Of a stretch of DNA of 60,899 nucleotides, positions 1-60,899 are shown in pieces. Each line of letters starts with the position of its first letter. The first letter of the stretch is position 1. Location: positions 1 through 60,899 of the forward strand of contig JAGLOJ010000034.1 of assembly GCA_023139045.1 (NCBI GenBank). Reading direction: 5' to 3'. This DNA is from Candidatus Sabulitectum sp. (lineage in GTDB: Bacteria; Fermentibacterota; Fermentibacteria; Fermentibacterales; JCC-6). The notes beneath the pieces are model-generated. The model saw only the letters and a program-made list of their open reading frames with translations. It made no database searches and had not been told where the DNA came from. The translations under genes and the position numbers were made by a program.

Positions 1-24
1 CTCGGTGGGATTCGAACCCACGTT
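1..24. repeat. 24-bp terminal direct repeat (left copy)
   Basis: The first 24 bases (ctcggtgggattcgaaccca followed by cgtt) are repeated exactly at 60876-60899. A tRNA-like element is continuous only when the two ends are joined, so this looks like the overlap left by circular assembly rather than a biological repeat. The unique length is then 60,875 bp. Confidence 0.9.
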
Positions 25-75
25 CCTACCCTCGATGTATTCCCGGGTAGATCCTATCCGCTAGATGACAAGGCC
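1..75 (-). tRNA. tRNA-like element across the genome join (degenerate, Glu-like)
   Basis: On the minus strand, joined through the ends to about 60871, the sequence folds as a tRNA. The T-arm is perfect (GTGGG TTCGAAT CCCAC), and the D-arm ATCTAGCGGATAGGAT resembles tRNA-Glu. The anticodon stem TACCC/GGGTA closes a 13-base loop (GGGAATACATCGA) instead of 7, so no normal anticodon is presented. The acceptor stem pairs at five of seven positions (CCTTG with CGAGG); the outer two mismatch, and no CCA is encoded. It is therefore probably a decayed tRNA or a tRNA-like leader. The HNH gene starts only a few bases after its 3' end, and that gene's ribosome-binding sequence GAGGG lies inside the acceptor arm. 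Confidence 0.55.
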
Positions 76-80
76 AAAGT

Positions 81-108
81 AGGACGGCTCCGGTTAAGAA
101 GCCGTCCT
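81..108 (-). terminator. Hairpin terminator after the SSB-like gene
   Basis: Perfect 9-bp inverted repeat AGGACGGCT / AGCCGTCCT with a 10-base loop, 40 bp after the stop of the SSB-like gene and just before the tRNA-like element. The following minus-strand sequence (ACTTTGG) has only a weak T run, so termination may be partial, or the hairpin may be a processing site freeing the tRNA-like RNA. Confidence 0.5.
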
Positions 109-149
109 CTGGATATCCTACTTAATAAACAATTAAGGAGGGGAAGATC

Positions 150-983
150 TTAGAACGGAGCGTTTTCATCCTCGCTCTTGGCACCGGCAGTAGAGCTGGC
201 ACCCTGAGAGGCATGGTCGGCTTTCTTATCGCCTGTGGTTACGGCTTCCTTGAATGCCATTCCTGCTTTGAGCAGACCATCGAATTTGCTACCGGGGGTA
301 TTAATACTGGTCATCGCAGAACCATGGACAAAGTTGAGAGTGAAGTTCTGGTATTCCTGCTTGGCAGAATTTACTTCTTCAACTGTATTAATTGACAGAC
401 GGAAAGCGAATATTGGGGGTTCGCCCTTAAGAGTACGCAATGCTGTCATAATACGTTTGTATACTTTGATCTTGGTAGATGTGAAACCAATAACAATTGG
501 AGTTGTGGCTTCAGTAGCATCAGGACTGTCAAGCAATAGTGCATAGATGTAGAATGTTTCTACAAGGTCATTACCGTCAACAGTTTTCAGATCATTAAAG
601 CCCTGTGACTTGGCCTTGGCTTCTTTAACGACTTCAGAATCCAAAGTATGGATATCGACGAAGCCCCCACCACTTTCTCTAGGAACCCATTCCACGAATA
701 AGTGATCAGTGGTACAAGGAACAATTGTGGCAGGTCTTGGAATCAGTTCGTTGGTGACACTATTAATTAGGTCGCCAGCTTCAGCACCTTCAATATACGA
801 TGCTTCATTTTTCTTTTTCAGTTGCGGACTAAGCTGCTGTAACATTCCCAGGAATGGGATGGCAACATCTGCTTGAGTCTGGTTCTCAAAACCAGCACCC
901 TTCATCTCACCAAAGTCTGGCATCTCTGTTGGGATTGCCACTGCTGACGGCTCCCTCTTTGCGATATCTTTCTTATCAGTCAT
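150..983 (-). CDS. Probable phage single-stranded DNA-binding protein
   Basis: 277 aa. The C-terminus is a flexible Ala/Ser/Gly-rich linker followed by an acidic tip ending SEDENAPF. This is the hallmark of bacterial and phage SSBs, where the acidic tail with terminal Phe recruits replication partners. The central 200 residues are a mixed alpha/beta domain that I cannot match to the classic OB-fold SSB by eye; they resemble the large SSB-like proteins that phages encode near helicase genes. The start at 983 has an AGGAG Shine-Dalgarno. It lies downstream of a coiled-coil protein and a SNF2 helicase, a replication/recombination setting. Function is inferred mainly from the tail and context. 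Confidence 0.6.
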   Translation of the reverse strand: MTDKKDIAKREPSAVAIPTEMPDFGEMKGAGFENQTQADVAIPFLGMLQQLSPQLKKKNEASYIEGAEAGDLINSVTNELIPRPATIVPCTTDHLFVEWVPRESGGGFVDIHTLDSEVVKEAKAKSQGFNDLKTVDGNDLVETFYIYALLLDSPDATEATTPIVIGFTSTKIKVYKRIMTALRTLKGEPPIFAFRLSINTVEEVNSAKQEYQNFTLNFVHGSAMTSINTPGSKFDGLLKAGMAFKEAVTTGDKKADHASQGASSTAGAKSEDENAPF

Positions 984-1014
984 AATAAAAATTCTCCTGT
1001 GGCAGACACTTTAA

Positions 1015-1034
1015 CGTGCTCCGGCACCAGCACG
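1015..1034 (-). other. Small hairpin in the leader of the SSB-like gene
   Basis: Inverted repeat CGTGCT / AGCACG with an 8-base loop, in the 67-bp gap between the coiled-coil gene and the SSB-like gene. There is no T tract, so it is more likely a leader structure or RNA-processing hairpin than a terminator. Confidence 0.35.
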
Positions 1035-1050
1035 CCCACAATGGGATTGT

Positions 1051-1596
1051 TTATACTTTAACAACGGCTTTCCGTTGTTCAAACACACCAAATATATCTT
1101 GAGGAATTTCTACACCGGCAGCCATCTGTTTTTTAACCCAGGCCGTCAAGGTAGCAGCTTCCACCTTCATGTCTTCCTTCACCCCAGCAAACCTATCGGC
1201 CAAATCATCAGCAAGCTCGTGAGCCTCTTCCCCTTGGTCGGGATTAAACGCTACCAGCACAGTTCTCTTGATTAGGTTCGTATAACCATTCTCAACCAAC
1301 CACGGATATGCCTGGGCTTGTCGATTACCGATGGAGGCACGAATCTGTTTCTTAATAGAAACCTTTATTCCTTTTCGAGTTGTCACTTCACCCAAACCTA
1401 ATACATCTACCATATGTGTTGGTAGATCGAATTCCTCAAGTTGTTGATGAACTTTCTTCGCTGCCTTCAGAGCTTTCTCTGCGTCATCAACAGCTCTGCG
1501 TGCATCCAATAAATCATCAACTAAGCTTTCCAGCTTTGCCATATCGGCATTGGCCGGTGCCTCATCCTTTTTGAAATCGGCAAACATGTCAGTCAT
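1051..1596 (-). CDS. Conserved-type phage protein with N-terminal coiled coil
   Basis: 181 aa. Residues about 20-55 are heptad-like and charged (LVDDLLDARRAVDDAEKALK), predicting a coiled coil; the rest is a compact globular domain with no catalytic motif I recognise. The start has a strong AAGGAG site. Its position between a SNF2 helicase and the SSB-like gene suggests a DNA replication or recombination accessory, but no function can be assigned from sequence. Confidence 0.7.
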   Translation of the reverse strand: MTDMFADFKKDEAPANADMAKLESLVDDLLDARRAVDDAEKALKAAKKVHQQLEEFDLPTHMVDVLGLGEVTTRKGIKVSIKKQIRASIGNRQAQAYPWLVENGYTNLIKRTVLVAFNPDQGEEAHELADDLADRFAGVKEDMKVEAATLTAWVKKQMAAGVEIPQDIFGVFEQRKAVVKV

Positions 1597-1607
1597 ATTC
1601 CTTCTCC

Positions 1608-3062
1608 TTATATCCAGTCTTTCAAAGTATCGCCAGTGATTACAGCACTGACATTAACCTTACGTCTTAGTGCATCGATGATCCTCTCATCGATAGTTCC
1701 ATCCGCCACTAAATCAATATAGTGCACAGGGTGCAGTAAGCCAATTCTGTGGGCACGGTCTTCTGATTGAAGGCGTTCACCAAGCTTAAAAGTGTTACTA
1801 TAGTATATAACAGTCTTGGCAGAATGGAGTGTCACTCCCGTGCTGATGGCGGCAGGGTTGGCTATAAGAAACTGGACGTCTCCCTTCTGGAAGCTGTCCA
1901 AGGCATCTCCCCGCTTTGGGCCTGTAACCGAACCGTTAACCACAGTACACCGCTTTGCGAACACAGGATGCTGGCTGATCAGCTCTATGTCCTTGGTGAA
2001 TCTTGCCCAGATGATAGCTTTGTGGGGCAGGTCTTCGCAGATCTCGCACAATGCATCTAGGCGAGGGTTTTTGCCGGGGATCAGTTCCGTTTTGCCACCC
2101 TCCTCGTCGGACGGCAAATATCCGCAGATTATTTGCTGGAATCTCAGCATGCGGACAATGGCCAGCATTACAGGTATATCTTCCATGGCCGATTCTAATA
2201 TAAAGTCATCTTTCAACCGCTTATATATTCTCTTCTGCTGTGGGGATAGTTCGACATGCCGTTTACTATATAGCTTTGGCGGCAGATCAAGAACCTCGTC
2301 TTTTGTTACTCTGGTTCCGATAGTCTTCATAAGCTCATGAAGCAATGGTAAGTTCCGGTAGGCAACACATTGCTCGAACTTTCTTCTTTCGTTGATCCTT
2401 CGGGTTTCCCAGATACCAAAGAACTGTTTGAAGACACCAAAGTCCGGCAGGTCTATATCCTTCCATATCCTCGACTCAATAAAACGGAATTGGTTGTATA
2501 GGTCGAACGGGCTATTGTCACAAGGAGTCCCAGACAATATGCGTTTCATAATGGCGACATCTTTGCTGGACGTAATACGTCTGGACCATTTACCGTTCGG
2601 GTTCTTAATCCTTTGGCTTTCGTCCAAGACATACATACACTTATTACCCTTAAGGAATGCCCTCCATGCTTTATTGCCGCCCTCTGTTAGTAAAGCATTA
2701 TAACTAATGACGAACACTTTCGGTCCATCCGTATACTTCATCATATCATTAAATGACCGTTTATGTTTTATCGTATTGGTGCTATACCATATATGGCACT
2801 TGGTGCGATCAAATACATCTTCCGGCATATGTGCTGGTAATTCATCGGACACCCAATTACGATGAACCCCGTTCGGGGCCACAACACAGAGAGCGTCAAC
2901 CTCCCCAGCATCGTAAGCTGCCACGGTGGTGTCTATAACGGGTTTCGTTTTACCTGTCCCTTGCTCCCAGAACAACGCCCTCCTGGGCTTTTCCCCATGA
3001 ACAATCAACTCATCCTTTTGATGGTCAAAGGGTTTTGTCTTGTACCTATATTCGAATGTCAT
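1608..3062 (-). CDS. SNF2-family (superfamily 2) DNA helicase/translocase
   Basis: 484 aa from the start chosen here. Helicase motifs in order: Walker A EQGTGKTK (GTGKT at about 35-39), motif II DESQ (about 147-150, a DEAH variant), motif III LSGTPCDNSPFDLYNQ, and near the C-terminus motif VI QSEDRAHRIG. The spacing and the LSGTP/EDRAHRIG signatures are those of SNF2 ATPases, which translocate on double-stranded DNA. Phage members are thought to act in replication fork or recombination remodelling. The ATG at 3062 overlaps the upstream stop as ATGA, which I prefer over the longer reading frame. Translation is probably coupled to the metallopeptidase gene. Confidence 0.85.
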   Translation of the reverse strand: MTFEYRYKTKPFDHQKDELIVHGEKPRRALFWEQGTGKTKPVIDTTVAAYDAGEVDALCVVAPNGVHRNWVSDELPAHMPEDVFDRTKCHIWYSTNTIKHKRSFNDMMKYTDGPKVFVISYNALLTEGGNKAWRAFLKGNKCMYVLDESQRIKNPNGKWSRRITSSKDVAIMKRILSGTPCDNSPFDLYNQFRFIESRIWKDIDLPDFGVFKQFFGIWETRRINERRKFEQCVAYRNLPLLHELMKTIGTRVTKDEVLDLPPKLYSKRHVELSPQQKRIYKRLKDDFILESAMEDIPVMLAIVRMLRFQQIICGYLPSDEEGGKTELIPGKNPRLDALCEICEDLPHKAIIWARFTKDIELISQHPVFAKRCTVVNGSVTGPKRGDALDSFQKGDVQFLIANPAAISTGVTLHSAKTVIYYSNTFKLGERLQSEDRAHRIGLLHPVHYIDLVADGTIDERIIDALRRKVNVSAVITGDTLKDWI

Positions 3063-3607
3063 TTGTTTATCCAGTTCTGTGCTGCCGTTAAATGTTTCGG
3101 CGAGTCCTTTAATATCTTTGTCCAATGCCTATCGATAGAAGGTTTTAATTCTAGCTCCTGGGTGAGAAAGTCGTATCGCCCAGGGACTGCTTCCTTCAAC
3201 AAAGTAGGATTTAGTATAAATAGTCTACTGGTCTCTGCAAAAGATTCATGATAGTTCGGCTCGTAAGAGCTTATTCGTTTAGTCGTCTTGGTTATCTCAA
3301 CCCATTTCCCCCACTGCTTTCTATTAAAGAAGACCGTCTTCTCAAACCAGATGTGGTGCCCACACTCATGAGCTATTATACCATAGATCGTTCGGTCGGC
3401 TTTATATCCGGGATAGGACCACCTCCTGACAGGATTTAAAGCGGGCACCGAGGATCTAGCTATGTTATAGCGTACCAAACCTCGATGATACTCACCATAA
3501 TTCTTACAACCTTCTTTGAACTCTGGTAACCGAATACCGTTAAGCTCCAGAAAGTCAACACACTTATCGTGAGCTATGTCAGCAGCTTCTTGTTTATTAA
3601 ATGTCAT
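3059..3607 (-). CDS. Putative zinc metallopeptidase-like protein (HExxH)
   Basis: 182 aa. Residues about 78-87 read IIAHECGHHI, with His80, Glu81 and His84 forming a zinc-binding HExxH. A downstream Glu in HESFAETSRLF (about 120-130) is a good third ligand, as in gluzincin-type peptidases. No signal peptide is present, so it would act in the host cytoplasm. The target is unknown; processing a phage protein or inactivating a host or defence protein are both possible. It overlaps the genes on both sides by ATGA junctions. Confidence 0.6.
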   Translation of the reverse strand: MTFNKQEAADIAHDKCVDFLELNGIRLPEFKEGCKNYGEYHRGLVRYNIARSSVPALNPVRRWSYPGYKADRTIYGIIAHECGHHIWFEKTVFFNRKQWGKWVEITKTTKRISSYEPNYHESFAETSRLFILNPTLLKEAVPGRYDFLTQELELKPSIDRHWTKILKDSPKHLTAAQNWINK

Positions 3608-3885
3608 GTCCTCACCACACTCATTCCTACCACATCATGGTATCTATATTTAAGAGTTAGCTGGCTACGACACGCATCGTTAGCAAAGCCCACCACAGTA
3701 CGTATCATAAATTCTTCAGGGTTAACCCTATCTTGGTCTATGAGGTCACTTTGAAGTCTCTGCTCGAGACTTCTTTTCTCGAACTTTTCCCAATTATCCA
3801 TTTCCGTTTTGAGGACTTCTTCAGTTCCGCAAACACTGGCACAGACACCGCTAACCTTTTCAATCGTCAGTTCGACAATATCCAT
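3604..3885 (-). CDS. Hypothetical protein
   Basis: 93 aa. I place the start at 3885 because AAAGGAAACAAT precedes that ATG; a longer frame upstream lacks such a site. It is acidic/mixed with three Cys, and no recognisable domain is seen. The stop overlaps the metallopeptidase start (ATGA). Confidence 0.6.
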   Translation of the reverse strand: MDIVELTIEKVSGVCASVCGTEEVLKTEMDNWEKFEKRSLEQRLQSDLIDQDRVNPEEFMIRTVVGFANDACRSQLTLKYRYHDVVGMSVVRT

Positions 3886-3895
3886 ATTGTTTCCT

Positions 3896-4015
3896 TTAAC
3901 CTTCGTTGCATTCCTCAACTTTTTCTATCGCACATCCCCAATATTCACAATAGCCTTCACAGTCAGGATTATCTTGATCATAATAACCACAAGCCAAACA
4001 TTTATTACGGTCCAT
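3896..4015 (-). CDS. 39-aa Cys-rich small protein
   Basis: Begins MDRNKCLACGYYDQDNPDCE and has six Cys in 39 residues (CxxC, then C, C, C, C), so it probably binds one zinc or forms a small knuckle. A clean AGGAG site lies 5-6 bases before the ATG, and the stop is 10 bases before the next start, as expected for a real operon gene. Function unknown. It belongs to a run of Cys-rich small genes here. Confidence 0.6.
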   Translation of the reverse strand: MDRNKCLACGYYDQDNPDCEGYCEYWGCAIEKVEECNEG

Positions 4016-4027
4016 ACTATACTCCTA

Positions 4028-4276
4028 TCAATATCTCAATGGAAGTTTCATTGCACATATCTTATCTTTTTTGACAAAAAGAATTCTGTCACCGCACACC
4101 AAACCACCTTTCAGTAATTTGAGGTGCTCGTAAAAACATTCACCACATAAATTTCTATAGGGGGACGCCCCAACCGTAGTCTCTTTGCCGAAACCTCCGA
4201 CAGCGTAATTCGAGCGAATTTTAATCTCTTTGCCAGTATAGATCATGGCATTACATTCTGAACATACTATACTCAT
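4028..4276 (-). CDS. 82-aa Cys-rich protein, probable zinc ribbon
   Basis: Two CxxC pairs (CSEC near residue 5, CGEC near residue 44) plus a later Cys suggest a zinc ribbon. Its own ATG lacks a good ribosome site and overlaps (ATGA) the stop of a nine-codon frame that does have one, suggesting translational re-initiation. Function unknown. Confidence 0.6.
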   Translation of the reverse strand: MSIVCSECNAMIYTGKEIKIRSNYAVGGFGKETTVGASPYRNLCGECFYEHLKLLKGGLVCGDRILFVKKDKICAMKLPLRY

Positions 4277-4299
4277 ACTATACTCATACTCATACTCAT
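4273..4299 (-). CDS. Possible nine-codon leader peptide MSMSMSIV
   Basis: A hexameric repeat TATGAG creates three in-frame ATGs that read Met-Ser-Met-Ser-Met-Ser-Ile-Val-stop. AGGG lies 7 bases before the first ATG, and the stop overlaps the start of the downstream Cys-rich gene as ATGA. It could load ribosomes for that gene. Short and repeat-derived, so tentative. Confidence 0.3.
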   Translation of the reverse strand: MSMSMSIV

Positions 4300-4300
4300 A

Positions 4301-4618
4301 CTATATCCCTATATTTAATTCCTTCAACATCTTCTCAATATTTCTTTCAGCCCTATTAACGGATCTACAAAGAGCATCAATCTGACCACCGAGACCTTGC
4401 ACAACACCACAGGAATGGCTGGCGATAGCATGGTTCTTGATATCCATCTGGGCTTCCAATGTTCTATTCTCCATAGTTTGCAGGAAAGCGTGAAGATGTT
4501 CGATGTCATTTCTATACTCTTCAATAAGTCCAGCACATATTCTTTCCAGAGAAGTCATAGCCTGGGGCCTTTTACAAAACATCATACAGACACCGTCAAA
4601 CTTAGTAGTGATTTTCAT
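4301..4618 (-). CDS. Hypothetical helical protein
   Basis: 105 aa, mostly alpha-helical with a likely coiled coil (LIEEYRNDIEHLHAFLQTME), and five Cys. Good AAAGG site before the ATG at 4618. It is the first gene after the region A promoters and terminators, so it is probably expressed early. No domain recognised. Confidence 0.6.
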   Translation of the reverse strand: MKITTKFDGVCMMFCKRPQAMTSLERICAGLIEEYRNDIEHLHAFLQTMENRTLEAQMDIKNHAIASHSCGVVQGLGGQIDALCRSVNRAERNIEKMLKELNIGI

Positions 4619-4645
4619 TTTCGTTTCCTTTCAATAGTATACAGA

Positions 4646-4679
4646 GAAAAACGCCCAGAGGAACCAAACTCCCCTGGGC
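4646..4679 (-). terminator. GCCCAGGGG-type terminator/attenuator upstream of 4618
   Basis: The minus-strand RNA forms GCCCAGGGG / CCTCTGGGC (9 bp with one G-U pair) around a 9-base loop, followed by GTTTTTC. The G-U pair would be a C-A mismatch on the other strand, so the structure fits minus-strand RNA. It lies about 5 bases after the predicted start of the 4690-4718 promoter, so it may act as an attenuator. Confidence 0.65.
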
Positions 4680-4689
4680 AACTAATAGA

Positions 4690-4718
4690 AGCATATAATA
4701 CAAAACAGCAAAAGGCAA
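4690..4718 (-). promoter_or_regulatory. Sigma70-like promoter (TTGCCT-17-TATGCT)
   Basis: The -35-like TTGCCT (4713-4718) and -10-like TATGCT (4690-4695) are separated by 17 bp. The surrounding GCCTTTTG and GTTTTGTATTWTA blocks are shared with the two promoters near 40753 and 41089, suggesting a common family of phage promoters. Confidence 0.5.
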
Positions 4719-4756
4719 ATAGATTTGTTGTTTTTGCTGATTTTCTTTTCTCTTCA

Positions 4757-4825
4757 AAACAAAAAGTAAAATTGCCCAGGAGGCGTTAATCACGGTGAAC
4801 TGTGGGACGTCACCACCTCCTGGGC
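4757..4825 (-). terminator. 10-bp GCCCAGGAGG hairpin terminator
   Basis: Perfect inverted repeat GCCCAGGAGG (4774-4783) / CCTCCTGGGC (4816-4825) with an inner GGTGA/TCACC stem. On the minus strand it is followed by AATTTTACTTTTTGTTTTG. It sits just after the 4858-4885 promoter-like site, giving a second promoter-hairpin pair in tandem. Confidence 0.65.
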
Positions 4826-5290
4826 TCGCAACTGAGGACTTAATTAACTACACCCATAGTATAGGATATAAATAGCAAAAAGCAAAACACCTTTCAGAGT
4901 TTTATCTAAATAACTCAATATTTCCACCCGGCCCAACCGTTAAATCCCAAATAAACCTAAACATCGGAGTCAGAGTCGGGTTGGGAGTCGGTTTTGGAGT
5001 CGACATAAACATCTGGAAACACTATACTTATCTCTTATTTATATTACTGACTCTTTAGACTTTAATAAATAGTAAATAATAAGTAATATAATAAAGCAGT
5101 AACCTTATTCCTAAAGACCTGGGAACTTTCGAAAAGTACGGAGTCGGAGTCGGTTTCAGAGCCAACCCACTCTTTTGGGCTTTATAGGGATGTGTAGGAG
5201 AATGTAAATCGCCCAGAAGGATGATTCCGGCCAAAGGCACTCGGAGTCGGTGGGTTTAAAACTTGAGGAGATGCGGGGGCTATACCCAAT
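4826..5290. promoter_or_regulatory. Region A: GAGTC-rich non-coding control region
   Basis: About 770 bp between the genes ending at 5388 and starting at 4618 carry no credible gene. Copies of GGAGTCGG or close variants occur at about 4965-5003 (four GAGTC), 5140-5155 (two) and 5242-5251 (one). An AT-rich core containing tgactctttagact lies at 5048-5061. The same core and repeats occur in region B, about 30.47 kb away. Candidate roles are a replication origin with iterons, an operator array, or a late/early switch promoter region. The role is inferred; the repeats are directly visible. Confidence 0.6.
4858..4885 (-). promoter_or_regulatory. Sigma70-like promoter (TTGCTT-16-TATACT)
   Basis: TTGCTT at 4880-4885 and TATACT at 4858-4863, 16 bp apart, reading toward the hairpin at 4774-4825. 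It shares the extended TTGCTTTTTG-type upstream box with the other phage promoter candidates. Confidence 0.45.
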
Positions 5291-5319
5291 AGGGCCACCG
5301 GGATTTAGCTGGTGGCCCT
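5291..5319 (-). terminator. Hairpin at the end of the structural operon
   Basis: Perfect 9-bp stem AGGGCCACC / GGTGGCCCT with an 11-base loop, about 70 bp after the last structural-operon gene. No strong T run follows on the minus strand, so it may be an inefficient or factor-assisted terminator. Confidence 0.5.
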
Positions 5320-5387
5320 ATCTGCGATGAAGCATGGAGAGTAGGGGGTTTGTATAGTTCTAGACCGCTAGACGCAGGGGAAGGATA

Positions 5388-5681
5388 TCAGGGTCCTTTT
5401 TTGACGAGTGTTATTATACCCGCCCATACAGCCGTTGCCAATGATCCCAGGAGGATTACCACGGTGGTAAGGACAAACTTACCCTTAATTGAGTTAAGGG
5501 TCTGTCTGACATCCCTGGCACATTGTAAGTCTCGTTGTACTTCTAAAGGATTGTTAACATCCACACCCAACTGGATCAGGGTCTCATTTAAAGTCTCCTT
5601 AACAGTAGACTTCACAACCCTTTTCAATTCGTCCTCAGTTGTGACTAACACGTTGCGATTTGTGTCATTTTCATTATCCAT
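5388..5681 (-). CDS. Small C-terminally anchored membrane protein
   Basis: 97 aa. The N-terminal 65 residues are hydrophilic and helical, then one transmembrane segment (FVLTTVVILLGSLATAVWAG) precedes a short KKGP tail. Proteins of this shape are common at the end of phage structural operons and may be lysis or envelope-targeting accessories. I start at the ATG at 5681; a TTG two codons upstream is possible. The stop of the tail-tip gene is about 16 bp upstream. Confidence 0.6.
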   Translation of the reverse strand: MDNENDTNRNVLVTTEDELKRVVKSTVKETLNETLIQLGVDVNNPLEVQRDLQCARDVRQTLNSIKGKFVLTTVVILLGSLATAVWAGIITLVKKGP

Positions 5682-5697
5682 ACTCAAGTATACTCAC

Positions 5698-8517
5698 TTA
5701 CTCTCTGAATATTGCATAAGCGTCTACAGTCCCGCTGGGGGCGTCTACTATAAGTATGGTTTCAGTCCTACCGTTAACGACCAGGCCGCCGTTGGTCCTT
5801 ACCTCAACAGTGTCTGCTGCAGTAACACCTACCAGTGTCCCGGTAGTATTGGTGACAGTAATAACATCAGCCCAGGTGCCTCCGTTTATACGGGCCTGGA
5901 CAGCTCCGGTAGAGAATGCAGTGCCCAGGTAAAACGTATAGGTCCCAGTCACAGGAGCGGACCAGCTATTTCCAACAGCAGAACTGGCCAAGACACCCAT
6001 ATTGAAGTCATTACTCAACTCGTTAGAGCTTACCGTTATGGTATCGTCTGCACTTTGTAAAGCTTCGTAATCTATAGTGTCTAGGGTATGCTTAGTTTCT
6101 ATCTCTAAGGTTAAGCCGGAAGGTATAGTTCCGCCGGTATACCTTAACACCTTGGTCCGTTCCACGATTACTTCATTAGTACCGGCATTCCAATCGGTCA
6201 CATAAAGTTCTGTGGGGTTGTCGTCGAACACACGCACTCGATAATAAGTGGTGGTGTTACTTGGAGCGGCATCTCCAGATATCTGCCTGGCGTTTTCGCT
6301 GAACTCCGTGTAGTCCCTTCTGCGGAAGGTTACTTCTAACTTGGCGTCATCGTAATTATTACCAGTATAGTTGGCATCTAAATCTTTTGTGCTGGAAGTG
6401 TACTCCCCCGTCCCATCAACATTAATCCCTATCGGTGGATTAGGACGGAGATGCTTGCCCTGCATAATAACGGTAACTGGTGTGGCAGAACCTTCCCCTA
6501 ATTCAGAACTATCTGTTCTAGTGATAAGCTTAACGAATATAGTATCGCTCATTTCCCAGCTCTTCGTACCTATTCCACCACCAGAAGATAATAGATAGAC
6601 ACTGGAATTTATATTATGGCTGGCTGGGGCAGAATCTAATACTCCGCGATACACTGTGGTGAGCGTTATATCATTACCATTTGCAGCTCCAGAAGTGACC
6701 AGCATGAATTCACTACCAACCATAATAAGGTTGGTTAGATTATCACCAAGAACAGAAGAAGTGACTGCTGATAAATATCTCAACAGGTCACTCTGGTTAT
6801 CTGGATCGGGAGTGATGTCAAAGCTGCCACTGGTGGTGGCCTTACCCAACGAAGATGTCAATTTACCAATCAGCATAAATTGATCAATAGTTTGTTCTGT
6901 TTCGTAAATGCCTGTCTTCACAGTACGTAGATCAAATTCAACTTCTCCCTTACCTTGATGTCGTCCACCACCCCATACCCTAAACGGCATGCCAATAGTT
7001 ATTGCATCTGAATCCCGTATGCTGACACCGTATGGTGCTTCTATGATTATAGATTCTGCAACAGGAATAGCAACAGGAGTGTTAACTGGCTTAGTCCATT
7101 CAGTAGTAGGAGGATCCCCGAAACTTGGATCAGTCGTAGCGTATACATCTTGTATTATCTCCAATGTAATTTGGCCGTTTACTAATTCCCCTAGATCAAT
7201 TCTTCTCACACGCATTATTAATTCTGAGACGTCAAGAGCAGCATTAGACCACTTGATGACATCGCCAGGTACTAAACCATAAAATTCACGGTTTACTCTT
7301 ATCGTGGCCTTTACCAAAGGATAGGATGTTGCCCGCAATTCTCTCCACGCTAAGTTATTTGCCAAGGTGGCGTCCATAACACCAGGGAACACCACATTTG
7401 TCTTTTCCACACTTCCTTGGATACGGACGTTAGCCAAATCCTGAGCCAGGCCGTATGTCCCCTTATATGAATCATTCCTGTTCGTAAACTGCGTGGTGAC
7501 ATAATTAACAGTGTCATGCCAACTGCCTCTGGTTGGATTTTTGATATCTATAATATTACTCTCATCGGCAATAGCCAAAGAGGACGGAGCATAGTCATAC
7601 CGTGCCAGTTTAATAGTCCACTTACCTGTAAACTGGTTTAAGTAAATCACACCATCCATTTGTCGTTGAAGTTCTTCTATTAATGATTCCAGACTCATGG
7701 TCTGGTCCAATACAAAACTGAAACCGTTCCCTTCAGTCTGTAAGGTAGTTGCGGCAGCTGTGAATGAAGTCTCATCTATATCAGCAGCAGGGAAACTTAA
7801 ACCCCAGTCACTATTCGTAAGTACTTCATATGCCACGAAGGCCAGGTTAGCATCATTCCCATTATTCACTGCCAAAGTAGCAGCCGAAGGACCGGTTGGT
7901 ATTCTCCTTACCTCAAACGAAAAGGGCTTGATGCTGGTACTGGTGCCTACATAACCACCTTCCCAAACCATATGACACATACCTCTATAGGATGGAGTTG
8001 TGCCGCTGATCTGCTGATACTCTGATAGATAGGTATTAACTGTCTGTGAGGAGGAGCCAGTATGAACTCTCAAGAAACCTTTGACACCTCCCTGTCCCAG
8101 TTTATGTCCCCCGAACAAATTCAACTCATCAATTTCAATTGTTCCACTGCTTACTTCCCCACTCCATACTTCGTTATCGCCAATCCACACTCTTCGGACA
8201 TTATCAAGTGTTCCTACGCACAGACCAAACTGGATACCTATATAATATAGGTATCCAGTAGTGATCTTGTCAGAAGAAAACATTCCAGTCTTAATCTTTT
8301 CTGTTATGGCGGTTTGTCTCAAGTCGCCATACCATACCACATTCGGGCCTTCTAATTTTACTGTTCCCCACACCAGAGGAATCACTCGTTCCTCGGTAGC
8401 GGTGGGAAATTTAAAATCACCCAGACCAGCGGGACGGGCATTCTCATTTTTTGGTTTGGGCCTGAGAATGTCCTGAAGCAACATTCCGACTCCGAATAGT
8501 ATCAATGTCCACCACAT
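5698..8517 (-). CDS. Tail-tip / host-specificity protein (phage tail component)
   Basis: 939 aa. The N-terminus (IPLVWGTVKLEGPNVVWYGD and the YYIGIQFGLCVGTLDNVRRV stretch) is typical of the large phage tail proteins related to lambda gpJ and GTA tail-tip proteins, which form the baseplate hub and carry receptor-contacting C-terminal domains. The C-terminal third is Ser/Thr/Gly-rich beta sandwich-like sequence. It follows the BR0599-like and dockerin genes, the usual order at the distal end of a tail operon. The ATG directly follows the dockerin gene's stop (TAAATG), with its GGAG site inside that gene, so the two are coupled. Confidence 0.8.
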   Translation of the reverse strand: MWWTLILFGVGMLLQDILRPKPKNENARPAGLGDFKFPTATEERVIPLVWGTVKLEGPNVVWYGDLRQTAITEKIKTGMFSSDKITTGYLYYIGIQFGLCVGTLDNVRRVWIGDNEVWSGEVSSGTIEIDELNLFGGHKLGQGGVKGFLRVHTGSSSQTVNTYLSEYQQISGTTPSYRGMCHMVWEGGYVGTSTSIKPFSFEVRRIPTGPSAATLAVNNGNDANLAFVAYEVLTNSDWGLSFPAADIDETSFTAAATTLQTEGNGFSFVLDQTMSLESLIEELQRQMDGVIYLNQFTGKWTIKLARYDYAPSSLAIADESNIIDIKNPTRGSWHDTVNYVTTQFTNRNDSYKGTYGLAQDLANVRIQGSVEKTNVVFPGVMDATLANNLAWRELRATSYPLVKATIRVNREFYGLVPGDVIKWSNAALDVSELIMRVRRIDLGELVNGQITLEIIQDVYATTDPSFGDPPTTEWTKPVNTPVAIPVAESIIIEAPYGVSIRDSDAITIGMPFRVWGGGRHQGKGEVEFDLRTVKTGIYETEQTIDQFMLIGKLTSSLGKATTSGSFDITPDPDNQSDLLRYLSAVTSSVLGDNLTNLIMVGSEFMLVTSGAANGNDITLTTVYRGVLDSAPASHNINSSVYLLSSGGGIGTKSWEMSDTIFVKLITRTDSSELGEGSATPVTVIMQGKHLRPNPPIGINVDGTGEYTSSTKDLDANYTGNNYDDAKLEVTFRRRDYTEFSENARQISGDAAPSNTTTYYRVRVFDDNPTELYVTDWNAGTNEVIVERTKVLRYTGGTIPSGLTLEIETKHTLDTIDYEALQSADDTITVSSNELSNDFNMGVLASSAVGNSWSAPVTGTYTFYLGTAFSTGAVQARINGGTWADVITVTNTTGTLVGVTAADTVEVRTNGGLVVNGRTETILIVDAPSGTVDAYAIFRE

Positions 8518-9084
8518 TTAATTCTCCATAAGCCAATTGGTCGCCAGGACAGTCACATCTTCTAGATTCACAATGCCGTCTCCATTTGTATCACCATACG
8601 GTGTGCGATAAACTCGGAGGCCAACACCCACCTCACACGTGAATGACCTAACATCACTCACAAGTCCGACAGCCAACTGGCCGCCGTGAAACTCATAGAT
8701 ACCCCACACCAAGGCCCACACTTCCAGCGAGCCAGAATGCTGTATCCAGCTACCACGCTTACCAGCTGTATTGGACAGGTGTATACTTTGCACCTTAATA
8801 TTTACGCCACTGTCCTCCGGTATTAGGAAGTCACAGTTGCTGCCACCGACAATATTATTAATATCGATGTCCTCATCAATAAGAATACTGCAACGAGTAT
8901 TCGGATCGGCATTTACGATAGCTACATCAGAATTGGTCAATGGCTTTATGTTATCCGTCCAGTTATTAGGATCAGACCACAACTGATGGCCTTCGAGGAT
9001 ATCGCCCTCAAAGTAACAAACACCGGCATTGGCAGTGCCGCAAACAATAAACATTAAAAGAGCAGTCAACAAAATTCTTCTCAT
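8518..9084 (-). CDS. Exported protein with C-terminal dockerin/EF-hand repeat
   Basis: 188 aa from ATG 9084, chosen because a Sec signal peptide (MRRILLTALLMFIVCGTANA, probable cut after ANA) starts there and GAAAGG lies 7 bases upstream; the longer frame would bury the signal. The middle contains a DPNNWTDNIKPL motif typical of beta-helix PEP-CTERM/planctomycete secreted proteins. The C-terminus GDTNGDGIVNLEDVTVLATN-WL is a calcium-binding dockerin-like EF-hand. Such tails are abundant in Planctomycetota. The gene is fully embedded: its ribosome site overlaps the previous stop and its end supplies the site for the tail-tip gene. It may be a virion or host-surface decoration protein acquired from the host. 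Confidence 0.75.
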   Translation of the reverse strand: MRRILLTALLMFIVCGTANAGVCYFEGDILEGHQLWSDPNNWTDNIKPLTNSDVAIVNADPNTRCSILIDEDIDINNIVGGSNCDFLIPEDSGVNIKVQSIHLSNTAGKRGSWIQHSGSLEVWALVWGIYEFHGGQLAVGLVSDVRSFTCEVGVGLRVYRTPYGDTNGDGIVNLEDVTVLATNWLMEN

Positions 9085-9095
9085 AATAAACCTTT

Positions 9096-9905
9096 CTACT
9101 TTATTCCATTTTGGAAGATGTTCCGCGTTGGAACAAACGGGCATCCAAAATAATTAATACCATTATTAAATTTACTTACACAAGTTTCCATAGTGTGGTC
9201 ACAACCTGCAAAGACATCTACATCACTACCCAACGGGGTTTTGTTAAACGGCAACAATATAGTTATCTCTGTGCCGACGTGCTTTATAATCAGCCGAAAG
9301 TCCGTTGTACCAAATTGTACGAAGCCAGCGGTATAATATCCATCGGGCTGTCCGTCTGCTCCTGTTATAGTGAGAACTGTCTCATTTATATTTGTCACCT
9401 GCCCTGTGTGTTGGTAAGAACTTTGCAGAACGGAACATCTAGTATCATATAAGATATTATTACATAAACTCTGATAAGTATAGCGAGGGACCTCTCTGCT
9501 GAATCCATTAGTCAACGGAACCAAACTAAGTGCAGCACTATGACCATCATCGGTATAAGCCACAGTCCTCAATATACCTTTGAATATCAGTATCATCTCC
9601 AGACCGCTATCCGATCTATGATAGCGTTTAATAGACAGGGTGCAAACCTGCCCAGGTACGATGGAGATGTACTCGTCCGCGGGGGCCGCGTTACTGGGCA
9701 TCATCACGTTTAATATCTCCTGGGCACTTTCGGCTCCTAGAGATACAGAGGATCTACTAATGGCAACTGGTGTGTAAGTGATGGCACCAACTACTATCTC
9801 ATCCTCAGCGGATGTATAGTTGTAACTGTTGCTACCTAAAGTGAAATCATAAAATTCTACCGGCTGTCCCCCGGCCAATGATATTTCTTGTATATTATAA
9901 CTCAT
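9096..9905 (-). CDS. Distal tail protein, BR0599/DUF2163-like
   Basis: 269 aa. The C-terminal motif GCDHTMETCVSKFNNGINY then GCPFVP matches the Phage_BR0599 C-terminal signature (GCDxTxxTCxxKFxNxxNFxGxP), a family linked to GTA gp13 and lambda-type tail-tip assembly. The first half is a beta-rich domain with a VPGQVCTLSIKRYH strand pair. The ATG at 9905 overlaps the end of the previous tail gene. The four conserved Cys/His in the C-terminal motif may bind metal. Confidence 0.75.
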   Translation of the reverse strand: MSYNIQEISLAGGQPVEFYDFTLGSNSYNYTSAEDEIVVGAITYTPVAISRSSVSLGAESAQEILNVMMPSNAAPADEYISIVPGQVCTLSIKRYHRSDSGLEMILIFKGILRTVAYTDDGHSAALSLVPLTNGFSREVPRYTYQSLCNNILYDTRCSVLQSSYQHTGQVTNINETVLTITGADGQPDGYYTAGFVQFGTTDFRLIIKHVGTEITILLPFNKTPLGSDVDVFAGCDHTMETCVSKFNNGINYFGCPFVPTRNIFQNGIK

Positions 9906-11634
9906 CAAATACTACCTTCACAGGGAAAAATAATCTTGTTTGCCCTATTGCGTTCTGGTGCTCTATTTTGAAACTGTCTGTGTCGGACCTTACCAACTCA
10001 ACATATTCTATGCGTTCAACATCTTCTATCTCTACATCGATAGGCCATGCTGTGTCCACTACAATTTGCTCATTCTGGGAATCCACTTCTGAAGCACTGT
10101 CCACAGTTCTGTCGTAAATGGTACCATCAGTTAGATGCACCCGTAACCTATAGCGACTTGGCTTGTTTCCTTTGGCGAACTGGCTGAACCCCACGTTTAC
10201 AATATTTAATACCGTTGTTCCAACTTGAAGTTTAATGGTCAACTCCATCTCATTATAAAAGGTAGGTAGGTAGAATGCTGTTAATCTGCCCTTGAAGGCA
10301 TGGAGCAATCTACGTAAAGCCCAGAGGTCAGTTCGGTTCTTGGTCTTGAAACCTTTGACGCTGTTTCTTTTCGCTCTGTCCCATGGGGAGGCCTGACTCT
10401 TTAATCCGGTCTCGTTATCATATACGACCAGGTTCCGCCGTAATGATTCTGTCATTCTGCGTTCTGTGGCGTTCGGTCCATCTAACAGTACCCTGCCATT
10501 TAAAGTGTTGAACGTGCCGGTGCTCGCGAAACTGTCTCCGACATCATTATCTATTATGGAAAATTGGATTCTGAACTCTTCGTCATTTACAAATGCCCTG
10601 CTACCGCGGATCAATTTATTAGCAAGGGCGGTTCGTAAAGGATACACCATGGTGTTGGCGGTGTAACTATTACTTAATGGGGAAGTAAACTCTAGAGACT
10701 GAGCCCCTATCGTTTGAACCTCTAAAGCATCGAACGTGAATCTATCGGTCAATATAATAGCCAAACTCCCAACTCTGAAATCGCTGAGGGTAGTATCGGC
10801 TACTGCTATGGTGGTGGCTGCAGCACTGGCCGCTGCTGTCAGGTAGGTTGGTTCGGTCCATATAGGTAAGCCGAACACCCTGCTCTGCCAATCATGTAGT
10901 AAGTTTTCTGTATAGCGTCTATTGTTGCCATCGAGCTTCATCTTGAAGTCGAATATTTGTCTAGGGTTTTTACGAAGGGTGATTCTTTGCTCTTTACCAT
11001 TTATAGTGGGCATTAAATCTGTCAAGAATTCTAATGTCTCATTCAACGGAACTTCCGGCGGCAACGGGAACATCACGATACGGCTACCTGTGATAGCAAC
11101 CTTTATAGTCCCAACGTTAAATACCCAATCAAGAGTATCGTCCAGTGTTGGGGAACCCTCGGTAGTCACTTCTAAAGTAACAGTGAATCCAGATTGTGGT
11201 TGTATAGCGTAAGGCAGAGTTGGTAAATCTGGTAAATTAACGCCCGCCCCTAAATTATTCACAACATCACTCAACGTAATAGTAGGGTCACGATAAGAAC
11301 TATAGATTGAGATAGTGTCTGTTTGTGTGGATAAAATATTCCCAAACGCAAAGACCAAAGGTATGACAATTGCCTGATCAAACCAGACATCAGCGTCATT
11401 CCATCGATCATATGTTTGACCAGCCAAATCCTCTCCCTCGAGGTACCATGGGGGAGGATCATTATCTTCTTTTACACCATCGACGGTGAAATCTCCTATT
11501 GGGGTAGGAACTGGGTTACTTGCCCCTCTCCATTTTATGGCCGCTGCACCAAGCCCAGGGACGGTGAAGCGGTTGGCCCCCAGGAAGGAAGTCATAGCTA
11601 GGTCTTCTTCGATTTTTCCGACATAGTCAGTCAT
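9895..11634 (-). CDS. Distal tail protein (DUF2460 position)
   Basis: 579 aa. The segment ALRRLLHAFKGRLTAFYLPTF and the flanking beta-rich C-terminus are characteristic of a large tail protein that precedes BR0599-like proteins in many siphoviruses and GTAs, equivalent to a distal tail (Dit-like) component. The start overlaps the previous stop (TAATG). The stop overlaps the next gene. Assignment rests on context and general resemblance. Confidence 0.65.
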   Translation of the reverse strand: MTDYVGKIEEDLAMTSFLGANRFTVPGLGAAAIKWRGASNPVPTPIGDFTVDGVKEDNDPPPWYLEGEDLAGQTYDRWNDADVWFDQAIVIPLVFAFGNILSTQTDTISIYSSYRDPTITLSDVVNNLGAGVNLPDLPTLPYAIQPQSGFTVTLEVTTEGSPTLDDTLDWVFNVGTIKVAITGSRIVMFPLPPEVPLNETLEFLTDLMPTINGKEQRITLRKNPRQIFDFKMKLDGNNRRYTENLLHDWQSRVFGLPIWTEPTYLTAAASAAATTIAVADTTLSDFRVGSLAIILTDRFTFDALEVQTIGAQSLEFTSPLSNSYTANTMVYPLRTALANKLIRGSRAFVNDEEFRIQFSIIDNDVGDSFASTGTFNTLNGRVLLDGPNATERRMTESLRRNLVVYDNETGLKSQASPWDRAKRNSVKGFKTKNRTDLWALRRLLHAFKGRLTAFYLPTFYNEMELTIKLQVGTTVLNIVNVGFSQFAKGNKPSRYRLRVHLTDGTIYDRTVDSASEVDSQNEQIVVDTAWPIDVEIEDVERIEYVELVRSDTDSFKIEHQNAIGQTRLFFPVKVVFDEL

Positions 11635-12659
11635 TATGTAATCTTCTTATATGCGATACCTAAATTTCTACTTTCGTTTAGGTCAGCAGTATACTGCTTC
11701 CTTACATATGGAAATATCATCCAAGTATCACTCCCAACAGTGATCTCATCTCCAGGACTAAAGTTTTTCATATTCAATGTTTTCACATCTGGTTGCCAGC
11801 CCATAAAATATAGATTGTCTGGGGCAGTTACTGCATCTCTATAAAATATACCATTAGATGTAAGTGGCAAGAAACCATCTCCACTATTGCCAGGTACAAT
11901 ATTAAACAAAAAACCAACAGGACCTCCATTAGAACCTCCTGAAAAGAAAACTTGATTTTCACCCGCCCTGTCTAAGAAAGGAGAACCGAGTGAAGTTTCT
12001 GACTTTTCTATGAAAATGCCCCACTTTCCAGCTGCCGGTTGATTAGGCAAACCTTCAACATGGATAGTCGCTAATCTATCTGAATCGCTATCATCTCCAT
12101 TAGCAGACAATAATGGTTCTTGTATTAGAGGGCTAGAGTTTTCCTGACAATGACCGTAGCAATATTCTCCGCCGGTCCAGTCCCATGCCTTTTCCAATTC
12201 ACCAAAGCCAAAATTCCTATACAAAAACGGAGCGTATTCTAAGGCAACATGAATGTATTCATTTGTACCATTCCCTTGGAAGAAATGGTATGCTGTGAAA
12301 GGACCAACTCCTATTGAACTGATAAATCTATATCCGTCGTGTGTCGATACTGTATCACTCCAACCAGTACCTCCAGGCAGAGTGGTAACACCATTACCAG
12401 AATCATCTGTATGTAGCCACTGACTTACGCCGGTGCCTGAATACCCCAACGATTGATACATGGCTATATGGTTTGCCTCATTGGCATTCCATAGAAAATG
12501 TACGTACACACTGCCCTTGTGTATTGACAACTTTCCGTCAACACTGCTGCCGCTCTCAACATTATATTGATCTAATGTCCAGCCGTTCGCCACTGCGAAA
12601 ATCTGCAACTTATTCATTAGGTCTGACATACTGCTTGCTGAACCTGTTTCATACGACAT
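11634..12659 (-). CDS. Virion-associated tail protein (paralogue 2)
   Basis: 341 aa. It opens with SYETGSASSMSDLMNKLQIF, aligning with the start of the next upstream gene (AFTNGSATDYRDLLLKLDLF), so the two are probably paralogues with diverged C-termini. It is rich in aromatic residues and Gly, as in fibre-like or receptor-binding tail parts. It sits between the tape measure and distal tail genes. No catalytic motif seen. Confidence 0.6.
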   Translation of the reverse strand: MSYETGSASSMSDLMNKLQIFAVANGWTLDQYNVESGSSVDGKLSIHKGSVYVHFLWNANEANHIAMYQSLGYSGTGVSQWLHTDDSGNGVTTLPGGTGWSDTVSTHDGYRFISSIGVGPFTAYHFFQGNGTNEYIHVALEYAPFLYRNFGFGELEKAWDWTGGEYCYGHCQENSSPLIQEPLLSANGDDSDSDRLATIHVEGLPNQPAAGKWGIFIEKSETSLGSPFLDRAGENQVFFSGGSNGGPVGFLFNIVPGNSGDGFLPLTSNGIFYRDAVTAPDNLYFMGWQPDVKTLNMKNFSPGDEITVGSDTWMIFPYVRKQYTADLNESRNLGIAYKKIT

Positions 12660-12660
12660 A

Positions 12661-14229
12661 TTATTTTTCCTCTACGCAAAAGTGAGAATAACTGACAGCG
12701 TTTGCCCCCATTTGAAAAACTCTAAAATACCTACCACTGTTTATTATACGATCATTAACGGATAAGCCTTCTTCAGCAGAAACCCAGAACACACCGTTAA
12801 CCTCAGCTACCGCTCTTCGTACATCAGTTGACGTCAACATGACAGTACAGGGTATAGGGAAATATTTATTGCCTCCAGAATCAGGAGAAGGTTTCCATCT
12901 GTAACTAGGTGTACCACTTCTGGTATTCTTGATTATGTCCTCCCAACGCAGACCGTAGGTTGTCACAAAATCATCAATAGCAGGAATCGCAATATATATT
13001 TCATCCTTTATAGATCCACATGGGTACACCCAATATCCATCTCTGTCATCACTGGTGATATCACTTCCATCGTAATAACCATTCCGAACTTTATTCCACA
13101 CACCCGCACCGTCTCTGAAAAGTCCTGCATTGCCATCCCCTACCAAATCTCCCTGCATGGGATCAGAGGGACCACGTAACCACATAGCACCATCCCCAAT
13201 GTCCTCTGTGAATTTATCGGATGTCCCGCAAATATACATAGGGTAAGGTATTTCAGTGTCTGTTCCGAAAGGGTCGCACAAGCCCATATGCAGAGATTGG
13301 TAACTAGCACCAACGTGGATTACCATTATTATACGTCTTGTATTAGCGTATATCCAATAGTCCATAGCGGATGTTTCCAGCAATACAGCAGGACCCCCAA
13401 CCTGCTCCCCAGAAGTCGCCAACACACAACGACCGTCCGTAATACCCGCTTGGTTTTCCCAATCCTGCCCACTCTGCCAACCTGTAAAACCAGCCAGTTC
13501 CCAAGAGACTTGTTCGTCAGCAACAGCATAGGCTGTTCTAATGCCTACATAGACAGAATTACCACCAGTACCAGAACCCTCCCAGAAATATTCATCACGA
13601 ACAGGCCTAAATTCACATTGAAGAGTCAAGCCAGTTCCCGAGCCTCCAGTAGTGGTACCATAAGTAGAACCTGTAATGGCTGTGTACGTCCCGTGACTTA
13701 CAATACTCAAAGAAGTTACATTACCGCTGATGACTGATGCCACCAGGAATGTTGCTGCCGTAGTAGCACCTGGGGCAGACCATGTAATAGTATCGCCGAC
13801 ACCATACCCAGAACCATCATCAATAATATCATATTCATTAATCTCAATGAAAGAGGTTATAGGAGCAGAACTTAAATTCTTCATTCTCTGTGTCCAGCCC
13901 GTAATCAACATGGTCAAGTCCATAGTTGCACTGCTGCCAGTTCCGCCAGTCACAGCATTTGCTGTGACGGTAGGATCAACAGAATAAGCACCGGAATTAG
14001 AAACACGTGCAGTCAGTACTGCACCACCCCCGTCTACCGTCAATACTTCTATCTGAGCCGTCATGCTACCTTGAACAGTTCCACCAGCAACTGTTAGTAT
14101 GTCGCCAGCAATATAACTAGACCCGCCAGCATTAACAGCAACAACTGAAAGGTGTTTATTGGTTATGAACAAGTCTAATTTCAATAACAGATCTCTATAG
14201 TCAGTGGCACTGCCATTTGTAAAAGCCAT
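12661..14229 (-). CDS. Virion-associated tail protein (paralogue 1)
   Basis: 522 aa. It shares its N-terminus with the following 341-aa protein. Residues about 30-200 contain repeats of the GGSSYIAGDILTVAGGT / GSGYGVGDTITWSAPG type, a short beta-strand motif seen in many phage tail proteins. The C-terminal half is Trp- and Gly-rich. Its start overlaps the tape measure stop (TAATG). Likely a tail fibre or tip component; the exact role is unknown. Confidence 0.6.
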   Translation of the reverse strand: MAFTNGSATDYRDLLLKLDLFITNKHLSVVAVNAGGSSYIAGDILTVAGGTVQGSMTAQIEVLTVDGGGAVLTARVSNSGAYSVDPTVTANAVTGGTGSSATMDLTMLITGWTQRMKNLSSAPITSFIEINEYDIIDDGSGYGVGDTITWSAPGATTAATFLVASVISGNVTSLSIVSHGTYTAITGSTYGTTTGGSGTGLTLQCEFRPVRDEYFWEGSGTGGNSVYVGIRTAYAVADEQVSWELAGFTGWQSGQDWENQAGITDGRCVLATSGEQVGGPAVLLETSAMDYWIYANTRRIIMVIHVGASYQSLHMGLCDPFGTDTEIPYPMYICGTSDKFTEDIGDGAMWLRGPSDPMQGDLVGDGNAGLFRDGAGVWNKVRNGYYDGSDITSDDRDGYWVYPCGSIKDEIYIAIPAIDDFVTTYGLRWEDIIKNTRSGTPSYRWKPSPDSGGNKYFPIPCTVMLTSTDVRRAVAEVNGVFWVSAEEGLSVNDRIINSGRYFRVFQMGANAVSYSHFCVEEK

Positions 14230-16970
14230 TATAGTAATCCTTGTATAGATCGTTTATTTCTTCTAATTACATTAAGTATAGCCTCTTCGCCATCCTTAGT
14301 GCCCAGGGCGGACGTAACTTCCGATGGATCGGTTACATTAACCACTTGCACATTCACTTGAGGAGGCTCTTGAGTCGCAGCCATCCCCTGGGCAGTTTCT
14401 CTCGCTGGAGTAATATTACCCTGCTGACTAGGAGTAAAGAGCTCTGGTCCCTTCTCACCGACCAAATAACTGTTACTTGGAGCCACTGGACCACCGCCAG
14501 CCCTGGCCATCAGAGAACTCCCGACTCCTGTCGCAGCCATACCGCCAGCACCGCCACCGCCACCCATGCCTCCGGCCATCTGTGCTCCTGCCATCAGCAG
14601 GCTACCCCCTGGTACAATAGCACCAAGTATGGCCATCATTGCCTGGCGAGCCAATAGCCGTGTCAGGTCGGCCAACATGCTGTCGACCAAACTACTGAAA
14701 CTTAGCTCACCAGTCTGTACGAAATTAACCAGGGCATCCTCGGCATTGCTGTATGCGTTTGTTATAACCTTTTCACTTTGGCTGGCAAAGTCATTAATCG
14801 TATTCGAGATCTGATTGAAGCCACGCTGGAATCCGGCTTGAACTGTTTTGCTGGTTTCCAGAGACTGAGTCTGTAAATTACGATATGCTTGGGTTGCCTC
14901 ATCAACAGTAATGTTACCAGCGGCAACTTGCTCATTCAATTCCATCTGGATAGCAATTAGGTCAAACTGAACGCCACGCACTTCATCCAGAGCAGAGGCA
15001 ACTTGCTCTGTGACTTGAACCCTTTGCAATTCTGTTTCAAGTTGAGCACGTTCCGCATCAGATAAATCGATTTTCTCTTTCTTCAGCTGTGTCTCAATTT
15101 TTAATAGCTGATTCTGAATCTCACGCTCTGAATTTGTCATACGCAACAATTGTTGTTGCTGCTGTAAGTTAGCAATAATTTCTTGGAACTGGCGGGACGG
15201 ACCTTCTTGCGGTGTGGGAGCACCACCTCCGCCAGCTGCCACTGACGAAAGATCCGCACCCGCAGCTCCACCTGTCGCCTGCTCGGCTATCCGTTTCTTG
15301 GAGATTTCATCTGCTCGGTCGAATAAGTCATTTATTGATTTTTCGAATACATCGATCTGGTCAAAGCCATCCAAGAAACCATCAACCACTGCATTTGATA
15401 ATTCCAGAGCTGCTCCCTCGGCTATGTTTTCCACCCTTGGTATAAAGTCTGTTTCTGCATTCTTCTCGAACTGTCGTCCAATCTGCCCAGGTAGGTCAGC
15501 GAAGGCAGTTTTGAATCTCGCCTCAGCAATAGACACGGCGTTGCCGGCAATTTGTGCGGCAGCTTCCGTCTCACCTTGTATAGATAACCTTGCAGCTGTA
15601 GCAAGGTTTGATAAACTTTGATAGATACCGATAGCGATATTACTGATACTCCGTCCCAGTATTTGGAATAGAGCCATAATGCCATCAATACCGCTCTCAA
15701 TTACCCCTATTAGACCGTTGATAGCTTGTGTGCCTAAATCTATCCATGCCATACCCAGGCCATTCCAGAGAGCGGTCAGGGCGTTAATCGCACCACGCCA
15801 TCCGCCAACCCACCAGTCAAGGCCACGGCCAACCGCACGCAGGAAACCTTCAAAGCTTATGTCCATCTCACCGAGGGCCCCGCCAAAGGTTTCGTCTAAC
15901 CCAGAGAACGCAGTCTCAAAATAATCTACCAATAGTCCGGCGGCAAACCGTATCCTCTCAAAAGTGGCAACACCTAAATCCTGCAGGGTGGTCAAACTAT
16001 CACTGGAGACCAGTAACTTATCGCTAAACGTAACGAGTAAACTGATCAAGAATGTTAGGGCCACTAACATAGCACCCAACGGATTGGCGGCAATGGCAGC
16101 CGTGAATAGACGGACACCATTAGTAGCCAAGAATAATGCAGCTGTTAATCCACCCGCACCCAAAACCCTGGCCAAGGTATCTATGTCAGTAGACAAACCA
16201 CGAATGATGCTACCAAGTGCCCCTGTTATACCAGAGGCCTGGTCTATTGTACCGATATAGTTGACTACATTATTCTTTAGTATTTGGAAGGACTGAGAAA
16301 CTGTAGGAACAGTCTTAGCAAACTCACCGGCAATTTCCACACGAGCATTCTTAAATGCAGTTAGGATAATCTCACCTGTGATCTTACCTTCTGTGCCCAT
16401 TTTACGCAACTCGCCAATTGTTATTCCCAGGTCCCTAGCAATTACTCTGGCGACAGCTGGCAACTGTTCCATTACAGAACGTAATTCGTCGCCACGTAGT
16501 GTACCAGACGCTAATCCCTGACTCAACTGGATCAAACCGGCATTTGCTTCCTGAGCACTTACACCAGACATGATAATAGCTTGATTCAAACTTTCTGTGA
16601 ACTGCAAGACATCTCTCTGTGAAACGCCAAGATCCTGCACAGATCTAGACACACGAGAAAACAATTCAGCATTCGATTCAAACGAACTACGAGTAGCATT
16701 AGATATGGCCAACAATTCTTTGGTAACTTCATTCAGGTTAGCTGTGTCCTCTGTAACCAAACGCAATCTATTCTGCAAGTTTGTAAAGGCATCGGCAACT
16801 CTTATAATACGGGTAACGACAGCCGTGCCTCCAATAGCCAACAAAGCATTCCTCAACAGGTTCACACCCTGGGCACTACCGGCTGCCTTTTTACCAACAT
16901 TGCTCAGACGACGTTGTACGGTCCTCGTACCTTTCTCTTCTACTACTATGGTGATATATTCGGTGGCCAT
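14229..16970 (-). CDS. Tail tape measure protein
   Basis: 913 aa. The N-terminal 200 residues carry the tape-measure N-terminal domain signature (SGVSAQEANAGLIQLSQGLA, GTLRGDELRSVMEQLPAVAR). Hydrophobic membrane-like segments follow (for example LGAMLVALTFLISLLVTF). A Gln-rich coiled coil lies at about 600-720 (FQEIIANLQQQQQLLRM). The C-terminus is Gly/Met-rich, ending in a typical GGPVAPSNSYLVGEKGPELF motif. At about 0.15 nm per residue this predicts a tail near 135-140 nm. Together with the G/G-T chaperones upstream this identifies a long-tailed, non-contractile virion. Confidence 0.93.
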   Translation of the reverse strand: MATEYITIVVEEKGTRTVQRRLSNVGKKAAGSAQGVNLLRNALLAIGGTAVVTRIIRVADAFTNLQNRLRLVTEDTANLNEVTKELLAISNATRSSFESNAELFSRVSRSVQDLGVSQRDVLQFTESLNQAIIMSGVSAQEANAGLIQLSQGLASGTLRGDELRSVMEQLPAVARVIARDLGITIGELRKMGTEGKITGEIILTAFKNARVEIAGEFAKTVPTVSQSFQILKNNVVNYIGTIDQASGITGALGSIIRGLSTDIDTLARVLGAGGLTAALFLATNGVRLFTAAIAANPLGAMLVALTFLISLLVTFSDKLLVSSDSLTTLQDLGVATFERIRFAAGLLVDYFETAFSGLDETFGGALGEMDISFEGFLRAVGRGLDWWVGGWRGAINALTALWNGLGMAWIDLGTQAINGLIGVIESGIDGIMALFQILGRSISNIAIGIYQSLSNLATAARLSIQGETEAAAQIAGNAVSIAEARFKTAFADLPGQIGRQFEKNAETDFIPRVENIAEGAALELSNAVVDGFLDGFDQIDVFEKSINDLFDRADEISKKRIAEQATGGAAGADLSSVAAGGGGAPTPQEGPSRQFQEIIANLQQQQQLLRMTNSEREIQNQLLKIETQLKKEKIDLSDAERAQLETELQRVQVTEQVASALDEVRGVQFDLIAIQMELNEQVAAGNITVDEATQAYRNLQTQSLETSKTVQAGFQRGFNQISNTINDFASQSEKVITNAYSNAEDALVNFVQTGELSFSSLVDSMLADLTRLLARQAMMAILGAIVPGGSLLMAGAQMAGGMGGGGGAGGMAATGVGSSLMARAGGGPVAPSNSYLVGEKGPELFTPSQQGNITPARETAQGMAATQEPPQVNVQVVNVTDPSEVTSALGTKDGEEAILNVIRRNKRSIQGLL

Positions 16971-17422
16971 TATTTCTTCCCTGTATCTAACTTCGCACCT
17001 TTAACGGCTGCTATGCCTTGCTGAATTGCTAATTGAACAAAACTCGCAGGGGCCTGTGCAGATTTACCATTATTCAAATCTTCAATATAATCTAAGTTAT
17101 TCGTAATGTAGAGATTATGCCCAGGGGGTCGGGCCTGGATAACTCCTTTGCCCTGGTCCAGGGCACGTGAAGCATTAGCAGACTCACCTATCTTAGATGG
17201 ATCAGTGCCCTGTTCAATAGGACTATAGGGATCTATGATCCCACTCTTTGGGGAGTCTACAGAAACAACCCAGTTACTACGTGCGGCACCAGTATCAACC
17301 GGAGTAGCTAAGACGATAGTTTGGTCCACAGCCAAAGCAACCAACTTGACAATTCGGTTTACGGCTTCAGGCAAATGGTCTGCCCGAATTGTCATCTTTC
17401 TGCCGAATCCCTTTAGGTCCAT
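16970..17422 (-). CDS. HK97 gp10-like neck/tail-completion protein
   Basis: 150 aa. The motif TPVDTGAARSNWVVSVDSP is the signature of the HK97 gp10/minor tail family, which sits at the head-tail interface or tail terminator. Its placement next to the tape measure rather than with the other neck genes is slightly unusual. Its stop overlaps the tape measure ATG. Confidence 0.65.
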   Translation of the reverse strand: MDLKGFGRKMTIRADHLPEAVNRIVKLVALAVDQTIVLATPVDTGAARSNWVVSVDSPKSGIIDPYSPIEQGTDPSKIGESANASRALDQGKGVIQARPPGHNLYITNNLDYIEDLNNGKSAQAPASFVQLAIQQGIAAVKGAKLDTGKK

Positions 17423-17436
17423 GGCTGCTCCTTCAA

Positions 17437-17760
17437 CTATTTCTTAGACTCTTGATACTTTAAATACTCAACATCCATTTGCCTTATAAAATAAAACAGA
17501 TCATCCCGCTGCTCACCTGTGATGTCAAACGCATTGGCATAATCTGCTATAGCCGTCCAGGGAATAGGGCCTTGGCCCCACCCACTGGATCGACACGAAT
17601 GCAACTCGAAAAATGCACCATAGTATAATTCAAGACCCATCCAAAGTTCTGGTGCATTCTGTATTCTATTTGGCAGAGGTCTTCTGTCTTTAAGACAGTT
17701 TTTTATAATCTTACTTTCAGTTGGCCCTTGCTCCAATGTGTAGAGCAGGACCGCTGTTAG
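17437..17760 (-). CDS. Tail assembly chaperone T region, expressed as G-T by -1 frameshift
   Basis: Frame open from the slippery site at 17760 to 17437, 107 codons. Internal sequence (PELWMGLELYYGAFFELHSC, GPIPWTAIADYANAF) resembles the second-frame chaperone of siphoviruses. A stand-alone start would need a TTG. Continuous reading from gene G by a -1 slip gives a protein of about 254 aa, as for lambda gpGT. The G-T form is expected to bind the tape measure and recruit tube subunits. Confidence 0.75.
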   Translation of the reverse strand, partial: LTAVLLYTLEQGPTESKIIKNCLKDRRPLPNRIQNAPELWMGLELYYGAFFELHSCRSSGWGQGPIPWTAIADYANAFDITGEQRDDLFYFIRQMDVEYLKYQESKK

Positions 17761-18200
17761 TTTCCCAGGTCTTCTTCATTTATTTCATCACGGTACAAGG
17801 CACCATTCTGAACCTGGGCCTGGAGATCCATAAATAGATCAGGAAGATTCTCAAAGACAGCAGTGATATTTTCCACACTAACAGGCAGAAGTTTTCCAGC
17901 AGGCTTACCAGCATCTTCAGGATCAATACCTTTCACCCATTTATTCTTGACTTTGGTTTTCCAATCCAGTACAACTGTCTCGGCAATAACCGCCATCAGG
18001 ATACTTGTCTGCAATTTGGTATCCATGCTGCCAGCTATCATTGCTCTGCGAAATGGCTTGGTCTTGAAATCCAAACGCTTCATGTATCTCTTATTAGCTC
18101 CACCAGCACGGGCAGCTGTGATTTTGGTATCGCCATAATCTATGACGATACCTTTAGTTTCCAAACTCTTGTCTGTTTTGAATTGACTTCTTAAACTCAT
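17757..18200 (-). CDS. Tail assembly chaperone (G-like)
   Basis: 147 aa, ending GNALYRD..EEDLGN just after the slippery heptamer. Size, order (tube protein, G, G-T, tape measure) and the frameshift identify it as the short tail chaperone. A basic central segment (RRAMIAGSMDTKLQTSILMA) is alpha-helical. It is made in excess over the frameshift product, as in lambda-like phages. Confidence 0.8.
   Translation of the reverse strand: MSLRSQFKTDKSLETKGIVIDYGDTKITAARAGGANKRYMKRLDFKTKPFRRAMIAGSMDTKLQTSILMAVIAETVVLDWKTKVKNKWVKGIDPEDAGKPAGKLLPVSVENITAVFENLPDLFMDLQAQVQNGALYRDEINEEDLGN
17760..17766 (-). promoter_or_regulatory. -1 frameshift slippery heptamer GGGAAAC
   Basis: Minus-strand frame reads CTG GGA AAC TAA. 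G GGA AAC fits X XXY YYZ, and the zero-frame stop TAA follows immediately. After a -1 slip the frame stays open for 107 codons. A small stem (TGCTC / GAGCA) lies about 10 bases downstream. Confidence 0.85.
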
Positions 18201-18240
18201 TTTCTTATGCTCCCAAAAAGGTTAATTAATAAAACTACAA

Positions 18241-19845
18241 TTATAGATCAACATCCGCTAAGCTTGGCAGGTAATCAAAGAATGTTATCAGCAGTGTATG
18301 ATCCATATTACTATCTATCTTAGATGCAGTTGCAGCCATCTGTTCCAAAGGAATTTTGATCGGTGTATCTTTTTCAACTGTCAGCCGTCCATTGCCCAGA
18401 GTGATCAGAGGCATGTCGATGGCGAAGCCAGCATTATTGGCAGTAACCATTAGATCCAAAGTTACATCCGCATTGGCCTGAATAGCAGCCACAGCGGCAA
18501 CGTCAGCAAAGTAAGCCGTAACATCACCGCCAACGGTAAAGTTGCCAACAGTAACATCAAAGCCACCCAACACCCCAACAGCCTTATCCACAACCGCTCC
18601 ATTATTAATATTAATAGAGATGTCGGTGGCATAGCCAAACAAAGCACTTGGATTAGCGTCAGTCTCATCCATGATAGCCAGTTTAATCCGGCTGAAGTCA
18701 GATGAGGTATTAAAGGCATCAGCTTCCGCTACTCCAACACGTGTGCCATCTTTAGGTCCAGTGTCACCAGTTCCATCACCAGATATACGTTGTGTGTGTT
18801 TCATGGATATGAAACCCAGATCAACATTCAGTTTATCAGCTGTGGTGGTGTTGAGGGTAAGCTCATTACATATACTTCCTTCAAGATACTCAGCCTGAGC
18901 TGCTGTGTGGGCGTCATCTGAGACACCCAATGTTCTCTCCAGTTGAACTGGTTTAGTGACAATCAAAGTACCAGTCTCATCTTTCAACACACGGCCAAAG
19001 AACAGTTGAATCAACAAAGTTGTATTCGCTTCTGTGACCATAGTATAGAAGGTCTTATCAAATTCCAACCTGGTGGCAGTGATGGACCTTACACGACATA
19101 GATTATTATTGGTAGCACCGGCAAACTGACTTATAGTAGCATCACCACCAATAAAGATAGGCTCGCCAACAACTAAATTGTGAGCGGTAAAGTCAACAGT
19201 TGTGCTGGTCAAAGCTGGACGAGTACCGGTCATATCAACATCAATATCGCCAGCATCAGATTCGATACCAACCTTAATGATGGATGCGGCAGAAGTAGCA
19301 CCTTCATCGACCAGGGTAACAGCCCCGTCAGTACCATCAGCAGCTACAACCACAACAGTTGTGGCAGTAACAGCACTAACCTTAAACAACCCATTGTTGG
19401 CATTGTCAGAGAAACCAGCCACCAATACCAAATCATCAATAGAGAATAAGGTAGTCAGGTCAGTAGTACCGCCAACTCTTGTAAAGGTACTAGAAGAAGC
19501 TGTTGCTGAAATGGTGAGAGTTGTAATACCAGGATCATTTTTCAGATCACCTTTCTTTCGATGATTGGCGAAGAAGAATCCTTGCAGCAAGTCCTGCATA
19601 TTCTTCTGCGTCAGGTCGGTATTATAACCGCCACTTGCATCAAGGTCCGTTACTGGACCTTTCTTGTTTTTACGATTTGCGTTGATCGGTGCTCTGGGCA
19701 TGGTAGTTACCTGTCCACCAAAGTCACTGAAGCTATTCGGCTCCGTCTCATTCCAAACAGGAGTCCCGGGGAGAACACCAATAATTGTTTCCCAGGCGAA
19801 AGACGTGGTCGTAGCATTTGAGGATACTTTATTTACTGCTGTCAT
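18241..19845 (-). CDS. Major tail tube protein
   Basis: 534 aa. The C-terminus (GRLTVEKDTPIKIPLEQMAA) carries the strand pattern seen in long siphovirus tube proteins of the Phage_tube_2 type. The middle contains Thr/Ala/Val-rich inserted Ig-like or beta sandwich domains (about 120-330), making it larger than the usual 250-300 aa. It is preceded by the tail terminator and followed by G/G-T, the standard order. Strong AGGAG site. Confidence 0.8.
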   Translation of the reverse strand: MTAVNKVSSNATTTSFAWETIIGVLPGTPVWNETEPNSFSDFGGQVTTMPRAPINANRKNKKGPVTDLDASGGYNTDLTQKNMQDLLQGFFFANHRKKGDLKNDPGITTLTISATASSSTFTRVGGTTDLTTLFSIDDLVLVAGFSDNANNGLFKVSAVTATTVVVVAADGTDGAVTLVDEGATSAASIIKVGIESDAGDIDVDMTGTRPALTSTTVDFTAHNLVVGEPIFIGGDATISQFAGATNNNLCRVRSITATRLEFDKTFYTMVTEANTTLLIQLFFGRVLKDETGTLIVTKPVQLERTLGVSDDAHTAAQAEYLEGSICNELTLNTTTADKLNVDLGFISMKHTQRISGDGTGDTGPKDGTRVGVAEADAFNTSSDFSRIKLAIMDETDANPSALFGYATDISININNGAVVDKAVGVLGGFDVTVGNFTVGGDVTAYFADVAAVAAIQANADVTLDLMVTANNAGFAIDMPLITLGNGRLTVEKDTPIKIPLEQMAATASKIDSNMDHTLLITFFDYLPSLADVDL

Positions 19846-19856
19846 AATCTAGACTC

Positions 19857-20288
19857 CTATTTAATTTCGTCGTATTCAAATTCTGCTATTACATTAGTTT
19901 GGTAAAAGCTCCCATCGGAGCCAATGCCTTTTATAGTCACATTCTTAAACCAAATTCCACTTGTAGTTCGCTTACCTTCATAGGCATCGCTGATCAGTTT
20001 AGGATAGTCGATATCACCAATTAATCCTTTTCCATCAGGAACAAAGACTTGCACAACCAAGATGCCATAACTTGTAAAACGTCTGCTGCCAACAGCACCA
20101 CTCAACGTGGCCTGTTCTTTGTTATTATCATTCCAATTAACACGGCACCAGGGCACCTCAGCACTGGGAGGAACCTTGTCGTTAGACACATTAGGATACT
20201 TTACCAAATCAGCATGACTGGTAGTATCCCATGCCGCCTTAAATAAGGCGAAAGTCTCTGCAATTGCTTGTGCTCTGGTCAGGCTCAT
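19857..20288 (-). CDS. Tail terminator-like protein (DUF4128 type)
   Basis: 143 aa. The core PWCRVNWNDNNKEQATLSGA and the following LVVQVFVPDGKG strand match the small terminator family that caps the tail tube next to the head. Gene order directly before the tube protein supports this. Its ATG follows closely on the previous gene's stop. Confidence 0.65.
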   Translation of the reverse strand: MSLTRAQAIAETFALFKAAWDTTSHADLVKYPNVSNDKVPPSAEVPWCRVNWNDNNKEQATLSGAVGSRRFTSYGILVVQVFVPDGKGLIGDIDYPKLISDAYEGKRTTSGIWFKNVTIKGIGSDGSFYQTNVIAEFEYDEIK

Positions 20289-20681
20289 TTATCGTGCTAC
20301 TCCAATAAAGTATAGTAGTGTTGTGTCAGCTGGCTTCAACTTGTCTACAAAGGAGATAGTTTTATGGACGCCACCATCTATAATCTCGTCAGCTTCAGCA
20401 AGATCAAACGATCCAGCATGCACGATGGCAATCTCGACGGTAATTTTTAAAAGATCTTCAGAAATCGCCTGTAGGCCCAGGGCGGGAGCTCCGGCGGGGC
20501 TGACAAACACACCCTTGACCGTACTCGTTGCATCGGGAACTGTTTGTGGATCTGAAGGGCCTTCCCAGGGCTTCCCAGCGTCGGCAGGAGTCTGGTTGAA
20601 CTTTATGACGGTTATTTCCCGGCCAGCTGCCGCGATAAGCCTCAAGGCTGTTGCAGCGAGTTTTACATAGTCTATTGCCAT
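20289..20681 (-). CDS. Head-tail connector / neck protein
   Basis: 130 aa, mixed alpha/beta, beginning AIDYVKLAATALRLIAAAGR with a PALGLQAI core typical of small head-completion proteins. It is placed between the DnaT-like adaptor and the tail terminator. Its start overlaps the stop of the adaptor. The exact subfamily is not clear. Confidence 0.55.
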   Translation of the reverse strand: MAIDYVKLAATALRLIAAAGREITVIKFNQTPADAGKPWEGPSDPQTVPDATSTVKGVFVSPAGAPALGLQAISEDLLKITVEIAIVHAGSFDLAEADEIIDGGVHKTISFVDKLKPADTTLLYFIGVAR

Positions 20682-21511
20682 TACCTGGTTACTCCTGCTG
20701 GGAAGGTATATTCGGCCAGGAGACGATCCGCAGCCGGATAAGGTTTGGTTATCATGATGCTTGTCGCATCTGCATACTCGATCTCGGTCTCAACAGGGCC
20801 GACCTTATCTCTGGTCTTTGTGACTCGTAGGCCCGTTTCACTGACAGTAGGATCAGGAGCCAGGACCGCCTTGCTGGCCCTGTAGCCGTATTCTATGGTG
20901 GCATACTGTAACTTATCCGGGACATTGGTTACGAGCTCTCCTGAGCGATCTCGGAGGTTCTCGCGAGGAAACTCTAAGGGCTGCCGTTTATTAGACAGCC
21001 CGTAGCTGGGACTGGCGTCTATCGAGATATTGGTTGAAGACTCCGTAACGATGATGCCATCTCTGATGAAAAAGATGGTCAGGGAGCTAATATCCGCATC
21101 TGCGATCAGATAACCCTTTATTGTATCCTCGTCCAGGGAGACTATGACATTATTAATTGTGTCCCAAACGGTATCGCCAATGAGGATTTCATTCGCAGCA
21201 CCGGTCGTAGCGGCCACGAAGGTATAAGCCGTTCCGTCGACGATAAGAGTATCAGCTGCCGTGGGGTTGTCTGTAAACACAGACAACACTCTGGAATACA
21301 GGGATGTGTCGTATTTACGGGATCCCTTAAATTTCGGCCCCCAGCGAGTATCGATATAATCCGTAGCGGCGACCAGGTATGCCTGTATCTGTTCCGTGGT
21401 CATGGCGGTAACGTCAATATTCCTATCCGCGAAATATTCTTGGAACTTGGCCACAGTGGTGTAGCTATTTGCTACCTTGGCTCCGTTGCCTGTCTCTACT
21501 ATAAATGCCAT
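20681..21511 (-). CDS. Head-tail adaptor, DnaT-like family, with inserted domain
   Basis: 276 aa. The N-terminus (NGAKVANSYTTVAKFQEYFA ... YLVAATDYIDTRWGPKFKG) and C-terminus (QPLEFPRENLRDRSGELV ... VPDKLQYATIEYGYRA) match the phage DnaT-like adaptor family, normally about 170-190 aa. Between them, about 90 residues (roughly 80-170) are an insertion containing ADTLIVDGTAYTFVAATTGA, a beta domain seen in other phage virion proteins. The insertion would project from the neck. Strong AAGGAG site. Confidence 0.65.
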   Translation of the reverse strand: MAFIVETGNGAKVANSYTTVAKFQEYFADRNIDVTAMTTEQIQAYLVAATDYIDTRWGPKFKGSRKYDTSLYSRVLSVFTDNPTAADTLIVDGTAYTFVAATTGAANEILIGDTVWDTINNVIVSLDEDTIKGYLIADADISSLTIFFIRDGIIVTESSTNISIDASPSYGLSNKRQPLEFPRENLRDRSGELVTNVPDKLQYATIEYGYRASKAVLAPDPTVSETGLRVTKTRDKVGPVETEIEYADATSIMITKPYPAADRLLAEYTFPAGVTR

Positions 21512-21524
21512 GCTATTTCTCCTT

Positions 21525-23945
21525 TTACTTTATGACCATCTGCCTAGACCCGGTCCCGTCTTTTTCAAAGTGGATACCGAGTGTGTGATATTTAGCGTCT
21601 CCTGAATATTCATCCGCAGAAGCGGATATTCTTTCCAGGGTGAACATGAATTGGTCACCAATGCCGACATCAACTCCTGATATGTTGACAAAATTAGAGG
21701 TGTACCTTTTGTATTGTGTGTCTATATCTGTTTCGATTGTTATGGTTGTGGCTGGCGGAAGAGTGCCACCATTACTGGCCAACGTGTATGTCAGCTCCCA
21801 CTGAACCTTATCCGTTCCAGACGGGACAGTGTCCCCTTGCCAATGTATATGGAATTGATAGTCAGAACCTTCTTTGTACCAATGAGGGACTTCTAATATA
21901 CCGCTGACCTTTTCACCTGTATCAAAACCAAGAGTATAGATACCTGTGTCTGTACCAGTATTATCCAGGAGCGTCACTATATCAGGTCTGCCAGATGCGG
22001 GACCTCCAACTGTAGTTCCACCTATGTTAACATCATCCCATGTAGTGGCTGTACCAGCAAAACGTAAAGTTCCATCAGATTCTATAGCTGTGTAGTTAAC
22101 TGCATCATTACCGCTAATCCTAAACTCACCTTCACTGTTCATCCATGTCATGCAACCATTAGTTGAGTCACCAGCAAACAGAATGGAATAGTCTGTGGCA
22201 GCCACAGCAGCACCTACTATAAAGTTTCCGTTTACCCTTACAAGTGAATTGTCAAACTCCCCATATATTAGGGGAGAGGAGGTATCCGAATTTGCTATAT
22301 AGAGTCTATTACTGGTGGCATTATTAAGACCAGCCCGATACCCTATGATGACACTGTTACTCATAGCAAATGAGCTAGCACCCTTAGCTGCTAAGGACCC
22401 AACAATCACATTATTTGCACCGGTGCAATACCAACCTGACTCGCTCCCAATAGCAACATTGAAGTCACTAGTGGTATTAGTACGTAGAGCATTAGTTCCT
22501 ACTACTGTGTTACTGCTGCAAGTAGTGCCAGCTATTAGAGCTTCCACCCCCATAGACACATTCTTATCGCCCGAGGTACAGGCATTCATAACATTATACC
22601 CTACAGCGGTATTCTGAATGCCTGTGATATTGTTATAAAGGGCACTTTCTCCCACACCCACATTTTGAAATCCAGTAGTATTGCTGAAAGCGGAGTTGCT
22701 CCCTACAAACACATTGTGGTACCCCGTAGTATTAACACGAAGAGCAAAAGGACCGATAGCAATATTTGAATAACCAGCGGTATTAAGGTTCATGGAAAAG
22801 GGGCCTATGGCTATGTTCTGGAACCCCTCGTTATTGGTATGTAGTGAATAGGCCCCTATCGCAATACTATAGTTACCTGTAGTATTATTAAGCATTGAAA
22901 AGGAACCTACAGCAGTATTGAATGTACCAGTTGTAAGACCTGCCCCAACTACCCTGTGGCCCATATACAGGTTAGTATTATTATCCAACCTAATTGAAAA
23001 TGCTTCATCACCGATACTATCCTGTATCTGAAATGGGGGCTGGTCCACTGTTTGTGAGGCTGCCATTTTTAATATGAGATGCTCAGTATTAGTCTGACCT
23101 GTTATGGTCAGAACATCACCCACTGCCATATCGTATGTGCCTATATCTACATTTGCTGTAGCTCCGGTATAGGGTACATAGGTGTCATTCAAGCTTAACA
23201 GAGTGATATTCTTCCATCGGGAATTAGCTGCATCCCATGAAACCATATCCCTATTAGCGATACTTGTAACTAATACATCACTAAGTTCCTTTAGATACCC
23301 AACAGGAGATATCTTAGCGTACATTATGCCTTCTGTGGCATGGGGTCTAACTACTATACCAACAGCTACAGTAGTATTAGGCGGTGTGGGCGGAGTACCC
23401 GTAAGATGGCCGCTAATAGTATCCAAATAAACTATTTGCCCATCAGAAAAAGCAGAGGTGTCAAAATCTCGTACAAGCCCAAGGTAAGTTATGTATCCAA
23501 ATTGGCCTGGGAGAATATCTTCTGTGGCAACCCCCACTGTTTTCATAGCAATATCATGGTCGTTAGCATTTGCTAATTTAACTCTCTTAACATTACCAAC
23601 AGCTGAGGATGCATAAACAACTCTTCCATTGTTAATCTGCACAGCCTCTTCATTCTGGACTCGGACGAGTATCTCCTGACCTATCTGCAAACAAACACCG
23701 CCACCAGGCATACCTACTTCCAAGGTACCGTCCTCGATGTTCCACTGCAAACGGCCTTCCGTACAACCGTTAACATAGGCAGTATTAAAGTTAATATAGT
23801 TAAAGGTGGATGTAGAGATGTGGGTAAAGAGCTCTGCTGTAGACACACGGAAATTATCTACATTCCGACGGATAATGAAATCATCAGCATCTTGCAGTGG
23901 TGACACAACCTGTACTAAGTCAGAGATTTTTCTATAACCTGGCAT
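21525..23945 (-). CDS. Large fibre-like virion protein with NTxxGxxAL repeats
   Basis: 806 aa. Residues about 340-525 are roughly ten 17-residue repeats of the form IAIGxxSLxxNTTGxxN (for example IAIGPFALRVNTTGYHN), the YadA-head/Hep_Hag-like left-handed beta-roll. The N-terminus (KISDLVQVVSPLQDADDFII) looks like a virion-attachment part. The C-terminus (about 660-806) is a beta domain with YQFHIHWQGDTVPSGTDK. No S74 chaperone motif is visible at the end. It lies among head and neck genes rather than tail genes, so it may be a head or collar fibre; receptor binding is inferred. Confidence 0.7.
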   Translation of the reverse strand: MPGYRKISDLVQVVSPLQDADDFIIRRNVDNFRVSTAELFTHISTSTFNYINFNTAYVNGCTEGRLQWNIEDGTLEVGMPGGGVCLQIGQEILVRVQNEEAVQINNGRVVYASSAVGNVKRVKLANANDHDIAMKTVGVATEDILPGQFGYITYLGLVRDFDTSAFSDGQIVYLDTISGHLTGTPPTPPNTTVAVGIVVRPHATEGIMYAKISPVGYLKELSDVLVTSIANRDMVSWDAANSRWKNITLLSLNDTYVPYTGATANVDIGTYDMAVGDVLTITGQTNTEHLILKMAASQTVDQPPFQIQDSIGDEAFSIRLDNNTNLYMGHRVVGAGLTTGTFNTAVGSFSMLNNTTGNYSIAIGAYSLHTNNEGFQNIAIGPFSMNLNTAGYSNIAIGPFALRVNTTGYHNVFVGSNSAFSNTTGFQNVGVGESALYNNITGIQNTAVGYNVMNACTSGDKNVSMGVEALIAGTTCSSNTVVGTNALRTNTTSDFNVAIGSESGWYCTGANNVIVGSLAAKGASSFAMSNSVIIGYRAGLNNATSNRLYIANSDTSSPLIYGEFDNSLVRVNGNFIVGAAVAATDYSILFAGDSTNGCMTWMNSEGEFRISGNDAVNYTAIESDGTLRFAGTATTWDDVNIGGTTVGGPASGRPDIVTLLDNTGTDTGIYTLGFDTGEKVSGILEVPHWYKEGSDYQFHIHWQGDTVPSGTDKVQWELTYTLASNGGTLPPATTITIETDIDTQYKRYTSNFVNISGVDVGIGDQFMFTLERISASADEYSGDAKYHTLGIHFEKDGTGSRQMVIK

Positions 23946-24191
23946 TTAATCCTTCTCCATAAGAATCTGCTCATCTTTCTGAGTCAGGATAGGTAAGTCC
24001 GTGGTCTTTTCCATGTAAAGTGTTTGGACAGGGGCGTCCACAACATTACGTCTCCGCTTACGATTGAAATACAAAAACTTTTGAAGCCTAGCCTTTAACT
24101 GATTGGGAGTCCCGTCATCAAAGCCGGCAAGAACTCTGCCTCGCTCGTGCTCCAATTCAAGATCAGTCTTTAGATGTAATTCTTTAACCAT
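23946..24191 (-). CDS. Small basic virion-region protein (paralogue A)
   Basis: 81 aa from ATG 24191, selected for GGGGA nine bases upstream. It contains LKARLQKFLYFNRKRRRNV, which resembles the segment LQAVLYYSRKRNRVR in the next gene upstream, so the two may be paralogues. The basic patch suggests DNA or capsid-interior binding. No known family recognised. Confidence 0.55.
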   Translation of the reverse strand: MVKELHLKTDLELEHERGRVLAGFDDGTPNQLKARLQKFLYFNRKRRRNVVDAPVQTLYMEKTTDLPILTQKDEQILMEKD

Positions 24192-24204
24192 ATTTCGTCC
24201 CCAT

Positions 24205-24232
24205 GCCCAGGTGAGCGGTATAGGCCCTGGGC
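24205..24232 (-). other. GCCCAGG / CCTGGGC hairpin between small genes
   Basis: 7-bp perfect inverted repeat of the over-represented GCCCAGG motif with a 14-base loop, in the 40-bp gap between the 43-aa and 81-aa genes. No T tract. It may modulate mRNA stability or partial termination. Confidence 0.4.
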
Positions 24233-24363
24233 TAAGGGGCAGCTCTCCGCACACGGTTCCGCTTACGTGAGTAATACAAAACAGCCTGAAGCTTCTCCTT
24301 GGTTGATTTCTTCACCCTAGGAGAAGTCAGGCTGGCCATCTTTTTCTTATCTTGCTTAGACAT
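24232..24363 (-). CDS. 43-aa basic small protein (paralogue B)
   Basis: Begins MSKQDKKKMASLTSPRVKKS and ends RVRRAAP; about one third Lys/Arg. TAGGA lies 9-10 bases before the ATG. The C-terminal half matches the LQxxLYxxRKRxR pattern of the following 81-aa protein. Likely a DNA-associated or internal head protein; function unknown. Confidence 0.5.
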   Translation of the reverse strand: MSKQDKKKMASLTSPRVKKSTKEKLQAVLYYSRKRNRVRRAAP

Positions 24364-24375
24364 TACATAATCCTA

Positions 24376-24999
24376 TTATCTAGGGTTATTCGGTGTCCTT
24401 GGGGCAGGTCTGGTATTAGAGCCAGAGCCTGGACGTTTAGATAGGACATCATCCAATTTACTCTTACCAGTACCAACAGCATCTTCACCAATAACAGCTT
24501 GGATCCTTGCAGCACGAGTTGCCTTAGCAATCCTATCCTCATTCTGGCTCTTGATATAAGCCAAACGGTTAGAAACAGAACTACCTTGGTTAGTATGGTA
24601 CTCTCGCTGCTGAAGAAAGTCACGTCTTTGCTGAAGAACAGCAATCTTGGTATCCAGGAGATCACGCTCAATAGTAAGCTCAGCAATTTCCTGATCCAGG
24701 GATTCCTTGGTGACAGCTACTTCTTTGGTTTCTTCCGGCTTTTCTTTGCTGTCTTCATTGCCTTCTTTGCCGTTTTCTTTTTCGTTTTCTTTGGCATCTT
24801 TGTCATTCCTTACTTTAGCCTTACCACGACAGAATTCAGGATTGGCGTCAGTGATCTGTTTACGGGTGAGGTCTTTCAGGCCGGTCAATTTCTTCATGAC
24901 ATCGACCAGAGGCAGGCCGTCCATGCCGTTAGGGCCGTCATCGGTCCACAGTTCGCCATCTTCTGGATCCAGTTGTAAAAGTGCTTGTTTTATGTCCAT
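24376..24999 (-). CDS. Structural-region protein with central coiled coil
   Basis: 207 aa. The N-terminal 60 residues (DIKQALLQLDPEDGELWTDD, then LVDVMKKLTGL, KQITDANPEFCR) form a small domain often found in phage head operons. Then come an acidic/basic low-complexity stretch and a coiled coil (LDQEIAELTIERDLLDTKIA). The tail is Pro/Arg-rich. GGGAG site. Probably an internal head or assembly protein. Confidence 0.6.
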   Translation of the reverse strand: MDIKQALLQLDPEDGELWTDDGPNGMDGLPLVDVMKKLTGLKDLTRKQITDANPEFCRGKAKVRNDKDAKENEKENGKEGNEDSKEKPEETKEVAVTKESLDQEIAELTIERDLLDTKIAVLQQRRDFLQQREYHTNQGSSVSNRLAYIKSQNEDRIAKATRAARIQAVIGEDAVGTGKSKLDDVLSKRPGSGSNTRPAPRTPNNPR

Positions 25000-25030
25000 G
25001 TTTTTGCTCCCTGTTATGGTTTATCATTTT

Positions 25031-26713
25031 CTATATAGTCACCACTCCCTGCGGAATTTCTATTGGCCCGATACAGATAGTGGATTTCCATTTACGCAAA
25101 TTGCCAAGCCTGTCAATCTCTCTACTGATATCTGCTGTCGCGTCTCCTGTGCCGTCACAGTTGCCGCCAACAGTTGGGACGTAATCGCTATCGATGTCAG
25201 CGGGTTCGTTGACATCTGTTGCGTCGAGAGTGTGGGTAGATACCGTATTGATATCAGGGAATACATTATTTTTAGAATGGGCCCCGCTTATGCCAAGAAT
25301 AACATAATGGCCACTTCCTGCTGGCACGTCTACAATATTGTTTCTAATCTCTGGAATGCCGTCGCACTCCCTCACATCGATGCCACGGTAGGCACTCTTG
25401 ACATAATTATTATTGATATATACATTACCAACATCAGTGCCTGCCCTAACCTCCACTCCTGTACCTGACGTGCCTGTGCCTACCTCGTCGATAATATTAC
25501 TCAGTACATACGATTTCTCAGCTGCACTGCCACCGCCACAGTATATGGCTCGTGCTAGTGTGCCGCCTTTAATATAATTACCCACACAGTAAGTATCCAC
25601 ATCCTGTGACATCTTGACGGCGTAATCTGTCAAGGACTGGCCATCGACATGATTGCCAATTGCAACAGCAACCTTAGTTACCGCCCCTGTGATATAACAG
25701 TTATAGAGATATAACAAATCCGTTTCAGTCGCTCCAGCCGCTGCAAATCCGTCGGTGGTTGTATTGGTCAATATGCAATCAACAACATGTACGGGGATAT
25801 CGTTATGTGGTGTAATTGCCTGGTCTGATATACTACTGCCTGGGTCGGTGAATCGGCAATTGTATGCTCTTAAAGTTGTCCCCGCCTGCTTTGTTGATGT
25901 AGACTTAACACTCACACAATCATCCTCAGCATAGTCAACAATGCAGTCGTTCATGACTACTACTGTCTTGATACCATCGTCAAGCGACGTGAAGTTATTT
26001 TTGCCTGCCGTTACTGCACTATTGGTCACATGTACTCGATTAAACTCATACCTGCCGTCCTCAACAATACTGCCTCCATACGCCGAGGTCGCGGGTAAGT
26101 TACTGCCTGGTATGGCTACATTACCGTTAATATCAACACTAAAGTCTTCAAGCACAATTTTATCAGTTGCGGCCGACTGCTTGGCAAACAGCCTTCCTGT
26201 GATAGTAACCAGGTCCATTCCGGCACCCACTACGTTTGTGTTCTTGGCGGGGTACAGGATGTTGTCCGTTGCACCCAGGCCATAATTACCTGCCACAATA
26301 TAAATCGTTCCCCCATCAGCAGAGCCAGCAACCCTTGAACCACCAGAGTCATCCCAATAGCCAATCGCCGCACGCAGTTGTGACACAGTTGATACGGTGG
26401 TGGCTCCTGTAAGATCAACGCTGGGGGTAGTAGATATCACTAGCCTCGTGATAGAGCCAGGCTGCATTGGCACAGCTAATACATTAGGGGTATTCGCTCG
26501 CAAAACCACATTGCCGTAGTTGCCGGCTGGCAGTATTAACCGTCTCTGGTTCAACGCCGATACCGCTCCCATTGTTTTATCCCATGTAGCTGAAGCCAGA
26601 GAATTGTATTTAGCCTGTAGTTCCTCTACTGAGGTGACAGTCACTGAGTTACCACTAACCTTGGTAACTATGGTATTAGAATGTTCTAAAGATCTCGGTA
26701 AGCCTTTAGTCAT
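25031..26713 (-). CDS. Right-handed beta-helix protein with MTKGLPRSL tag
   Basis: 560 aa. The first nine residues MTKGLPRSL are also the start of the neighbouring capsid-side protein. From about residue 110 the sequence is a parallel beta-helix (pectin-lyase-like fold) with repeated strand-turn units such as VYINNNYVKSAYRGIDV and IRNNIVDVPAGSGHYVILG. Such folds occur in phage depolymerases and host-surface fibres. No catalytic residues can be assigned by eye. AGGGG site. Next to the major capsid protein, so I infer a capsid-attached fibre or carbohydrate-binding decoration. Confidence 0.65.
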   Translation of the reverse strand: MTKGLPRSLEHSNTIVTKVSGNSVTVTSVEELQAKYNSLASATWDKTMGAVSALNQRRLILPAGNYGNVVLRANTPNVLAVPMQPGSITRLVISTTPSVDLTGATTVSTVSQLRAAIGYWDDSGGSRVAGSADGGTIYIVAGNYGLGATDNILYPAKNTNVVGAGMDLVTITGRLFAKQSAATDKIVLEDFSVDINGNVAIPGSNLPATSAYGGSIVEDGRYEFNRVHVTNSAVTAGKNNFTSLDDGIKTVVVMNDCIVDYAEDDCVSVKSTSTKQAGTTLRAYNCRFTDPGSSISDQAITPHNDIPVHVVDCILTNTTTDGFAAAGATETDLLYLYNCYITGAVTKVAVAIGNHVDGQSLTDYAVKMSQDVDTYCVGNYIKGGTLARAIYCGGGSAAEKSYVLSNIIDEVGTGTSGTGVEVRAGTDVGNVYINNNYVKSAYRGIDVRECDGIPEIRNNIVDVPAGSGHYVILGISGAHSKNNVFPDINTVSTHTLDATDVNEPADIDSDYVPTVGGNCDGTGDATADISREIDRLGNLRKWKSTICIGPIEIPQGVVTI

Positions 26714-26755
26714 GATATCCCCTTATTGTGTCGTTACTAATAATAACAGTAATAA

Positions 26756-27283
26756 TTAATCGTCGCCAAGAACTTGATACAAGATGTCAACCGTACCGTT
26801 CACTGTAATAGTAACAGATTCATCATCTGTGATATCAGCGGCATCGATTATTAAGTTCAAGTAAATAGCACCAACAGCAGCTGTCTGATCAACATTCACA
26901 GGGGCGGCCAGAACTGATCTAACAGCAGCGGCTACCTCAGCCACAGCAGGGCCAACAGCAACGGACGGAGCAACATTTACTTCAGCACCTGCCAATGTGC
27001 CATTGACATCATCGGCAGTGCCAATAGCGTAATCACCATTCCATGTATCGGATAAATTAGCATCAGCACCATTACCGGCAAAAGCCAGACTTGCAGCCGT
27101 ACCAAGGAAAATGATATTCCCCTCAGGTAAAGAAGCAATAATCTTCTCAGCACCAATACCAACAGCAGCACCTGTAGCAGTAACAACGATGGTGGTATTG
27201 ATAGGTATGGATAGCTTGGTTGGTGTTATAGGGTTTACCTGAAACTGGGCATGTTTCAACGATCGCGGTAGTCCTTTTGTCAT
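26756..27283 (-). CDS. Capsid decoration-like protein with MTKGLPRSL tag
   Basis: 175 aa from ATG 27283 (GGAG six bases upstream); the tag MTKGLPRSLKHAQFQ is nearly identical to the start of the beta-helix protein. The rest is Ala/Val/Gly-rich beta sequence with no enzymatic motif, as expected of a decoration or head-fibre base protein. It is directly downstream of the major capsid gene. Confidence 0.6.
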   Translation of the reverse strand: MTKGLPRSLKHAQFQVNPITPTKLSIPINTTIVVTATGAAVGIGAEKIIASLPEGNIIFLGTAASLAFAGNGADANLSDTWNGDYAIGTADDVNGTLAGAEVNVAPSVAVGPAVAEVAAAVRSVLAAPVNVDQTAAVGAIYLNLIIDAADITDDESVTITVNGTVDILYQVLGDD

Positions 27284-27368
27284 AGTTATCTCCAATCATC
27301 TATGTATTAGGAAAAACAGAGTAGGTTCTTACCCCCACTCTGTTTCAATTCAATTTAATTCCGAACGA

Positions 27369-28457
27369 TTATGCATGCTCAGTAGTACGGAGCACAGCAA
27401 ACTTGATCATCTTACGTTCAGAATATACTCTGCTCCAACTGGTAGCGGCTGCCAAGTTGACATTACTTGGACCTCCACCAGGAATAGCAGCCATGATCAT
27501 AGCATGGCCAGTTGGGTGGATGGAATAGGTTCTACGAGTAGTGAGAACTTCCTGACCTGCACCATTACCAGCTAACTGTTCACGACCTACTTCGACAGGA
27601 ACCTTGGCAGTACCAGTACCAAGCTGAGCGGCACCCGCACCAAAGACCCAGGTGTCATAAACATTACTGGATGTACCACTGACAGGCATGCCATCATCAA
27701 TAATGACCAACCGTCCGAGGAAGGTAGGAATATTGACTTCACCACGGGCATCAGGAATAAAGTCGATCAGGTTGTTATTCTGCATTCTGTTGTAAACAAC
27801 GGAATGGACCATAACAATTCCAAGATCTTCCTGACTGTCACCCATAGTCAAAGCAGCGGCCAAGAAAGCTTCTGCAGTGAAGATGGTTGTGGTAGCACCG
27901 TAAACACCACCATTAGATACATCATTAAGCAGATCATTCTGGACATGAGTATCAGTACCAGTTGGTGCAGCAGCATTATCAGCAAGGATACCATTAAAGG
28001 TAGCCAAGAATATTCTCTGCAATCTACGAGTCCAGTAATACGCAACACGAGACGCAATAGCATTCATTGGATCAGCACCAGCCAGCTGCATAGCCAGGTC
28101 CATAGAACTCCAAGACTGATTACGCTCCAGTCGGGCAGCGATCTCAGTAGCCGTACCAATTTTCAGTGGCACCGCATCATTCTTTGGATGAGCCGTAGAC
28201 TCAGCCGCCTCGAATGACTGGATATCAGCGATGTCATCGCTGCTGACATTATCAGCACCAGTGCTATCACTTGCATCCAAATCCTGGAAAGATGGTACAT
28301 GGAAAGTAGAACCACCACCGTTTAGCAAGCCTGCGAGATAGGCATTGCTGACCAGAACACTAGACTGAACCAATCGGGATTTCTCCTCGGTTAACTGCTG
28401 AGTGTAAGGGCCGAAAATCTCTGGGACAACAATGTCCGCAATCTGTGTAGCTGACAT
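27369..28457 (-). CDS. Major capsid protein
   Basis: 362 aa from ATG 28457 (AAGGAG 8 bases upstream); an upstream in-frame extension lacks a site. The pattern ADIVVPEIFGPYTQQLTEEK at the start, RVAYYWTRRLQRIFLATFNG in the middle, and a C-terminal HPTGHAMIMAAIPGGG is typical of the gp13-type/HK97-fold capsid proteins that follow a scaffold gene. No N-terminal protease domain is present; a separate scaffold gene lies upstream. Confidence 0.85.
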   Translation of the reverse strand: MSATQIADIVVPEIFGPYTQQLTEEKSRLVQSSVLVSNAYLAGLLNGGGSTFHVPSFQDLDASDSTGADNVSSDDIADIQSFEAAESTAHPKNDAVPLKIGTATEIAARLERNQSWSSMDLAMQLAGADPMNAIASRVAYYWTRRLQRIFLATFNGILADNAAAPTGTDTHVQNDLLNDVSNGGVYGATTTIFTAEAFLAAALTMGDSQEDLGIVMVHSVVYNRMQNNNLIDFIPDARGEVNIPTFLGRLVIIDDGMPVSGTSSNVYDTWVFGAGAAQLGTGTAKVPVEVGREQLAGNGAGQEVLTTRRTYSIHPTGHAMIMAAIPGGGPSNVNLAAATSWSRVYSERKMIKFAVLRTTEHA

Positions 28458-28606
28458 AAGAGTACTCCTTATCTTGTCAATTATTTTGAATCCGTTAAAA
28501 CGATTAACAGCCAAGAGCACAGCTTCGGCCAGCCTTCGGACACAGTCCTAACAACTTCGTACATCTAAGTATAGTCCTAATCTCTATCTCGGCTAGAAAA
28601 ATATTC

Positions 28607-29431
28607 TTATTTTTCCGGCGGCATCTGCCCACCAACTGTGGTTCCGGCTGCTTTTGCCATCTTAGCAGCTATTTCAGCACCCTGTCCACGGAAGACCTTG
28701 GCCTGCTCGGTCATGTTCCAATTATCATGAGTCCATGGGTTTTTGCCGAAAGAACCACCGCCAAGAGAACCCGTAGCTCCAGAACCTTCAGATTTAGGCC
28801 ACCAATGGGGACGTTTCTCTTGCATGTCCTGCAGGAATCCTTCTGCTGTAAGCCCAGGGGTGATCCCGAAGGGGTTCTCCTTGGTTAAAGTCTGACCGTC
28901 CTCGGTGACTTCGAATACTGCATTCGCCAACATGATCACATCATCTATAGCCTCGGGAATAACCTTGATCTTGGTAGCTTCCTTGCGGACACTGTCATCG
29001 ATAGTCCTCTTGACCTCGGCAGCCTGTAAGATGCCAACAGTCTCTAAAGCTTTTGCCAGGTCAGTGGTCAGTCGCTTATTCTCACGCTCCACAGGAGCCA
29101 GTCGACTACCGATACGCTTCTCGGTCAGCTCATCCAGCTTCGCATCCATATCTTCCTTGTTACCTTTGGCAGCAAGATCTAATTCATCAAAGCGATCCAG
29201 CTTACCCATCACTTCATCGTGATTTAATTCTCCCCACACATCCAACTTGGTCTGGAGTTCTTTCTTCTCCTCTTGGACATGTGTCTTGGCTTGCATAATT
29301 CTGTCAATGTCAACTTGTGTCTTAACACCCTCGACTCCAGTAAGATGGAACTTACCTTCTCGCTCGGTGTATAGCTCACGATAACCCTCAGGGACATCAT
29401 CAATAGTATCATGCGTTACTTTTAAGCCCAT
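28607..29431 (-). CDS. Capsid scaffold protein
   Basis: 274 aa from ATG 29431 (AAGGAG). The long charged helical middle (QVDIDRIMQAKTHVQEEKKE through ENKRLTTDLAKALETVG) is a coiled coil, and the C-terminus is Gly-rich with a short basic/helical end. Position directly upstream of the capsid gene supports scaffolding. The gap to the capsid gene (28458-28606) contains no gene. Confidence 0.75.
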   Translation of the reverse strand: MGLKVTHDTIDDVPEGYRELYTEREGKFHLTGVEGVKTQVDIDRIMQAKTHVQEEKKELQTKLDVWGELNHDEVMGKLDRFDELDLAAKGNKEDMDAKLDELTEKRIGSRLAPVERENKRLTTDLAKALETVGILQAAEVKRTIDDSVRKEATKIKVIPEAIDDVIMLANAVFEVTEDGQTLTKENPFGITPGLTAEGFLQDMQEKRPHWWPKSEGSGATGSLGGGSFGKNPWTHDNWNMTEQAKVFRGQGAEIAAKMAKAAGTTVGGQMPPEK

Positions 29432-29444
29432 TATTAAACTCCTT

Positions 29445-29459
29445 CTGAGCACAGCTCAG
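29445..29459 (-). other. Stable small hairpin before the scaffold gene
   Basis: CTGAGC-TGT-GCTCAG, 6 bp with a three-base loop, immediately 5' of the AAGGAG site of the scaffold gene. It may protect the downstream mRNA or mark a processing site. A second weaker stem (GTCAG/CTGAC) lies further upstream in the same gap. Confidence 0.4.
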
Positions 29460-29514
29460 TCTAGCAACCGCAACATGCGGCATCGTTATGTATAGTCAGA
29501 CAACATGCCTGACC

Positions 29515-30747
29515 TTAAAATTCTTTAGGATCAAGACCAGCTGCCCTAAACGCAGCAGCTTCCTTATCAGCTAATTCAGCCAAGGTAAGCTCATCACCCT
29601 GGCGATTAACAAACTTATCTAAGCTCAGTTCACCTTTACGGAATAACTTACCACGAGTTGGGCCAAGTACATCATTCTGGAACTCAACCGATTGCCTACC
29701 CAACCATTGACCATATGTGACCTTTGCGGGTACTTGGCCAATCATCGCTCTCGTGGTAACTCTAGCAAATTGGTCATAGCTCATCTTATGTCCTCGCGGT
29801 AAGCGGGCCCTAGAACTGACCACCTTAATATTATTCTGTTTACAATACCGTCTCAATAGCATCTCCTTTGTTACTGGTTTATACGGACGAGTACCAATCA
29901 TATCCTCGCCAATTAAAGCTACCCGCAACGAACGGCAGTTAAAATGGAGAGGGGGTTGAGGTCCCTCTCCAACTGGAAACCGGTCTCCGTCCAGGGAGCG
30001 ACAAATCGCTGTGGTCCGGGAGTCTAAGGTAGCGACGTAGACTTCCTTTTCGAATAAGGCGGCATTGGCTTGTAAGAATTCCCCACGGGCGGCATTACTA
30101 AAGCTTATAGTTGCTGTTCGGGTTATCGTTTCAACATTACGTCTGGTTAACTGAGTAATGCCGTCCCGGCCCTTTAGTTTGGCAGTACCAATAACACGAC
30201 GAGCGATAGCAGCATTGGACTCTCCCTGAACAATACCAATCTTAATCTGATCTTCAATCTTACGCAGATCAGAGGCCCTGACACTGGCCGCCCATTCCTT
30301 TAAGACTCGTCCCTCAAAGGGTTGGGTTTTGATTAATGCTTTTAACTTAGCGGCAGGCGGGAGCTTCGAGTTTAAGACCACAGGAACAACTGTGTCCAGT
30401 GTTGTCTTAAGAAAGACCGCTTCCTTAACAACCATCTGTTCAAAGTCACTCAACCAAACGGCATCAACATCATCCCATGCTGAATTGCGGATAGCTTTAA
30501 TATCTTTAAGCAGGGCATTGGCCTGGACCAGCCGTTTATTGACATTCTTAGTATCCCCGGTCAGCATTCCCCGTATCTTCTGGGCAATATCCTTTTCCGT
30601 AGCATTCAACAACCCGGTGATCTCGTTACGGATGCTACCAGAGAAACGCAAAAGGTAAATCTGATGGCGAATGAGGGCATCCATCCATGCCTCATTCGCC
30701 GTTATCTCTCCCACCAAAGGAAGTTGTTTTCCAGGATCCATTGCCAT
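29515..30747 (-). CDS. Mu gpF-like head morphogenesis protein
   Basis: 410 aa. Residues about 235-285 (YVATLDSRTTAICRSLDGDR then PLHFNCRSLRV) are the conserved Phage_Mu_F core with its Cys and His. These minor head proteins are packaged with the portal. The order portal, F-like protein, scaffold, capsid is standard. The start overlaps the portal stop. Confidence 0.85.
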   Translation of the reverse strand: MAMDPGKQLPLVGEITANEAWMDALIRHQIYLLRFSGSIRNEITGLLNATEKDIAQKIRGMLTGDTKNVNKRLVQANALLKDIKAIRNSAWDDVDAVWLSDFEQMVVKEAVFLKTTLDTVVPVVLNSKLPPAAKLKALIKTQPFEGRVLKEWAASVRASDLRKIEDQIKIGIVQGESNAAIARRVIGTAKLKGRDGITQLTRRNVETITRTATISFSNAARGEFLQANAALFEKEVYVATLDSRTTAICRSLDGDRFPVGEGPQPPLHFNCRSLRVALIGEDMIGTRPYKPVTKEMLLRRYCKQNNIKVVSSRARLPRGHKMSYDQFARVTTRAMIGQVPAKVTYGQWLGRQSVEFQNDVLGPTRGKLFRKGELSLDKFVNRQGDELTLAELADKEAAAFRAAGLDPKEF

Positions 30748-32213
30748 TAGTCTTCGTTAGCCCCGTTATCATCGTCTTCCTCAACACCAGTACCATCACC
30801 ACCACTACTAAAGTCCAAACCAACTTCACTTTCAATTACTTTTTTCTCTTCATCAAAGGTCATCTTGGTTAGGTCACGTTCCTGCATCAGCTGGTGCAAA
30901 GACGCCCAACTCCACGGAGCACCAAGAGTCTTAGCAGCTACATAGTCCAATAGGTTCTTACCTTCCAGAGTATTATCAGCAAAGTCAGTATTTGGTGTGA
31001 CAATAACCTCGTTAGGATCAGCACCAATCCATTCGGCCATAATACGCAGTTGTGTCTGAAGCCCAGTAGCACCTGTCAGGGCTATCTGGTGGAGCGAAGC
31101 GGTACGGGCCGATACACGTATTCGTAACGCCTCGCCGGACTCAGCCTGCCCACCTCTGGTATCTAACAGTTTACCACTCAGGTCAGCTGCTTCTTTCTTA
31201 TCGTTCTCTAAGGCGGTCCTCATCTCTGGTAAGCCTTTACTGTTAACACCAATATATTTAGCGTCACCGCCAATGGCAATATCTATTCTTGCTCCGGCAC
31301 CAACACGAACATCGTCATCCCCGTCAACGGTGCTGCCAGTGATTACCAAGGTATCTTGGCCCTGCATGAATAGACTATTACGATAATCCGCATCACCATG
31401 GTAGATGGTCAATGCTAAGTTAGCCAGGCCGAGTAATGGCGGCTTGTCAGGATCAGCAATAATATCACGACTATTGATAAACGTGAATGGAATCTTCTTC
31501 AGCTTATTACCACCAATAGAAGGCTCCATCATCAATTCTTCACTGTAGTCGTAGCTGGTATCTTCATTATAAACACCGACCTTGAAAAAGCCTTCATTGT
31601 TATCTGGACTAACATCACCCATTATCAGGACACGATACTTCTCTTTAACCTGCCATTCAAACTCATCCTCACGTAGGTTCTCTGACTCATTCAGAACAAC
31701 CATGCATAAGTTCTGATTTGCCAAACCAAAATCAGGAGTATCATCCCAGTTGATGATATCTTCAGTACCGTACATCACTATGTACGGTAATACCTTTGGA
31801 CCGGCACCATCCTCCACATCAGTGAATAGGCCCAATCGCCCAGTGGTTAGCTGGGCCTGGTTGATCTTGCGGAGTAACATCTGCATAGACTCACCCTTCA
31901 CAGTGACTCGTTCCCGCAACGACTCCATCTTTTCAGGCAGCTCTATAGTGGCGGGTTTAGAATGCATTACACCAAGGACTGAATCAATAGCAGTGTAAAC
32001 AATATCAGGGAAATTAGCCCTGGTCCTATAATTCTGATAGTTCTTATATCCCTTTTCTCCAGAACTCATACCATCCAATTCCTGAGCTGGCGTGGAGGGG
32101 AGATACTTAAGTCCGCCCTCTTTGATCTTATCCTCACCGGCATAGGCATCCTCCATCCTTCTCCACTTATCAAGCATAGCGTCGTATTTAGGATGGTGAC
32201 TTGTAATACTCAT
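30747..32213 (-). CDS. Portal protein (DUF4055 family)
   Basis: 488 aa from ATG 32213 (AAGGAG site). The N-terminus (DKWRRMEDAYAGEDKIKEGG, then NYRTRANFPDIVYTAIDSVL and GVMHSKPA) is characteristic of DUF4055-type portals. It forms the dodecameric channel at the capsid vertex. The acidic C-terminal tail (GVEEDDDNGANED) is unusual but common in this group. Confidence 0.85.
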   Translation of the reverse strand: MSITSHHPKYDAMLDKWRRMEDAYAGEDKIKEGGLKYLPSTPAQELDGMSSGEKGYKNYQNYRTRANFPDIVYTAIDSVLGVMHSKPATIELPEKMESLRERVTVKGESMQMLLRKINQAQLTTGRLGLFTDVEDGAGPKVLPYIVMYGTEDIINWDDTPDFGLANQNLCMVVLNESENLREDEFEWQVKEKYRVLIMGDVSPDNNEGFFKVGVYNEDTSYDYSEELMMEPSIGGNKLKKIPFTFINSRDIIADPDKPPLLGLANLALTIYHGDADYRNSLFMQGQDTLVITGSTVDGDDDVRVGAGARIDIAIGGDAKYIGVNSKGLPEMRTALENDKKEAADLSGKLLDTRGGQAESGEALRIRVSARTASLHQIALTGATGLQTQLRIMAEWIGADPNEVIVTPNTDFADNTLEGKNLLDYVAAKTLGAPWSWASLHQLMQERDLTKMTFDEEKKVIESEVGLDFSSGGDGTGVEEDDDNGANED

Positions 32214-32226
32214 ATTGTTGATCTCC

Positions 32227-33795
32227 TTAGGAAGTAGTGCCACTTGTCGTTCCGCTACGCATCATGGTGGAAGCAGCTCTGACTCTGTATCTAACCTCAT
32301 CACCTATGTGATCCTCGGAGTCCGTATCAACATTATCCGGATCGCCATCTAAATCTCTAGGTAGAGAAGGTATCGTTCGTATAAATTGCTCACATGTATT
32401 AAAAACAAATATTCCTGGATTCTCTCTAGGTGTACCATTACGGATAGCAGCCTTAAAGTATTTCCTCATCATTTCCCATCCAGTCTTACGACTACCGGGC
32501 CGTTTATCAGCCCGCAACCATTGCACGCCAGGATAGGAACGGTTATCTACAGTAACGTGCTGAGCCATATCAGCAGCAATAGACATTCCATTCTCCACAG
32601 CGAAGATAGAGGAGTCTGCCACACCAGGCCGCACAGAGCCATACAAGCCCCATCTCTTCTCACGTTCTATTATACCCTTGGTAATTTCAGAGGCTAACAT
32701 CCTCAGACCTTCATTTGGCTGGCCGTTCCACCCATACCACTCAGCTATCCGGATAAGATCACCACGTACGGTAGAGCCAACCTTGCCATTATTCAGTCTA
32801 ACATCAGAGCCATCGCTCTGTGCCCACCACCCAACAGAGAATGGTGCAGAGCTACCCCAATCGAACGAACGGTCAATACGCCAGCTCTTTGGTATCGGGA
32901 ATGGGAAGAGGATGTGCTGCTTAGCATCCCACACATCATCGAACATTCCACCAGCTACGATATCCCAGCTACCGTGTAGCCATGCAGCCAGCTCAGCAGG
33001 GTTACGGGCTGCCGCACGGATACGGTCTTTGTACTGAGGATCAGCGGTAAGTAATATTCTATTCTCGTCTAAGTAACCATGTATAGACATGCGTTCAGGG
33101 AGACCTTCTTCTTCGATCAACTTACCATACACACCTCGTGGTGGTAGGTGCAGATCGTATCGTGACTTAACCCAATTATGGCCGGGACCGTATGGATTAG
33201 TCGTGGCCCTTAGCTTACGAGGTATTCCCTGTACCGTAGAACGACAGCAAGACATCATCTTCTTAAAGAAGCCGGGATCATGCCATGTGGTTAATTCTTC
33301 GAAGGCCAGCCATGGGTACTCATGACCATGATAATTCCAGTAATCGCTTTCCTTCAATCCATAGGATAATCGTAGGGTTTCACCCGTTGGCCAGATCCAA
33401 GTATTCTTACCTTCGTTAAAGCGGATACCAGGAAACATCATAGGAAACCATTTCCTGGTCTTGGTAATAACATCAGCCAGCTGAGGAAAGGTTTGACGGA
33501 AGAGGATACCACGCCAGGCAGGGCCAAAGCCACGCCATTGTGGCGTGCTCTTATCTACCCTATCGTCCGGACCAGTATGTTGGGCAAAGTCCATGATGAG
33601 ACAGTCAGTCTTACCTGGACCACGTGTTCCCTCATACAAGACTTCAAAGGCAGGGCATTTCAAGAAAGCTTCCTGGCTACCGGGCTGAGGACACCATCCG
33701 GCCTTAACCTCTCGGCCACCTTCCAAAACAGCAACGGCCTCTAGCTTACCGGGCTCTGTTTCACGCCACTCAATTATGCCGGTGGCTTCACTCAT
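32227..33795 (-). CDS. terL: Terminase large subunit
   Basis: 522 aa from ATG 33795, which overlaps the upstream stop (ATGA). Walker A GTRGPGKT (about 56-63), a Walker B-like YPWLAFEEL (about 160-168) and a coupling motif RATTNPYGPGHNW identify the packaging ATPase. The nuclease half starts near RSFDWGSSAPFSVGWW, with further acidic residues at GVADSSIFAVEN. It translocates DNA into the prohead through the portal. Confidence 0.9.
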   Translation of the reverse strand: MSEATGIIEWRETEPGKLEAVAVLEGGREVKAGWCPQPGSQEAFLKCPAFEVLYEGTRGPGKTDCLIMDFAQHTGPDDRVDKSTPQWRGFGPAWRGILFRQTFPQLADVITKTRKWFPMMFPGIRFNEGKNTWIWPTGETLRLSYGLKESDYWNYHGHEYPWLAFEELTTWHDPGFFKKMMSCCRSTVQGIPRKLRATTNPYGPGHNWVKSRYDLHLPPRGVYGKLIEEEGLPERMSIHGYLDENRILLTADPQYKDRIRAAARNPAELAAWLHGSWDIVAGGMFDDVWDAKQHILFPFPIPKSWRIDRSFDWGSSAPFSVGWWAQSDGSDVRLNNGKVGSTVRGDLIRIAEWYGWNGQPNEGLRMLASEITKGIIEREKRWGLYGSVRPGVADSSIFAVENGMSIAADMAQHVTVDNRSYPGVQWLRADKRPGSRKTGWEMMRKYFKAAIRNGTPRENPGIFVFNTCEQFIRTIPSLPRDLDGDPDNVDTDSEDHIGDEVRYRVRAASTMMRSGTTSGTTS

Positions 33796-34277
33796 AGAAT
33801 ATCCCAATCACCATGTAGGTACTCCTGCATTTCTTTCTTACCCAGAGATTCCAACTTACGATCTTTCACCCAATTACTACCAGGAGCATTTGGAGTACTA
33901 GCAAAACGAACTACACTATTATCGCTAAGAAGCCTCATTGGTACATTCTGGTTTAACCTTCTTAAGATACTTCTGATTTTATTACCAAACTCAACGCCGA
34001 CATTGTGCGAACCAACCCACGGATAAGCAAGACCATGATAACACCAATAGTCTTCTCCTACTGCTAATCGTAGAGATTCACCGCTTGGCCACATAAATGT
34101 ACGTTTGCTTCTATTAAGCTTTATACCACGAACACCCCCACAAAGTTGTTTTGTTAGTTCATATTCAAAACAACTCAACTGCACAGCATCCCTAAAGAAT
34201 AAAATACCTTGCCAATCACCACCATGGCCAACAGCAGCATCCTTAAGAAAATCATTTACCATTTCATCAACTTTCAT
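33792..34277 (-). CDS. Truncated, degenerate large-terminase paralogue
   Basis: 161 aa. It aligns by eye with the TerL ATPase domain next door: DWQGILFFRD with AWRGILFRQT; RTFMWPSGESLRLAVG with NTWIWPTGETLRLSYG; YWCYHGLAYPW with YWNYHGHEYPW; STPNAPGSNWVKDRK with TNPYGPGHNWVKSR; LHGDWDIL with LHGSWDIV. It lacks the Walker A segment, and the Walker B acidic pair (FEE) is replaced by GSHN, so it cannot be an active ATPase. There is no nuclease domain. Start codon and ATGA overlap with terL are intact, so it appears expressed. It could be a regulatory packaging subunit or a decaying duplicate. Confidence 0.7.
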   Translation of the reverse strand: MKVDEMVNDFLKDAAVGHGGDWQGILFFRDAVQLSCFEYELTKQLCGGVRGIKLNRSKRTFMWPSGESLRLAVGEDYWCYHGLAYPWVGSHNVGVEFGNKIRSILRRLNQNVPMRLLSDNSVVRFASTPNAPGSNWVKDRKLESLGKKEMQEYLHGDWDIL

Positions 34278-35025
34278 CAGTCACTTCTCCCTCAATAACA
34301 TTATCCTGTTTCTTTCGTTGCTTCTCTAACCACTCATCCTTTGATTCAGAGGGTTGGCCAATTATCAAAACACTACCGCCAACATTAACGTCAACTTCGC
34401 TCTTATCCCTATACTCGGGATCGATTCGCTTAGCCTGCATCTCTAAGGCACGTTCACTAAACTTTTGCTTGAAGCCAACTACCGCTCCACCTTGGTATAC
34501 TGGCTCTATCCAACCAAGCACACCACGTTTATGAACTGTCCTTCTAACAAGTTCACGATACCTAGCTTTTGCATCTTCGATTGCCTCATCAAGACCGGGA
34601 TAATCTTTCATCAATCTACCGATGTGGTGAGTTTGTGCACCATTACATAAAGATGCTTGATGCCTTGATCCAGTTGTAGCAACAGAGTTAAGAACATCAA
34701 CAAGTAATTGGTTGTTGTATGCGTGACGATTCTTGTCCCAATCTGGCGGCATGATAGACTCAACATATTGGAGATCATATGGCTGAAAGTCAATGTTTTG
34801 TTGTTCTTCCTGCATCTCAGCCACGTGACCTGCTACCTGGGCAATGAAGTGTTCATGCCTAGACTTACTCTCTTCATCATCCTGCTTGATTAATCTTCTA
34901 AGTTTCTTATTGTCATATTCCGCTTGTGTTACCAGCAACTTTTGTCGCTCTATCTCCAACCTCTGCTGTTGGAGAGCCAACTCCTGCTTCTGTCTTGTCG
35001 CAATAGAGGATTCTTTCTCTGCCAT
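34267..35025 (-). CDS. terS: Terminase small subunit-like protein
   Basis: 252 aa. The N-terminal half is a long coiled coil (RQKQELALQQQRLEIERQKL). Residues about 105-230 contain the DNA-binding/TerS-like region (DLDEAIEDAKARYRELVRR, LGWIEPVYQGGAVVGFKQKF, then KSEVDVNVGGSVLII). This resembles small terminases that recognise pac or cos sites. First gene of the structural operon, AAAGG site, directly downstream of region B. Confidence 0.7.
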   Translation of the reverse strand: MAEKESSIATRQKQELALQQQRLEIERQKLLVTQAEYDNKKLRRLIKQDDEESKSRHEHFIAQVAGHVAEMQEEQQNIDFQPYDLQYVESIMPPDWDKNRHAYNNQLLVDVLNSVATTGSRHQASLCNGAQTHHIGRLMKDYPGLDEAIEDAKARYRELVRRTVHKRGVLGWIEPVYQGGAVVGFKQKFSERALEMQAKRIDPEYRDKSEVDVNVGGSVLIIGQPSESKDEWLEKQRKKQDNVIEGEVTDES

Positions 35026-35139
35026 CGATAGTCCTTTGCTAATTATCTAATACAATCAGATTCGTGCCGCTACAAGCAAACACTATCAGCCTATAGAATT
35101 ATATCGTCCGTGGCCCAGGGGTGTAGAGCCCAGAAGGGT

Positions 35140-35194
35140 TGGTCATGACTGGGGATAGGTGGGGATGCGGGGTGTATGGCTGGTCATGACTGGG
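35140..35194. repeat. 14-bp direct repeat TGGTCATGACTGGG
   Basis: Exact copies at 35140-35153 and 35181-35194, 41 bp apart (about four helical turns), upstream of terS. Each contains the palindrome TCATGA. The spacing suits protein binding on one DNA face, for example terminase or a regulator. Confidence 0.6.
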
Positions 35195-35245
35195 ACTGCT
35201 ACGAATTCTCTGGGAGCTCTGCCGACTGGCGGATCGAGGTGCCCC

Positions 35246-35291
35246 AGCTCATCCCAGACAGACCACCCAGCTCATCCCAGACAGACCACCC
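35246..35291. repeat. 23-bp tandem repeat, two copies
   Basis: Two adjacent exact copies (35246-35268 and 35269-35291) starting AGCTCATCCCAGACAGACCA, followed by a partial third (AGCT). Located in region B about 220-265 bp before the terS start; a candidate small-terminase or regulator binding site. Confidence 0.7.
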
Positions 35292-35882
35292 AGCTTCTTT
35301 ACCAGACCTCCGTAGATCCTCATCCTGTCCTTATGCCAGCACGACTCGTCCAAAGTTACCCGACCACCCAGTCCTGTCCTCAGAGCGAAGCCCAGAAGCA
35401 CGAAGACCCCACTCCGTGGTCCGCCCACTGGTCTCCGACTCCGAGACTCTAACGACTCCGGTCGTTCGTAAAACACGGGAGTCGTCGTAAATGTCTGCTT
35501 TTCCAGGCCTTTATATATATTGACTCTTTAGACTCTTAATAAAAGTAGTAAAAGTAATAAGAGAGAGAAGTACCCTTTACTGGGCTAGTTCCCGTTTTAC
35601 CTCCGGGTTTCGTTTAGAGTCGGAGTCTAGAGTCGCCCTAAAGTAGAATCAGTCGGACTGTTCTCTATGTCCTGGTAAGGATCGATCTATACCCCAAAAG
35701 GACGCCTCCGAGTTCTAGAGTCTTTGGAGTCGGGTCGGAGTTTTCGGAGTCGGGCTGGACTTTTCATCCGACTTTCCCCAAAGTCGCTACAGGGCGGACC
35801 AATCACGAAGAACCCTATATACTCTTCCCAGGTTATCTATCTTACTGTAAAGATCAAGGGCCGACCGACTTAGCCCAGGTGT

Positions 35883-35915
35883 AAAAAAGCGGCCCGTACT
35901 CTACATACGGACCGC
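35883..35915 (-). terminator. Strong rho-independent terminator closing the second operon
   Basis: Minus-strand hairpin GCGGTCCGTA / TACGGGCCGC (10 bp including one G-U) with a 7-base loop, followed directly by TTTTTT. The G-U pair exists only in the minus-strand RNA. It lies 25 bp after the stop at 35941 and just before region B. Confidence 0.85.
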
Positions 35916-35940
35916 CAAAGGAGGAGGAAAATGTATATCT

Positions 35941-36222
35941 TTACAGGGTCGCGGCGATATGCAGAGCTCCGGTAATGACACCCATTACCAGCTGGTCCGC
36001 ATGATCTGCTCCCTCTGTGACTAATATACTTGCTTTTAACATTACATTATCTCTCTCAGCTATGACCGCCTGATCAAAGCCAGGAAGCCCAGCCACCATC
36101 TGTAGGGCAACGGCCCTTTCTGCTGTATAGATGGCCAGCTCGTCCACGTCGCCTTTCAGCTTGGCTCCTGCGGAATCGAGGGTACTTTGTAGCAGATTCT
36201 TTATTTCATCTTTAAGGCTCAT
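35941..36222 (-). CDS. Hypothetical helical protein
   Basis: 93 aa, amphipathic helical (LKDEIKNLLQSTLDSAGAKL), Ala-rich, with no signal or TM. Its start overlaps the stop of the lipoprotein gene (ATGA), tying it to the lysis-like cluster. Last gene before the terminator. Function unknown. Confidence 0.55.
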   Translation of the reverse strand: MSLKDEIKNLLQSTLDSAGAKLKGDVDELAIYTAERAVALQMVAGLPGFDQAVIAERDNVMLKASILVTEGADHADQLVMGVITGALHIAATL

Positions 36223-36584
36223 CAATAGTTCCTCGTGATTAATAGGGTTACGGCTTCCGAGAAGAGCCTTAATCGCTCCTCTCCGCTCGGACGAACAGCT
36301 GCGGGTAGTTTAGCCACCCCTTGCAGAGCGGCTGGCTTAAGCACTGTCCAGGCTGCTATTGCTCCTGGTGCATTCTTATTCGCCACAGCGGTGTTCATTG
36401 CTGTCACATCCCCACCGCCCCGGACCACATCCTCAGCTATCCGAGGCCATACTTTTTCTATAGTAGGCCACATGACGCTTGTCCTGACTTTAACGCCAGT
36501 ACAGGATTGTAATACCAAGGGCATAAAGCACACCACCAGCACCGGCCACGCCAACAAAGGAATTGGACTGTTTATCCTTTTCAC
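36222..36584 (-). CDS. Small lipoprotein
   Basis: 120 aa, GTG start with GGAGG seven to eight bases upstream. Signal peptide MKRINSPIPLLAWPVLVVC.. ends in a lipobox VLQSC, so the mature protein would be lipid-anchored at Cys about 28. The rest is mostly helical (TIEKVWPRIAEDVVRGGGDV). Co-transcribed with a holin; may take part in lysis or superinfection exclusion. Confidence 0.55.
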   Translation of the reverse strand: MKRINSPIPLLAWPVLVVCFMPLVLQSCTGVKVRTSVMWPTIEKVWPRIAEDVVRGGGDVTAMNTAVANKNAPGAIAAWTVLKPAALQGVAKLPAAVRPSGEERLRLFSEAVTLLITRNY

Positions 36585-36877
36585 TTATTTGCCTCCTTTG
36601 CCTTGGTTCTTGCCGTTACATACTTACCAGTCGCGAGGACAGAACTGATCATACCAACCACAACCGCAACCGATTCAACGATCGCTGTAGAGTTAGCATT
36701 CACAGCGTCCACTACCTGGGCCTGTTCCGTATCGGCTTTGAAAATACCCAAAGCTACCAACAGCATTACCACAGGACCGACAAGAGCTTGCAGCAATGTC
36801 ACCCAAAACTCGGTTGTTTTAATACCGGGTTTGTTGGTGGTCATCTCAACATTACCAACCTTTAGTGTTTCGGTCAT
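36581..36877 (-). CDS. Holin-like membrane protein
   Basis: 98 aa. N-terminal cytoplasmic segment with the motif KPGIKTTEFWVTLLQ, then two transmembrane helices (ALVGPVVMLLVALGIF and VESVAVVVGMISSVLATG) and a basic C-terminal tail ARTKAKEANK. This matches a widespread phage holin type that permeabilises the inner membrane. Two ATGs are adjacent; the second (36877) has better spacing from AAGGAG. Confidence 0.6.
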   Translation of the reverse strand: MTETLKVGNVEMTTNKPGIKTTEFWVTLLQALVGPVVMLLVALGIFKADTEQAQVVDAVNANSTAIVESVAVVVGMISSVLATGKYVTARTKAKEANK

Positions 36878-36897
36878 CATAGAACTCCTTAAATAAA

Positions 36898-37146
36898 TTA
36901 CTTGCCGCTATTGCGGATTACACTTCTTAGATTCTCATTCCTGAGTCGCTTCTCTACCCAGTAGTTATCAATAGTTATACGAGAACGACTCGTTGAATCG
37001 TTCTCGTATAATCTCTCCGGTTTTGCTTTTGAAGGGTTATACACAAAACCAGTGCAACCACTAATAAGGAATAGCGATATAGTAATTATAGTAATTTTAA
37101 TCAATAACAGTACATTAGTTATAGTAATTTTAATCAATCGGCTCAT
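36898..37146 (-). CDS. Small lipoprotein, possible outer spanin
   Basis: 82 aa. A hydrophobic signal ends with the lipobox LISGC (Cys about 31); the mature part is short and charged. The gene starts inside the 3' end of the upstream TM-protein gene, the arrangement seen in Rz/Rz1-type spanin pairs. A 20-bp direct repeat inside the signal region duplicates part of the hydrophobic core. Confidence 0.45.
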   Translation of the reverse strand: MSRLIKITITNVLLLIKITIITISLFLISGCTGFVYNPSKAKPERLYENDSTSRSRITIDNYWVEKRLRNENLRSVIRNSGK

Positions 37147-37312
37147 TAGGATCTGCTCTCTTCTCTATCAAACCATGTATTCTTAGACGACTATCAATCA
37201 ATTCCTCGAAGGTGGCTGGCTTTTGCATATGTTCCATCATCAAGGTAACTCCTGACCATATTGTTAACAGTAAAAGAAAACCCAACATCAAAGTAGTTGT
37301 CTTTTGATTCAT
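37130..37312 (-). CDS. Small type II membrane protein, possible inner spanin
   Basis: 60 aa from ATG 37312 (GAGGAG site). One N-terminal TM segment (TLMLGFLLLLTIWSGVTLMM) followed by a short periplasmic helix. It overlaps the following lipoprotein gene by 17 bp. It is short for an inner spanin, so this role rests on topology and overlap only. Confidence 0.45.
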   Translation of the reverse strand: MNQKTTTLMLGFLLLLTIWSGVTLMMEHMQKPATFEELIDSRLRIHGLIEKRADPNEPID

Positions 37313-37340
37313 CTTACATCTCCTCATTAGAAAAGAAGAG

Positions 37341-37396
37341 AGGCAGTAACCCGCTGTCCGGTCGGGTTAAGAAGTGAAAATTTACGAGTCACTGCC
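37341..37396 (-). other. Structured intergenic RNA element
   Basis: Nested inverted repeats GGCAGT/ACTGCC (outer) and TAACCCG/CGGGTTA (inner), plus an alternative AGTGA/TCACT stem, in a 125-bp gap. On the minus strand it is followed by TCTCTTCTTTTC. It could be a terminator or a leader switch before the lysis-like genes. Confidence 0.4.
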
Positions 37397-37437
37397 CACT
37401 CTCCATTATATTATATAGGCTTAAAGCTGGTCCGCAG

Positions 37438-37755
37438 TTAGTTTGGTCCGTTGGTTCGTTTTATGTCTCCTCTGTCCTCTAATGTCTTTAGAAAGTCTTC
37501 GTTGGCTGACTGTAACACGGCTGTGTAGGCTCGGGATCTCTTACCAACTGACAATAGGTATTTATTGGTTTCTTCTATGATCTCCAGGTCCAAGTCGGGT
37601 TTCTGGGAAAGGACCTCCCGAACCATTGCCAACGTCCGCATTACATTGTCCATCTCATTATGTGCCTCAACCATCGTGGTGCCTATAATTTGGCGGGAGG
37701 AATCCATATCCGTCATGATACCCAATATTCGTTTTATTTCATCTGCATCCATCAT
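37438..37755 (-). CDS. Hypothetical helical protein
   Basis: 105 aa, strongly alpha-helical (MVREVLSQKPDLDLEIIEET), no TM or metal motif. The start overlaps the stop of the GHKL-type gene. Function unknown. Confidence 0.55.
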   Translation of the reverse strand: MMDADEIKRILGIMTDMDSSRQIIGTTMVEAHNEMDNVMRTLAMVREVLSQKPDLDLEIIEETNKYLLSVGKRSRAYTAVLQSANEDFLKTLEDRGDIKRTNGPN

Positions 37756-39095
37756 ATCAACCTTTCAACTAATTCTACTAGATAGGTCTGCAAGGCTCTG
37801 GTCTCATCGTCCGCATTGCTGGAATGGTGGGCTATTTCCTCGACGCAGGCCCTTCTTTCTTCTACGCCGCCCTGGTGGTCTCTATTTAGATAGACTGTTT
37901 CCTTCATATACCGGCCAAAAATAACCTTATCTTCGCCATGTTTCTGTCTGAATTGCTTCAGTTCAGGTTTCTTTTTGCCGTTTGTGAATCCAATCGCTTC
38001 CATCTTATCCCATATCCCGTCATAGACCTCCTGGGCTTCCAGAGTTGGTGTCAGGATCTCCTGAAAGTCACGGTCCTCCTTACTTATCAGGTGCATATAA
38101 CTTTGTACGCCAACAGCCTTTAATGCACTATATAGATCACCGTTTTCTATGACGACAGGTTTAAATCCTGCTTCCTCAATCTTGTCGAACATGAATCTAT
38201 CGTTGGTGGTGATGACGGCTTTCTCTCCGTAAATATCCAAGAAGGCTTCTCGCCAGTTATAGTGGTCCACAGATAGATAATGAGCAAAACCGTTTAGGCA
38301 TCTGACTTCATGGTATCCCTTGGCGTCTATATCGTTGGCGATTGCTACATCCAGCAGCGTCTTCACCTGGGCCTTTGTGTATTCGGTCATAACTAAACGC
38401 ATACTGCTGTTTATGTCGTACCAGTCTGCGGCACGGGATTCATTTAACTTTAGTCCACGCAACTCATAATCCCACAGGGATACAGATTTTCCATTCTCCT
38501 GAACCCAGACACCCCGAGTATAAATCTGGAGTTGTTTGTTTTTACCCTTCTTTAAACAGTTACCAACGCCGGTAGAATGGGTCACTTCCTTATTGCCCAG
38601 GCATAGGATCTTCTCCTCGATGCTGGTGTATGCTATCAGTATCTCCTTGGACATGGGAATGTATATACGGGTAGAGCCCGCGACACCTTCTGGTTCGGTG
38701 GATACTACGTCATGATATAAACTCTCCTGGCCTGATTCATCAAGGGCGTTACAAACTATCTCTCGGAATATCATCCACGGATCGGTCCAGTCATGATGGC
38801 CCATGTTGGGATGGATGCCCAGGGGGTGCCAAGTATCTGGTCCGAATATATCTTGTTGGTGGGACAGCTTGAAGCATATCTCCTCTTGGCCGGTAATGGT
38901 CTGTATCTCAAACTCCACTCGGCATTCGCCACTGTATATAATAGGTAGGTTATCCATCCTGGCCAGTAATGCAATAGATTCTTTGAGACCAGTACCGAAT
39001 CGACCAATCTTAGATTCATCTTTATTGCTCAACCCCATTAACCTTATGCCCCATATCGGCAGCTCACCAGAATTCTGTATTAATATGTTACTCAT
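37752..39095 (-). CDS. GHKL-like ATP-binding protein of a phage family
   Basis: 447 aa from ATG 39095 (GAGG site). Residues about 30-42 (IGRFGTGLKESIA) resemble the Gly-rich lid of Hsp90/MutL-type ATPases. Residues about 111-120 (REIVCNALDE) match the N-box (ExxxNxxD/E). The Gly-rich motif precedes the N-box, opposite to ordinary GHKL proteins, implying a permuted or variant fold; phage proteins with IGxFGTGLK...REL..N..DE order are known to me as a group. The C-terminus has VEEIAHH, like a metallopeptidase helix lacking the first His. Substrate unknown. Confidence 0.6.
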   Translation of the reverse strand: MSNILIQNSGELPIWGIRLMGLSNKDESKIGRFGTGLKESIALLARMDNLPIIYSGECRVEFEIQTITGQEEICFKLSHQQDIFGPDTWHPLGIHPNMGHHDWTDPWMIFREIVCNALDESGQESLYHDVVSTEPEGVAGSTRIYIPMSKEILIAYTSIEEKILCLGNKEVTHSTGVGNCLKKGKNKQLQIYTRGVWVQENGKSVSLWDYELRGLKLNESRAADWYDINSSMRLVMTEYTKAQVKTLLDVAIANDIDAKGYHEVRCLNGFAHYLSVDHYNWREAFLDIYGEKAVITTNDRFMFDKIEEAGFKPVVIENGDLYSALKAVGVQSYMHLISKEDRDFQEILTPTLEAQEVYDGIWDKMEAIGFTNGKKKPELKQFRQKHGEDKVIFGRYMKETVYLNRDHQGGVEERRACVEEIAHHSSNADDETRALQTYLVELVERLI

Positions 39096-39300
39096 CTTTT
39101 TCCTCTTCAATAGGTTCCCATTTCATCTTTCTCTCTTCGACCGGTGTACACTTATACTTGACGTCCTTAATTATAACCTCACCGGACTTGATCTCTCCTA
39201 TTCTTCTATTGCAGACATCGTAAGTCACAAGCCAGGCACCGAAAAAGAATCCAACTACAAGTGCCAGAAGTACGAAAGGTACACAATCCATCTTTCTCAT
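39088..39300 (-). CDS. Small membrane protein
   Basis: 70 aa from ATG 39300 (AAAGGAAAG upstream). One TM segment near the N-terminus (CVPFVLLALVVGFFFGAWLV), then an acidic soluble tail. Overlaps the start of the GHKL gene. Function unknown. Confidence 0.5.
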   Translation of the reverse strand: MRKMDCVPFVLLALVVGFFFGAWLVTYDVCNRRIGEIKSGEVIIKDVKYKCTPVEERKMKWEPIEEEKDE

Positions 39301-39301
39301 A

Positions 39302-39547
39302 TTATTTCTTTCCTTTAAATACATAACTAATTTCATCGTCCGCGATATCATCAGAGAACTCTACTTTTATACCAAACAAATAATGTTCGCCCTCTAATAT
39401 ATGATGGCAAGACACATTTGTATGAAATACATGGTCCCTCAGGTCGTTCCTATCCTTCATGCTCAAACGTATTCCGCAGATATTAATCTGTTTATGTTCG
39501 AACTTACGGACCTGCTTTTCTATTAAGTCTAATAATGTTTGTATCAT
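39302..39547 (-). CDS. Hypothetical protein
   Basis: 81 aa, mixed alpha/beta, with C and H residues (HTNVSCHHILEGEHY) that might bind metal. ATGA overlap with the upstream gene. No domain recognised. Confidence 0.55.
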   Translation of the reverse strand: MIQTLLDLIEKQVRKFEHKQINICGIRLSMKDRNDLRDHVFHTNVSCHHILEGEHYLFGIKVEFSDDIADDEISYVFKGKK

Positions 39548-39894
39548 TCGTTCTCCAATTCCTCCAGTGCCTTTAACAATCTAGCATATTCTTGAAGTCC
39601 CACAAGATTTGCCTTAGTTTGAAATGTGGCTTTATAATCTCCAAGGTTCATTGTATGTGTGCAACTTTGATTTGGGTCTAAGGTAGACAGGTCAACCAAA
39701 AACCCCTGGCCAGGTGTTCCGTCTTTATGGATGACAGAACAATACACAGTAATAACCTTTGGTGCTACTTGGTAACACTTCAGGAGTTGCTGCATTGCAT
39801 CGGTTTTCACCACATCTCCCTTTTCCACAGACGACATACATAATGCACTCAGGGCAAAGATCAATACTGATACTGTAAATAATAAGTTCTTCAT
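39544..39894 (-). CDS. Small exported protein
   Basis: 116 aa from ATG 39894 (GAGG site overlapping the preceding stop). Sec-type signal peptide MKNLLFTVSVLIFALSALC; the mature part has four Cys that could form disulfides (KCYQVAPKVITVYC). It would act in the host periplasm or envelope. Function unknown. Confidence 0.5.
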   Translation of the reverse strand: MKNLLFTVSVLIFALSALCMSSVEKGDVVKTDAMQQLLKCYQVAPKVITVYCSVIHKDGTPGQGFLVDLSTLDPNQSCTHTMNLGDYKATFQTKANLVGLQEYARLLKALEELENE

Positions 39895-39895
39895 T

Positions 39896-40171
39896 TTAAT
39901 CCTCATGACTTACGATAAGATTTAATACATCCTCTAGAAGATAGTTGATCGCTTTGGCGTCACAGTCCTTTAGGAAAACAGATAGCTTGGTTGTTATCAC
40001 AACCTTGTTGAGACAGGGGTCCTCTATAAACTTATCCCATTCGCAAGAATATACTTGCTCTTTATTACTTTCCGCATCTAGGATGTGCTTTATCGTAAAG
40101 CCAGAGCCATGACCAGCAAAGGTGAAGTAGTCGTCTTCAATCAATACTGTGATAACTGGCTTAATCTTCAT
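39896..40171 (-). CDS. Hypothetical protein, paralogue of next upstream gene
   Basis: 91 aa from ATG 40171 (GGAG site). Its start KIKPVITVLIEDDYFTFAG parallels KLVPIIKALIDDKEFTFAD of the neighbouring gene, indicating an old tandem duplication. Acidic, mixed alpha/beta. Function unknown. Confidence 0.55.
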   Translation of the reverse strand: MKIKPVITVLIEDDYFTFAGHGSGFTIKHILDAESNKEQVYSCEWDKFIEDPCLNKVVITTKLSVFLKDCDAKAINYLLEDVLNLIVSHED

Positions 40172-40449
40172 TTCGGACTCCATTGTAAAGGGTAATTTGA
40201 GATATAGTGAACGGTTTCATAAATGAAGCTCTTTAATTCTTGTTCTTGTAGAACAGAATAATCACCGCCGAGTTTCATTATAAGGTCATGTAGTTCGTTA
40301 AGTAGTCTATCCTCACCATCCTCCATCTCATCCCAGTCCACGTCAAAGATTAGTTCGGTTTCGTTCTTGACGGTAAGTCTTTCACCATCATCAGCAAAAG
40401 TAAACTCTTTGTCGTCGATCAACGCTTTTATAATAGGTACTAGTTTCAT
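40168..40449 (-). CDS. Hypothetical acidic protein, paralogue pair
   Basis: 93 aa from ATG 40449 (GAGGG site), ending on an ATGA overlap with its paralogue. Highly acidic middle (DVDWDEMEDGEDRL), which could mimic nucleic acid charge. Function unknown. Confidence 0.55.
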   Translation of the reverse strand: MKLVPIIKALIDDKEFTFADDGERLTVKNETELIFDVDWDEMEDGEDRLLNELHDLIMKLGGDYSVLQEQELKSFIYETVHYISNYPLQWSPK

Positions 40450-40613
40450 ATCGTTTCCCTCAATGCGACACACTCTTTAACATCTGAGATTATACTATTA
40501 ATTACTGCATCAGCCAAGGCATATCTTGACTTTAACCAAGATATTATCTGGCTTTCGGTCATTTTGTTTCTGTCAAGTACTGCAATCGTTTTAACTATTA
40601 TATCAGTATTCAT
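40446..40613 (-). CDS. 55-aa hypothetical protein
   Basis: Reads MNTDIIVKTIAVLDRNKMTE..., helical throughout. AAGGA site upstream. Its stop overlaps the next ATG (ATGA) and its start overlaps the preceding stop (TAATG), which argues strongly that it is a real gene. Function unknown. Confidence 0.55.
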   Translation of the reverse strand: MNTDIIVKTIAVLDRNKMTESQIISWLKSRYALADAVINSIISDVKECVALRETI

Positions 40614-40708
40614 TAGTACATTCCTTTATTCATATTCTTAGACAGAGAACGAATCTTCAAAACACCATAAATAACCATAACAACAGGAAGTAATATAAGA
40701 GTAATCAT
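40613..40708 (-). CDS. 31-aa single-pass membrane peptide
   Basis: Starts MITLILLPVVMVIYGVLKIR; one TM helix and a short basic tail. GAAAGG site 7-8 bases upstream and TAATG overlap with the next gene. It is the first gene after the duplicated promoter at 40753-40781. Confidence 0.5.
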   Translation of the reverse strand: MITLILLPVVMVIYGVLKIRSLSKNMNKGMY

Positions 40709-40717
40709 TTTTATTGC

Positions 40718-40797
40718 CTTTCAAAGTTTAGTAGTATTCCTTAACTACTTGAACTATAAAATACAAAACGTCAAAAGGCTAATATTTTTGTTATTTT
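40718..40797. repeat. Duplicated promoter-leader cassette, copy 1
   Basis: About 75 bp nearly identical to 41052-41130. It contains a promoter and, in the RNA leader, the stem AGTAGT / ACTACT with loop TAAGGAAT. The cassette drives the 31-aa membrane peptide and following genes. Confidence 0.7.
40753..40781 (-). promoter_or_regulatory. Sigma70-like promoter (TAGCCT-17-TATAGT)
   Basis: TAGCCT at 40776-40781 and TATAGT at 40753-40758 with a 17-bp spacer. The GCCTTTTG and GTTTTGTATTTTATAG blocks match the promoter at 4690-4718 almost base for base. Confidence 0.6.
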
Positions 40798-40809
40798 ATT
40801 TATAACTTT

Positions 40810-41046
40810 TTAAGCTCTGTATGTCTTGATACCGTTGTCATCACAGTACAGGGCAGCTTTATAGCAGTAACCGCCAAGCCCATCAATATTACAGTTACAC
40901 TCATTATCTATGATAGCATAACCCTTAGCAGTATACACCCTCACCATATTGCCCTTAGCCCAAACTCGGGCATTACAATCTGAGTCCACATTATTAATAA
41001 TTGCTGCTACTTTGTCTGCTGTTTCGATTTGTTTGTTGTCATTCAT
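40810..41046 (-). CDS. Hypothetical small Cys-containing protein
   Basis: 78 aa with five Cys (CNARVW, CNCN, CYKAALYC). GAAAGG site before ATG 41046. Flanked on both sides by the duplicated promoter cassettes, so it is probably expressed as a single-gene unit. Function unknown. Confidence 0.6.
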   Translation of the reverse strand: MNDNKQIETADKVAAIINNVDSDCNARVWAKGNMVRVYTAKGYAIIDNECNCNIDGLGGYCYKAALYCDDNGIKTYRA

Positions 41047-41051
41047 AATTT

Positions 41052-41130
41052 ATTGCCTTTCGTTTAGTAGTATTCCTTAACTACTTGAACTATAAAATAC
41101 AATACGTCAAAAGGCTAATATTTTTGTTAT
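41052..41130. repeat. Duplicated promoter-leader cassette, copy 2
   Basis: Second copy of the 75-bp element, upstream of the 78-aa gene. Differences from copy 1 are a few substitutions and short indels outside the -35/-10 boxes. Confidence 0.7.
41089..41117 (-). promoter_or_regulatory. Sigma70-like promoter (TAGCCT-17-TATAGT), second copy
   Basis: TAGCCT at 41112-41117 and TATAGT at 41089-41094, 17 bp apart, with the same leader stem downstream as in copy 1. Confidence 0.6.
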
Positions 41131-41132
41131 TT

Positions 41133-41330
41133 TTACATCTCAACTTCTCTTAAATCTCCAACATATGTTGCTGCGGCGGTATAATCGGTATAATTGTCCC
41201 AATCATCCCCACAATGGTACACCACGAATACAAACTTCTCATTCCAGTACTTTACTCTCCCGGCTTGAGGCTTGCCGTGTTCGGGAGAATACTCTACCCA
41301 CATACCTTTTCTTAATCGCTTTATATCCAT
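41133..41330 (-). CDS. Small SH3-like/RNA-binding-type hypothetical protein
   Basis: 65 aa. The pattern LRKGMWVEYSPEHGKPQAGR followed by VVYHCGDDWDNY suggests a small beta-barrel, like the phage proteins that bind mRNA or regulate metabolism; this is only a resemblance. Starts inside the end of the preceding zinc-ribbon gene, with AAGGA upstream. Confidence 0.5.
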   Translation of the reverse strand: MDIKRLRKGMWVEYSPEHGKPQAGRVKYWNEKFVFVVYHCGDDWDNYTDYTAAATYVGDLREVEM

Positions 41331-42019
41331 TCTTTCATGTCCTTACCACAAAATTTACATTGGAAGTATTCTGGAGTGCTGTCCCTTTCGTGCCTTATCA
41401 CTGTTATCTTATACTCACCTTCTCTGTGACAATGGGGACAAGTAGCGTCAAATGTCTCTGTCCTCTTCCCCTCTATTGCTAAAACATCATGGCAACATTT
41501 TATATATTCCCACCAGCCCCGCACATTGTTATGAATTAAAACTATATCGTTGTTATCTTTATCTAATTTGTGCACTTTTCCATCTTCAACTAATTTAAAA
41601 CAATAATCATTGCAATCAATTGTTTTTCCCTCTTTTACTGCTGTCATAAACTTATCAGCTATTTCAGGAGTCATACCACAATAGGAGACTGCATCCCTTT
41701 CTTGGCACCCTGGAACATTTTGAAAACATGTTACACACTCATCAATACTTCTGAACGCTCCCTTCCATATTATAGTCACATCACTATCTCTTACACATCT
41801 GTTTACAACTTCATGGCAATAATTATCATACCACGTACAATATACTTCATCATTGTTCAGTTCTTTATAGACACAGTTATGGCAGCACTCAACTACACTA
41901 GCTTGTGTGCCTTCTTTCAATACTTTGTCTATAATTGATTCATAAGTTAACTGGTCTTCTATATCTGGCCGTTTACTAAGCCATTTCTTTATTCTTTTTA
42001 TCATGGCTGATAGAGACAT
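41321..42019 (-). CDS. Multi-zinc-motif Cys-rich protein
   Basis: 232 aa with more than 15 Cys in pairs (CCHNC, CVTC, CPHCH, CKFCG). The last two form a clear zinc ribbon at the C-terminus. Probably several zinc sites; a role in binding nucleic acid or protein is plausible. AAAGG site. Function unknown. Confidence 0.6.
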   Translation of the reverse strand: MSLSAMIKRIKKWLSKRPDIEDQLTYESIIDKVLKEGTQASVVECCHNCVYKELNNDEVYCTWYDNYCHEVVNRCVRDSDVTIIWKGAFRSIDECVTCFQNVPGCQERDAVSYCGMTPEIADKFMTAVKEGKTIDCNDYCFKLVEDGKVHKLDKDNNDIVLIHNNVRGWWEYIKCCHDVLAIEGKRTETFDATCPHCHREGEYKITVIRHERDSTPEYFQCKFCGKDMKEWI

Positions 42020-42038
42020 TATTTTATTCCTTTATTAA

Positions 42039-42719
42039 TTATTTCCGGAACAACTTACGCCATTTCTTGGCGACCTTTATCCCATTCCCCGTGTACTCCC
42101 CATGGCTTCTGAACTTTTGTAACATGGTATTATTCGTGGCCTTGTAATTTGGCGGCCCATCTATGACCAGCTGAGGCTCTACAGCACAGTCACTCCCATC
42201 CACCAATACCTTGGCCTTTGGAAAATGCTTCTTATACACCTCGGCCGCTCTGGCAAACAATTGCTTTTCTGAATCAAACCGTTCAGATGTATCACCAACT
42301 TCATAAGTATAGTCAGGTTCCGATAAAGCAGCAGCCATGTGTTCGTCCAGCACCACTGAAACCTCATACTCTTCCAAACCACTATCATTGAACTGTCGTA
42401 TCTTACCATAATAATGAGAAGCCCCAGCGGTCAAACCATCCCAGGTCAACGTATCTATATAAACAATCTCATCTTCCTTGACCTTTTCTATAGGCAACGT
42501 CAATTCACCATAGAGATATAGTTCTTCCGCCTTCTTCAGACTGCACCCTTCTGGGCAACAATACAGTAACATTCCATCGTCACGCTGCCTCCCCCAGTAT
42601 TCACTATTATAATGACCTTCCTTTGGCACCAACTCCAGCTTAGCTTTGCACAATGGGCAGGAGGAATCTTTCTTAACGGACCAAAGGCCGTACACTTCAT
42701 ATTTTGTTATCATCTTCAT
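42039..42719 (-). CDS. Zinc-finger-containing hypothetical protein
   Basis: 226 aa. An N-terminal CPLC...CCPEGC set (about 21-58) is a likely zinc knuckle; the remaining 170 residues are mixed alpha/beta with no recognised motif. AGGAG site; the leader contains a GCCCAGGGG hairpin, suggesting attenuation. Confidence 0.55.
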   Translation of the reverse strand: MKMITKYEVYGLWSVKKDSSCPLCKAKLELVPKEGHYNSEYWGRQRDDGMLLYCCPEGCSLKKAEELYLYGELTLPIEKVKEDEIVYIDTLTWDGLTAGASHYYGKIRQFNDSGLEEYEVSVVLDEHMAAALSEPDYTYEVGDTSERFDSEKQLFARAAEVYKKHFPKAKVLVDGSDCAVEPQLVIDGPPNYKATNNTMLQKFRSHGEYTGNGIKVAKKWRKLFRK

Positions 42720-42735
42720 ATCTTTACTCTCCTAG

Positions 42736-42773
42736 AATAAAATTGCCCAGGGGCGTTCGGTCTACCCCTGAGC
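42736..42773 (-). terminator. GCCCAGGGG-type terminator/attenuator
   Basis: Minus-strand RNA GCTCAGGGG / CCCCTGGGC (9 bp with one G-U) and an 11-base loop, followed by AATTTTATT, only about 20 bp before the 42719 start. The G-U pair again shows the minus strand is the RNA strand. Confidence 0.6.
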
Positions 42774-42799
42774 AAAAGATGAGGAAAATAATTATCTTA

Positions 42800-43183
42800 T
42801 TAACATTCTTGTATTCTTAATATTAAATCTTCAAAGGCATACGTGGCCTCTCTTGACCATTCTGTATCCGGGGAGTCTTCTTGTTCAGCCTCTCTCAGCA
42901 CATGCCCAATAAGTATAACCCACTCACGACAGCAGTCAAAACCACTTTCGTATAGTGGACATTTGCTGCATCTTTCTTTCTTACCATACTTAAAACTGAA
43001 GTGTTGGCACAGTCCGCACCACATCCAATCGGCACCCACCAAGTCAGCGTCATATGCTTTCCTGTATACTGAGGGACCAGCCTTTAGTATAGTCTCCCAA
43101 TGGAGGAGGCTGGCTTTCTTGGCACATTCAAAACTACATAATGCAGCTTTGAGTATATCTTTTTGTGACATCCACTTAATCAT
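42800..43183 (-). CDS. Cys-rich hypothetical protein
   Basis: 127 aa. CGLCQHFSFKYGKKERCSKC then CC form a metal-binding cluster (about 56-85) between helical ends. GGGGGA site. Likely zinc-binding; function unknown. Confidence 0.55.
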   Translation of the reverse strand: MIKWMSQKDILKAALCSFECAKKASLLHWETILKAGPSVYRKAYDADLVGADWMWCGLCQHFSFKYGKKERCSKCPLYESGFDCCREWVILIGHVLREAEQEDSPDTEWSREATYAFEDLILRIQEC

Positions 43184-43184
43184 C

Positions 43185-43601
43185 TTATTCCCCCATCAGG
43201 AAAGTAATAACACCGTCAAGTAAATCCGGTTCGCCGTGGAACAGAATTACTAATCCTGTGAACAGTAATACGTATTTAAAGATTCCACTACTTTTCTTTT
43301 TAGCCATTTTCTTCCCATCCTCTGATGTCTTTACTTCAACGAACATTTTCCATCGCATCTTCCGGACCTTTATGCTTTCACAAAGTCCGTCAAGCAGAAA
43401 CGAAGGTACACCATCTGAATAGAAGCCAAAGCGTTTAACTTTAGATCCGGGTTCGGAAATTTCTCTAAGGATAATCGTCCCTACGTTAGCATCAAAATAT
43501 CCAAGAATCCTATTCATGGATACAAGTACTGCATCAACATCATCGTTGATATCAATTCCGTATGATGATTCTATCGTCATAAAAGGTTCACACTCTAACA
43601 T
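43185..43601 (-). CDS. Hypothetical protein with C-terminal TM segment
   Basis: 138 aa from ATG 43601 (GAGGAG site). Soluble N-terminal domain, then a KKMAKKKSSG basic stretch and a TM helix (FKYVLLFTGLVILFHG). Probably membrane-anchored with its domain in the cytoplasm. Confidence 0.5.
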   Translation of the reverse strand: MLECEPFMTIESSYGIDINDDVDAVLVSMNRILGYFDANVGTIILREISEPGSKVKRFGFYSDGVPSFLLDGLCESIKVRKMRWKMFVEVKTSEDGKKMAKKKSSGIFKYVLLFTGLVILFHGEPDLLDGVITFLMGE

Positions 43602-43647
43602 TATATTCTCCTCATACATTGCCCAGAGCGGCTCTGCTCTGTGGCAG

Positions 43648-44385
43648 TTAATTTAACGATGTAGCACGACATGGCTCATCATCTTTTTCAAAGAAGTCTC
43701 TCAACTTTGTCAAGCCTGACATTCTGTACTCCTCCACCTGGGCCTTTGGTATCCCCAGATGAAGACCGATCTCTTCTGGAATAATCGCTTCCTTGTCCAA
43801 ACCATAGTTGGACTTAATAACTTCCAATTCAATTGGACTCAACTCCGCGACGTTATGCTTTACAGCTTCCCTGATGTCGCTGAGCTGTCCTTCTTTACCT
43901 ATAGGCTCATATGCCTTAGATCTATAATGCTCTTTAACCTGATCGTCCTCATCATTTATTCTATCACTGTAATGCTTTTGCTCTCTAGCGATAGCGGCGT
44001 TAAACGCATTAGCCAGTGCTCGGCCCAGGTAGGTAGAAAACTTGAAGCCTCTTGTTACATCGAACTTATCGATACAGTTGCTGAGCTTCTCCAGGCCAAT
44101 AGATATTAAGTCATCCGTGGCAGTGGTAGCCATACTTGTTCCTCGTCTGTTGGCCATTCTAACTACCATAGGAATATTTGACTTTAATATCTTATCCGTT
44201 ACTTCCCTTACCGCTCTTCTGGCAATACCCAGCTGACTAGATTCCTGGGAGGTTCGCTTACGTTTGTTTTCTAATTTCTCTACGACACTTCTTGACTTAT
44301 CTAATCTGGTAAATAACATCAATTCTTGTTTAGCCTTTAATGTACCGGGACAACATGCCAGTAACGGCTTCAGGTAATCACTCAT
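43648..44385 (-). CDS. Phage RNA polymerase sigma factor (sigma70 family)
   Basis: 245 aa. Region 2 is clear: DDLISIGLEKLSNCIDKFDV then RGFKFSTYLGRALANAF (about 90-130), matching the core-binding and -10-binding helices. Region 4 is LSPIELEVIKSNYGLDKE through EEIGLHLGIPKAQVEEYRMS (about 185-235), a helix-turn-helix for the -35. It would redirect host RNA polymerase to phage promoters. A GTG three codons upstream overlaps the preceding stop and is an alternative start. Lies downstream of the 45119-45147 promoter. Confidence 0.8.
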   Translation of the reverse strand: MSDYLKPLLACCPGTLKAKQELMLFTRLDKSRSVVEKLENKRKRTSQESSQLGIARRAVREVTDKILKSNIPMVVRMANRRGTSMATTATDDLISIGLEKLSNCIDKFDVTRGFKFSTYLGRALANAFNAAIAREQKHYSDRINDEDDQVKEHYRSKAYEPIGKEGQLSDIREAVKHNVAELSPIELEVIKSNYGLDKEAIIPEEIGLHLGIPKAQVEEYRMSGLTKLRDFFEKDDEPCRATSLN

Positions 44386-44390
44386 AATTT

Positions 44391-45068
44391 TCACTTTCTT
44401 TTTGGACGAGATGCTGCCAATAGATCCAACCGTTCTTGTGGAATATTGACTTTCTTAATAGGATTAAACGTCACACCTTGTTTACGGAACCCTTCCATCA
44501 AAAGTTTTTTGATGTCTTGTCCCATCTTGTTCCCCACAAACTCCAAGAATGTCCGCACCCATCTCCTATCATGCCGATGCCCATAAGGTAATACCGCATG
44601 AGCTATCTCGTGGAGAACAATAATTTCGCCGCCGTCAAGGCCGCTTAACCCCATTCCCCATTTAGATATATTCACCCTTCCCTTGACGACTTCCTGTCCC
44701 ATTGGTTCTAAACAACACGGACCCGCTGAACAAGTTAGTGTGCGTGATTGATATCTTACTACACACTGTTCGAATAAGGGGAACCGTCTTTGGAACCAAG
44801 GAGTCTCCATGAAATCCCGGACATACTTTGCAACCTCAGTTATGTTTGCGAATGTCTTCTGTTCTATTTTCTTTCTGAACTCTCGCTCAGCATTATAGCA
44901 CTTCTGTCGCTGAGCATCTCTTTTCGGCATAGTTCCTTTTCTCCACCACTGTTGCGAGTCTGGCTCAAAGAATCTTGCTCTTCTGACTGTTGGTTCAATA
45001 TTTAGTTTAACACCCAACCGTGCTTTAACAATATGACTTCTCGTGTCTGCTTCGTGTTTTAGTATCAT
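44391..45068 (-). CDS. Putative metallohydrolase (HExxH...H)
   Basis: 225 aa. VLHEIAHAVLPYGHRHDRRW gives His153, Glu154, His157 and His164, an HExxHxxxxxxH zinc site close to the actinophage-type putative metallohydrolase family (TIGR04338-like). No signal peptide, so cytoplasmic. First gene after the 45119 promoter and directly ahead of the sigma factor. Substrate unknown. Confidence 0.65.
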   Translation of the reverse strand: MILKHEADTRSHIVKARLGVKLNIEPTVRRARFFEPDSQQWWRKGTMPKRDAQRQKCYNAEREFRKKIEQKTFANITEVAKYVRDFMETPWFQRRFPLFEQCVVRYQSRTLTCSAGPCCLEPMGQEVVKGRVNISKWGMGLSGLDGGEIIVLHEIAHAVLPYGHRHDRRWVRTFLEFVGNKMGQDIKKLLMEGFRKQGVTFNPIKKVNIPQERLDLLAASRPKRK

Positions 45069-45118
45069 CAGCCCTTCTCCGTAATACTAATAATATTCAG
45101 TTTTGTTACAACACCCTT

Positions 45119-45147
45119 ATTATAGCATATGATTCACTAAAAAGCAA
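45119..45147 (-). promoter_or_regulatory. Sigma70 promoter (TTGCTT-17-TATAAT)
   Basis: TTGCTT at 45142-45147 and a perfect TATAAT at 45119-45124 with the optimal 17-bp spacer, in the 109-bp gap before the metallohydrolase/sigma operon. Best-scoring promoter in the window by eye. Confidence 0.75.
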
Positions 45148-45177
45148 ATCATTTTGTTGTTTTTATCATCTTTTTTG

Positions 45178-47553
45178 TTAAAATGGGATCTCTTCGTCTT
45201 CTATCTCTGTTTTTATATCCAGTAAATCTTCTTTCATCTGCACAGGTTCCGTCCAAACATACGGACCGCCAAAATGCTCGTCCCACCAGTTCCTCAATAC
45301 CTTTAGAGGAGGCATACAATAATAATATGGCCGCTTATATAGTTTATCGTTATATGTGATGGCGGTCCGGGATTGGTGCTTGAGTTTATCAGCAGGCATT
45401 GCATCGATCAATAGTTTGTTCAACTGTGAGCTGTATATCCTGGTTGAGAAATAACTTATCCCACGAACAGCATTCAAGAAGTCGTCCAGGAACTCTTCGC
45501 AGAATATATAATTTTCCCACGTAGCGTGCTCCGGTAATAACCTACCGTCCTGCAATTTCTGGAACCACCAAGAATGTATGGCATCAAAGCTGTGTGTCTT
45601 CTGGTCTTGTAATGCTTTAGTCATCGGCACGGTACGAACATCAAAGTCAGCTATATCTAAATTGATCAAGTCATATAGTAAATTACTGTATCCGCCATCG
45701 TTCATGTCCGTCGCTATCTTGGTAAAATAAGCTCTGTCCTGCATATGCCCTGCTGATACATCCAGCACACAGAACCTTCTCTCGTTCAGACCAGCCGGGA
45801 CAACCCAATCATCATTAGACGCCATGATGATATGCAAGCAGTTAGTAGATACCTCCGGATCGACACCCTTTGCTTCCACAAATATAGAGTCTTCTGTAAT
45901 TAAGGTTTTAAGAGTGGAGGAATGTTTTTTATCACCAGCATAGAAAGCTTCATCCGCAAACAACACAACGCAGTCTCTAAGGTGAGCATTAAATTGTCCA
46001 GTAAGTTTTTGTGCCGATGATACATGTAGAAAGTGCCTACCGAATAATCGACCAAAGGTAGTGGAAGTGAAGCCCTTACCGACACCCTGATCTCCTCGCA
46101 GCACGATAGCCGTGTGGCCCTGCTCTCCTGGGCATTGGACCGCTCGTGCCATCCATCTATATAAGTAATGGAATAAGTCTCCATTATCTCCGCATACATT
46201 TTCTTTGAGATGATCTAGGAAAGAATGATGTTTCTTTCCCTGGGTCGGCTCATGACTAAATCCCCGCCACATATTATAATCACCTGGCGTCTCTATTCCG
46301 GGACTAAACACTACCCGCTCATACTGTCTACGGTTTTCATGTTCTAGCCACCAGTGGCCCATCTTCTTATTAATAGGGTTACCGTTTTTATCTTCCCCGA
46401 TCTTAACCTTAATATGCATATACTTATTGCGGAAGTCTTCGAATGTCATCTTAGACAAGATAAATCGATTTGCTATTTCGTCCCGTTGTTCAAAGATGAC
46501 ACGCACCTTACTACCTATGCTGGCCACTGCATATTTCTCGTTCAGCTTACGCAGATTAGGATCTATAGCATCCTCTCTCGCCCGCTCGATCTGGCGTACA
46601 GCATATCCTTCTGAATTAGTGCCTTTGTCCAGGACGGAGGCACTGATGTTAAAATCAGGATCGGTGATAATAGAGTAGATGGTCTGGTCATCTACACCTC
46701 CCCGTACCAATGCACAGCATACGAAAAAGAGAGCGTCAGACCGGGAAGAGAAACGATTAGCATCATCAGGATCAACGCCCTGAACGATAACAACTTTACA
46801 TAGGTCAGTGACCTTTTCCGGCAGGTCGTTTACATCAGCTATGCGTTCAACATTACCCGACACCTGGACCTGGTTCGTTCGGCCAAATCCCTTCTCCTCC
46901 GACTGGATGGCAGGTGCCTGCTTAAAGTCTTTAATGAAGTAGGTATTACCATCGTTCCATTCGACCAGTTCAGCCAGGACTTCTTTCCGGCCCTTCTTTT
47001 TCTTCCTCTCGTCGGGCCTGTTGATCGTCCCAGGGAGCCGCATAATTCTATCGACGTTATGGCACGCATCTGCACCAAACGCCAGCTCTAAGGCCTGGTT
47101 GTATCGCTTGGCGTTCTCGTATCTATCCGGCTCCCCGTTAATAGGTTCCGGCTCTGCCAGTTTCCAGAATCCCTGGTACCCACCACCACTGAACACTATT
47201 ACCGTTGGCGGTTGAATACCTTCCGGTGGTTTTCGCAACAAGCCCAGGGCTCGCTCCTGCTCCTGGGCAATATCTTCCCCGACACGGGGGTCTATATCGA
47301 CATGCAACCAATCCAGGGACTTAATATCCTCGCGGGATGGTTTACTGTTAAGTGGTTCTATGGTAGGGTTGACACTAAAATATATATTTCTCTCTTTACC
47401 ATAATTCTCCAGCCATGGGAGAACCTCATCTATTATGGTAAAGGCTCTTGTTTCGATTTTTCTTTTATCTAATGAAATGGAGGTGAGCAGCCAAGGCCCT
47501 TTTCCCGACCATTTTTTCAAAAACTCAATTGCTTGGTTATAATTCGGTTCCAT
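45178..47553 (-). CDS. Primase-helicase (RepB/PrimPol-like primase plus SF3-type helicase)
   Basis: 791 aa. The N-terminal DWLHVDIDP (about 81-89) supplies the DxD metal site of archaeo-eukaryotic-type primases, and IVFSGGGYQGFWKL follows, as in that family. The C-terminal half has Walker A LRGDQGVGKGF (about 485-495), a Walker B-like CVVLFADEAFY and a sensor-like IIMASNDDWVVP: the DUF5906/D5-like helicase. Together they would unwind DNA and lay primers for the family A polymerase. It overlaps the nuclease gene. Confidence 0.85.
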   Translation of the reverse strand: MEPNYNQAIEFLKKWSGKGPWLLTSISLDKRKIETRAFTIIDEVLPWLENYGKERNIYFSVNPTIEPLNSKPSREDIKSLDWLHVDIDPRVGEDIAQEQERALGLLRKPPEGIQPPTVIVFSGGGYQGFWKLAEPEPINGEPDRYENAKRYNQALELAFGADACHNVDRIMRLPGTINRPDERKKKKGRKEVLAELVEWNDGNTYFIKDFKQAPAIQSEEKGFGRTNQVQVSGNVERIADVNDLPEKVTDLCKVVIVQGVDPDDANRFSSRSDALFFVCCALVRGGVDDQTIYSIITDPDFNISASVLDKGTNSEGYAVRQIERAREDAIDPNLRKLNEKYAVASIGSKVRVIFEQRDEIANRFILSKMTFEDFRNKYMHIKVKIGEDKNGNPINKKMGHWWLEHENRRQYERVVFSPGIETPGDYNMWRGFSHEPTQGKKHHSFLDHLKENVCGDNGDLFHYLYRWMARAVQCPGEQGHTAIVLRGDQGVGKGFTSTTFGRLFGRHFLHVSSAQKLTGQFNAHLRDCVVLFADEAFYAGDKKHSSTLKTLITEDSIFVEAKGVDPEVSTNCLHIIMASNDDWVVPAGLNERRFCVLDVSAGHMQDRAYFTKIATDMNDGGYSNLLYDLINLDIADFDVRTVPMTKALQDQKTHSFDAIHSWWFQKLQDGRLLPEHATWENYIFCEEFLDDFLNAVRGISYFSTRIYSSQLNKLLIDAMPADKLKHQSRTAITYNDKLYKRPYYYCMPPLKVLRNWWDEHFGGPYVWTEPVQMKEDLLDIKTEIEDEEIPF

Positions 47554-47935
47554 TACTTAAGATCCTTCTCAGCTCGTCGTCTTTAAGCCCTTCACCCCAA
47601 TATGAATGGGTATACTTAATCAACTCCAACCGTGTACAGGAACCAATCCTTTTGGCCCCCGCCACGCCAGTAAACAACAACCATTCTCTGTTACATTGTA
47701 ACATTAACCAGGACGCTCCCCCACAGGCCCACCGTGAAGTCGCCCAGAGGCGTTGTTCTCTGGTGAAGTCGTGCACTAATTTCACAATAGTGCTTTCACG
47801 CTTTGGCCATCGCCGTAACCACTTACATTCGATCCAGCCCCCGACATAGTTTATATCGGGGGTTCCTGAACCGACTGTATTTTCCACGGCGATGGCGTGT
47901 AAAGGCTTTAACCCCTTTACTAATCTTTGTCGCAT
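47537..47935 (-). CDS. PD-(D/E)XK nuclease (VRR-NUC-like)
   Basis: 132 aa from ATG 47935 (GGAAAG site, overlapping the previous stop). GSGTPDINYVGGWIECKW is a textbook PD...ExK active site (about 28-45), followed by a helical domain. VRR-NUC-type phage nucleases act as junction resolvases or single-strand nucleases in recombination and packaging. Confidence 0.75.
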   Translation of the reverse strand: MRQRLVKGLKPLHAIAVENTVGSGTPDINYVGGWIECKWLRRWPKRESTIVKLVHDFTREQRLWATSRWACGGASWLMLQCNREWLLFTGVAGAKRIGSCTRLELIKYTHSYWGEGLKDDELRRILSNGTEL

Positions 47936-47936
47936 G

Positions 47937-48278
47937 TTACTTTCCGACAACGGTAATCAAACCTTTCTTAGCATCGTAACGGATATCATGTTTGGCGTGG
48001 GAACTTTTATGTCCTAATTCCACACACTTAGCAACATACTCACTGGCCAGCATTCCATCCTCATAAAGGGGGAAACGCTCAGCAGCTTTGCCTCGCTTTT
48101 GATAATCCGGTTCTATAACAAAGATCAAAGTTTCCTTAGCATCGGCCAATAGTCTGTTAACTGCTGCAACAGCCTTACCCTTACTTGGGAATCTACTAAC
48201 CTTCGCAACTCCTTCGAGAGTTGCAGCAATCCGATTATAGATTACCGCCAACTGTTTCAGCGTCAAGTCATCTAACAT
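47937..48278 (-). CDS. Hypothetical small DNA-binding-like protein
   Basis: 113 aa. KVSRFPSKGKAVAAVNRLLA is a basic helix-turn segment seen in small phage proteins with DNA-binding potential; the C-terminus is a beta hairpin. AGGAG site. Placed in the replication block, so a DNA-metabolism accessory is plausible. Confidence 0.5.
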   Translation of the reverse strand: MLDDLTLKQLAVIYNRIAATLEGVAKVSRFPSKGKAVAAVNRLLADAKETLIFVIEPDYQKRGKAAERFPLYEDGMLASEYVAKCVELGHKSSHAKHDIRYDAKKGLITVVGK

Positions 48279-48288
48279 AATAAATCTC

Positions 48289-48744
48289 CTATTCTACAAT
48301 ATATTCTACGAACACCATTCCTGCTTCACCGAGAAGCTTTTTTGTCATCTCTATATCCTGGCTCCATCGCTCCATAATATCGTCGCTCGCTTTGATCGTC
48401 ACCACACGAGTAATGCCGGCTTGTATAATGTGGGGTGTACACCGAACACATGGGGCAAATGGAAAGGCATATAAAGTATATCCATCTAATTTCTCTGCTG
48501 CATTTAAGATCGCGTTAAGCTCGCTATGTACAGTAAGTTTATATTTCTCTTCCCTGTCGGCCAGCCTTTTTGCTGTATCCTCTATGTTACGAGGAAAACC
48601 GTTATATCCAAGGGAGACGACAGTATTGTCCGGTCGCACAATAACACTGCCGCATTTTGTGCTTGGATCTTTGGACCACGTTGATATCAATTTACACATT
48701 TGCAGGAAACGTAAGTCCCATTTTCTTATTCGCTCAGCGTCCAT
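48289..48744 (-). CDS. dCMP deaminase
   Basis: 151 aa. Zinc-dependent deaminase motifs HSE (His73, Glu75) and PCVRC (Cys99, Cys102), plus the N-terminal DPSTKCGSVIV, identify deoxycytidylate deaminase. It converts dCMP to dUMP, the substrate of the thymidylate-synthase-like enzyme at 53753. Strong AGGAGG site. Confidence 0.9.
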   Translation of the reverse strand: MDAERIRKWDLRFLQMCKLISTWSKDPSTKCGSVIVRPDNTVVSLGYNGFPRNIEDTAKRLADREEKYKLTVHSELNAILNAAEKLDGYTLYAFPFAPCVRCTPHIIQAGITRVVTIKASDDIMERWSQDIEMTKKLLGEAGMVFVEYIVE

Positions 48745-49109
48745 CTTTGAATTTCCTCCTTCTTATGCATTATAGCTACAGCATCCACAACAAGAAACAA
48801 GCTCTCATCTGAGCAGGTTACATGTGGCCGCCATCTGGTGTTCTCCGACATATCAGTTATCCAGGATGGCAAAGGGTCTTTCGGCATCAAGACTCGGATG
48901 TCGTGATTCCGACCAAACATTGCACTTTTATACATAAACAAAGAGAACGCACGAGCTTCCCCCGAATGACGGAGAATCCCCAGCACTGCATTTAAGGTTT
49001 TCATGAGATGAGCCAGATCCTCATCGGTGAAATCTTTATGATACTTCACCGTCATGTGTAAGTCTGGTCTGTTCCTAAACCTTAAAGCTATATAGTAATT
49101 CTTATTCAT
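48726..49109 (-). CDS. 2H phosphoesterase-like protein
   Basis: 127 aa. Two HxT motifs, LHMTVKYH (His18-Thr20) and RPHVTCSD (His96-Thr98), lie about 78 residues apart, the hallmark of 2H phosphoesterases (LigT/AKAP18 type). It is smaller than typical LigT proteins. Phage Acb1, which destroys CBASS cyclic nucleotides, belongs to this superfamily; RNA-end processing is the other main role. ATGA overlap with the upstream gene. Confidence 0.6.
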   Translation of the reverse strand: MNKNYYIALRFRNRPDLHMTVKYHKDFTDEDLAHLMKTLNAVLGILRHSGEARAFSLFMYKSAMFGRNHDIRVLMPKDPLPSWITDMSENTRWRPHVTCSDESLFLVVDAVAIMHKKEEIQRWTLSE

Positions 49110-49426
49110 TTCAATTTATCCTCATCAAATTCCTCAAAGGTGACCTTGGCTTTACACTCCTGTACCTTACCATTGAGAAAATACCTAACCCAAACATCAC
49201 CATCCTCTTCGCCATTACCGTGTAATTTGAGAATAGTATCTTTGAATTTAATGCTGGCTTGTTTCATTTCATCTTCATAGTCATACCACTTCACACACGC
49301 TGATCCAAACAGCACCTTGGTCATGTCATAACCAGGCCCCTGAAGTGTTTCTATGAAGTTGGCGACTTGAAACACATCAACCTTGTCACCAACAATACTC
49401 AATTTATAGGTTGTGTAATATCCCAT
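49106..49426 (-). CDS. Hypothetical protein
   Basis: 106 aa from ATG 49426, overlapping the polymerase stop (TAATG). Opens GYYTTYKLSIVGDKVDVFQV, a beta-alpha-beta start, then an acidic C-terminal half. It resembles in general shape small phage proteins of unknown role near DNA polymerase. Confidence 0.55.
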   Translation of the reverse strand: MGYYTTYKLSIVGDKVDVFQVANFIETLQGPGYDMTKVLFGSACVKWYDYEDEMKQASIKFKDTILKLHGNGEEDGDVWVRYFLNGKVQECKAKVTFEEFDEDKLK

Positions 49427-51342
49427 TATGCTGCTTCTCCCCAACTTGGTCCAATTTCAACGTCCACCTTAGATGGTACTTTAAGTTCCACACAATATCT
49501 CATAATATCCGCCATCGCCTCTGCCTGCTCTGGGCTTTCCACGGTCTGTCCAATTTCATCATGAACTTGTAACTGTATCTTAAATCCGGCCGCATCAGCA
49601 GCTATCATGGCTATTTTAGTCTGGTCCGCAGAGGAGCCCTGTATAAGCCTATTAAGAGCTTTGTATGTCCCATCGAACTTACCTTCGGCCAGTTCTTCGA
49701 ACCGACACCTACGACCGCTGAGCGTCTTAATGTACCCTATTTTATTGGCCCGGGCCTGGGCTTTCTTGTCCAGTTTACTTACAAACGGAACCTGGCCGTT
49801 GAACTGGTTAATAATAGCCTGAGCCTGGTCCCCGGCGACCTCCACATTACGGCCCGCCCTGGTGACGATCCATTTAGTTGGCAAGCCCAGGTCACGAGCA
49901 AGCTTGGCTCCTCCCATTCCATAGCATATCCCGAGGAAGATAATCTTCGCGAAGGTCCGGTGCTGCTTACTGGGCTTTTCGTTATCTGCGTAACCGAAGA
50001 TTAATCTCGCCATCATAGTATGGTTATCTGCATCTGGGTCGTTGCAATATTTCTCCATTGCAATTTTGGCTCCCGCACAACCGGAAAGGACAGCGAAGTG
50101 AACTAACATCCTTGGCTCTTGCTGGGAGTAGTCATTCGCTGTCCACAATCCTCCATCATCGGGAATATAAATACTTCTCCACATCTGAGCAAAGTCATCA
50201 CGACTTGGCTGCTGTTGGAGATTAGGTTGCGTACAAGACAGACGACCGTAACGGGCTCCACTATTGCTACCAAGGTCGTCTGTCTTACGCAGTTGGTTAA
50301 AGGTGCAATGGATTCGTCCGCCAGTTGCATGATTGCGAACTGACTGAGCGAATGTGGTTCGAAGTTTATTTACTTTCCTGGCTCTTAAGATAGCCTCTGC
50401 CACGGGATGTTTAATAGCACCCAATAAGTCAGAATCTATACTTGGTTCATTAGTTTTGGGAGTGCGAGGAACCTTCACACCAATAGACGTCAATGCTGGT
50501 TCCAACATTTTTGCCTTCCACACATCGCCCAGGGGGATCCGGACGTTGGTGAGATGGTGTACTTTGTCCAAGCACCCCCGTTCCTGGGTTTCAGACCACT
50601 GTTCAACTTGGTCTAACTTATCCCAGTCTATTAAAATCCCACGGCGACGCATTTTGACGAGAACTGGCAACACCCTGCTCTCCAAGTCATACACACCCCA
50701 TAGGTCTTGCTCATCTATTATTCTTTCTTGTCTCCGCAACAATTGCAAAGGTAAGACGGCATCTTGTTCTCCATAGGCCCCGACAAACCTTGCCGGCAAC
50801 TTCCACATTTCTGATTTAGGGTTTATCTTCCAGTCTTCCGCTGCCTTCCTTAATAAAGTTTCATCTTTACCGGGGATCCCCCATCGTGTAGCAATGTTTT
50901 GCAGACTGTAAGAATCATATAGTTCATTAATTAAAGGATCAGCAATTTGCACATCCCTGAACCATTCAACCAAGCGGAACACAATTCCCATCTCGGCTAA
51001 GTAATCCAAGTCATAAGGTAAGTTGGCTCCAACTAAAGTACCCTTGAATACTTTCGCCTGATCTTTAAGGTACTGGACGGCTGCATCTGGGTTAGCAACA
51101 TTATCGCCACCGGCATGCCGTATTGGCACATAGTAACTTGGACCATCTTCAATAGCAAATGAATAGCCGACAACATAACCGCCCCGACGGACTCCTGGTC
51201 CTAACTTTGTTAACAGTGGATCATTCGTTTCCGTATCTATGGAAATTCTCTTAGCATCTTTCCAACTTGGTAGGTCAGATACTTTCGGAGGTCGCCAGCT
51301 GCATTCCGACTGGAATAATGGTAGTTGGATTCCAAAGGTCAT
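49426..51342 (-). CDS. polA: Family A DNA polymerase with 3'-5' exonuclease domain
   Basis: 638 aa. Exonuclease Exo I DTET (about 36-39), then palm motifs A DYSQQEPR (about 404-411), B HRTFAKIIFLGICYGMGG (about 460-477) and C QVHDEIG (about 593-599). No 5' nuclease domain. In motif B the residue equivalent to E. coli Phe762 is Leu (KIIFLGICYG). It replicates the phage genome with the primase-helicase. Start overlaps the Nudix stop (TAATG). Confidence 0.92.
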   Translation of the reverse strand: MTFGIQLPLFQSECSWRPPKVSDLPSWKDAKRISIDTETNDPLLTKLGPGVRRGGYVVGYSFAIEDGPSYYVPIRHAGGDNVANPDAAVQYLKDQAKVFKGTLVGANLPYDLDYLAEMGIVFRLVEWFRDVQIADPLINELYDSYSLQNIATRWGIPGKDETLLRKAAEDWKINPKSEMWKLPARFVGAYGEQDAVLPLQLLRRQERIIDEQDLWGVYDLESRVLPVLVKMRRRGILIDWDKLDQVEQWSETQERGCLDKVHHLTNVRIPLGDVWKAKMLEPALTSIGVKVPRTPKTNEPSIDSDLLGAIKHPVAEAILRARKVNKLRTTFAQSVRNHATGGRIHCTFNQLRKTDDLGSNSGARYGRLSCTQPNLQQQPSRDDFAQMWRSIYIPDDGGLWTANDYSQQEPRMLVHFAVLSGCAGAKIAMEKYCNDPDADNHTMMARLIFGYADNEKPSKQHRTFAKIIFLGICYGMGGAKLARDLGLPTKWIVTRAGRNVEVAGDQAQAIINQFNGQVPFVSKLDKKAQARANKIGYIKTLSGRRCRFEELAEGKFDGTYKALNRLIQGSSADQTKIAMIAADAAGFKIQLQVHDEIGQTVESPEQAEAMADIMRYCVELKVPSKVDVEIGPSWGEAA

Positions 51343-51791
51343 TATTTGAGTGGTCCTGCATACCTACTGGTGATTATAGATCTAATAAAGTTTTCCGTCA
51401 AGTTATCTTTCAGGAACGGTATCATCCAAGTCATGTGCGGTGCTAAATTATCTGGCAGACTTTTAATCCGCCAAATGAGAACCTCTTCATCCTCACATGT
51501 TTTTACTTGCTCCAGCAACTCAGTTGAACATGCATAGTAGAAGTAAACCATGAACGATCCTTCTTCTCCTGTGATGACACAATATTCTTTAAGGAGATCT
51601 GCAGGAATTTTCACCCCGCCCTCTTCTTCGAATTCTCGTATCAGTGCAGGGATAGATGACTCTCCTGGTTCAAACTTACCTCCAAGGGCATTCCACTTAC
51701 CAACAACACATTCAGGGCCACGCTCCTTATGAATAAGGGCCACACGTTCCATGTCATCGTCAAATAATAATCCTGCTACATATCGTATCAT
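51342..51791 (-). CDS. Nudix hydrolase
   Basis: 149 aa from ATG 51791, chosen for AAGGA eight bases upstream; an in-frame ATG at 51854 that overlaps the previous gene is possible. The Nudix box is complete (residues 38-60: GGKFEPGESSIPALIREFEE then EGGV). Such phage enzymes cleave nucleoside diphosphate derivatives, cleaning or shaping the dNTP pool, which is of interest next to base-modification genes. Confidence 0.88.
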   Translation of the reverse strand: MIRYVAGLLFDDDMERVALIHKERGPECVVGKWNALGGKFEPGESSIPALIREFEEEGGVKIPADLLKEYCVITGEEGSFMVYFYYACSTELLEQVKTCEDEEVLIWRIKSLPDNLAPHMTWMIPFLKDNLTENFIRSIITSRYAGPLK

Positions 51792-51843
51792 TTTTGATTC
51801 CTTAAATCTTTCCTTAACCCACGACTCTCCGCATGGGGTGCTT

Positions 51844-52188
51844 TCAAAGTTCATCTCGTAACACAGCCTTTGTGGCGTCCTTCAAACTATACATCTCATA
51901 CACCTTATCAAAATCTTTATGGTTTATAAACGCTGTCAGGGCGGATTGGTAATCACCATCAGGGCAAGCAAGATCTATACCGCCCCTTTTGGAGAATTCT
52001 TCCGGTGAGACATTAATCAGCACCCAGTGTATTGTGCCCTTTATCCTCACACAAGAGAGATAGTATATTCCATCGGTGCCCTTTCTTGCTACATGTGTAC
52101 GACACTTTGTAGCTTCCGTGACAGGTATGAACTCATACAGACATTCCCATTCGCTCTTTGTGATTCTTACCAGTGTCTTGTATATCAC
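51844..52188 (-). CDS. Hypothetical protein (GTG start)
   Basis: 114 aa. GTG start with GGGGAT upstream, overlapping the previous stop. Beta-rich first half (TKCRTHVARKGTDGIYYLSC), helical end. No recognised motif. Confidence 0.5.
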   Translation of the reverse strand: MIYKTLVRITKSEWECLYEFIPVTEATKCRTHVARKGTDGIYYLSCVRIKGTIHWVLINVSPEEFSKRGGIDLACPDGDYQSALTAFINHKDFDKVYEMYSLKDATKAVLRDEL

Positions 52189-52437
52189 TTATCCCCATCC
52201 TAATACTTTTTTAATAACACCATCTTCTGCTGTAACACGTAACCGGAACGGATGGCTCGTGCCACCAATATTATGGCCAGTGACCATTAATATTGCTCCG
52301 CCAATTTTCTCCATATAGGTCTTCATCAAAAAATAGGGCAGGCCTGGAGCGTGCTTTTCTATAATGGTTTTGGTTTCATCTAGCAGCACTACCTGGAACT
52401 CTATGAATTTTTTATGTAGCTCATCTTTATTTGTCAT
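52189..52437 (-). CDS. Hypothetical protein
   Basis: 82 aa from ATG 52437 (GGGAG site). A helical start followed by a beta segment with a GHNIGGTSHPFRL loop. Co-transcribed with the candidate base-modification genes. Function unknown. Confidence 0.55.
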   Translation of the reverse strand: MTNKDELHKKFIEFQVVLLDETKTIIEKHAPGLPYFLMKTYMEKIGGAILMVTGHNIGGTSHPFRLRVTAEDGVIKKVLGWG

Positions 52438-52439
52438 AT

Positions 52440-53381
52440 CTAACTCCCTGCATTTATGAGACAACTATCACATACAACCTTGTCATTTCTTATTGGCTTA
52501 CTGCAATCCTTACATAACTTATACGGAATCGCACCACCAGATAATCGCCGGGTTGCTTTCTCAAGACAATCATCACATACAGCCTTGTCATGACTTATCG
52601 GAGTATTACACTCGGTGCATTTGCCAGACAGAGCACACTGGTGATCGTTAACCTTTTCTTTCATCGCACAATTGCTGCACAGATCTCTGCCCCCTTGAGT
52701 ACTCACAGGTATTCCGCATTCTAGGCACAGATGGTCCAGGTCCTGATAAAGGTGCTTCTTGTCGGTTGATTCAGCTTTCCCCTGTTTAATATTGTCAATA
52801 CAGGCCAAACTACAGAACGATCCTGGGACATCAGTGTCTCCCCATATAAGTTGTCCAGGTGGGATGGTTTTATGACAAGAGGAGCAAACTGGTGTTCCTT
52901 CCGCTCCTCCTCGTGGAGCTTTGTCCGCACACCAATTAGCCTTCCTCGCTTCTATCTCCGCCCCCTCCTTCTTCATGCACATGTAACAAAGAAGTTCCTC
53001 AACTCCAGGCGATGCATAGAGTCTGGGCACTATTTTACGGCATCGCTGACACACCCTAACATTGTCAGGTTGCTTCGGTGTCCCGGCCTTCCTCGCTATC
53101 ATTTCCGCTTCTACCAACAAAAGGTATCGACGGAGATCACGGATATCGTCTATAATACCCTCTGGGCGTTGGTCATCTTGGATTGCCTGGAATATATCCC
53201 AGCCCTTTTCCTCGGCTTGCTTTTCTAAGCGATCCCATTTACGGGCCAGCATCATAAACGCACCAACACCGCCACGCTTCTTCCAGCTGTTGCCATAATT
53301 TTTCTGAGCCTCCAGCAAAGAGTCCACGTCTCCGAGAGATACCGTGCTCAACTTATCGAGATACTTTTCATCTTTAGACAT
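52440..53381 (-). CDS. MazG/Nmad-like domain fused to a string of zinc ribbons
   Basis: 313 aa. Residues about 28-95 (YGNSWKKRGGVGAFMMLARK, WDRLEKQ, DDIRDLRRYLLLVEAEM) form an all-helical domain resembling phage nucleotide pyrophosphohydrolase/nucleotide-modification-associated families. The C-terminal 200 residues hold about five zinc-ribbon units (CQRCRK, CSSCHKT, CLECG, CTECN, CKDCSKP, each with a distal CxxC). The helical part may hydrolyse a dNTP so that a modified one replaces it; the ribbons may bind DNA. Function inferred. GAGGGG site. Confidence 0.55.
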   Translation of the reverse strand: MSKDEKYLDKLSTVSLGDVDSLLEAQKNYGNSWKKRGGVGAFMMLARKWDRLEKQAEEKGWDIFQAIQDDQRPEGIIDDIRDLRRYLLLVEAEMIARKAGTPKQPDNVRVCQRCRKIVPRLYASPGVEELLCYMCMKKEGAEIEARKANWCADKAPRGGAEGTPVCSSCHKTIPPGQLIWGDTDVPGSFCSLACIDNIKQGKAESTDKKHLYQDLDHLCLECGIPVSTQGGRDLCSNCAMKEKVNDHQCALSGKCTECNTPISHDKAVCDDCLEKATRRLSGGAIPYKLCKDCSKPIRNDKVVCDSCLINAGS

Positions 53382-53760
53382 TTTTTGTCCCCTCGACTAA
53401 ATCCAATAATACATTCAATAATGATTTATGTTCAGTCCGTTCTATAGGACCGTTGGCAATGACAAACTTGATACCACTGAGTGTATCACTGTGCAGCATA
53501 AATGCCATACCAAGATCAAACTTACTGCCCTCGGTCAAGTCACCATCTACTAACCATACATGAACTTCACAACAGTCAGACATGGCCATACAATGCACAT
53601 CGCAAATATCCCTCGCTGACTGAGTCTGGATCACATCACGAAGAGGATAATGTACCTCACACCCCTGGGCCTCCAGGAAATTAACATAACTATTCATACC
53701 ATGTATGGTATGAAGTTTAGCATCACGAACGGGGCTAATTAAATATACTTTCTTAACCAT
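53374..53760 (-). CDS. Nucleoside 2-deoxyribosyltransferase-like protein
   Basis: 128 aa. The start KKVYLISPVRDAK, the middle DICDVHCMAMSDCCEVHVWL and the EGSKFDLGMAF motif (about 77-87) match the fold of N-deoxyribosyltransferases, with Asp where the catalytic Glu often sits. Phage members accompany DNA base-modification genes and may hydrolyse or exchange a base on a nucleotide. Starts inside the end of the thymidylate-synthase-like gene. Confidence 0.6.
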   Translation of the reverse strand: MVKKVYLISPVRDAKLHTIHGMNSYVNFLEAQGCEVHYPLRDVIQTQSARDICDVHCMAMSDCCEVHVWLVDGDLTEGSKFDLGMAFMLHSDTLSGIKFVIANGPIERTEHKSLLNVLLDLVEGTKNV

Positions 53761-54781
53761 TTTTCTCCATCCTCTTTTGTAACCAGTTACAACATGCCAA
53801 GGTCCAATCCAAATTAGGGGGCATGTCCAATAATATTTGCAGAGACGTCATTCCTCGTGTCTCTTTAGGCTGAGACTTATAATTCCTTATCGCTTTCAAC
53901 ATAGGTCCAGCAACCCCACTCATAAATCTACTGTGAACGCCCAGGGGTAGGTCTTCGCCACTGAGCAAAAAGTCAGCGGCATCGAAAAACTTGTCTCCGC
54001 TAAGGGGGGGCATCATAGGTCGATACGACACCAACCCCTGTGAGTAATAATCATACCTATCTCTTTGATTAGACGGGAAGGCCTCGTTTGCTACTTCGTT
54101 CATCAGCTCTTCGTGGTGGTCTAGGTACAAGTGCATATTATTGCTGAACTGATAGTATCGTCCAATGCCGCAACCAATCCACAGGGCCATGAATTCCTGG
54201 AGGAAAGACATGTGTACAGCATTGGCTCCCAACGCACCCCACACTATATCGTTGCTGCGATTACATACAGTCATATCCAATTCCTGCTTCTCATTATTAC
54301 GAGAGAAGTAGATTTGAGTATTGCACGGTAAGTCTTTGCTGTCCTGTAAGCGTAAATCATTAGCAGCATCCCACATACTCATGACCTGTCGACGGCATGT
54401 CGGATTCTTCTTCAGAGCCTCAACGATAGTGGTTATCTGGTCAAAGCCAAAGTGCTTCCGCCATCGATAGCCGTATGCACCCTGCATTGTTTTGCCATCG
54501 TCAGAATATTCTTCCATACGCTTAACAATACTGGCAGGAAACGTAACATCATTTCTTCCCGCTAACATCCACACCGACTCCAATAAGTGGAAAAATGGGT
54601 TGGCGTCACGCTTCGGGTGAAACAGTACCCTCTCCCAGGGCCGTTCATACGTGATACAGACAGGGGTAGGGAAAGACAATACCCTACCGTTGCGGGTCTC
54701 GTTAAGGACACCACACTCTCTGATCTGATGCATCATTTCCGGAAAGATCTGATTTACGTTTCTGCCTTGTATTGATATCAT
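53753..54781 (-). CDS. Thymidylate synthase / pyrimidine hydroxymethylase family enzyme
   Basis: 342 aa. LPCNTQIYFS carries the catalytic Cys (Cys153); NRSNDIVWGALGANAVHMSF keeps the Asn equivalent to the one that selects dUMP (Asn187); NNMHLYLDHHEE is the substrate-binding HxYxxH region. It is longer than ordinary ThyA and diverged in the loop, as in phage dUMP/dCMP hydroxymethylases. It could make dTMP or 5-hydroxymethyl-dUMP; the neighbours favour the latter. GAGGAAG site. Confidence 0.75.
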   Translation of the reverse strand: MISIQGRNVNQIFPEMMHQIRECGVLNETRNGRVLSFPTPVCITYERPWERVLFHPKRDANPFFHLLESVWMLAGRNDVTFPASIVKRMEEYSDDGKTMQGAYGYRWRKHFGFDQITTIVEALKKNPTCRRQVMSMWDAANDLRLQDSKDLPCNTQIYFSRNNEKQELDMTVCNRSNDIVWGALGANAVHMSFLQEFMALWIGCGIGRYYQFSNNMHLYLDHHEELMNEVANEAFPSNQRDRYDYYSQGLVSYRPMMPPLSGDKFFDAADFLLSGEDLPLGVHSRFMSGVAGPMLKAIRNYKSQPKETRGMTSLQILLDMPPNLDWTLACCNWLQKRMEKNG

Positions 54782-55569
54782 TTTTCTTCCTCGCTAGACT
54801 TGAAAGCTTTTTTCCAATAGCATACAACGTCATATCGCTCCTGACCTTGCCATGCTCCCTTTGTTTTCTTCTTTACTACACGCACAAAGCCAGGATGCAA
54901 CTCAGCTAAATATTCAGCATTGGCTTTCAACGCATCTAATTCTCGCTCAGGTGCTCCGCTCATACCGCCAGGGGCCATCGATTCAGCCTGTCCCTGTGCC
55001 CACCAGTAATAAACCATATTGGGATAACCCAACCGCAGCAATCTTAATGTGAGGTCAAAGTCTTCTCGATTGTCCAGGCGGTAATCGATACCTTCCTTAT
55101 TTAATACGTCTAGGTCTAGGCCAACCAATCGAATACATCGTGTGTTTAGCACACTATATTCTTCAACTCGATTGTTACCTTCACGACAAGAGATACCTAC
55201 ATGAGCAAAAGTACTTAATGTTGTATCCACACACGTGAACATGTCAATAATTTCCTCTGAAGTTTGGTTCCGTAGATTATAAGCTTTCTCACTCCTACGG
55301 ATAAGGAACTTCAGGTCATCATCCACCAAGGCCATATGGCCAGAATCTGCATGCTTCAATATATTGTTACGGGTAGGTTGGACACCAACCGCACCAATAG
55401 TAAGGATTGTGACCTCCTCCAGGCCGATCCTATCAATTAAGTTTTGATAGCTCGATGCCTCCTCTGGGCGAACCACCAAGAATGCCGGCAAGGTTTTGGG
55501 CCAGTACCATAATGTCCTGGCCCGTCTACCTTGATGTCTACCGTACGACGGTATATATATCTTCAACAT
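54778..55569 (-). CDS. TAGT-like glycosyltransferase (GT-A fold)
   Basis: 263 aa. YIPSYGRHQGRRARTL at the start, VGVQPTRNNIL, then ALVDDDLKF (DDD at 83-85, metal/sugar-nucleotide site) and RLDNREDFDLTLRLLRLGYP are the layout of phage TET/JBP-associated glycosyltransferases, which add sugars to hydroxymethylated bases in DNA. It overlaps both neighbours, so it is co-translated with the hydroxymethylase-like and HMUDK-helical genes. Confidence 0.65.
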   Translation of the reverse strand: MLKIYIPSYGRHQGRRARTLWYWPKTLPAFLVVRPEEASSYQNLIDRIGLEEVTILTIGAVGVQPTRNNILKHADSGHMALVDDDLKFLIRRSEKAYNLRNQTSEEIIDMFTCVDTTLSTFAHVGISCREGNNRVEEYSVLNTRCIRLVGLDLDVLNKEGIDYRLDNREDFDLTLRLLRLGYPNMVYYWWAQGQAESMAPGGMSGAPERELDALKANAEYLAELHPGFVRVVKKKTKGAWQGQERYDVVCYWKKAFKSSEEEK

Positions 55570-56417
55570 TTATATCTCCTCTTCATCCGCATTCCTAGAT
55601 GTTTCACCTTAGCATACTTTGCATATTCACAAAGCCAATGCTCTGCCTCACGCATTTCCCAGGCTGGCCACTCTTGCGGCCAGTACTTTTCATTCTTACT
55701 ACATTCTAGCAATTGTTGCATTGCAGCAATGGACACCTCCCGTGTACTCGCACGATAAGGCACGCTGGTCAATGTACCATCCACCAACCAACTCAGTCCA
55801 GCACATGCCCCTGGACCAGGAACTGCCCAAGTATTAATGTCGCGGGCATCGTCGAGAAATATTGTGTGACGCATATCACTAGTGATCTCATAAGCCATAA
55901 AGCTGCCAATGAACTGACACTTCATTAATATTTCCCATTGCTGCTGCAAAGTAGTTGGGCATGACTGATTGGTCACTCGTAACCGTGCCTTGATTTTCTT
56001 TACGATGTATAGGACACCTTCCAACTTATTCTTACCGGTCGGAGTCTTGATAACATAAGCAGCCCCGACTAATGGTTTAAGGCCAGTCAGCTTCCGGCGT
56101 GCCTTTCGGGTATCCCATTTTTCAAACAGCCCTGCTTCCTTAATAATCTCCAGTGTCTCGATCCTATTAATCAATCGACAAAGAGATAAGTTGAACACCA
56201 TACGATGATAGTCTACATCTAACTGACGAACATTCATCTCTATCCAATTAGAAACTTTATCGTGTTCGCGATGGACATTACAAAAACGCCATTCCTGGAA
56301 TATGGGATCTTTAGTGTACGGTGCGTCCTTATACAATGCATCCTTATTCATATGGATCTGGTACCGCTCTCTGGCAGTCTTAAAGTATTCTGTTATGTGT
56401 TTACGGTTCAATTTCAT
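55563..56417 (-). CDS. HMUDK-helical/aGPT-Pplase-type base-modification protein
   Basis: 284 aa from ATG 56417 (AAAGGAG site). The helical signature DPIFQEWRFCNVHREHDKVS (about 37-56) then RLINRIETLEII, and C-terminal GPGACAGLSWL, match the helical domain found with 5-hmdU DNA kinases and amino-acid/putrescine-thymidine transferases. No P-loop kinase partner is visible here. Its adjacency to the TAGT and hydroxymethylase-like genes supports a DNA hypermodification role. Confidence 0.6.
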   Translation of the reverse strand: MKLNRKHITEYFKTARERYQIHMNKDALYKDAPYTKDPIFQEWRFCNVHREHDKVSNWIEMNVRQLDVDYHRMVFNLSLCRLINRIETLEIIKEAGLFEKWDTRKARRKLTGLKPLVGAAYVIKTPTGKNKLEGVLYIVKKIKARLRVTNQSCPTTLQQQWEILMKCQFIGSFMAYEITSDMRHTIFLDDARDINTWAVPGPGACAGLSWLVDGTLTSVPYRASTREVSIAAMQQLLECSKNEKYWPQEWPAWEMREAEHWLCEYAKYAKVKHLGMRMKRRYKC

Positions 56418-56432
56418 CACAACTCCTTTGGT

Positions 56433-58631
56433 TTATATCTCACATCTCTGTCCAGAGCACTCAATGCCAGCATCGAGTTGTTCCATTCCAGGCTCCTGCA
56501 TTTTGGTCCAGTCAACGGGCACATAGTTCTTTATTAAATAGTTCCACTTGCTTTCATCGGCAGCAGTGACTTCTTCTCTCGGGGCGAAGGGAAATTTCTT
56601 ATCAAGTAAGTGCGGAGCGAAGGACATAGCTGCCACGCATTTTATGTTACTTTCAATATCTTTGACGACACCATCTTTCTCTTCTGGGTGCATCGTAACG
56701 GTGGCTGAGACATTATGAGTCAAGTCTTCGCTCTTGTCTCTTGTTCCTGGGGCAACCCAATTATTGTAAGTTGAGAAGATATACTGCATAAATTCTTTTG
56801 CTGGCATATCCTTAACAAACTTGCTGCCTTCTGGGGCTTCAACTGGGAATACAATACACAAGTCACCATTAGGTTTTTCCTCGACCATGTGAGGATTATA
56901 TTTACGGAAATGGATCAATGCTGGCTCCAAAGGATTGGCTGTTACTCTGCGGAAATATCTCGGTGCGTGATGAGGGTGTATCCCACAAGCCACACCACCC
57001 AGTTCCAGAGGAGCTGTGCCTCCTGGCTTAATAGTTGTCGCCCGTTTAGCCGGGTTTATGCCAAGCTGCTCTGCTATGATACTGTTTATGTTTAACACTT
57101 CAGCGGCAGCGGCCTGTTGTAACTGGGGATCAAATGCTAACTTTGGATTGTCCATCATACCAGTAATACCCACACCAAGTAAAGCATCACGAGCAGCAAT
57201 CGCTTCAGTGGTGGAACCAAGATAAGGGAACTTATTATAACCAGCCTGTAAAGTACCTATTACAGCAGCGGCCTTAGCTGCCATGACAAAGTCGCCGGGA
57301 TCCTCACAAGCAGCTGCGTTAATCTCACACAGATTACAAAAACTAAATCCAGTCTGGTCATTTATTCTAGGATGGAGACCAATCTCACCACAAGGATTAC
57401 ATCCATAATTCTTGTCATCGCTGAGGAAGAATCCCGGATCGCCATAACCTTCTTCGGCAATGGTGATAATACGCTTAAAGTCTTTATGTCTGGAGGGGCT
57501 GCTCCGCAACAGCATGGCAGCATTATTCGCCATGGCACGCTGTGCATTCAGGGCCATCGGATCATAATTACCAGCAGCCTTAGCGTAAAGCATTTCAGTG
57601 TCATTAGCAGAGAAGATACACATTAAGCTACTACGACGAATTCCGCCAGCCAATACAGCCTCCGCCAAGTAACAGATAATATCATGACATTCTATAGGCC
57701 TCAGCTTACGACCCTGGGCCTTTTCCAAGACACCTCGGATATTCTCCAAAGAACGCTTCAACGGTAGATGCCCAGGGGCTCTGCCTCCGCTGGTCACCAG
57801 GGGGCTGCCTTCGGGGCGGATCTTAGAGAAACTGAATTCTATGTAGAACCCCTCTACGAAACTGGTCATCAACATTTTAACCGCATCGCCCCAACCTTCT
57901 ATTGTATCCTGCACAACCCAATGAAAAACCTTGCTTTTGCTAATATGTGCCAGTTTAGGTAATTTGTCTATGTGGCTCCACTGGACCGAATACCCAACAC
58001 CACAACCGCATAACAAAAGATAGAGAATTTGACCGAACGCTTCAGGACGATCCGCCAGTGTGTATGCACAATTATATAATCTGGCATTATTATCTTCTAT
58101 CGCCTTACCGGCAAACTGCATAGAACGCATAGACGGCAGAACCTTCTTAGCGTAAACGAACTCAAATGCCTCCTCTATAAGTTTATTAGTGTACCGACCA
58201 TATGCTTGATACTTCAATAAATGCATAGCCTTTACACGGCTAACTGTTTCGGAAAAGGTTTCGCGTCTCTCTAGATCAGAGTCATAACGGGAATACTTGC
58301 TGAGATGGATATAATCGGCCAACGCATTTGGATCTGGCTTCCTGCGTTCTTCTCTGGCCTTGGCATGCTCATGACGATATACAATATATCTTTTGGCAAC
58401 TTCCTGATATTGTTTCATCAACTCCTCTTCGACCAAGTCCTGAATCTTTTCTATTCCTATGACATCGCCATCACACTGCTCTGCCACTCTTTCGGTCACC
58501 TGGTTCACCAAGGCATTCACATCCCCATTAGCAATCAAAGGTTCACCATCATGGTTGGCCATGTGTAAAGCCTTTATTATCTTCCGTCCATCAAATAGTT
58601 GTAATGTCCCGTCGCGTTTTTGTACTCTCAT
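56433..58631 (-). CDS. nrdJ: Adenosylcobalamin-dependent (class II) ribonucleotide reductase
   Basis: 732 aa from ATG 58631 (AAAGG site); longer frames run into the helicase gene. An N-terminal ATP cone (KRDGTLQLFDGRKIIKALHM) precedes the barrel, with RLYNCAYTLADRPEAFGQIL, LLCGCGVGYSVQ, the finger-loop cysteine region NPCGEIGLHP, and TTIKPGGTAPLELG. The C-terminus CSGQRCEI carries the redox Cys pair. There is no small-subunit gene, consistent with class II, which uses B12. It makes deoxynucleotides for phage DNA. Confidence 0.88.
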   Translation of the reverse strand: MRVQKRDGTLQLFDGRKIIKALHMANHDGEPLIANGDVNALVNQVTERVAEQCDGDVIGIEKIQDLVEEELMKQYQEVAKRYIVYRHEHAKAREERRKPDPNALADYIHLSKYSRYDSDLERRETFSETVSRVKAMHLLKYQAYGRYTNKLIEEAFEFVYAKKVLPSMRSMQFAGKAIEDNNARLYNCAYTLADRPEAFGQILYLLLCGCGVGYSVQWSHIDKLPKLAHISKSKVFHWVVQDTIEGWGDAVKMLMTSFVEGFYIEFSFSKIRPEGSPLVTSGGRAPGHLPLKRSLENIRGVLEKAQGRKLRPIECHDIICYLAEAVLAGGIRRSSLMCIFSANDTEMLYAKAAGNYDPMALNAQRAMANNAAMLLRSSPSRHKDFKRIITIAEEGYGDPGFFLSDDKNYGCNPCGEIGLHPRINDQTGFSFCNLCEINAAACEDPGDFVMAAKAAAVIGTLQAGYNKFPYLGSTTEAIAARDALLGVGITGMMDNPKLAFDPQLQQAAAAEVLNINSIIAEQLGINPAKRATTIKPGGTAPLELGGVACGIHPHHAPRYFRRVTANPLEPALIHFRKYNPHMVEEKPNGDLCIVFPVEAPEGSKFVKDMPAKEFMQYIFSTYNNWVAPGTRDKSEDLTHNVSATVTMHPEEKDGVVKDIESNIKCVAAMSFAPHLLDKKFPFAPREEVTAADESKWNYLIKNYVPVDWTKMQEPGMEQLDAGIECSGQRCEI

Positions 58632-58641
58632 CGTTGGTCCT

Positions 58642-59859
58642 TTATCTAAAGTTTTGGCAAATAGTAATCTTCTTAGCTGCTCTTGTGATCGCTGTGTATA
58701 ACCATTGCCTGGCCGTCCCATTAAATACACAGCTCTCATCGAACACCAACACATTGTCCCACTGACTCCCCTGGGCCTTGTGTGTTGTCAAGGCATACCC
58801 AAAGTCAAAGCATTGTGCACTGGTAATCTCCCAATATGGTAATTGTTTCTCAGTACCTTTGAAATAATGTTCATGTGCGAATATTTCTAAGCTCCCGCAA
58901 TCCGGATTCGTTATTCTCAACAGATACTGCCCACAGTTCAGGTCTTCGGCATGTAGTACCTCCCACAAGGTTCCATTTAATAAATTCATTTCATGATCAT
59001 TACGTAAGCATACCAACTTGTCACCAGGGACAGGACATGGGTTCTCCCCGTGGCCTAACAATTTCCTCATTTTGGCATTGCATTGTCTCCTGGACTTATT
59101 AGTCCCTACCAGTATTTGATCCGCATTCATCACAACATCAACTTCCGGCTTACCGTCTACAATAGTTGATTCTCCATATTGCCCAGGGTAAATCCTCTCG
59201 CCTGTGCGGACGGCAGTGGCCAACTCGATAATTGGGTTACCCCTGGCTTGTCGGTGGATTTCGGTAAGCAGTATGTCTGGCTTCTGGTTGGTGAAATAAC
59301 CACCACCGCCCACTGGCGGTAACTGTGCGGGATCTCCTAATACTAATATGGGAACACCGAAACTTTCTAAGTCTCGGCCCATTCGTTCATCCACCATACT
59401 ACATTCATCAATAATAACCAGGTCGGCATATTCTATTACAGAATCGTGGTTAAGCTGGAAGAACGGCGTCCTCAGCTTTTCCTCTTCTTTTCCGATGGCC
59501 TTCTTCAGACGTATTAGCGAGTCGTTGGTTTCCCGATCCTCCTCAGCCAAACCCTCGAACGTCTTCTCATATAGTTTTTGCAGCTCATGTAGTTTTCTTT
59601 TGCTGCGATCGGCGGGCATGTATATCAACTTATGGATAGTCATGGCACCTTCGCAACCTTTGGCCCGTAGCACGCTGGCAGCTTTGCCAGTATAGGCAGC
59701 AAACAATACATTGCCAGCTCCCAATGCTAAATGTGTGGCCAGGGTAGTTTTACCAGTACCTGCGAAACCAAACAATCTAAAGGTTTGCTGCCTGCCGGTA
59801 CTATCTAGCCAACGACTGACTGTATCCAAAGCAACTTGTTGTTGATTACTCCATTCCAC
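58642..59859 (-). CDS. SF1 helicase, Dda/RecD2-like
   Basis: 405 aa from GTG 59859, chosen because GGAGG lies seven bases upstream; a longer TTG frame lacks that. Motifs: I GFAGTGKTTL (about 31-40), II IIDECSMVDE (about 149-158), GDPAQLPPVGGGG, and VI ALTTHKAQGSQWDNVLV plus LYTAITRA. A 5'-3' helicase role at the fork or in recombination initiation is expected. Its start overlaps the end of the preceding gene. Confidence 0.88.
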   Translation of the reverse strand: MEWSNQQQVALDTVSRWLDSTGRQQTFRLFGFAGTGKTTLATHLALGAGNVLFAAYTGKAASVLRAKGCEGAMTIHKLIYMPADRSKRKLHELQKLYEKTFEGLAEEDRETNDSLIRLKKAIGKEEEKLRTPFFQLNHDSVIEYADLVIIDECSMVDERMGRDLESFGVPILVLGDPAQLPPVGGGGYFTNQKPDILLTEIHRQARGNPIIELATAVRTGERIYPGQYGESTIVDGKPEVDVVMNADQILVGTNKSRRQCNAKMRKLLGHGENPCPVPGDKLVCLRNDHEMNLLNGTLWEVLHAEDLNCGQYLLRITNPDCGSLEIFAHEHYFKGTEKQLPYWEITSAQCFDFGYALTTHKAQGSQWDNVLVFDESCVFNGTARQWLYTAITRAAKKITICQNFR

Positions 59860-60337
59860 CTTTGGTCCTCCATTCAAACGCTTCGCATTCTTTATCTTTT
59901 ACACCATCAAAGTTACAGCATCCATAAATGACGCAGCTCCTGCCGCTTTCCCTTAAATTGTCACAATTCCTACATATCTCTTGTTGGAAGATATTAACGT
60001 CATATTTCCCAACTCGGCACACGCTGGCTTCAACATGGCCCCGCACGGAACCGTAGTTAATACCATCATTACCATCACACAGGACAAAATTGCTCTTTGC
60101 TACACGTTCAACCTGCCATCGGCTAATCATAAAGTGTACCGGCAAGATAGGGCCAACGATATAGTGCTCTTTCATCACATCCTGCTGCTCTTTCAGCACA
60201 TCCTCAATAATTTTGATTATCCTGGCTCCCCCGGTTTCGTTAGGTAACCATTTTTCAGAGTCAACGATAACCTTCTCATACACCAAAGACTCAGAATTCG
60301 GCCAAAGAAGTTTTCTTACTTTTACTATTAATGCCAT
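59846..60337 (-). CDS. Hypothetical protein with C-terminal Cys cluster
   Basis: 163 aa. The first 110 residues are an alpha/beta domain; the end has CRNCDNL...CVIYGCCNF...C, probably a zinc site. TAATG overlap with the HNH stop. Function unknown. Confidence 0.55.
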   Translation of the reverse strand: MALIVKVRKLLWPNSESLVYEKVIVDSEKWLPNETGGARIIKIIEDVLKEQQDVMKEHYIVGPILPVHFMISRWQVERVAKSNFVLCDGNDGINYGSVRGHVEASVCRVGKYDVNIFQQEICRNCDNLRESGRSCVIYGCCNFDGVKDKECEAFEWRTKGGME

Positions 60338-60870
60338 TATTCCATCCTCTCGTAATATCCTCTGGCAGCTCTCTTAACACAAGTAAGAGACGACCCGTAA
60401 AGTTCGTAATAGTGATTAAACAAAACCCCCATGTACCCAACCTGAGCTACTTGATAACCCTTTTTCTTTCGCTCCGTCATATGAGTGAGAAACGCTTTCC
60501 GTATCGCCTGGGCTTGGGCTTTGGTCATAGTTACCAGTGGATGACTAAATCCCTGTATCTGCGTTCCATGTTCTATACGGTCCGCAGCATTAGTCTTATC
60601 TGTTCCCCACGCTAAGTTGTCGGCATGGTTATTCCCGCGATCTCCGTCCAGATGTCGAACCAGAGTCGCCCCTGGGCTTTTACGTTCCGTGAACGACATA
60701 AGGACCAACTGATGCACCTTACAATTAAACTTTCTGCCAAGTACATACAGTGTAACTTTTTTATAACCCTTCCAGGTTTGTTGCTTCAGAATTTGCCCAG
60801 AGGGGGAGCGTACTTCGCCCTCGTCGGAAACTTCGTAGAGAGTGTTGTGTATATTCTTCCATTCTACCAT
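60337..60870 (-). CDS. HNH homing-type endonuclease with NUMOD4-like N-terminus
   Basis: 177 aa. The N-terminus WKNIHNTLYEVSDEGEVRSP is the NUMOD4 DNA-binding motif; LVRHLDGDRGNNHADNLAWG is the HNH catalytic core (about 71-90); an AP2/helix-turn-helix-like segment ends the protein. It is probably a free-standing homing endonuclease. It starts directly after the tRNA-like element, with GAGGG from the acceptor arm as ribosome site, suggesting insertion beside a tRNA gene. Confidence 0.8.
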   Translation of the reverse strand: MVEWKNIHNTLYEVSDEGEVRSPSGQILKQQTWKGYKKVTLYVLGRKFNCKVHQLVLMSFTERKSPGATLVRHLDGDRGNNHADNLAWGTDKTNAADRIEHGTQIQGFSHPLVTMTKAQAQAIRKAFLTHMTERKKKGYQVAQVGYMGVLFNHYYELYGSSLTCVKRAARGYYERME

Positions 60871-60875
60871 TATCC

Positions 60876-60899
60876 CTCGGTGGGATTCGAACCCACGTT
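60876..60899. repeat. 24-bp terminal direct repeat (right copy)
   Basis: Exact copy of bases 1-24. It carries the T-arm of the tRNA-like element, whose 3' end continues into 60871-60875 just upstream of the HNH endonuclease start codon. It supports a circular or terminally redundant molecule. Confidence 0.9.

Follow-up and report, generated by a model that had tools for sequence, protein, structure and literature searches.

Which modified base would a phage make from a locus in which a domain named after a 5-hydroxymethyl-dU kinase adjoins a glycosyltransferase and no such kinase is found? The question is raised by a cluster at positions 52440–56420 on the minus strand of contig JAGLOJ010000034.1, from the Candidatus Sabulitectum sp. 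assembly GCA_023139045.1; the whole contig (60,899 nt) was analysed and is called the window here. A first-pass annotation had described five overlapping genes for a sugar- or amine-modified pyrimidine, made without a P-loop 5-hmdU kinase and possibly by a new route.

The genes of the cluster

All five open reading frames were confirmed in the ORF listing, each overlapping its neighbour. They are transcribed in the order HMUDK_hel, TAGT-family glycosyltransferase, thymidylate synthase (TS) family enzyme, deoxyribosyltransferase-like protein and a 94-aa domain with CxxC repeats (Table 1). The Nudix hydrolase and dCMP deaminase that had been placed downstream were recovered as well.

Table 1. 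Features of the cluster and its surroundings in the window.
Feature	Coordinates	Strand	Evidence or remark
HMUDK_hel (PF18723) protein, 285 aa	55563..56420	-	Pfam 8.8e-38; start GTG 56420 or ATG 56417
TAGT-family glycosyltransferase (PF20691), 263 aa	54778..55569	-	Pfam 6.3e-13; phrog_842
TS family, predicted dUMP-hydroxymethylase type, 342 aa, Asn187	53753..54781	-	Thymidylat_synt 8.4e-25
Nucleoside deoxyribosyltransferase-like protein, 128 aa	53374..53760	-	PF05014 E 0.066, below cut-off
~94-aa helical domain (about 53085-53375), then five CxxC..CxxC pairs	52440..53381	-	Conservation across loci
Nudix hydrolase, probable nucleotide-pool enzyme	51342..51854	-	PF00293 4.4e-10
Family A DNA polymerase (context)	49426..51342	-	PF00476 2.5e-56
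dCMP deaminase, likely dUMP source	48289..48744	-	PF00383 6.1e-18
Ribonucleotide reductase, immediately upstream (context)	56433..58754	-	phrog_367 6.5e-104; ATP-cone 1.5e-18

Three of the family assignments proposed earlier hold, with Pfam scores above the cut-offs: 130.7 bits against 25 for the HMUDK_hel protein, covering profile positions 3–276 of 281; 49.6–50.1 bits against 27.5 for the TAGT protein; and 87.8 bits against 24.3 for the TS family member. Neither the 54778 protein nor the 55563 protein is therefore placed by Pfam in an unrelated family.

The TAGT protein has a DDD motif (D83–D85) that is invariant in 29 rows, and in GT-A enzymes a DDD motif binds metal. It shares its Pfam family with the beta-glucosyl-HMC-alpha-glucosyltransferases of T2 and T6, and its DDD aligns with that of the T6-type protein in phage CC31, which adjoins a dCMP hydroxymethylase. 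A GT-A fold has been reported for the T6 enzyme; unlike what we predict for the window, the T2/T6 enzymes are described as adding a second glucose onto glucosylated hmC (PMC13216743).

The TS family member carries Asn187 at the specificity position, where we take E. coli N177 to mark dUMP and T4 D179 to mark dCMP as substrate. The Asn is common to 164 of 168 rows besides the window; the others are two Microbacterium phages with Asp and two fragments with gaps. From Asn rather than Asp, the enzyme is predicted to be of the dUMP-hydroxymethylase type, and it is 45–51% identical to PaMx11 gp51, Ab18 ORF14 and YuA gp17 (49–51% for Ab18 and PaMx11). It has no Trp at the position aligned by eye, in an alignment without a ThyA row, with ThyA W80.

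The two remaining proteins are less readily named. The deoxyribosyltransferase-like assignment stands as a weak likeness to PF05014, but its 13.8 bits fall short of the cut-off of 28.8; homologues occur in three other loci. The MazG/Nmad-like label for the 52440 protein was not confirmed: its 94-aa domain has no Pfam, NCBIfam or PDB assignment, and its four-helix model drew no significant Foldseek match, with the pyrophosphatase AF1178 second at E 4.9. As for the five zinc ribbons described there, the five CxxC..CxxC pairs can be read, but zinc-ribbon Pfam matches, including double zinc ribbon, stay below cut-off. The 94-aa domain is present in 109 of 175 sources, a count that takes in the window and its copy, and the gene family in 123 of 174. 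Searches against PDB sequences gave chance-level matches only for the TAGT protein and the 94-aa domain, and no match at E 1 for HMUDK_hel and the deoxyribosyltransferase-like protein.

A 24-base direct repeat lies at both ends of the contig and has no other copy in the assembly. By eye it resembles a tRNA T-arm; because no tRNA spans the junction, we refrain from naming it as an attachment site.

Exclusive and exchanged partners of HMUDK_hel

The thymidine hypermodification loci of the Pseudomonas phages YuA (M6-like), PaMx11 and Ab18 also hold HMUDK_hel, a dUMP-hydroxymethylase-type TS, a DNA polymerase and a dCMP deaminase in a similar order, and the window's HMUDK_hel is 39–40% identical to PaMx11 gp50 and Ab18 ORF13 (tblastn with reference proteins). 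Whereas those loci have a kinase and an amino acid:DNA transferase (ADDT), the window has TAGT between HMUDK_hel and TS. No P-loop 5-hmdU kinase was found in the window by tblastn with reference proteins or by a profile scan of its ORFs, and a kinase profile run over the whole assembly gave 12 weak matches, none of them in this contig, which bears out the absence first noted. ADDT (PF18724) was likewise absent from the window with three reference ADDTs at E 0.01 and with the ADDT profile. With neither gene found, the window is not assigned to the kinase/ADDT pathway, and the amine-modified product is not favoured. The sugar-modified alternative is favoured by the TAGT gene and by a TS with the Asn that goes with dUMP. 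Synthesis of a hypermodified pyrimidine that dispenses with the P-loop kinase is supported.

We asked what accompanies HMUDK_hel in viral contigs, where single-sequence queries matched nothing and alignment queries did. The 80 viral loci fetched by HMUDK_hel similarity divide into 49 with a kinase, 20 with TAGT and 11 with neither; none has both (Fisher 2.4e-11, without kinship correction). Whole-record searches found a kinase in 0 of 30 TAGT records and TAGT in 0 of 30 kinase records, and each search recovered 12 of 12 positive controls. The kinase is thus no constant companion, and the idea that HMUDK_hel is a mere kinase subunit was dropped on account of the 20 loci with TAGT and no kinase: HMUDK_hel is not kinase-specific. 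The 11 loci without kinase and TAGT include two with a GT-B gene (PF00534) by Pfam and three by gene family, and six with no recognised transferase in limited flanks; among such loci, one has a methyltransferase and two have an FkbM-family gene by clustering. ORFs in two others of the 11 had been considered GT-B-like, had no Pfam match and were left uncounted.

These partners have changed repeatedly. A tree of 75 HMUDK_hel rows (46 with kinase, 24 with TAGT and 5 with GT-B, thinned at 68% identity and excluding nine divergent or doubtful rows, rows below 231 aa and rows without one of these labels) requires at least 17 partner changes, and in the clade to which the window belongs, kinase and TAGT are intermingled. 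A quick tree of 145 rows requires at least 12 changes between kinase and TAGT. Partner labels on the 75-row tree are more clustered than shuffled labels (17 changes against a mean of 25.1) and are therefore partly inherited. Relatives of similar gene order have TAGT, ADDT with a kinase, or inositol-phosphate synthase with an ADDT-like protein and a kinase beside HMUDK_hel. That related phages couple HMUDK_hel to a kinase instead suggests a set of exchangeable tools by which viruses disguise their DNA.

Seen from the glycosyltransferase, HMUDK_hel, TAGT and TS occur together in 77 of the 80 best TAGT loci in viral contigs, a recurrence that argues against chance grouping. The description as possibly a new route was consequently right only in part: the kinase-less combination is common, and the co-location is in print for HTVC023P-type pelagiphages, whose Clade II was noted in 2022 to have TAGT beside TS and aG/PT-PPlase1 (PMC9599517). 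We infer from annotations under our HMUDK_hel matches that aG/PT-PPlase1 is the HMUDK_hel family. The available portion of that report treats these as auxiliary genes and proposes neither a kinase exclusion or swap nor a sugar-hmdU product. Brevibacterium phage LuckyBarnes has a similar arrangement (gp38–41: TS, two TAGT and an HMUDK_hel protein, adjacent, with no kinase match in the fetched stretch); it differs from the window in its second TAGT copy and its distant sequence (25% HMUDK_hel identity), and its gp38 is annotated as hypothetical.

The role of HMUDK_hel

The AlphaFold2 model of HMUDK_hel (pLDDT 96.1) shows a weak, below-significance likeness to DNA glycosylases (MutY, E 0.24, probability 0.69) and resembles models of ADDT (E 0.011, probability 1.0 by structure comparison). 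Comparison of HMUDK_hel with ADDT profiles speaks against such a kinship, at 9% probability (E 0.0037). Across 220 rows drawn from viral and genome contigs, fourteen residues (R19, F46, N48, R51, D54, R82, F174, D182, G202-P203-G204, C264, E265 and K268) show 99–100% conservation, and hhalign places the C-terminal ADDT motif, with its invariant Cys, over the HMUDK_hel motif. Of 78 genome-collection loci, 51 have HMUDK_hel, with its core residues kept, and no TS, kinase, ADDT, TAGT or GT-B profile matches in limited flanks, and 10 further loci have it with TS and no recognised transferase in the same flanks; a transferase partner is therefore not universal. Free-standing relatives occur in archaea, Patescibacteria and Alphaproteobacteria.

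These observations bear on a rival explanation, in which HMUDK_hel would itself catalyse a reaction on the C5 hydroxymethyl group of DNA pyrimidines, whatever transferase lies next to it; it might, for example, reset undecorated hmdU to T or add another group, and TAGT would still put a sugar on the remainder. Conservation of the 14 residues, the overlaid Cys, the similar predicted ADDT fold, the stand-alone copies and a kinase that works without HMUDK_hel in vitro (see below) all favour it. It is opposed by the strong tie to transferases in viral loci and by HMUDK_hel beside Asp-bearing, cytosine-type TS in the two Microbacterium phages; moreover, inspection by eye revealed no motif for a reductant or cofactor, and we know of no activity for HMUDK_hel. 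We hold this explanation to be possible, though the poorer bet.

Published biochemistry speaks to both sides. A 5hmdU DNA kinase (NEB) with ATP was reported to phosphorylate about 20% of 5hmdU in SP8 DNA (PMC7653180), a kinase working in vitro without HMUDK_hel, and unpublished work cited in PMC6449724 is said to show activity of purified M6 kinase on the DNA of SP8. HMUDK_hel is therefore not strictly needed for the kinase. T4 beta-GT, in turn, was reported to glucosylate 5hmU in duplex DNA only when mispaired with G (PMC4111573), and a 5hmU:A pair may therefore need help. The weak glycosylase-like fold, the invariant Cys-Glu-Lys, the stand-alone copies and a kinase reported active without it make any single role for HMUDK_hel tentative.

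A predicted route to a glycosylated base

The gene families, the conserved gene order, the exclusive and repeatedly swapped partners and the finding of no kinase or ADDT are observations; the chemistry at each step, the sugar and the part played by HMUDK_hel are inferred. We give a probability of roughly 0.6 to the reading that the phage produces 5-hydroxymethyl-dU, builds it into its DNA and O-glycosylates it there, with HMUDK_hel as a shared core factor that flips the base for the transferase. The dCMP deaminase would supply dUMP, which the TS-family enzyme would convert to 5-hydroxymethyl-dUMP; host or other kinases and the phage polymerase would then bring 5-hydroxymethyl-dU into DNA. After replication, TAGT would decorate the hydroxymethyl group with a sugar whose donor is probably a nucleotide-sugar of the host. 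HMUDK_hel would engage hydroxymethylpyrimidines in DNA; most likely it binds the base and flips it out so that the transferase of the given phage can act, a role with which its weak likeness to DNA glycosylases and its resemblance to ADDT models agree.

The modified base could instead be cytosine, with the TS-family enzyme acting on dCMP and TAGT decorating hmC as in T-even phages. TAGT does act on glucosylated hmC in T2/T6 (PMC13216743), and dCMP hydroxymethylases are annotated beside T4-type TAGT; but the window's Asn and its near-universal conservation, with Asp only in the two Microbacterium rows, the identity of its TS to the Ab18 and PaMx11 enzymes and the presence of dCMP deaminase make this improbable. 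It is just as hard to credit that free nucleotides or another polymer are the cluster's substrates, with TAGT glycosylating surfaces or lipids and TS being an ordinary thymidylate synthase: phage TAGTs are reported to group next to the GT2 family of cells (PMC13216743) and DNA modification here is a prediction from genes, but TAGT keeps company with HMUDK_hel and TS and alternates with a DNA kinase.

O-glycosylated 5-hydroxymethyl-dU, the product predicted here, is also the product type of base J in kinetoplastids, which arises differently: JBP1/2 generate hmU within the DNA and JGT glucosylates it (PMC6449724). A broader version is more speculative, and we advance it tentatively: HMUDK_hel, with its glycosylase-like fold, invariant Cys-Glu-Lys and free-standing relatives, might be the catalytically active core with which phages tailor hydroxymethylpyrimidines after replication, and into which kinases, GT-A and GT-B enzymes, radical-SAM enzymes and others are plugged; the window would belong to a sugar branch that makes glycosylated 5-hydroxymethyl-dU, a phage counterpart of base J.

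If the glycosylation route is correct, O-glycosylated hydroxymethyl-dU joins the known phage DNA disguises, and a kinase-named domain becomes a shared module of unrelated chemistries. The same HMUDK_hel and TS with different transferases should then yield different bases, and one would look for counter-defences among host proteins able to recognise sugars on DNA, namely DNA glycosylases and type IV restriction enzymes. The route also suggests what some solitary TAGT genes may do, which were reported in 288 of 753 phage genomes (PMC13216743).

Gene cluster and closest phage relatives

The window, which is one entire assembly contig, carries, on the minus strand, a run of overlapping genes after a ribonucleotide reductase (RNR), including genes for an HMUDK_hel protein (hel), a TAGT glycosyltransferase and a thymidylate-synthase-family protein (TS). 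The gene at 52440-53381 is followed by two small ORFs, a Nudix hydrolase and a family A polymerase, with a dCMP deaminase further on.

Coordinates of cluster genes and related features in the window and in fetched loci (L-numbers)
Feature	Position	Strand	Remark
HMUDK_hel protein	55563-56420	-	Pfam over cut-off
TAGT protein	54778-55569	-	Pfam over cut-off
Thymidylat_synt protein	53753-54781	-	Pfam over cut-off
Deoxyribosyltransferase-like protein	53374-53760	-	weak likeness
Conserved N-terminal domain (~94 residues) and five CxxC..CxxC pairs	52440-53381	-	
94-aa helical domain	53085-53375		recurs in >100 loci; without Pfam name
Direct repeat, 24 bases	1-24 and 60876-60899		both contig ends
HNH endonuclease	60337-60870		NUMOD4 match slightly below cut-off
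myo-Inositol-1-phosphate synthase, ADDT-like protein and kinase adjoining hel	L017:8938-12027; L021:8759-11848; L018:1810-4785		
Radical SAM/SPASM enzymes within variable stretch	L015:10099-11055; L094:8471-9472		
hel beside GT-B glycosyltransferase and FkbM methyltransferase	L077:8838-11180		
hel beside GT-B glycosyltransferase, cytidylyltransferase-family gene and weak choline-kinase-like match	L080:8818-11674		

The Mesyanzhinovviridae phages PaMx11, Ab18 and YuA resemble the window in TS (45-51%) and hel (32-40%), and in all three a P-loop protein stands directly before hel, with an amino acid:DNA transferase (ADDT, PF18724) nearby. This P-loop protein matches the Pfam 5-hmdU kinase over the cut-off in YuA and weakly in PaMx11 (E 0.002). 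The window TAGT is closest, among public phages, to those of a Manatee Spring phage and LuckyBarnes; TS adjoins TAGT in both, and LuckyBarnes gp38 is an HMUDK_hel protein.

The repeat at the contig ends is unique in the assembly and resembles a tRNA T-arm; a search for a tRNA across the contig-end junction found none.

Kinase and TAGT as partners of hel

We scanned IMG/VR twice, keeping 80 loci each time. Among the best 80 of at least 571 hel candidates, 49 had the P-loop 5-hmdU kinase, 20 had TAGT, 11 had neither and none had both. Among the best 80 of 217 TAGT candidates, 78 had hel and none had the kinase. That scan is biased, since its four query rows all stem from phages in which TS adjoins TAGT, and it leaves T6-type TAGT unrepresented. 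In-house profiles were applied to 175 sources, made up of the window and a copy of it, 13 chosen phage stretches and the 160 IMG/VR loci; within flanks of up to 8 kb, none had kinase and TAGT together. Because these flanks are short, whole records were also searched by profile, using hand-chosen samples of 30 of the 100 fetched TAGT loci and 30 of the 49 kinase loci. The kinase was found in 0 of 30 TAGT records and TAGT in 0 of 30 kinase records, many of them fragments, while positive controls were recovered in 12 of 12 cases for each profile.

The tree of 75 hel rows requires 17 or more switches between kinase, TAGT and a second glycosyltransferase class, GT-B, and its starred branches alone force 8 changes for kinase and 10 for TAGT. 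TAGT formed a single clade in 0% of 200 bootstrap hel trees, and partner labels were more clustered than shuffled ones (shuffled mean 25.1 changes). The eight rows of the starred set that includes the window are split evenly between TAGT and kinase, four each.

The gene order tells the same story. In the relatives, homologues of window genes 1608-3125, 1051-1596, 150-983 and 58642-59877 precede a large ORF. In the window and L015 this ORF is the same RNR, which the ORF of the others did not match. It is followed, in window and relatives alike, by hel and a variable stretch, then by TS, some small genes and the polymerase. The variable stretch holds TAGT in the window, L016, L019 and L020, TAGT and a radical SAM enzyme in L015, and an inositol-phosphate synthase, an ADDT-like protein and a kinase in L017 (by Pfam) and, by resemblance, in the fragment L018 and in L021. 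L022 has ADDT and kinase immediately before hel, and nine loci pair hel with GT-B (2 by Pfam, 3 by clustering and 4 by in-house profile).

TAGT itself also appears to have been exchanged between loci, as its grouping disagrees with that of hel: the TAGT of the window and L015 group together, apart from those of L016, L019 and L020 (bootstrap rough), while the corresponding hel proteins fall within one starred set of five (L020, thinned out of the 75-row tree, was placed beside L016 in a larger quick tree).

PMC9599517 reports co-location of TAGT with TS and aG/PT-PPlase1 in pelagiphages, and solitary TAGT genes are counted in PMC13216743. None of the titles and abstracts found in an open-access library dealt with a phage carrying sugar-hmdU or with a swap of kinase for TAGT at HMUDK_hel; relevant work may include Lee 2018/2022, Iyer 2013, Wen 2024 and Pyle 2024.

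Other genes also occur beside hel. The L017 synthase is PF01658 by Pfam, with the ADDT-like protein barely below cut-off, hinting at an inositol-derived base in L017, L021 and L018. One radical SAM/SPASM family occurs in 8 loci, with TAGT in 4, kinase in 3 and neither in 1. The neighbours in L077 and L080 suggest other sugars or CDP donors.

Probable modified base and possible role of hel

In the TS family, Asn selects dUMP and Asp selects dCMP. At position 187 the window has Asn, as do 164 of the 168 other rows; two fragments have a gap here, and two Microbacterium phages carry Asp. The large alignment shifted the T4-type gp42 of CC31 by one column at this point, with its Asp visible alongside. 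Judged from its genes, Asn187 and the presence of dCMP deaminase make hmdU the likely acceptor in the window phage.

In the Microbacterium phages CaptainRex (L009) and Guetzie (L010), hel is accompanied by a TS of the cytosine type (Asp); two TAGT are present in one of them, and in the other a P-loop kinase (PF18751) adjoins hel.

The evidence on hel pulls two ways, between a partner assisting whichever transferase the phage carries and a protein with its own job, perhaps itself an enzyme. Its AlphaFold2 model is confident (pLDDT 96.1, pTM 0.92). A structure search against the PDB returned nothing at E 0.001; the top match was MutY (E 0.24, probability 0.69), and of the 50 matches listed about 17 are DNA glycosylases, which have the highest probabilities and reach TM-scores of 0.49, and about 20 are prenyl or terpene synthases, none with a TM-score above 0.16. 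Nine viral models matched at E <0.001, including annotated 5-hmdU kinase helical domains, aGPT-PPlase1 and a 637-residue SP10 protein named 5-hmdU DNA kinase; an ADDT model came next (E 0.011). Across 220 rows, which include 49 stand-alone copies taken from genome contigs, fourteen hel residues are 99-100% conserved. In the genome-collection scan (flanks of up to 7 kb, many on short MAG contigs), hel occurred without the other families in 51 of 78 loci, and with TS but without a recognised transferase in 10.

A role as a flipping aid is plausible, because T4 beta-GT, according to PMC4111573, requires G opposite 5hmU in duplex. A strict need for hel is disfavoured because a 5hmdU kinase, as described in PMC7653180, acts alone on SP8 DNA. 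Overall, the reading of hel as a transferase partner has a slight lead over one in which it has its own job.

Stand-alone hel genes in L205, L209, L222, L242 and 47 further genome-collection loci keep the core residues and have no TS, kinase or TAGT matches nearby; their contigs include those of archaea, Patescibacteria and Alphaproteobacteria. In L189, L191, L196, L197, L210 and L211, hel, TS and the 94-aa domain are adjacent without a recognised transferase. These loci lie on bacterial contigs, Hyphomicrobium-like ones among them, of which one reaches 2.7 Mb.
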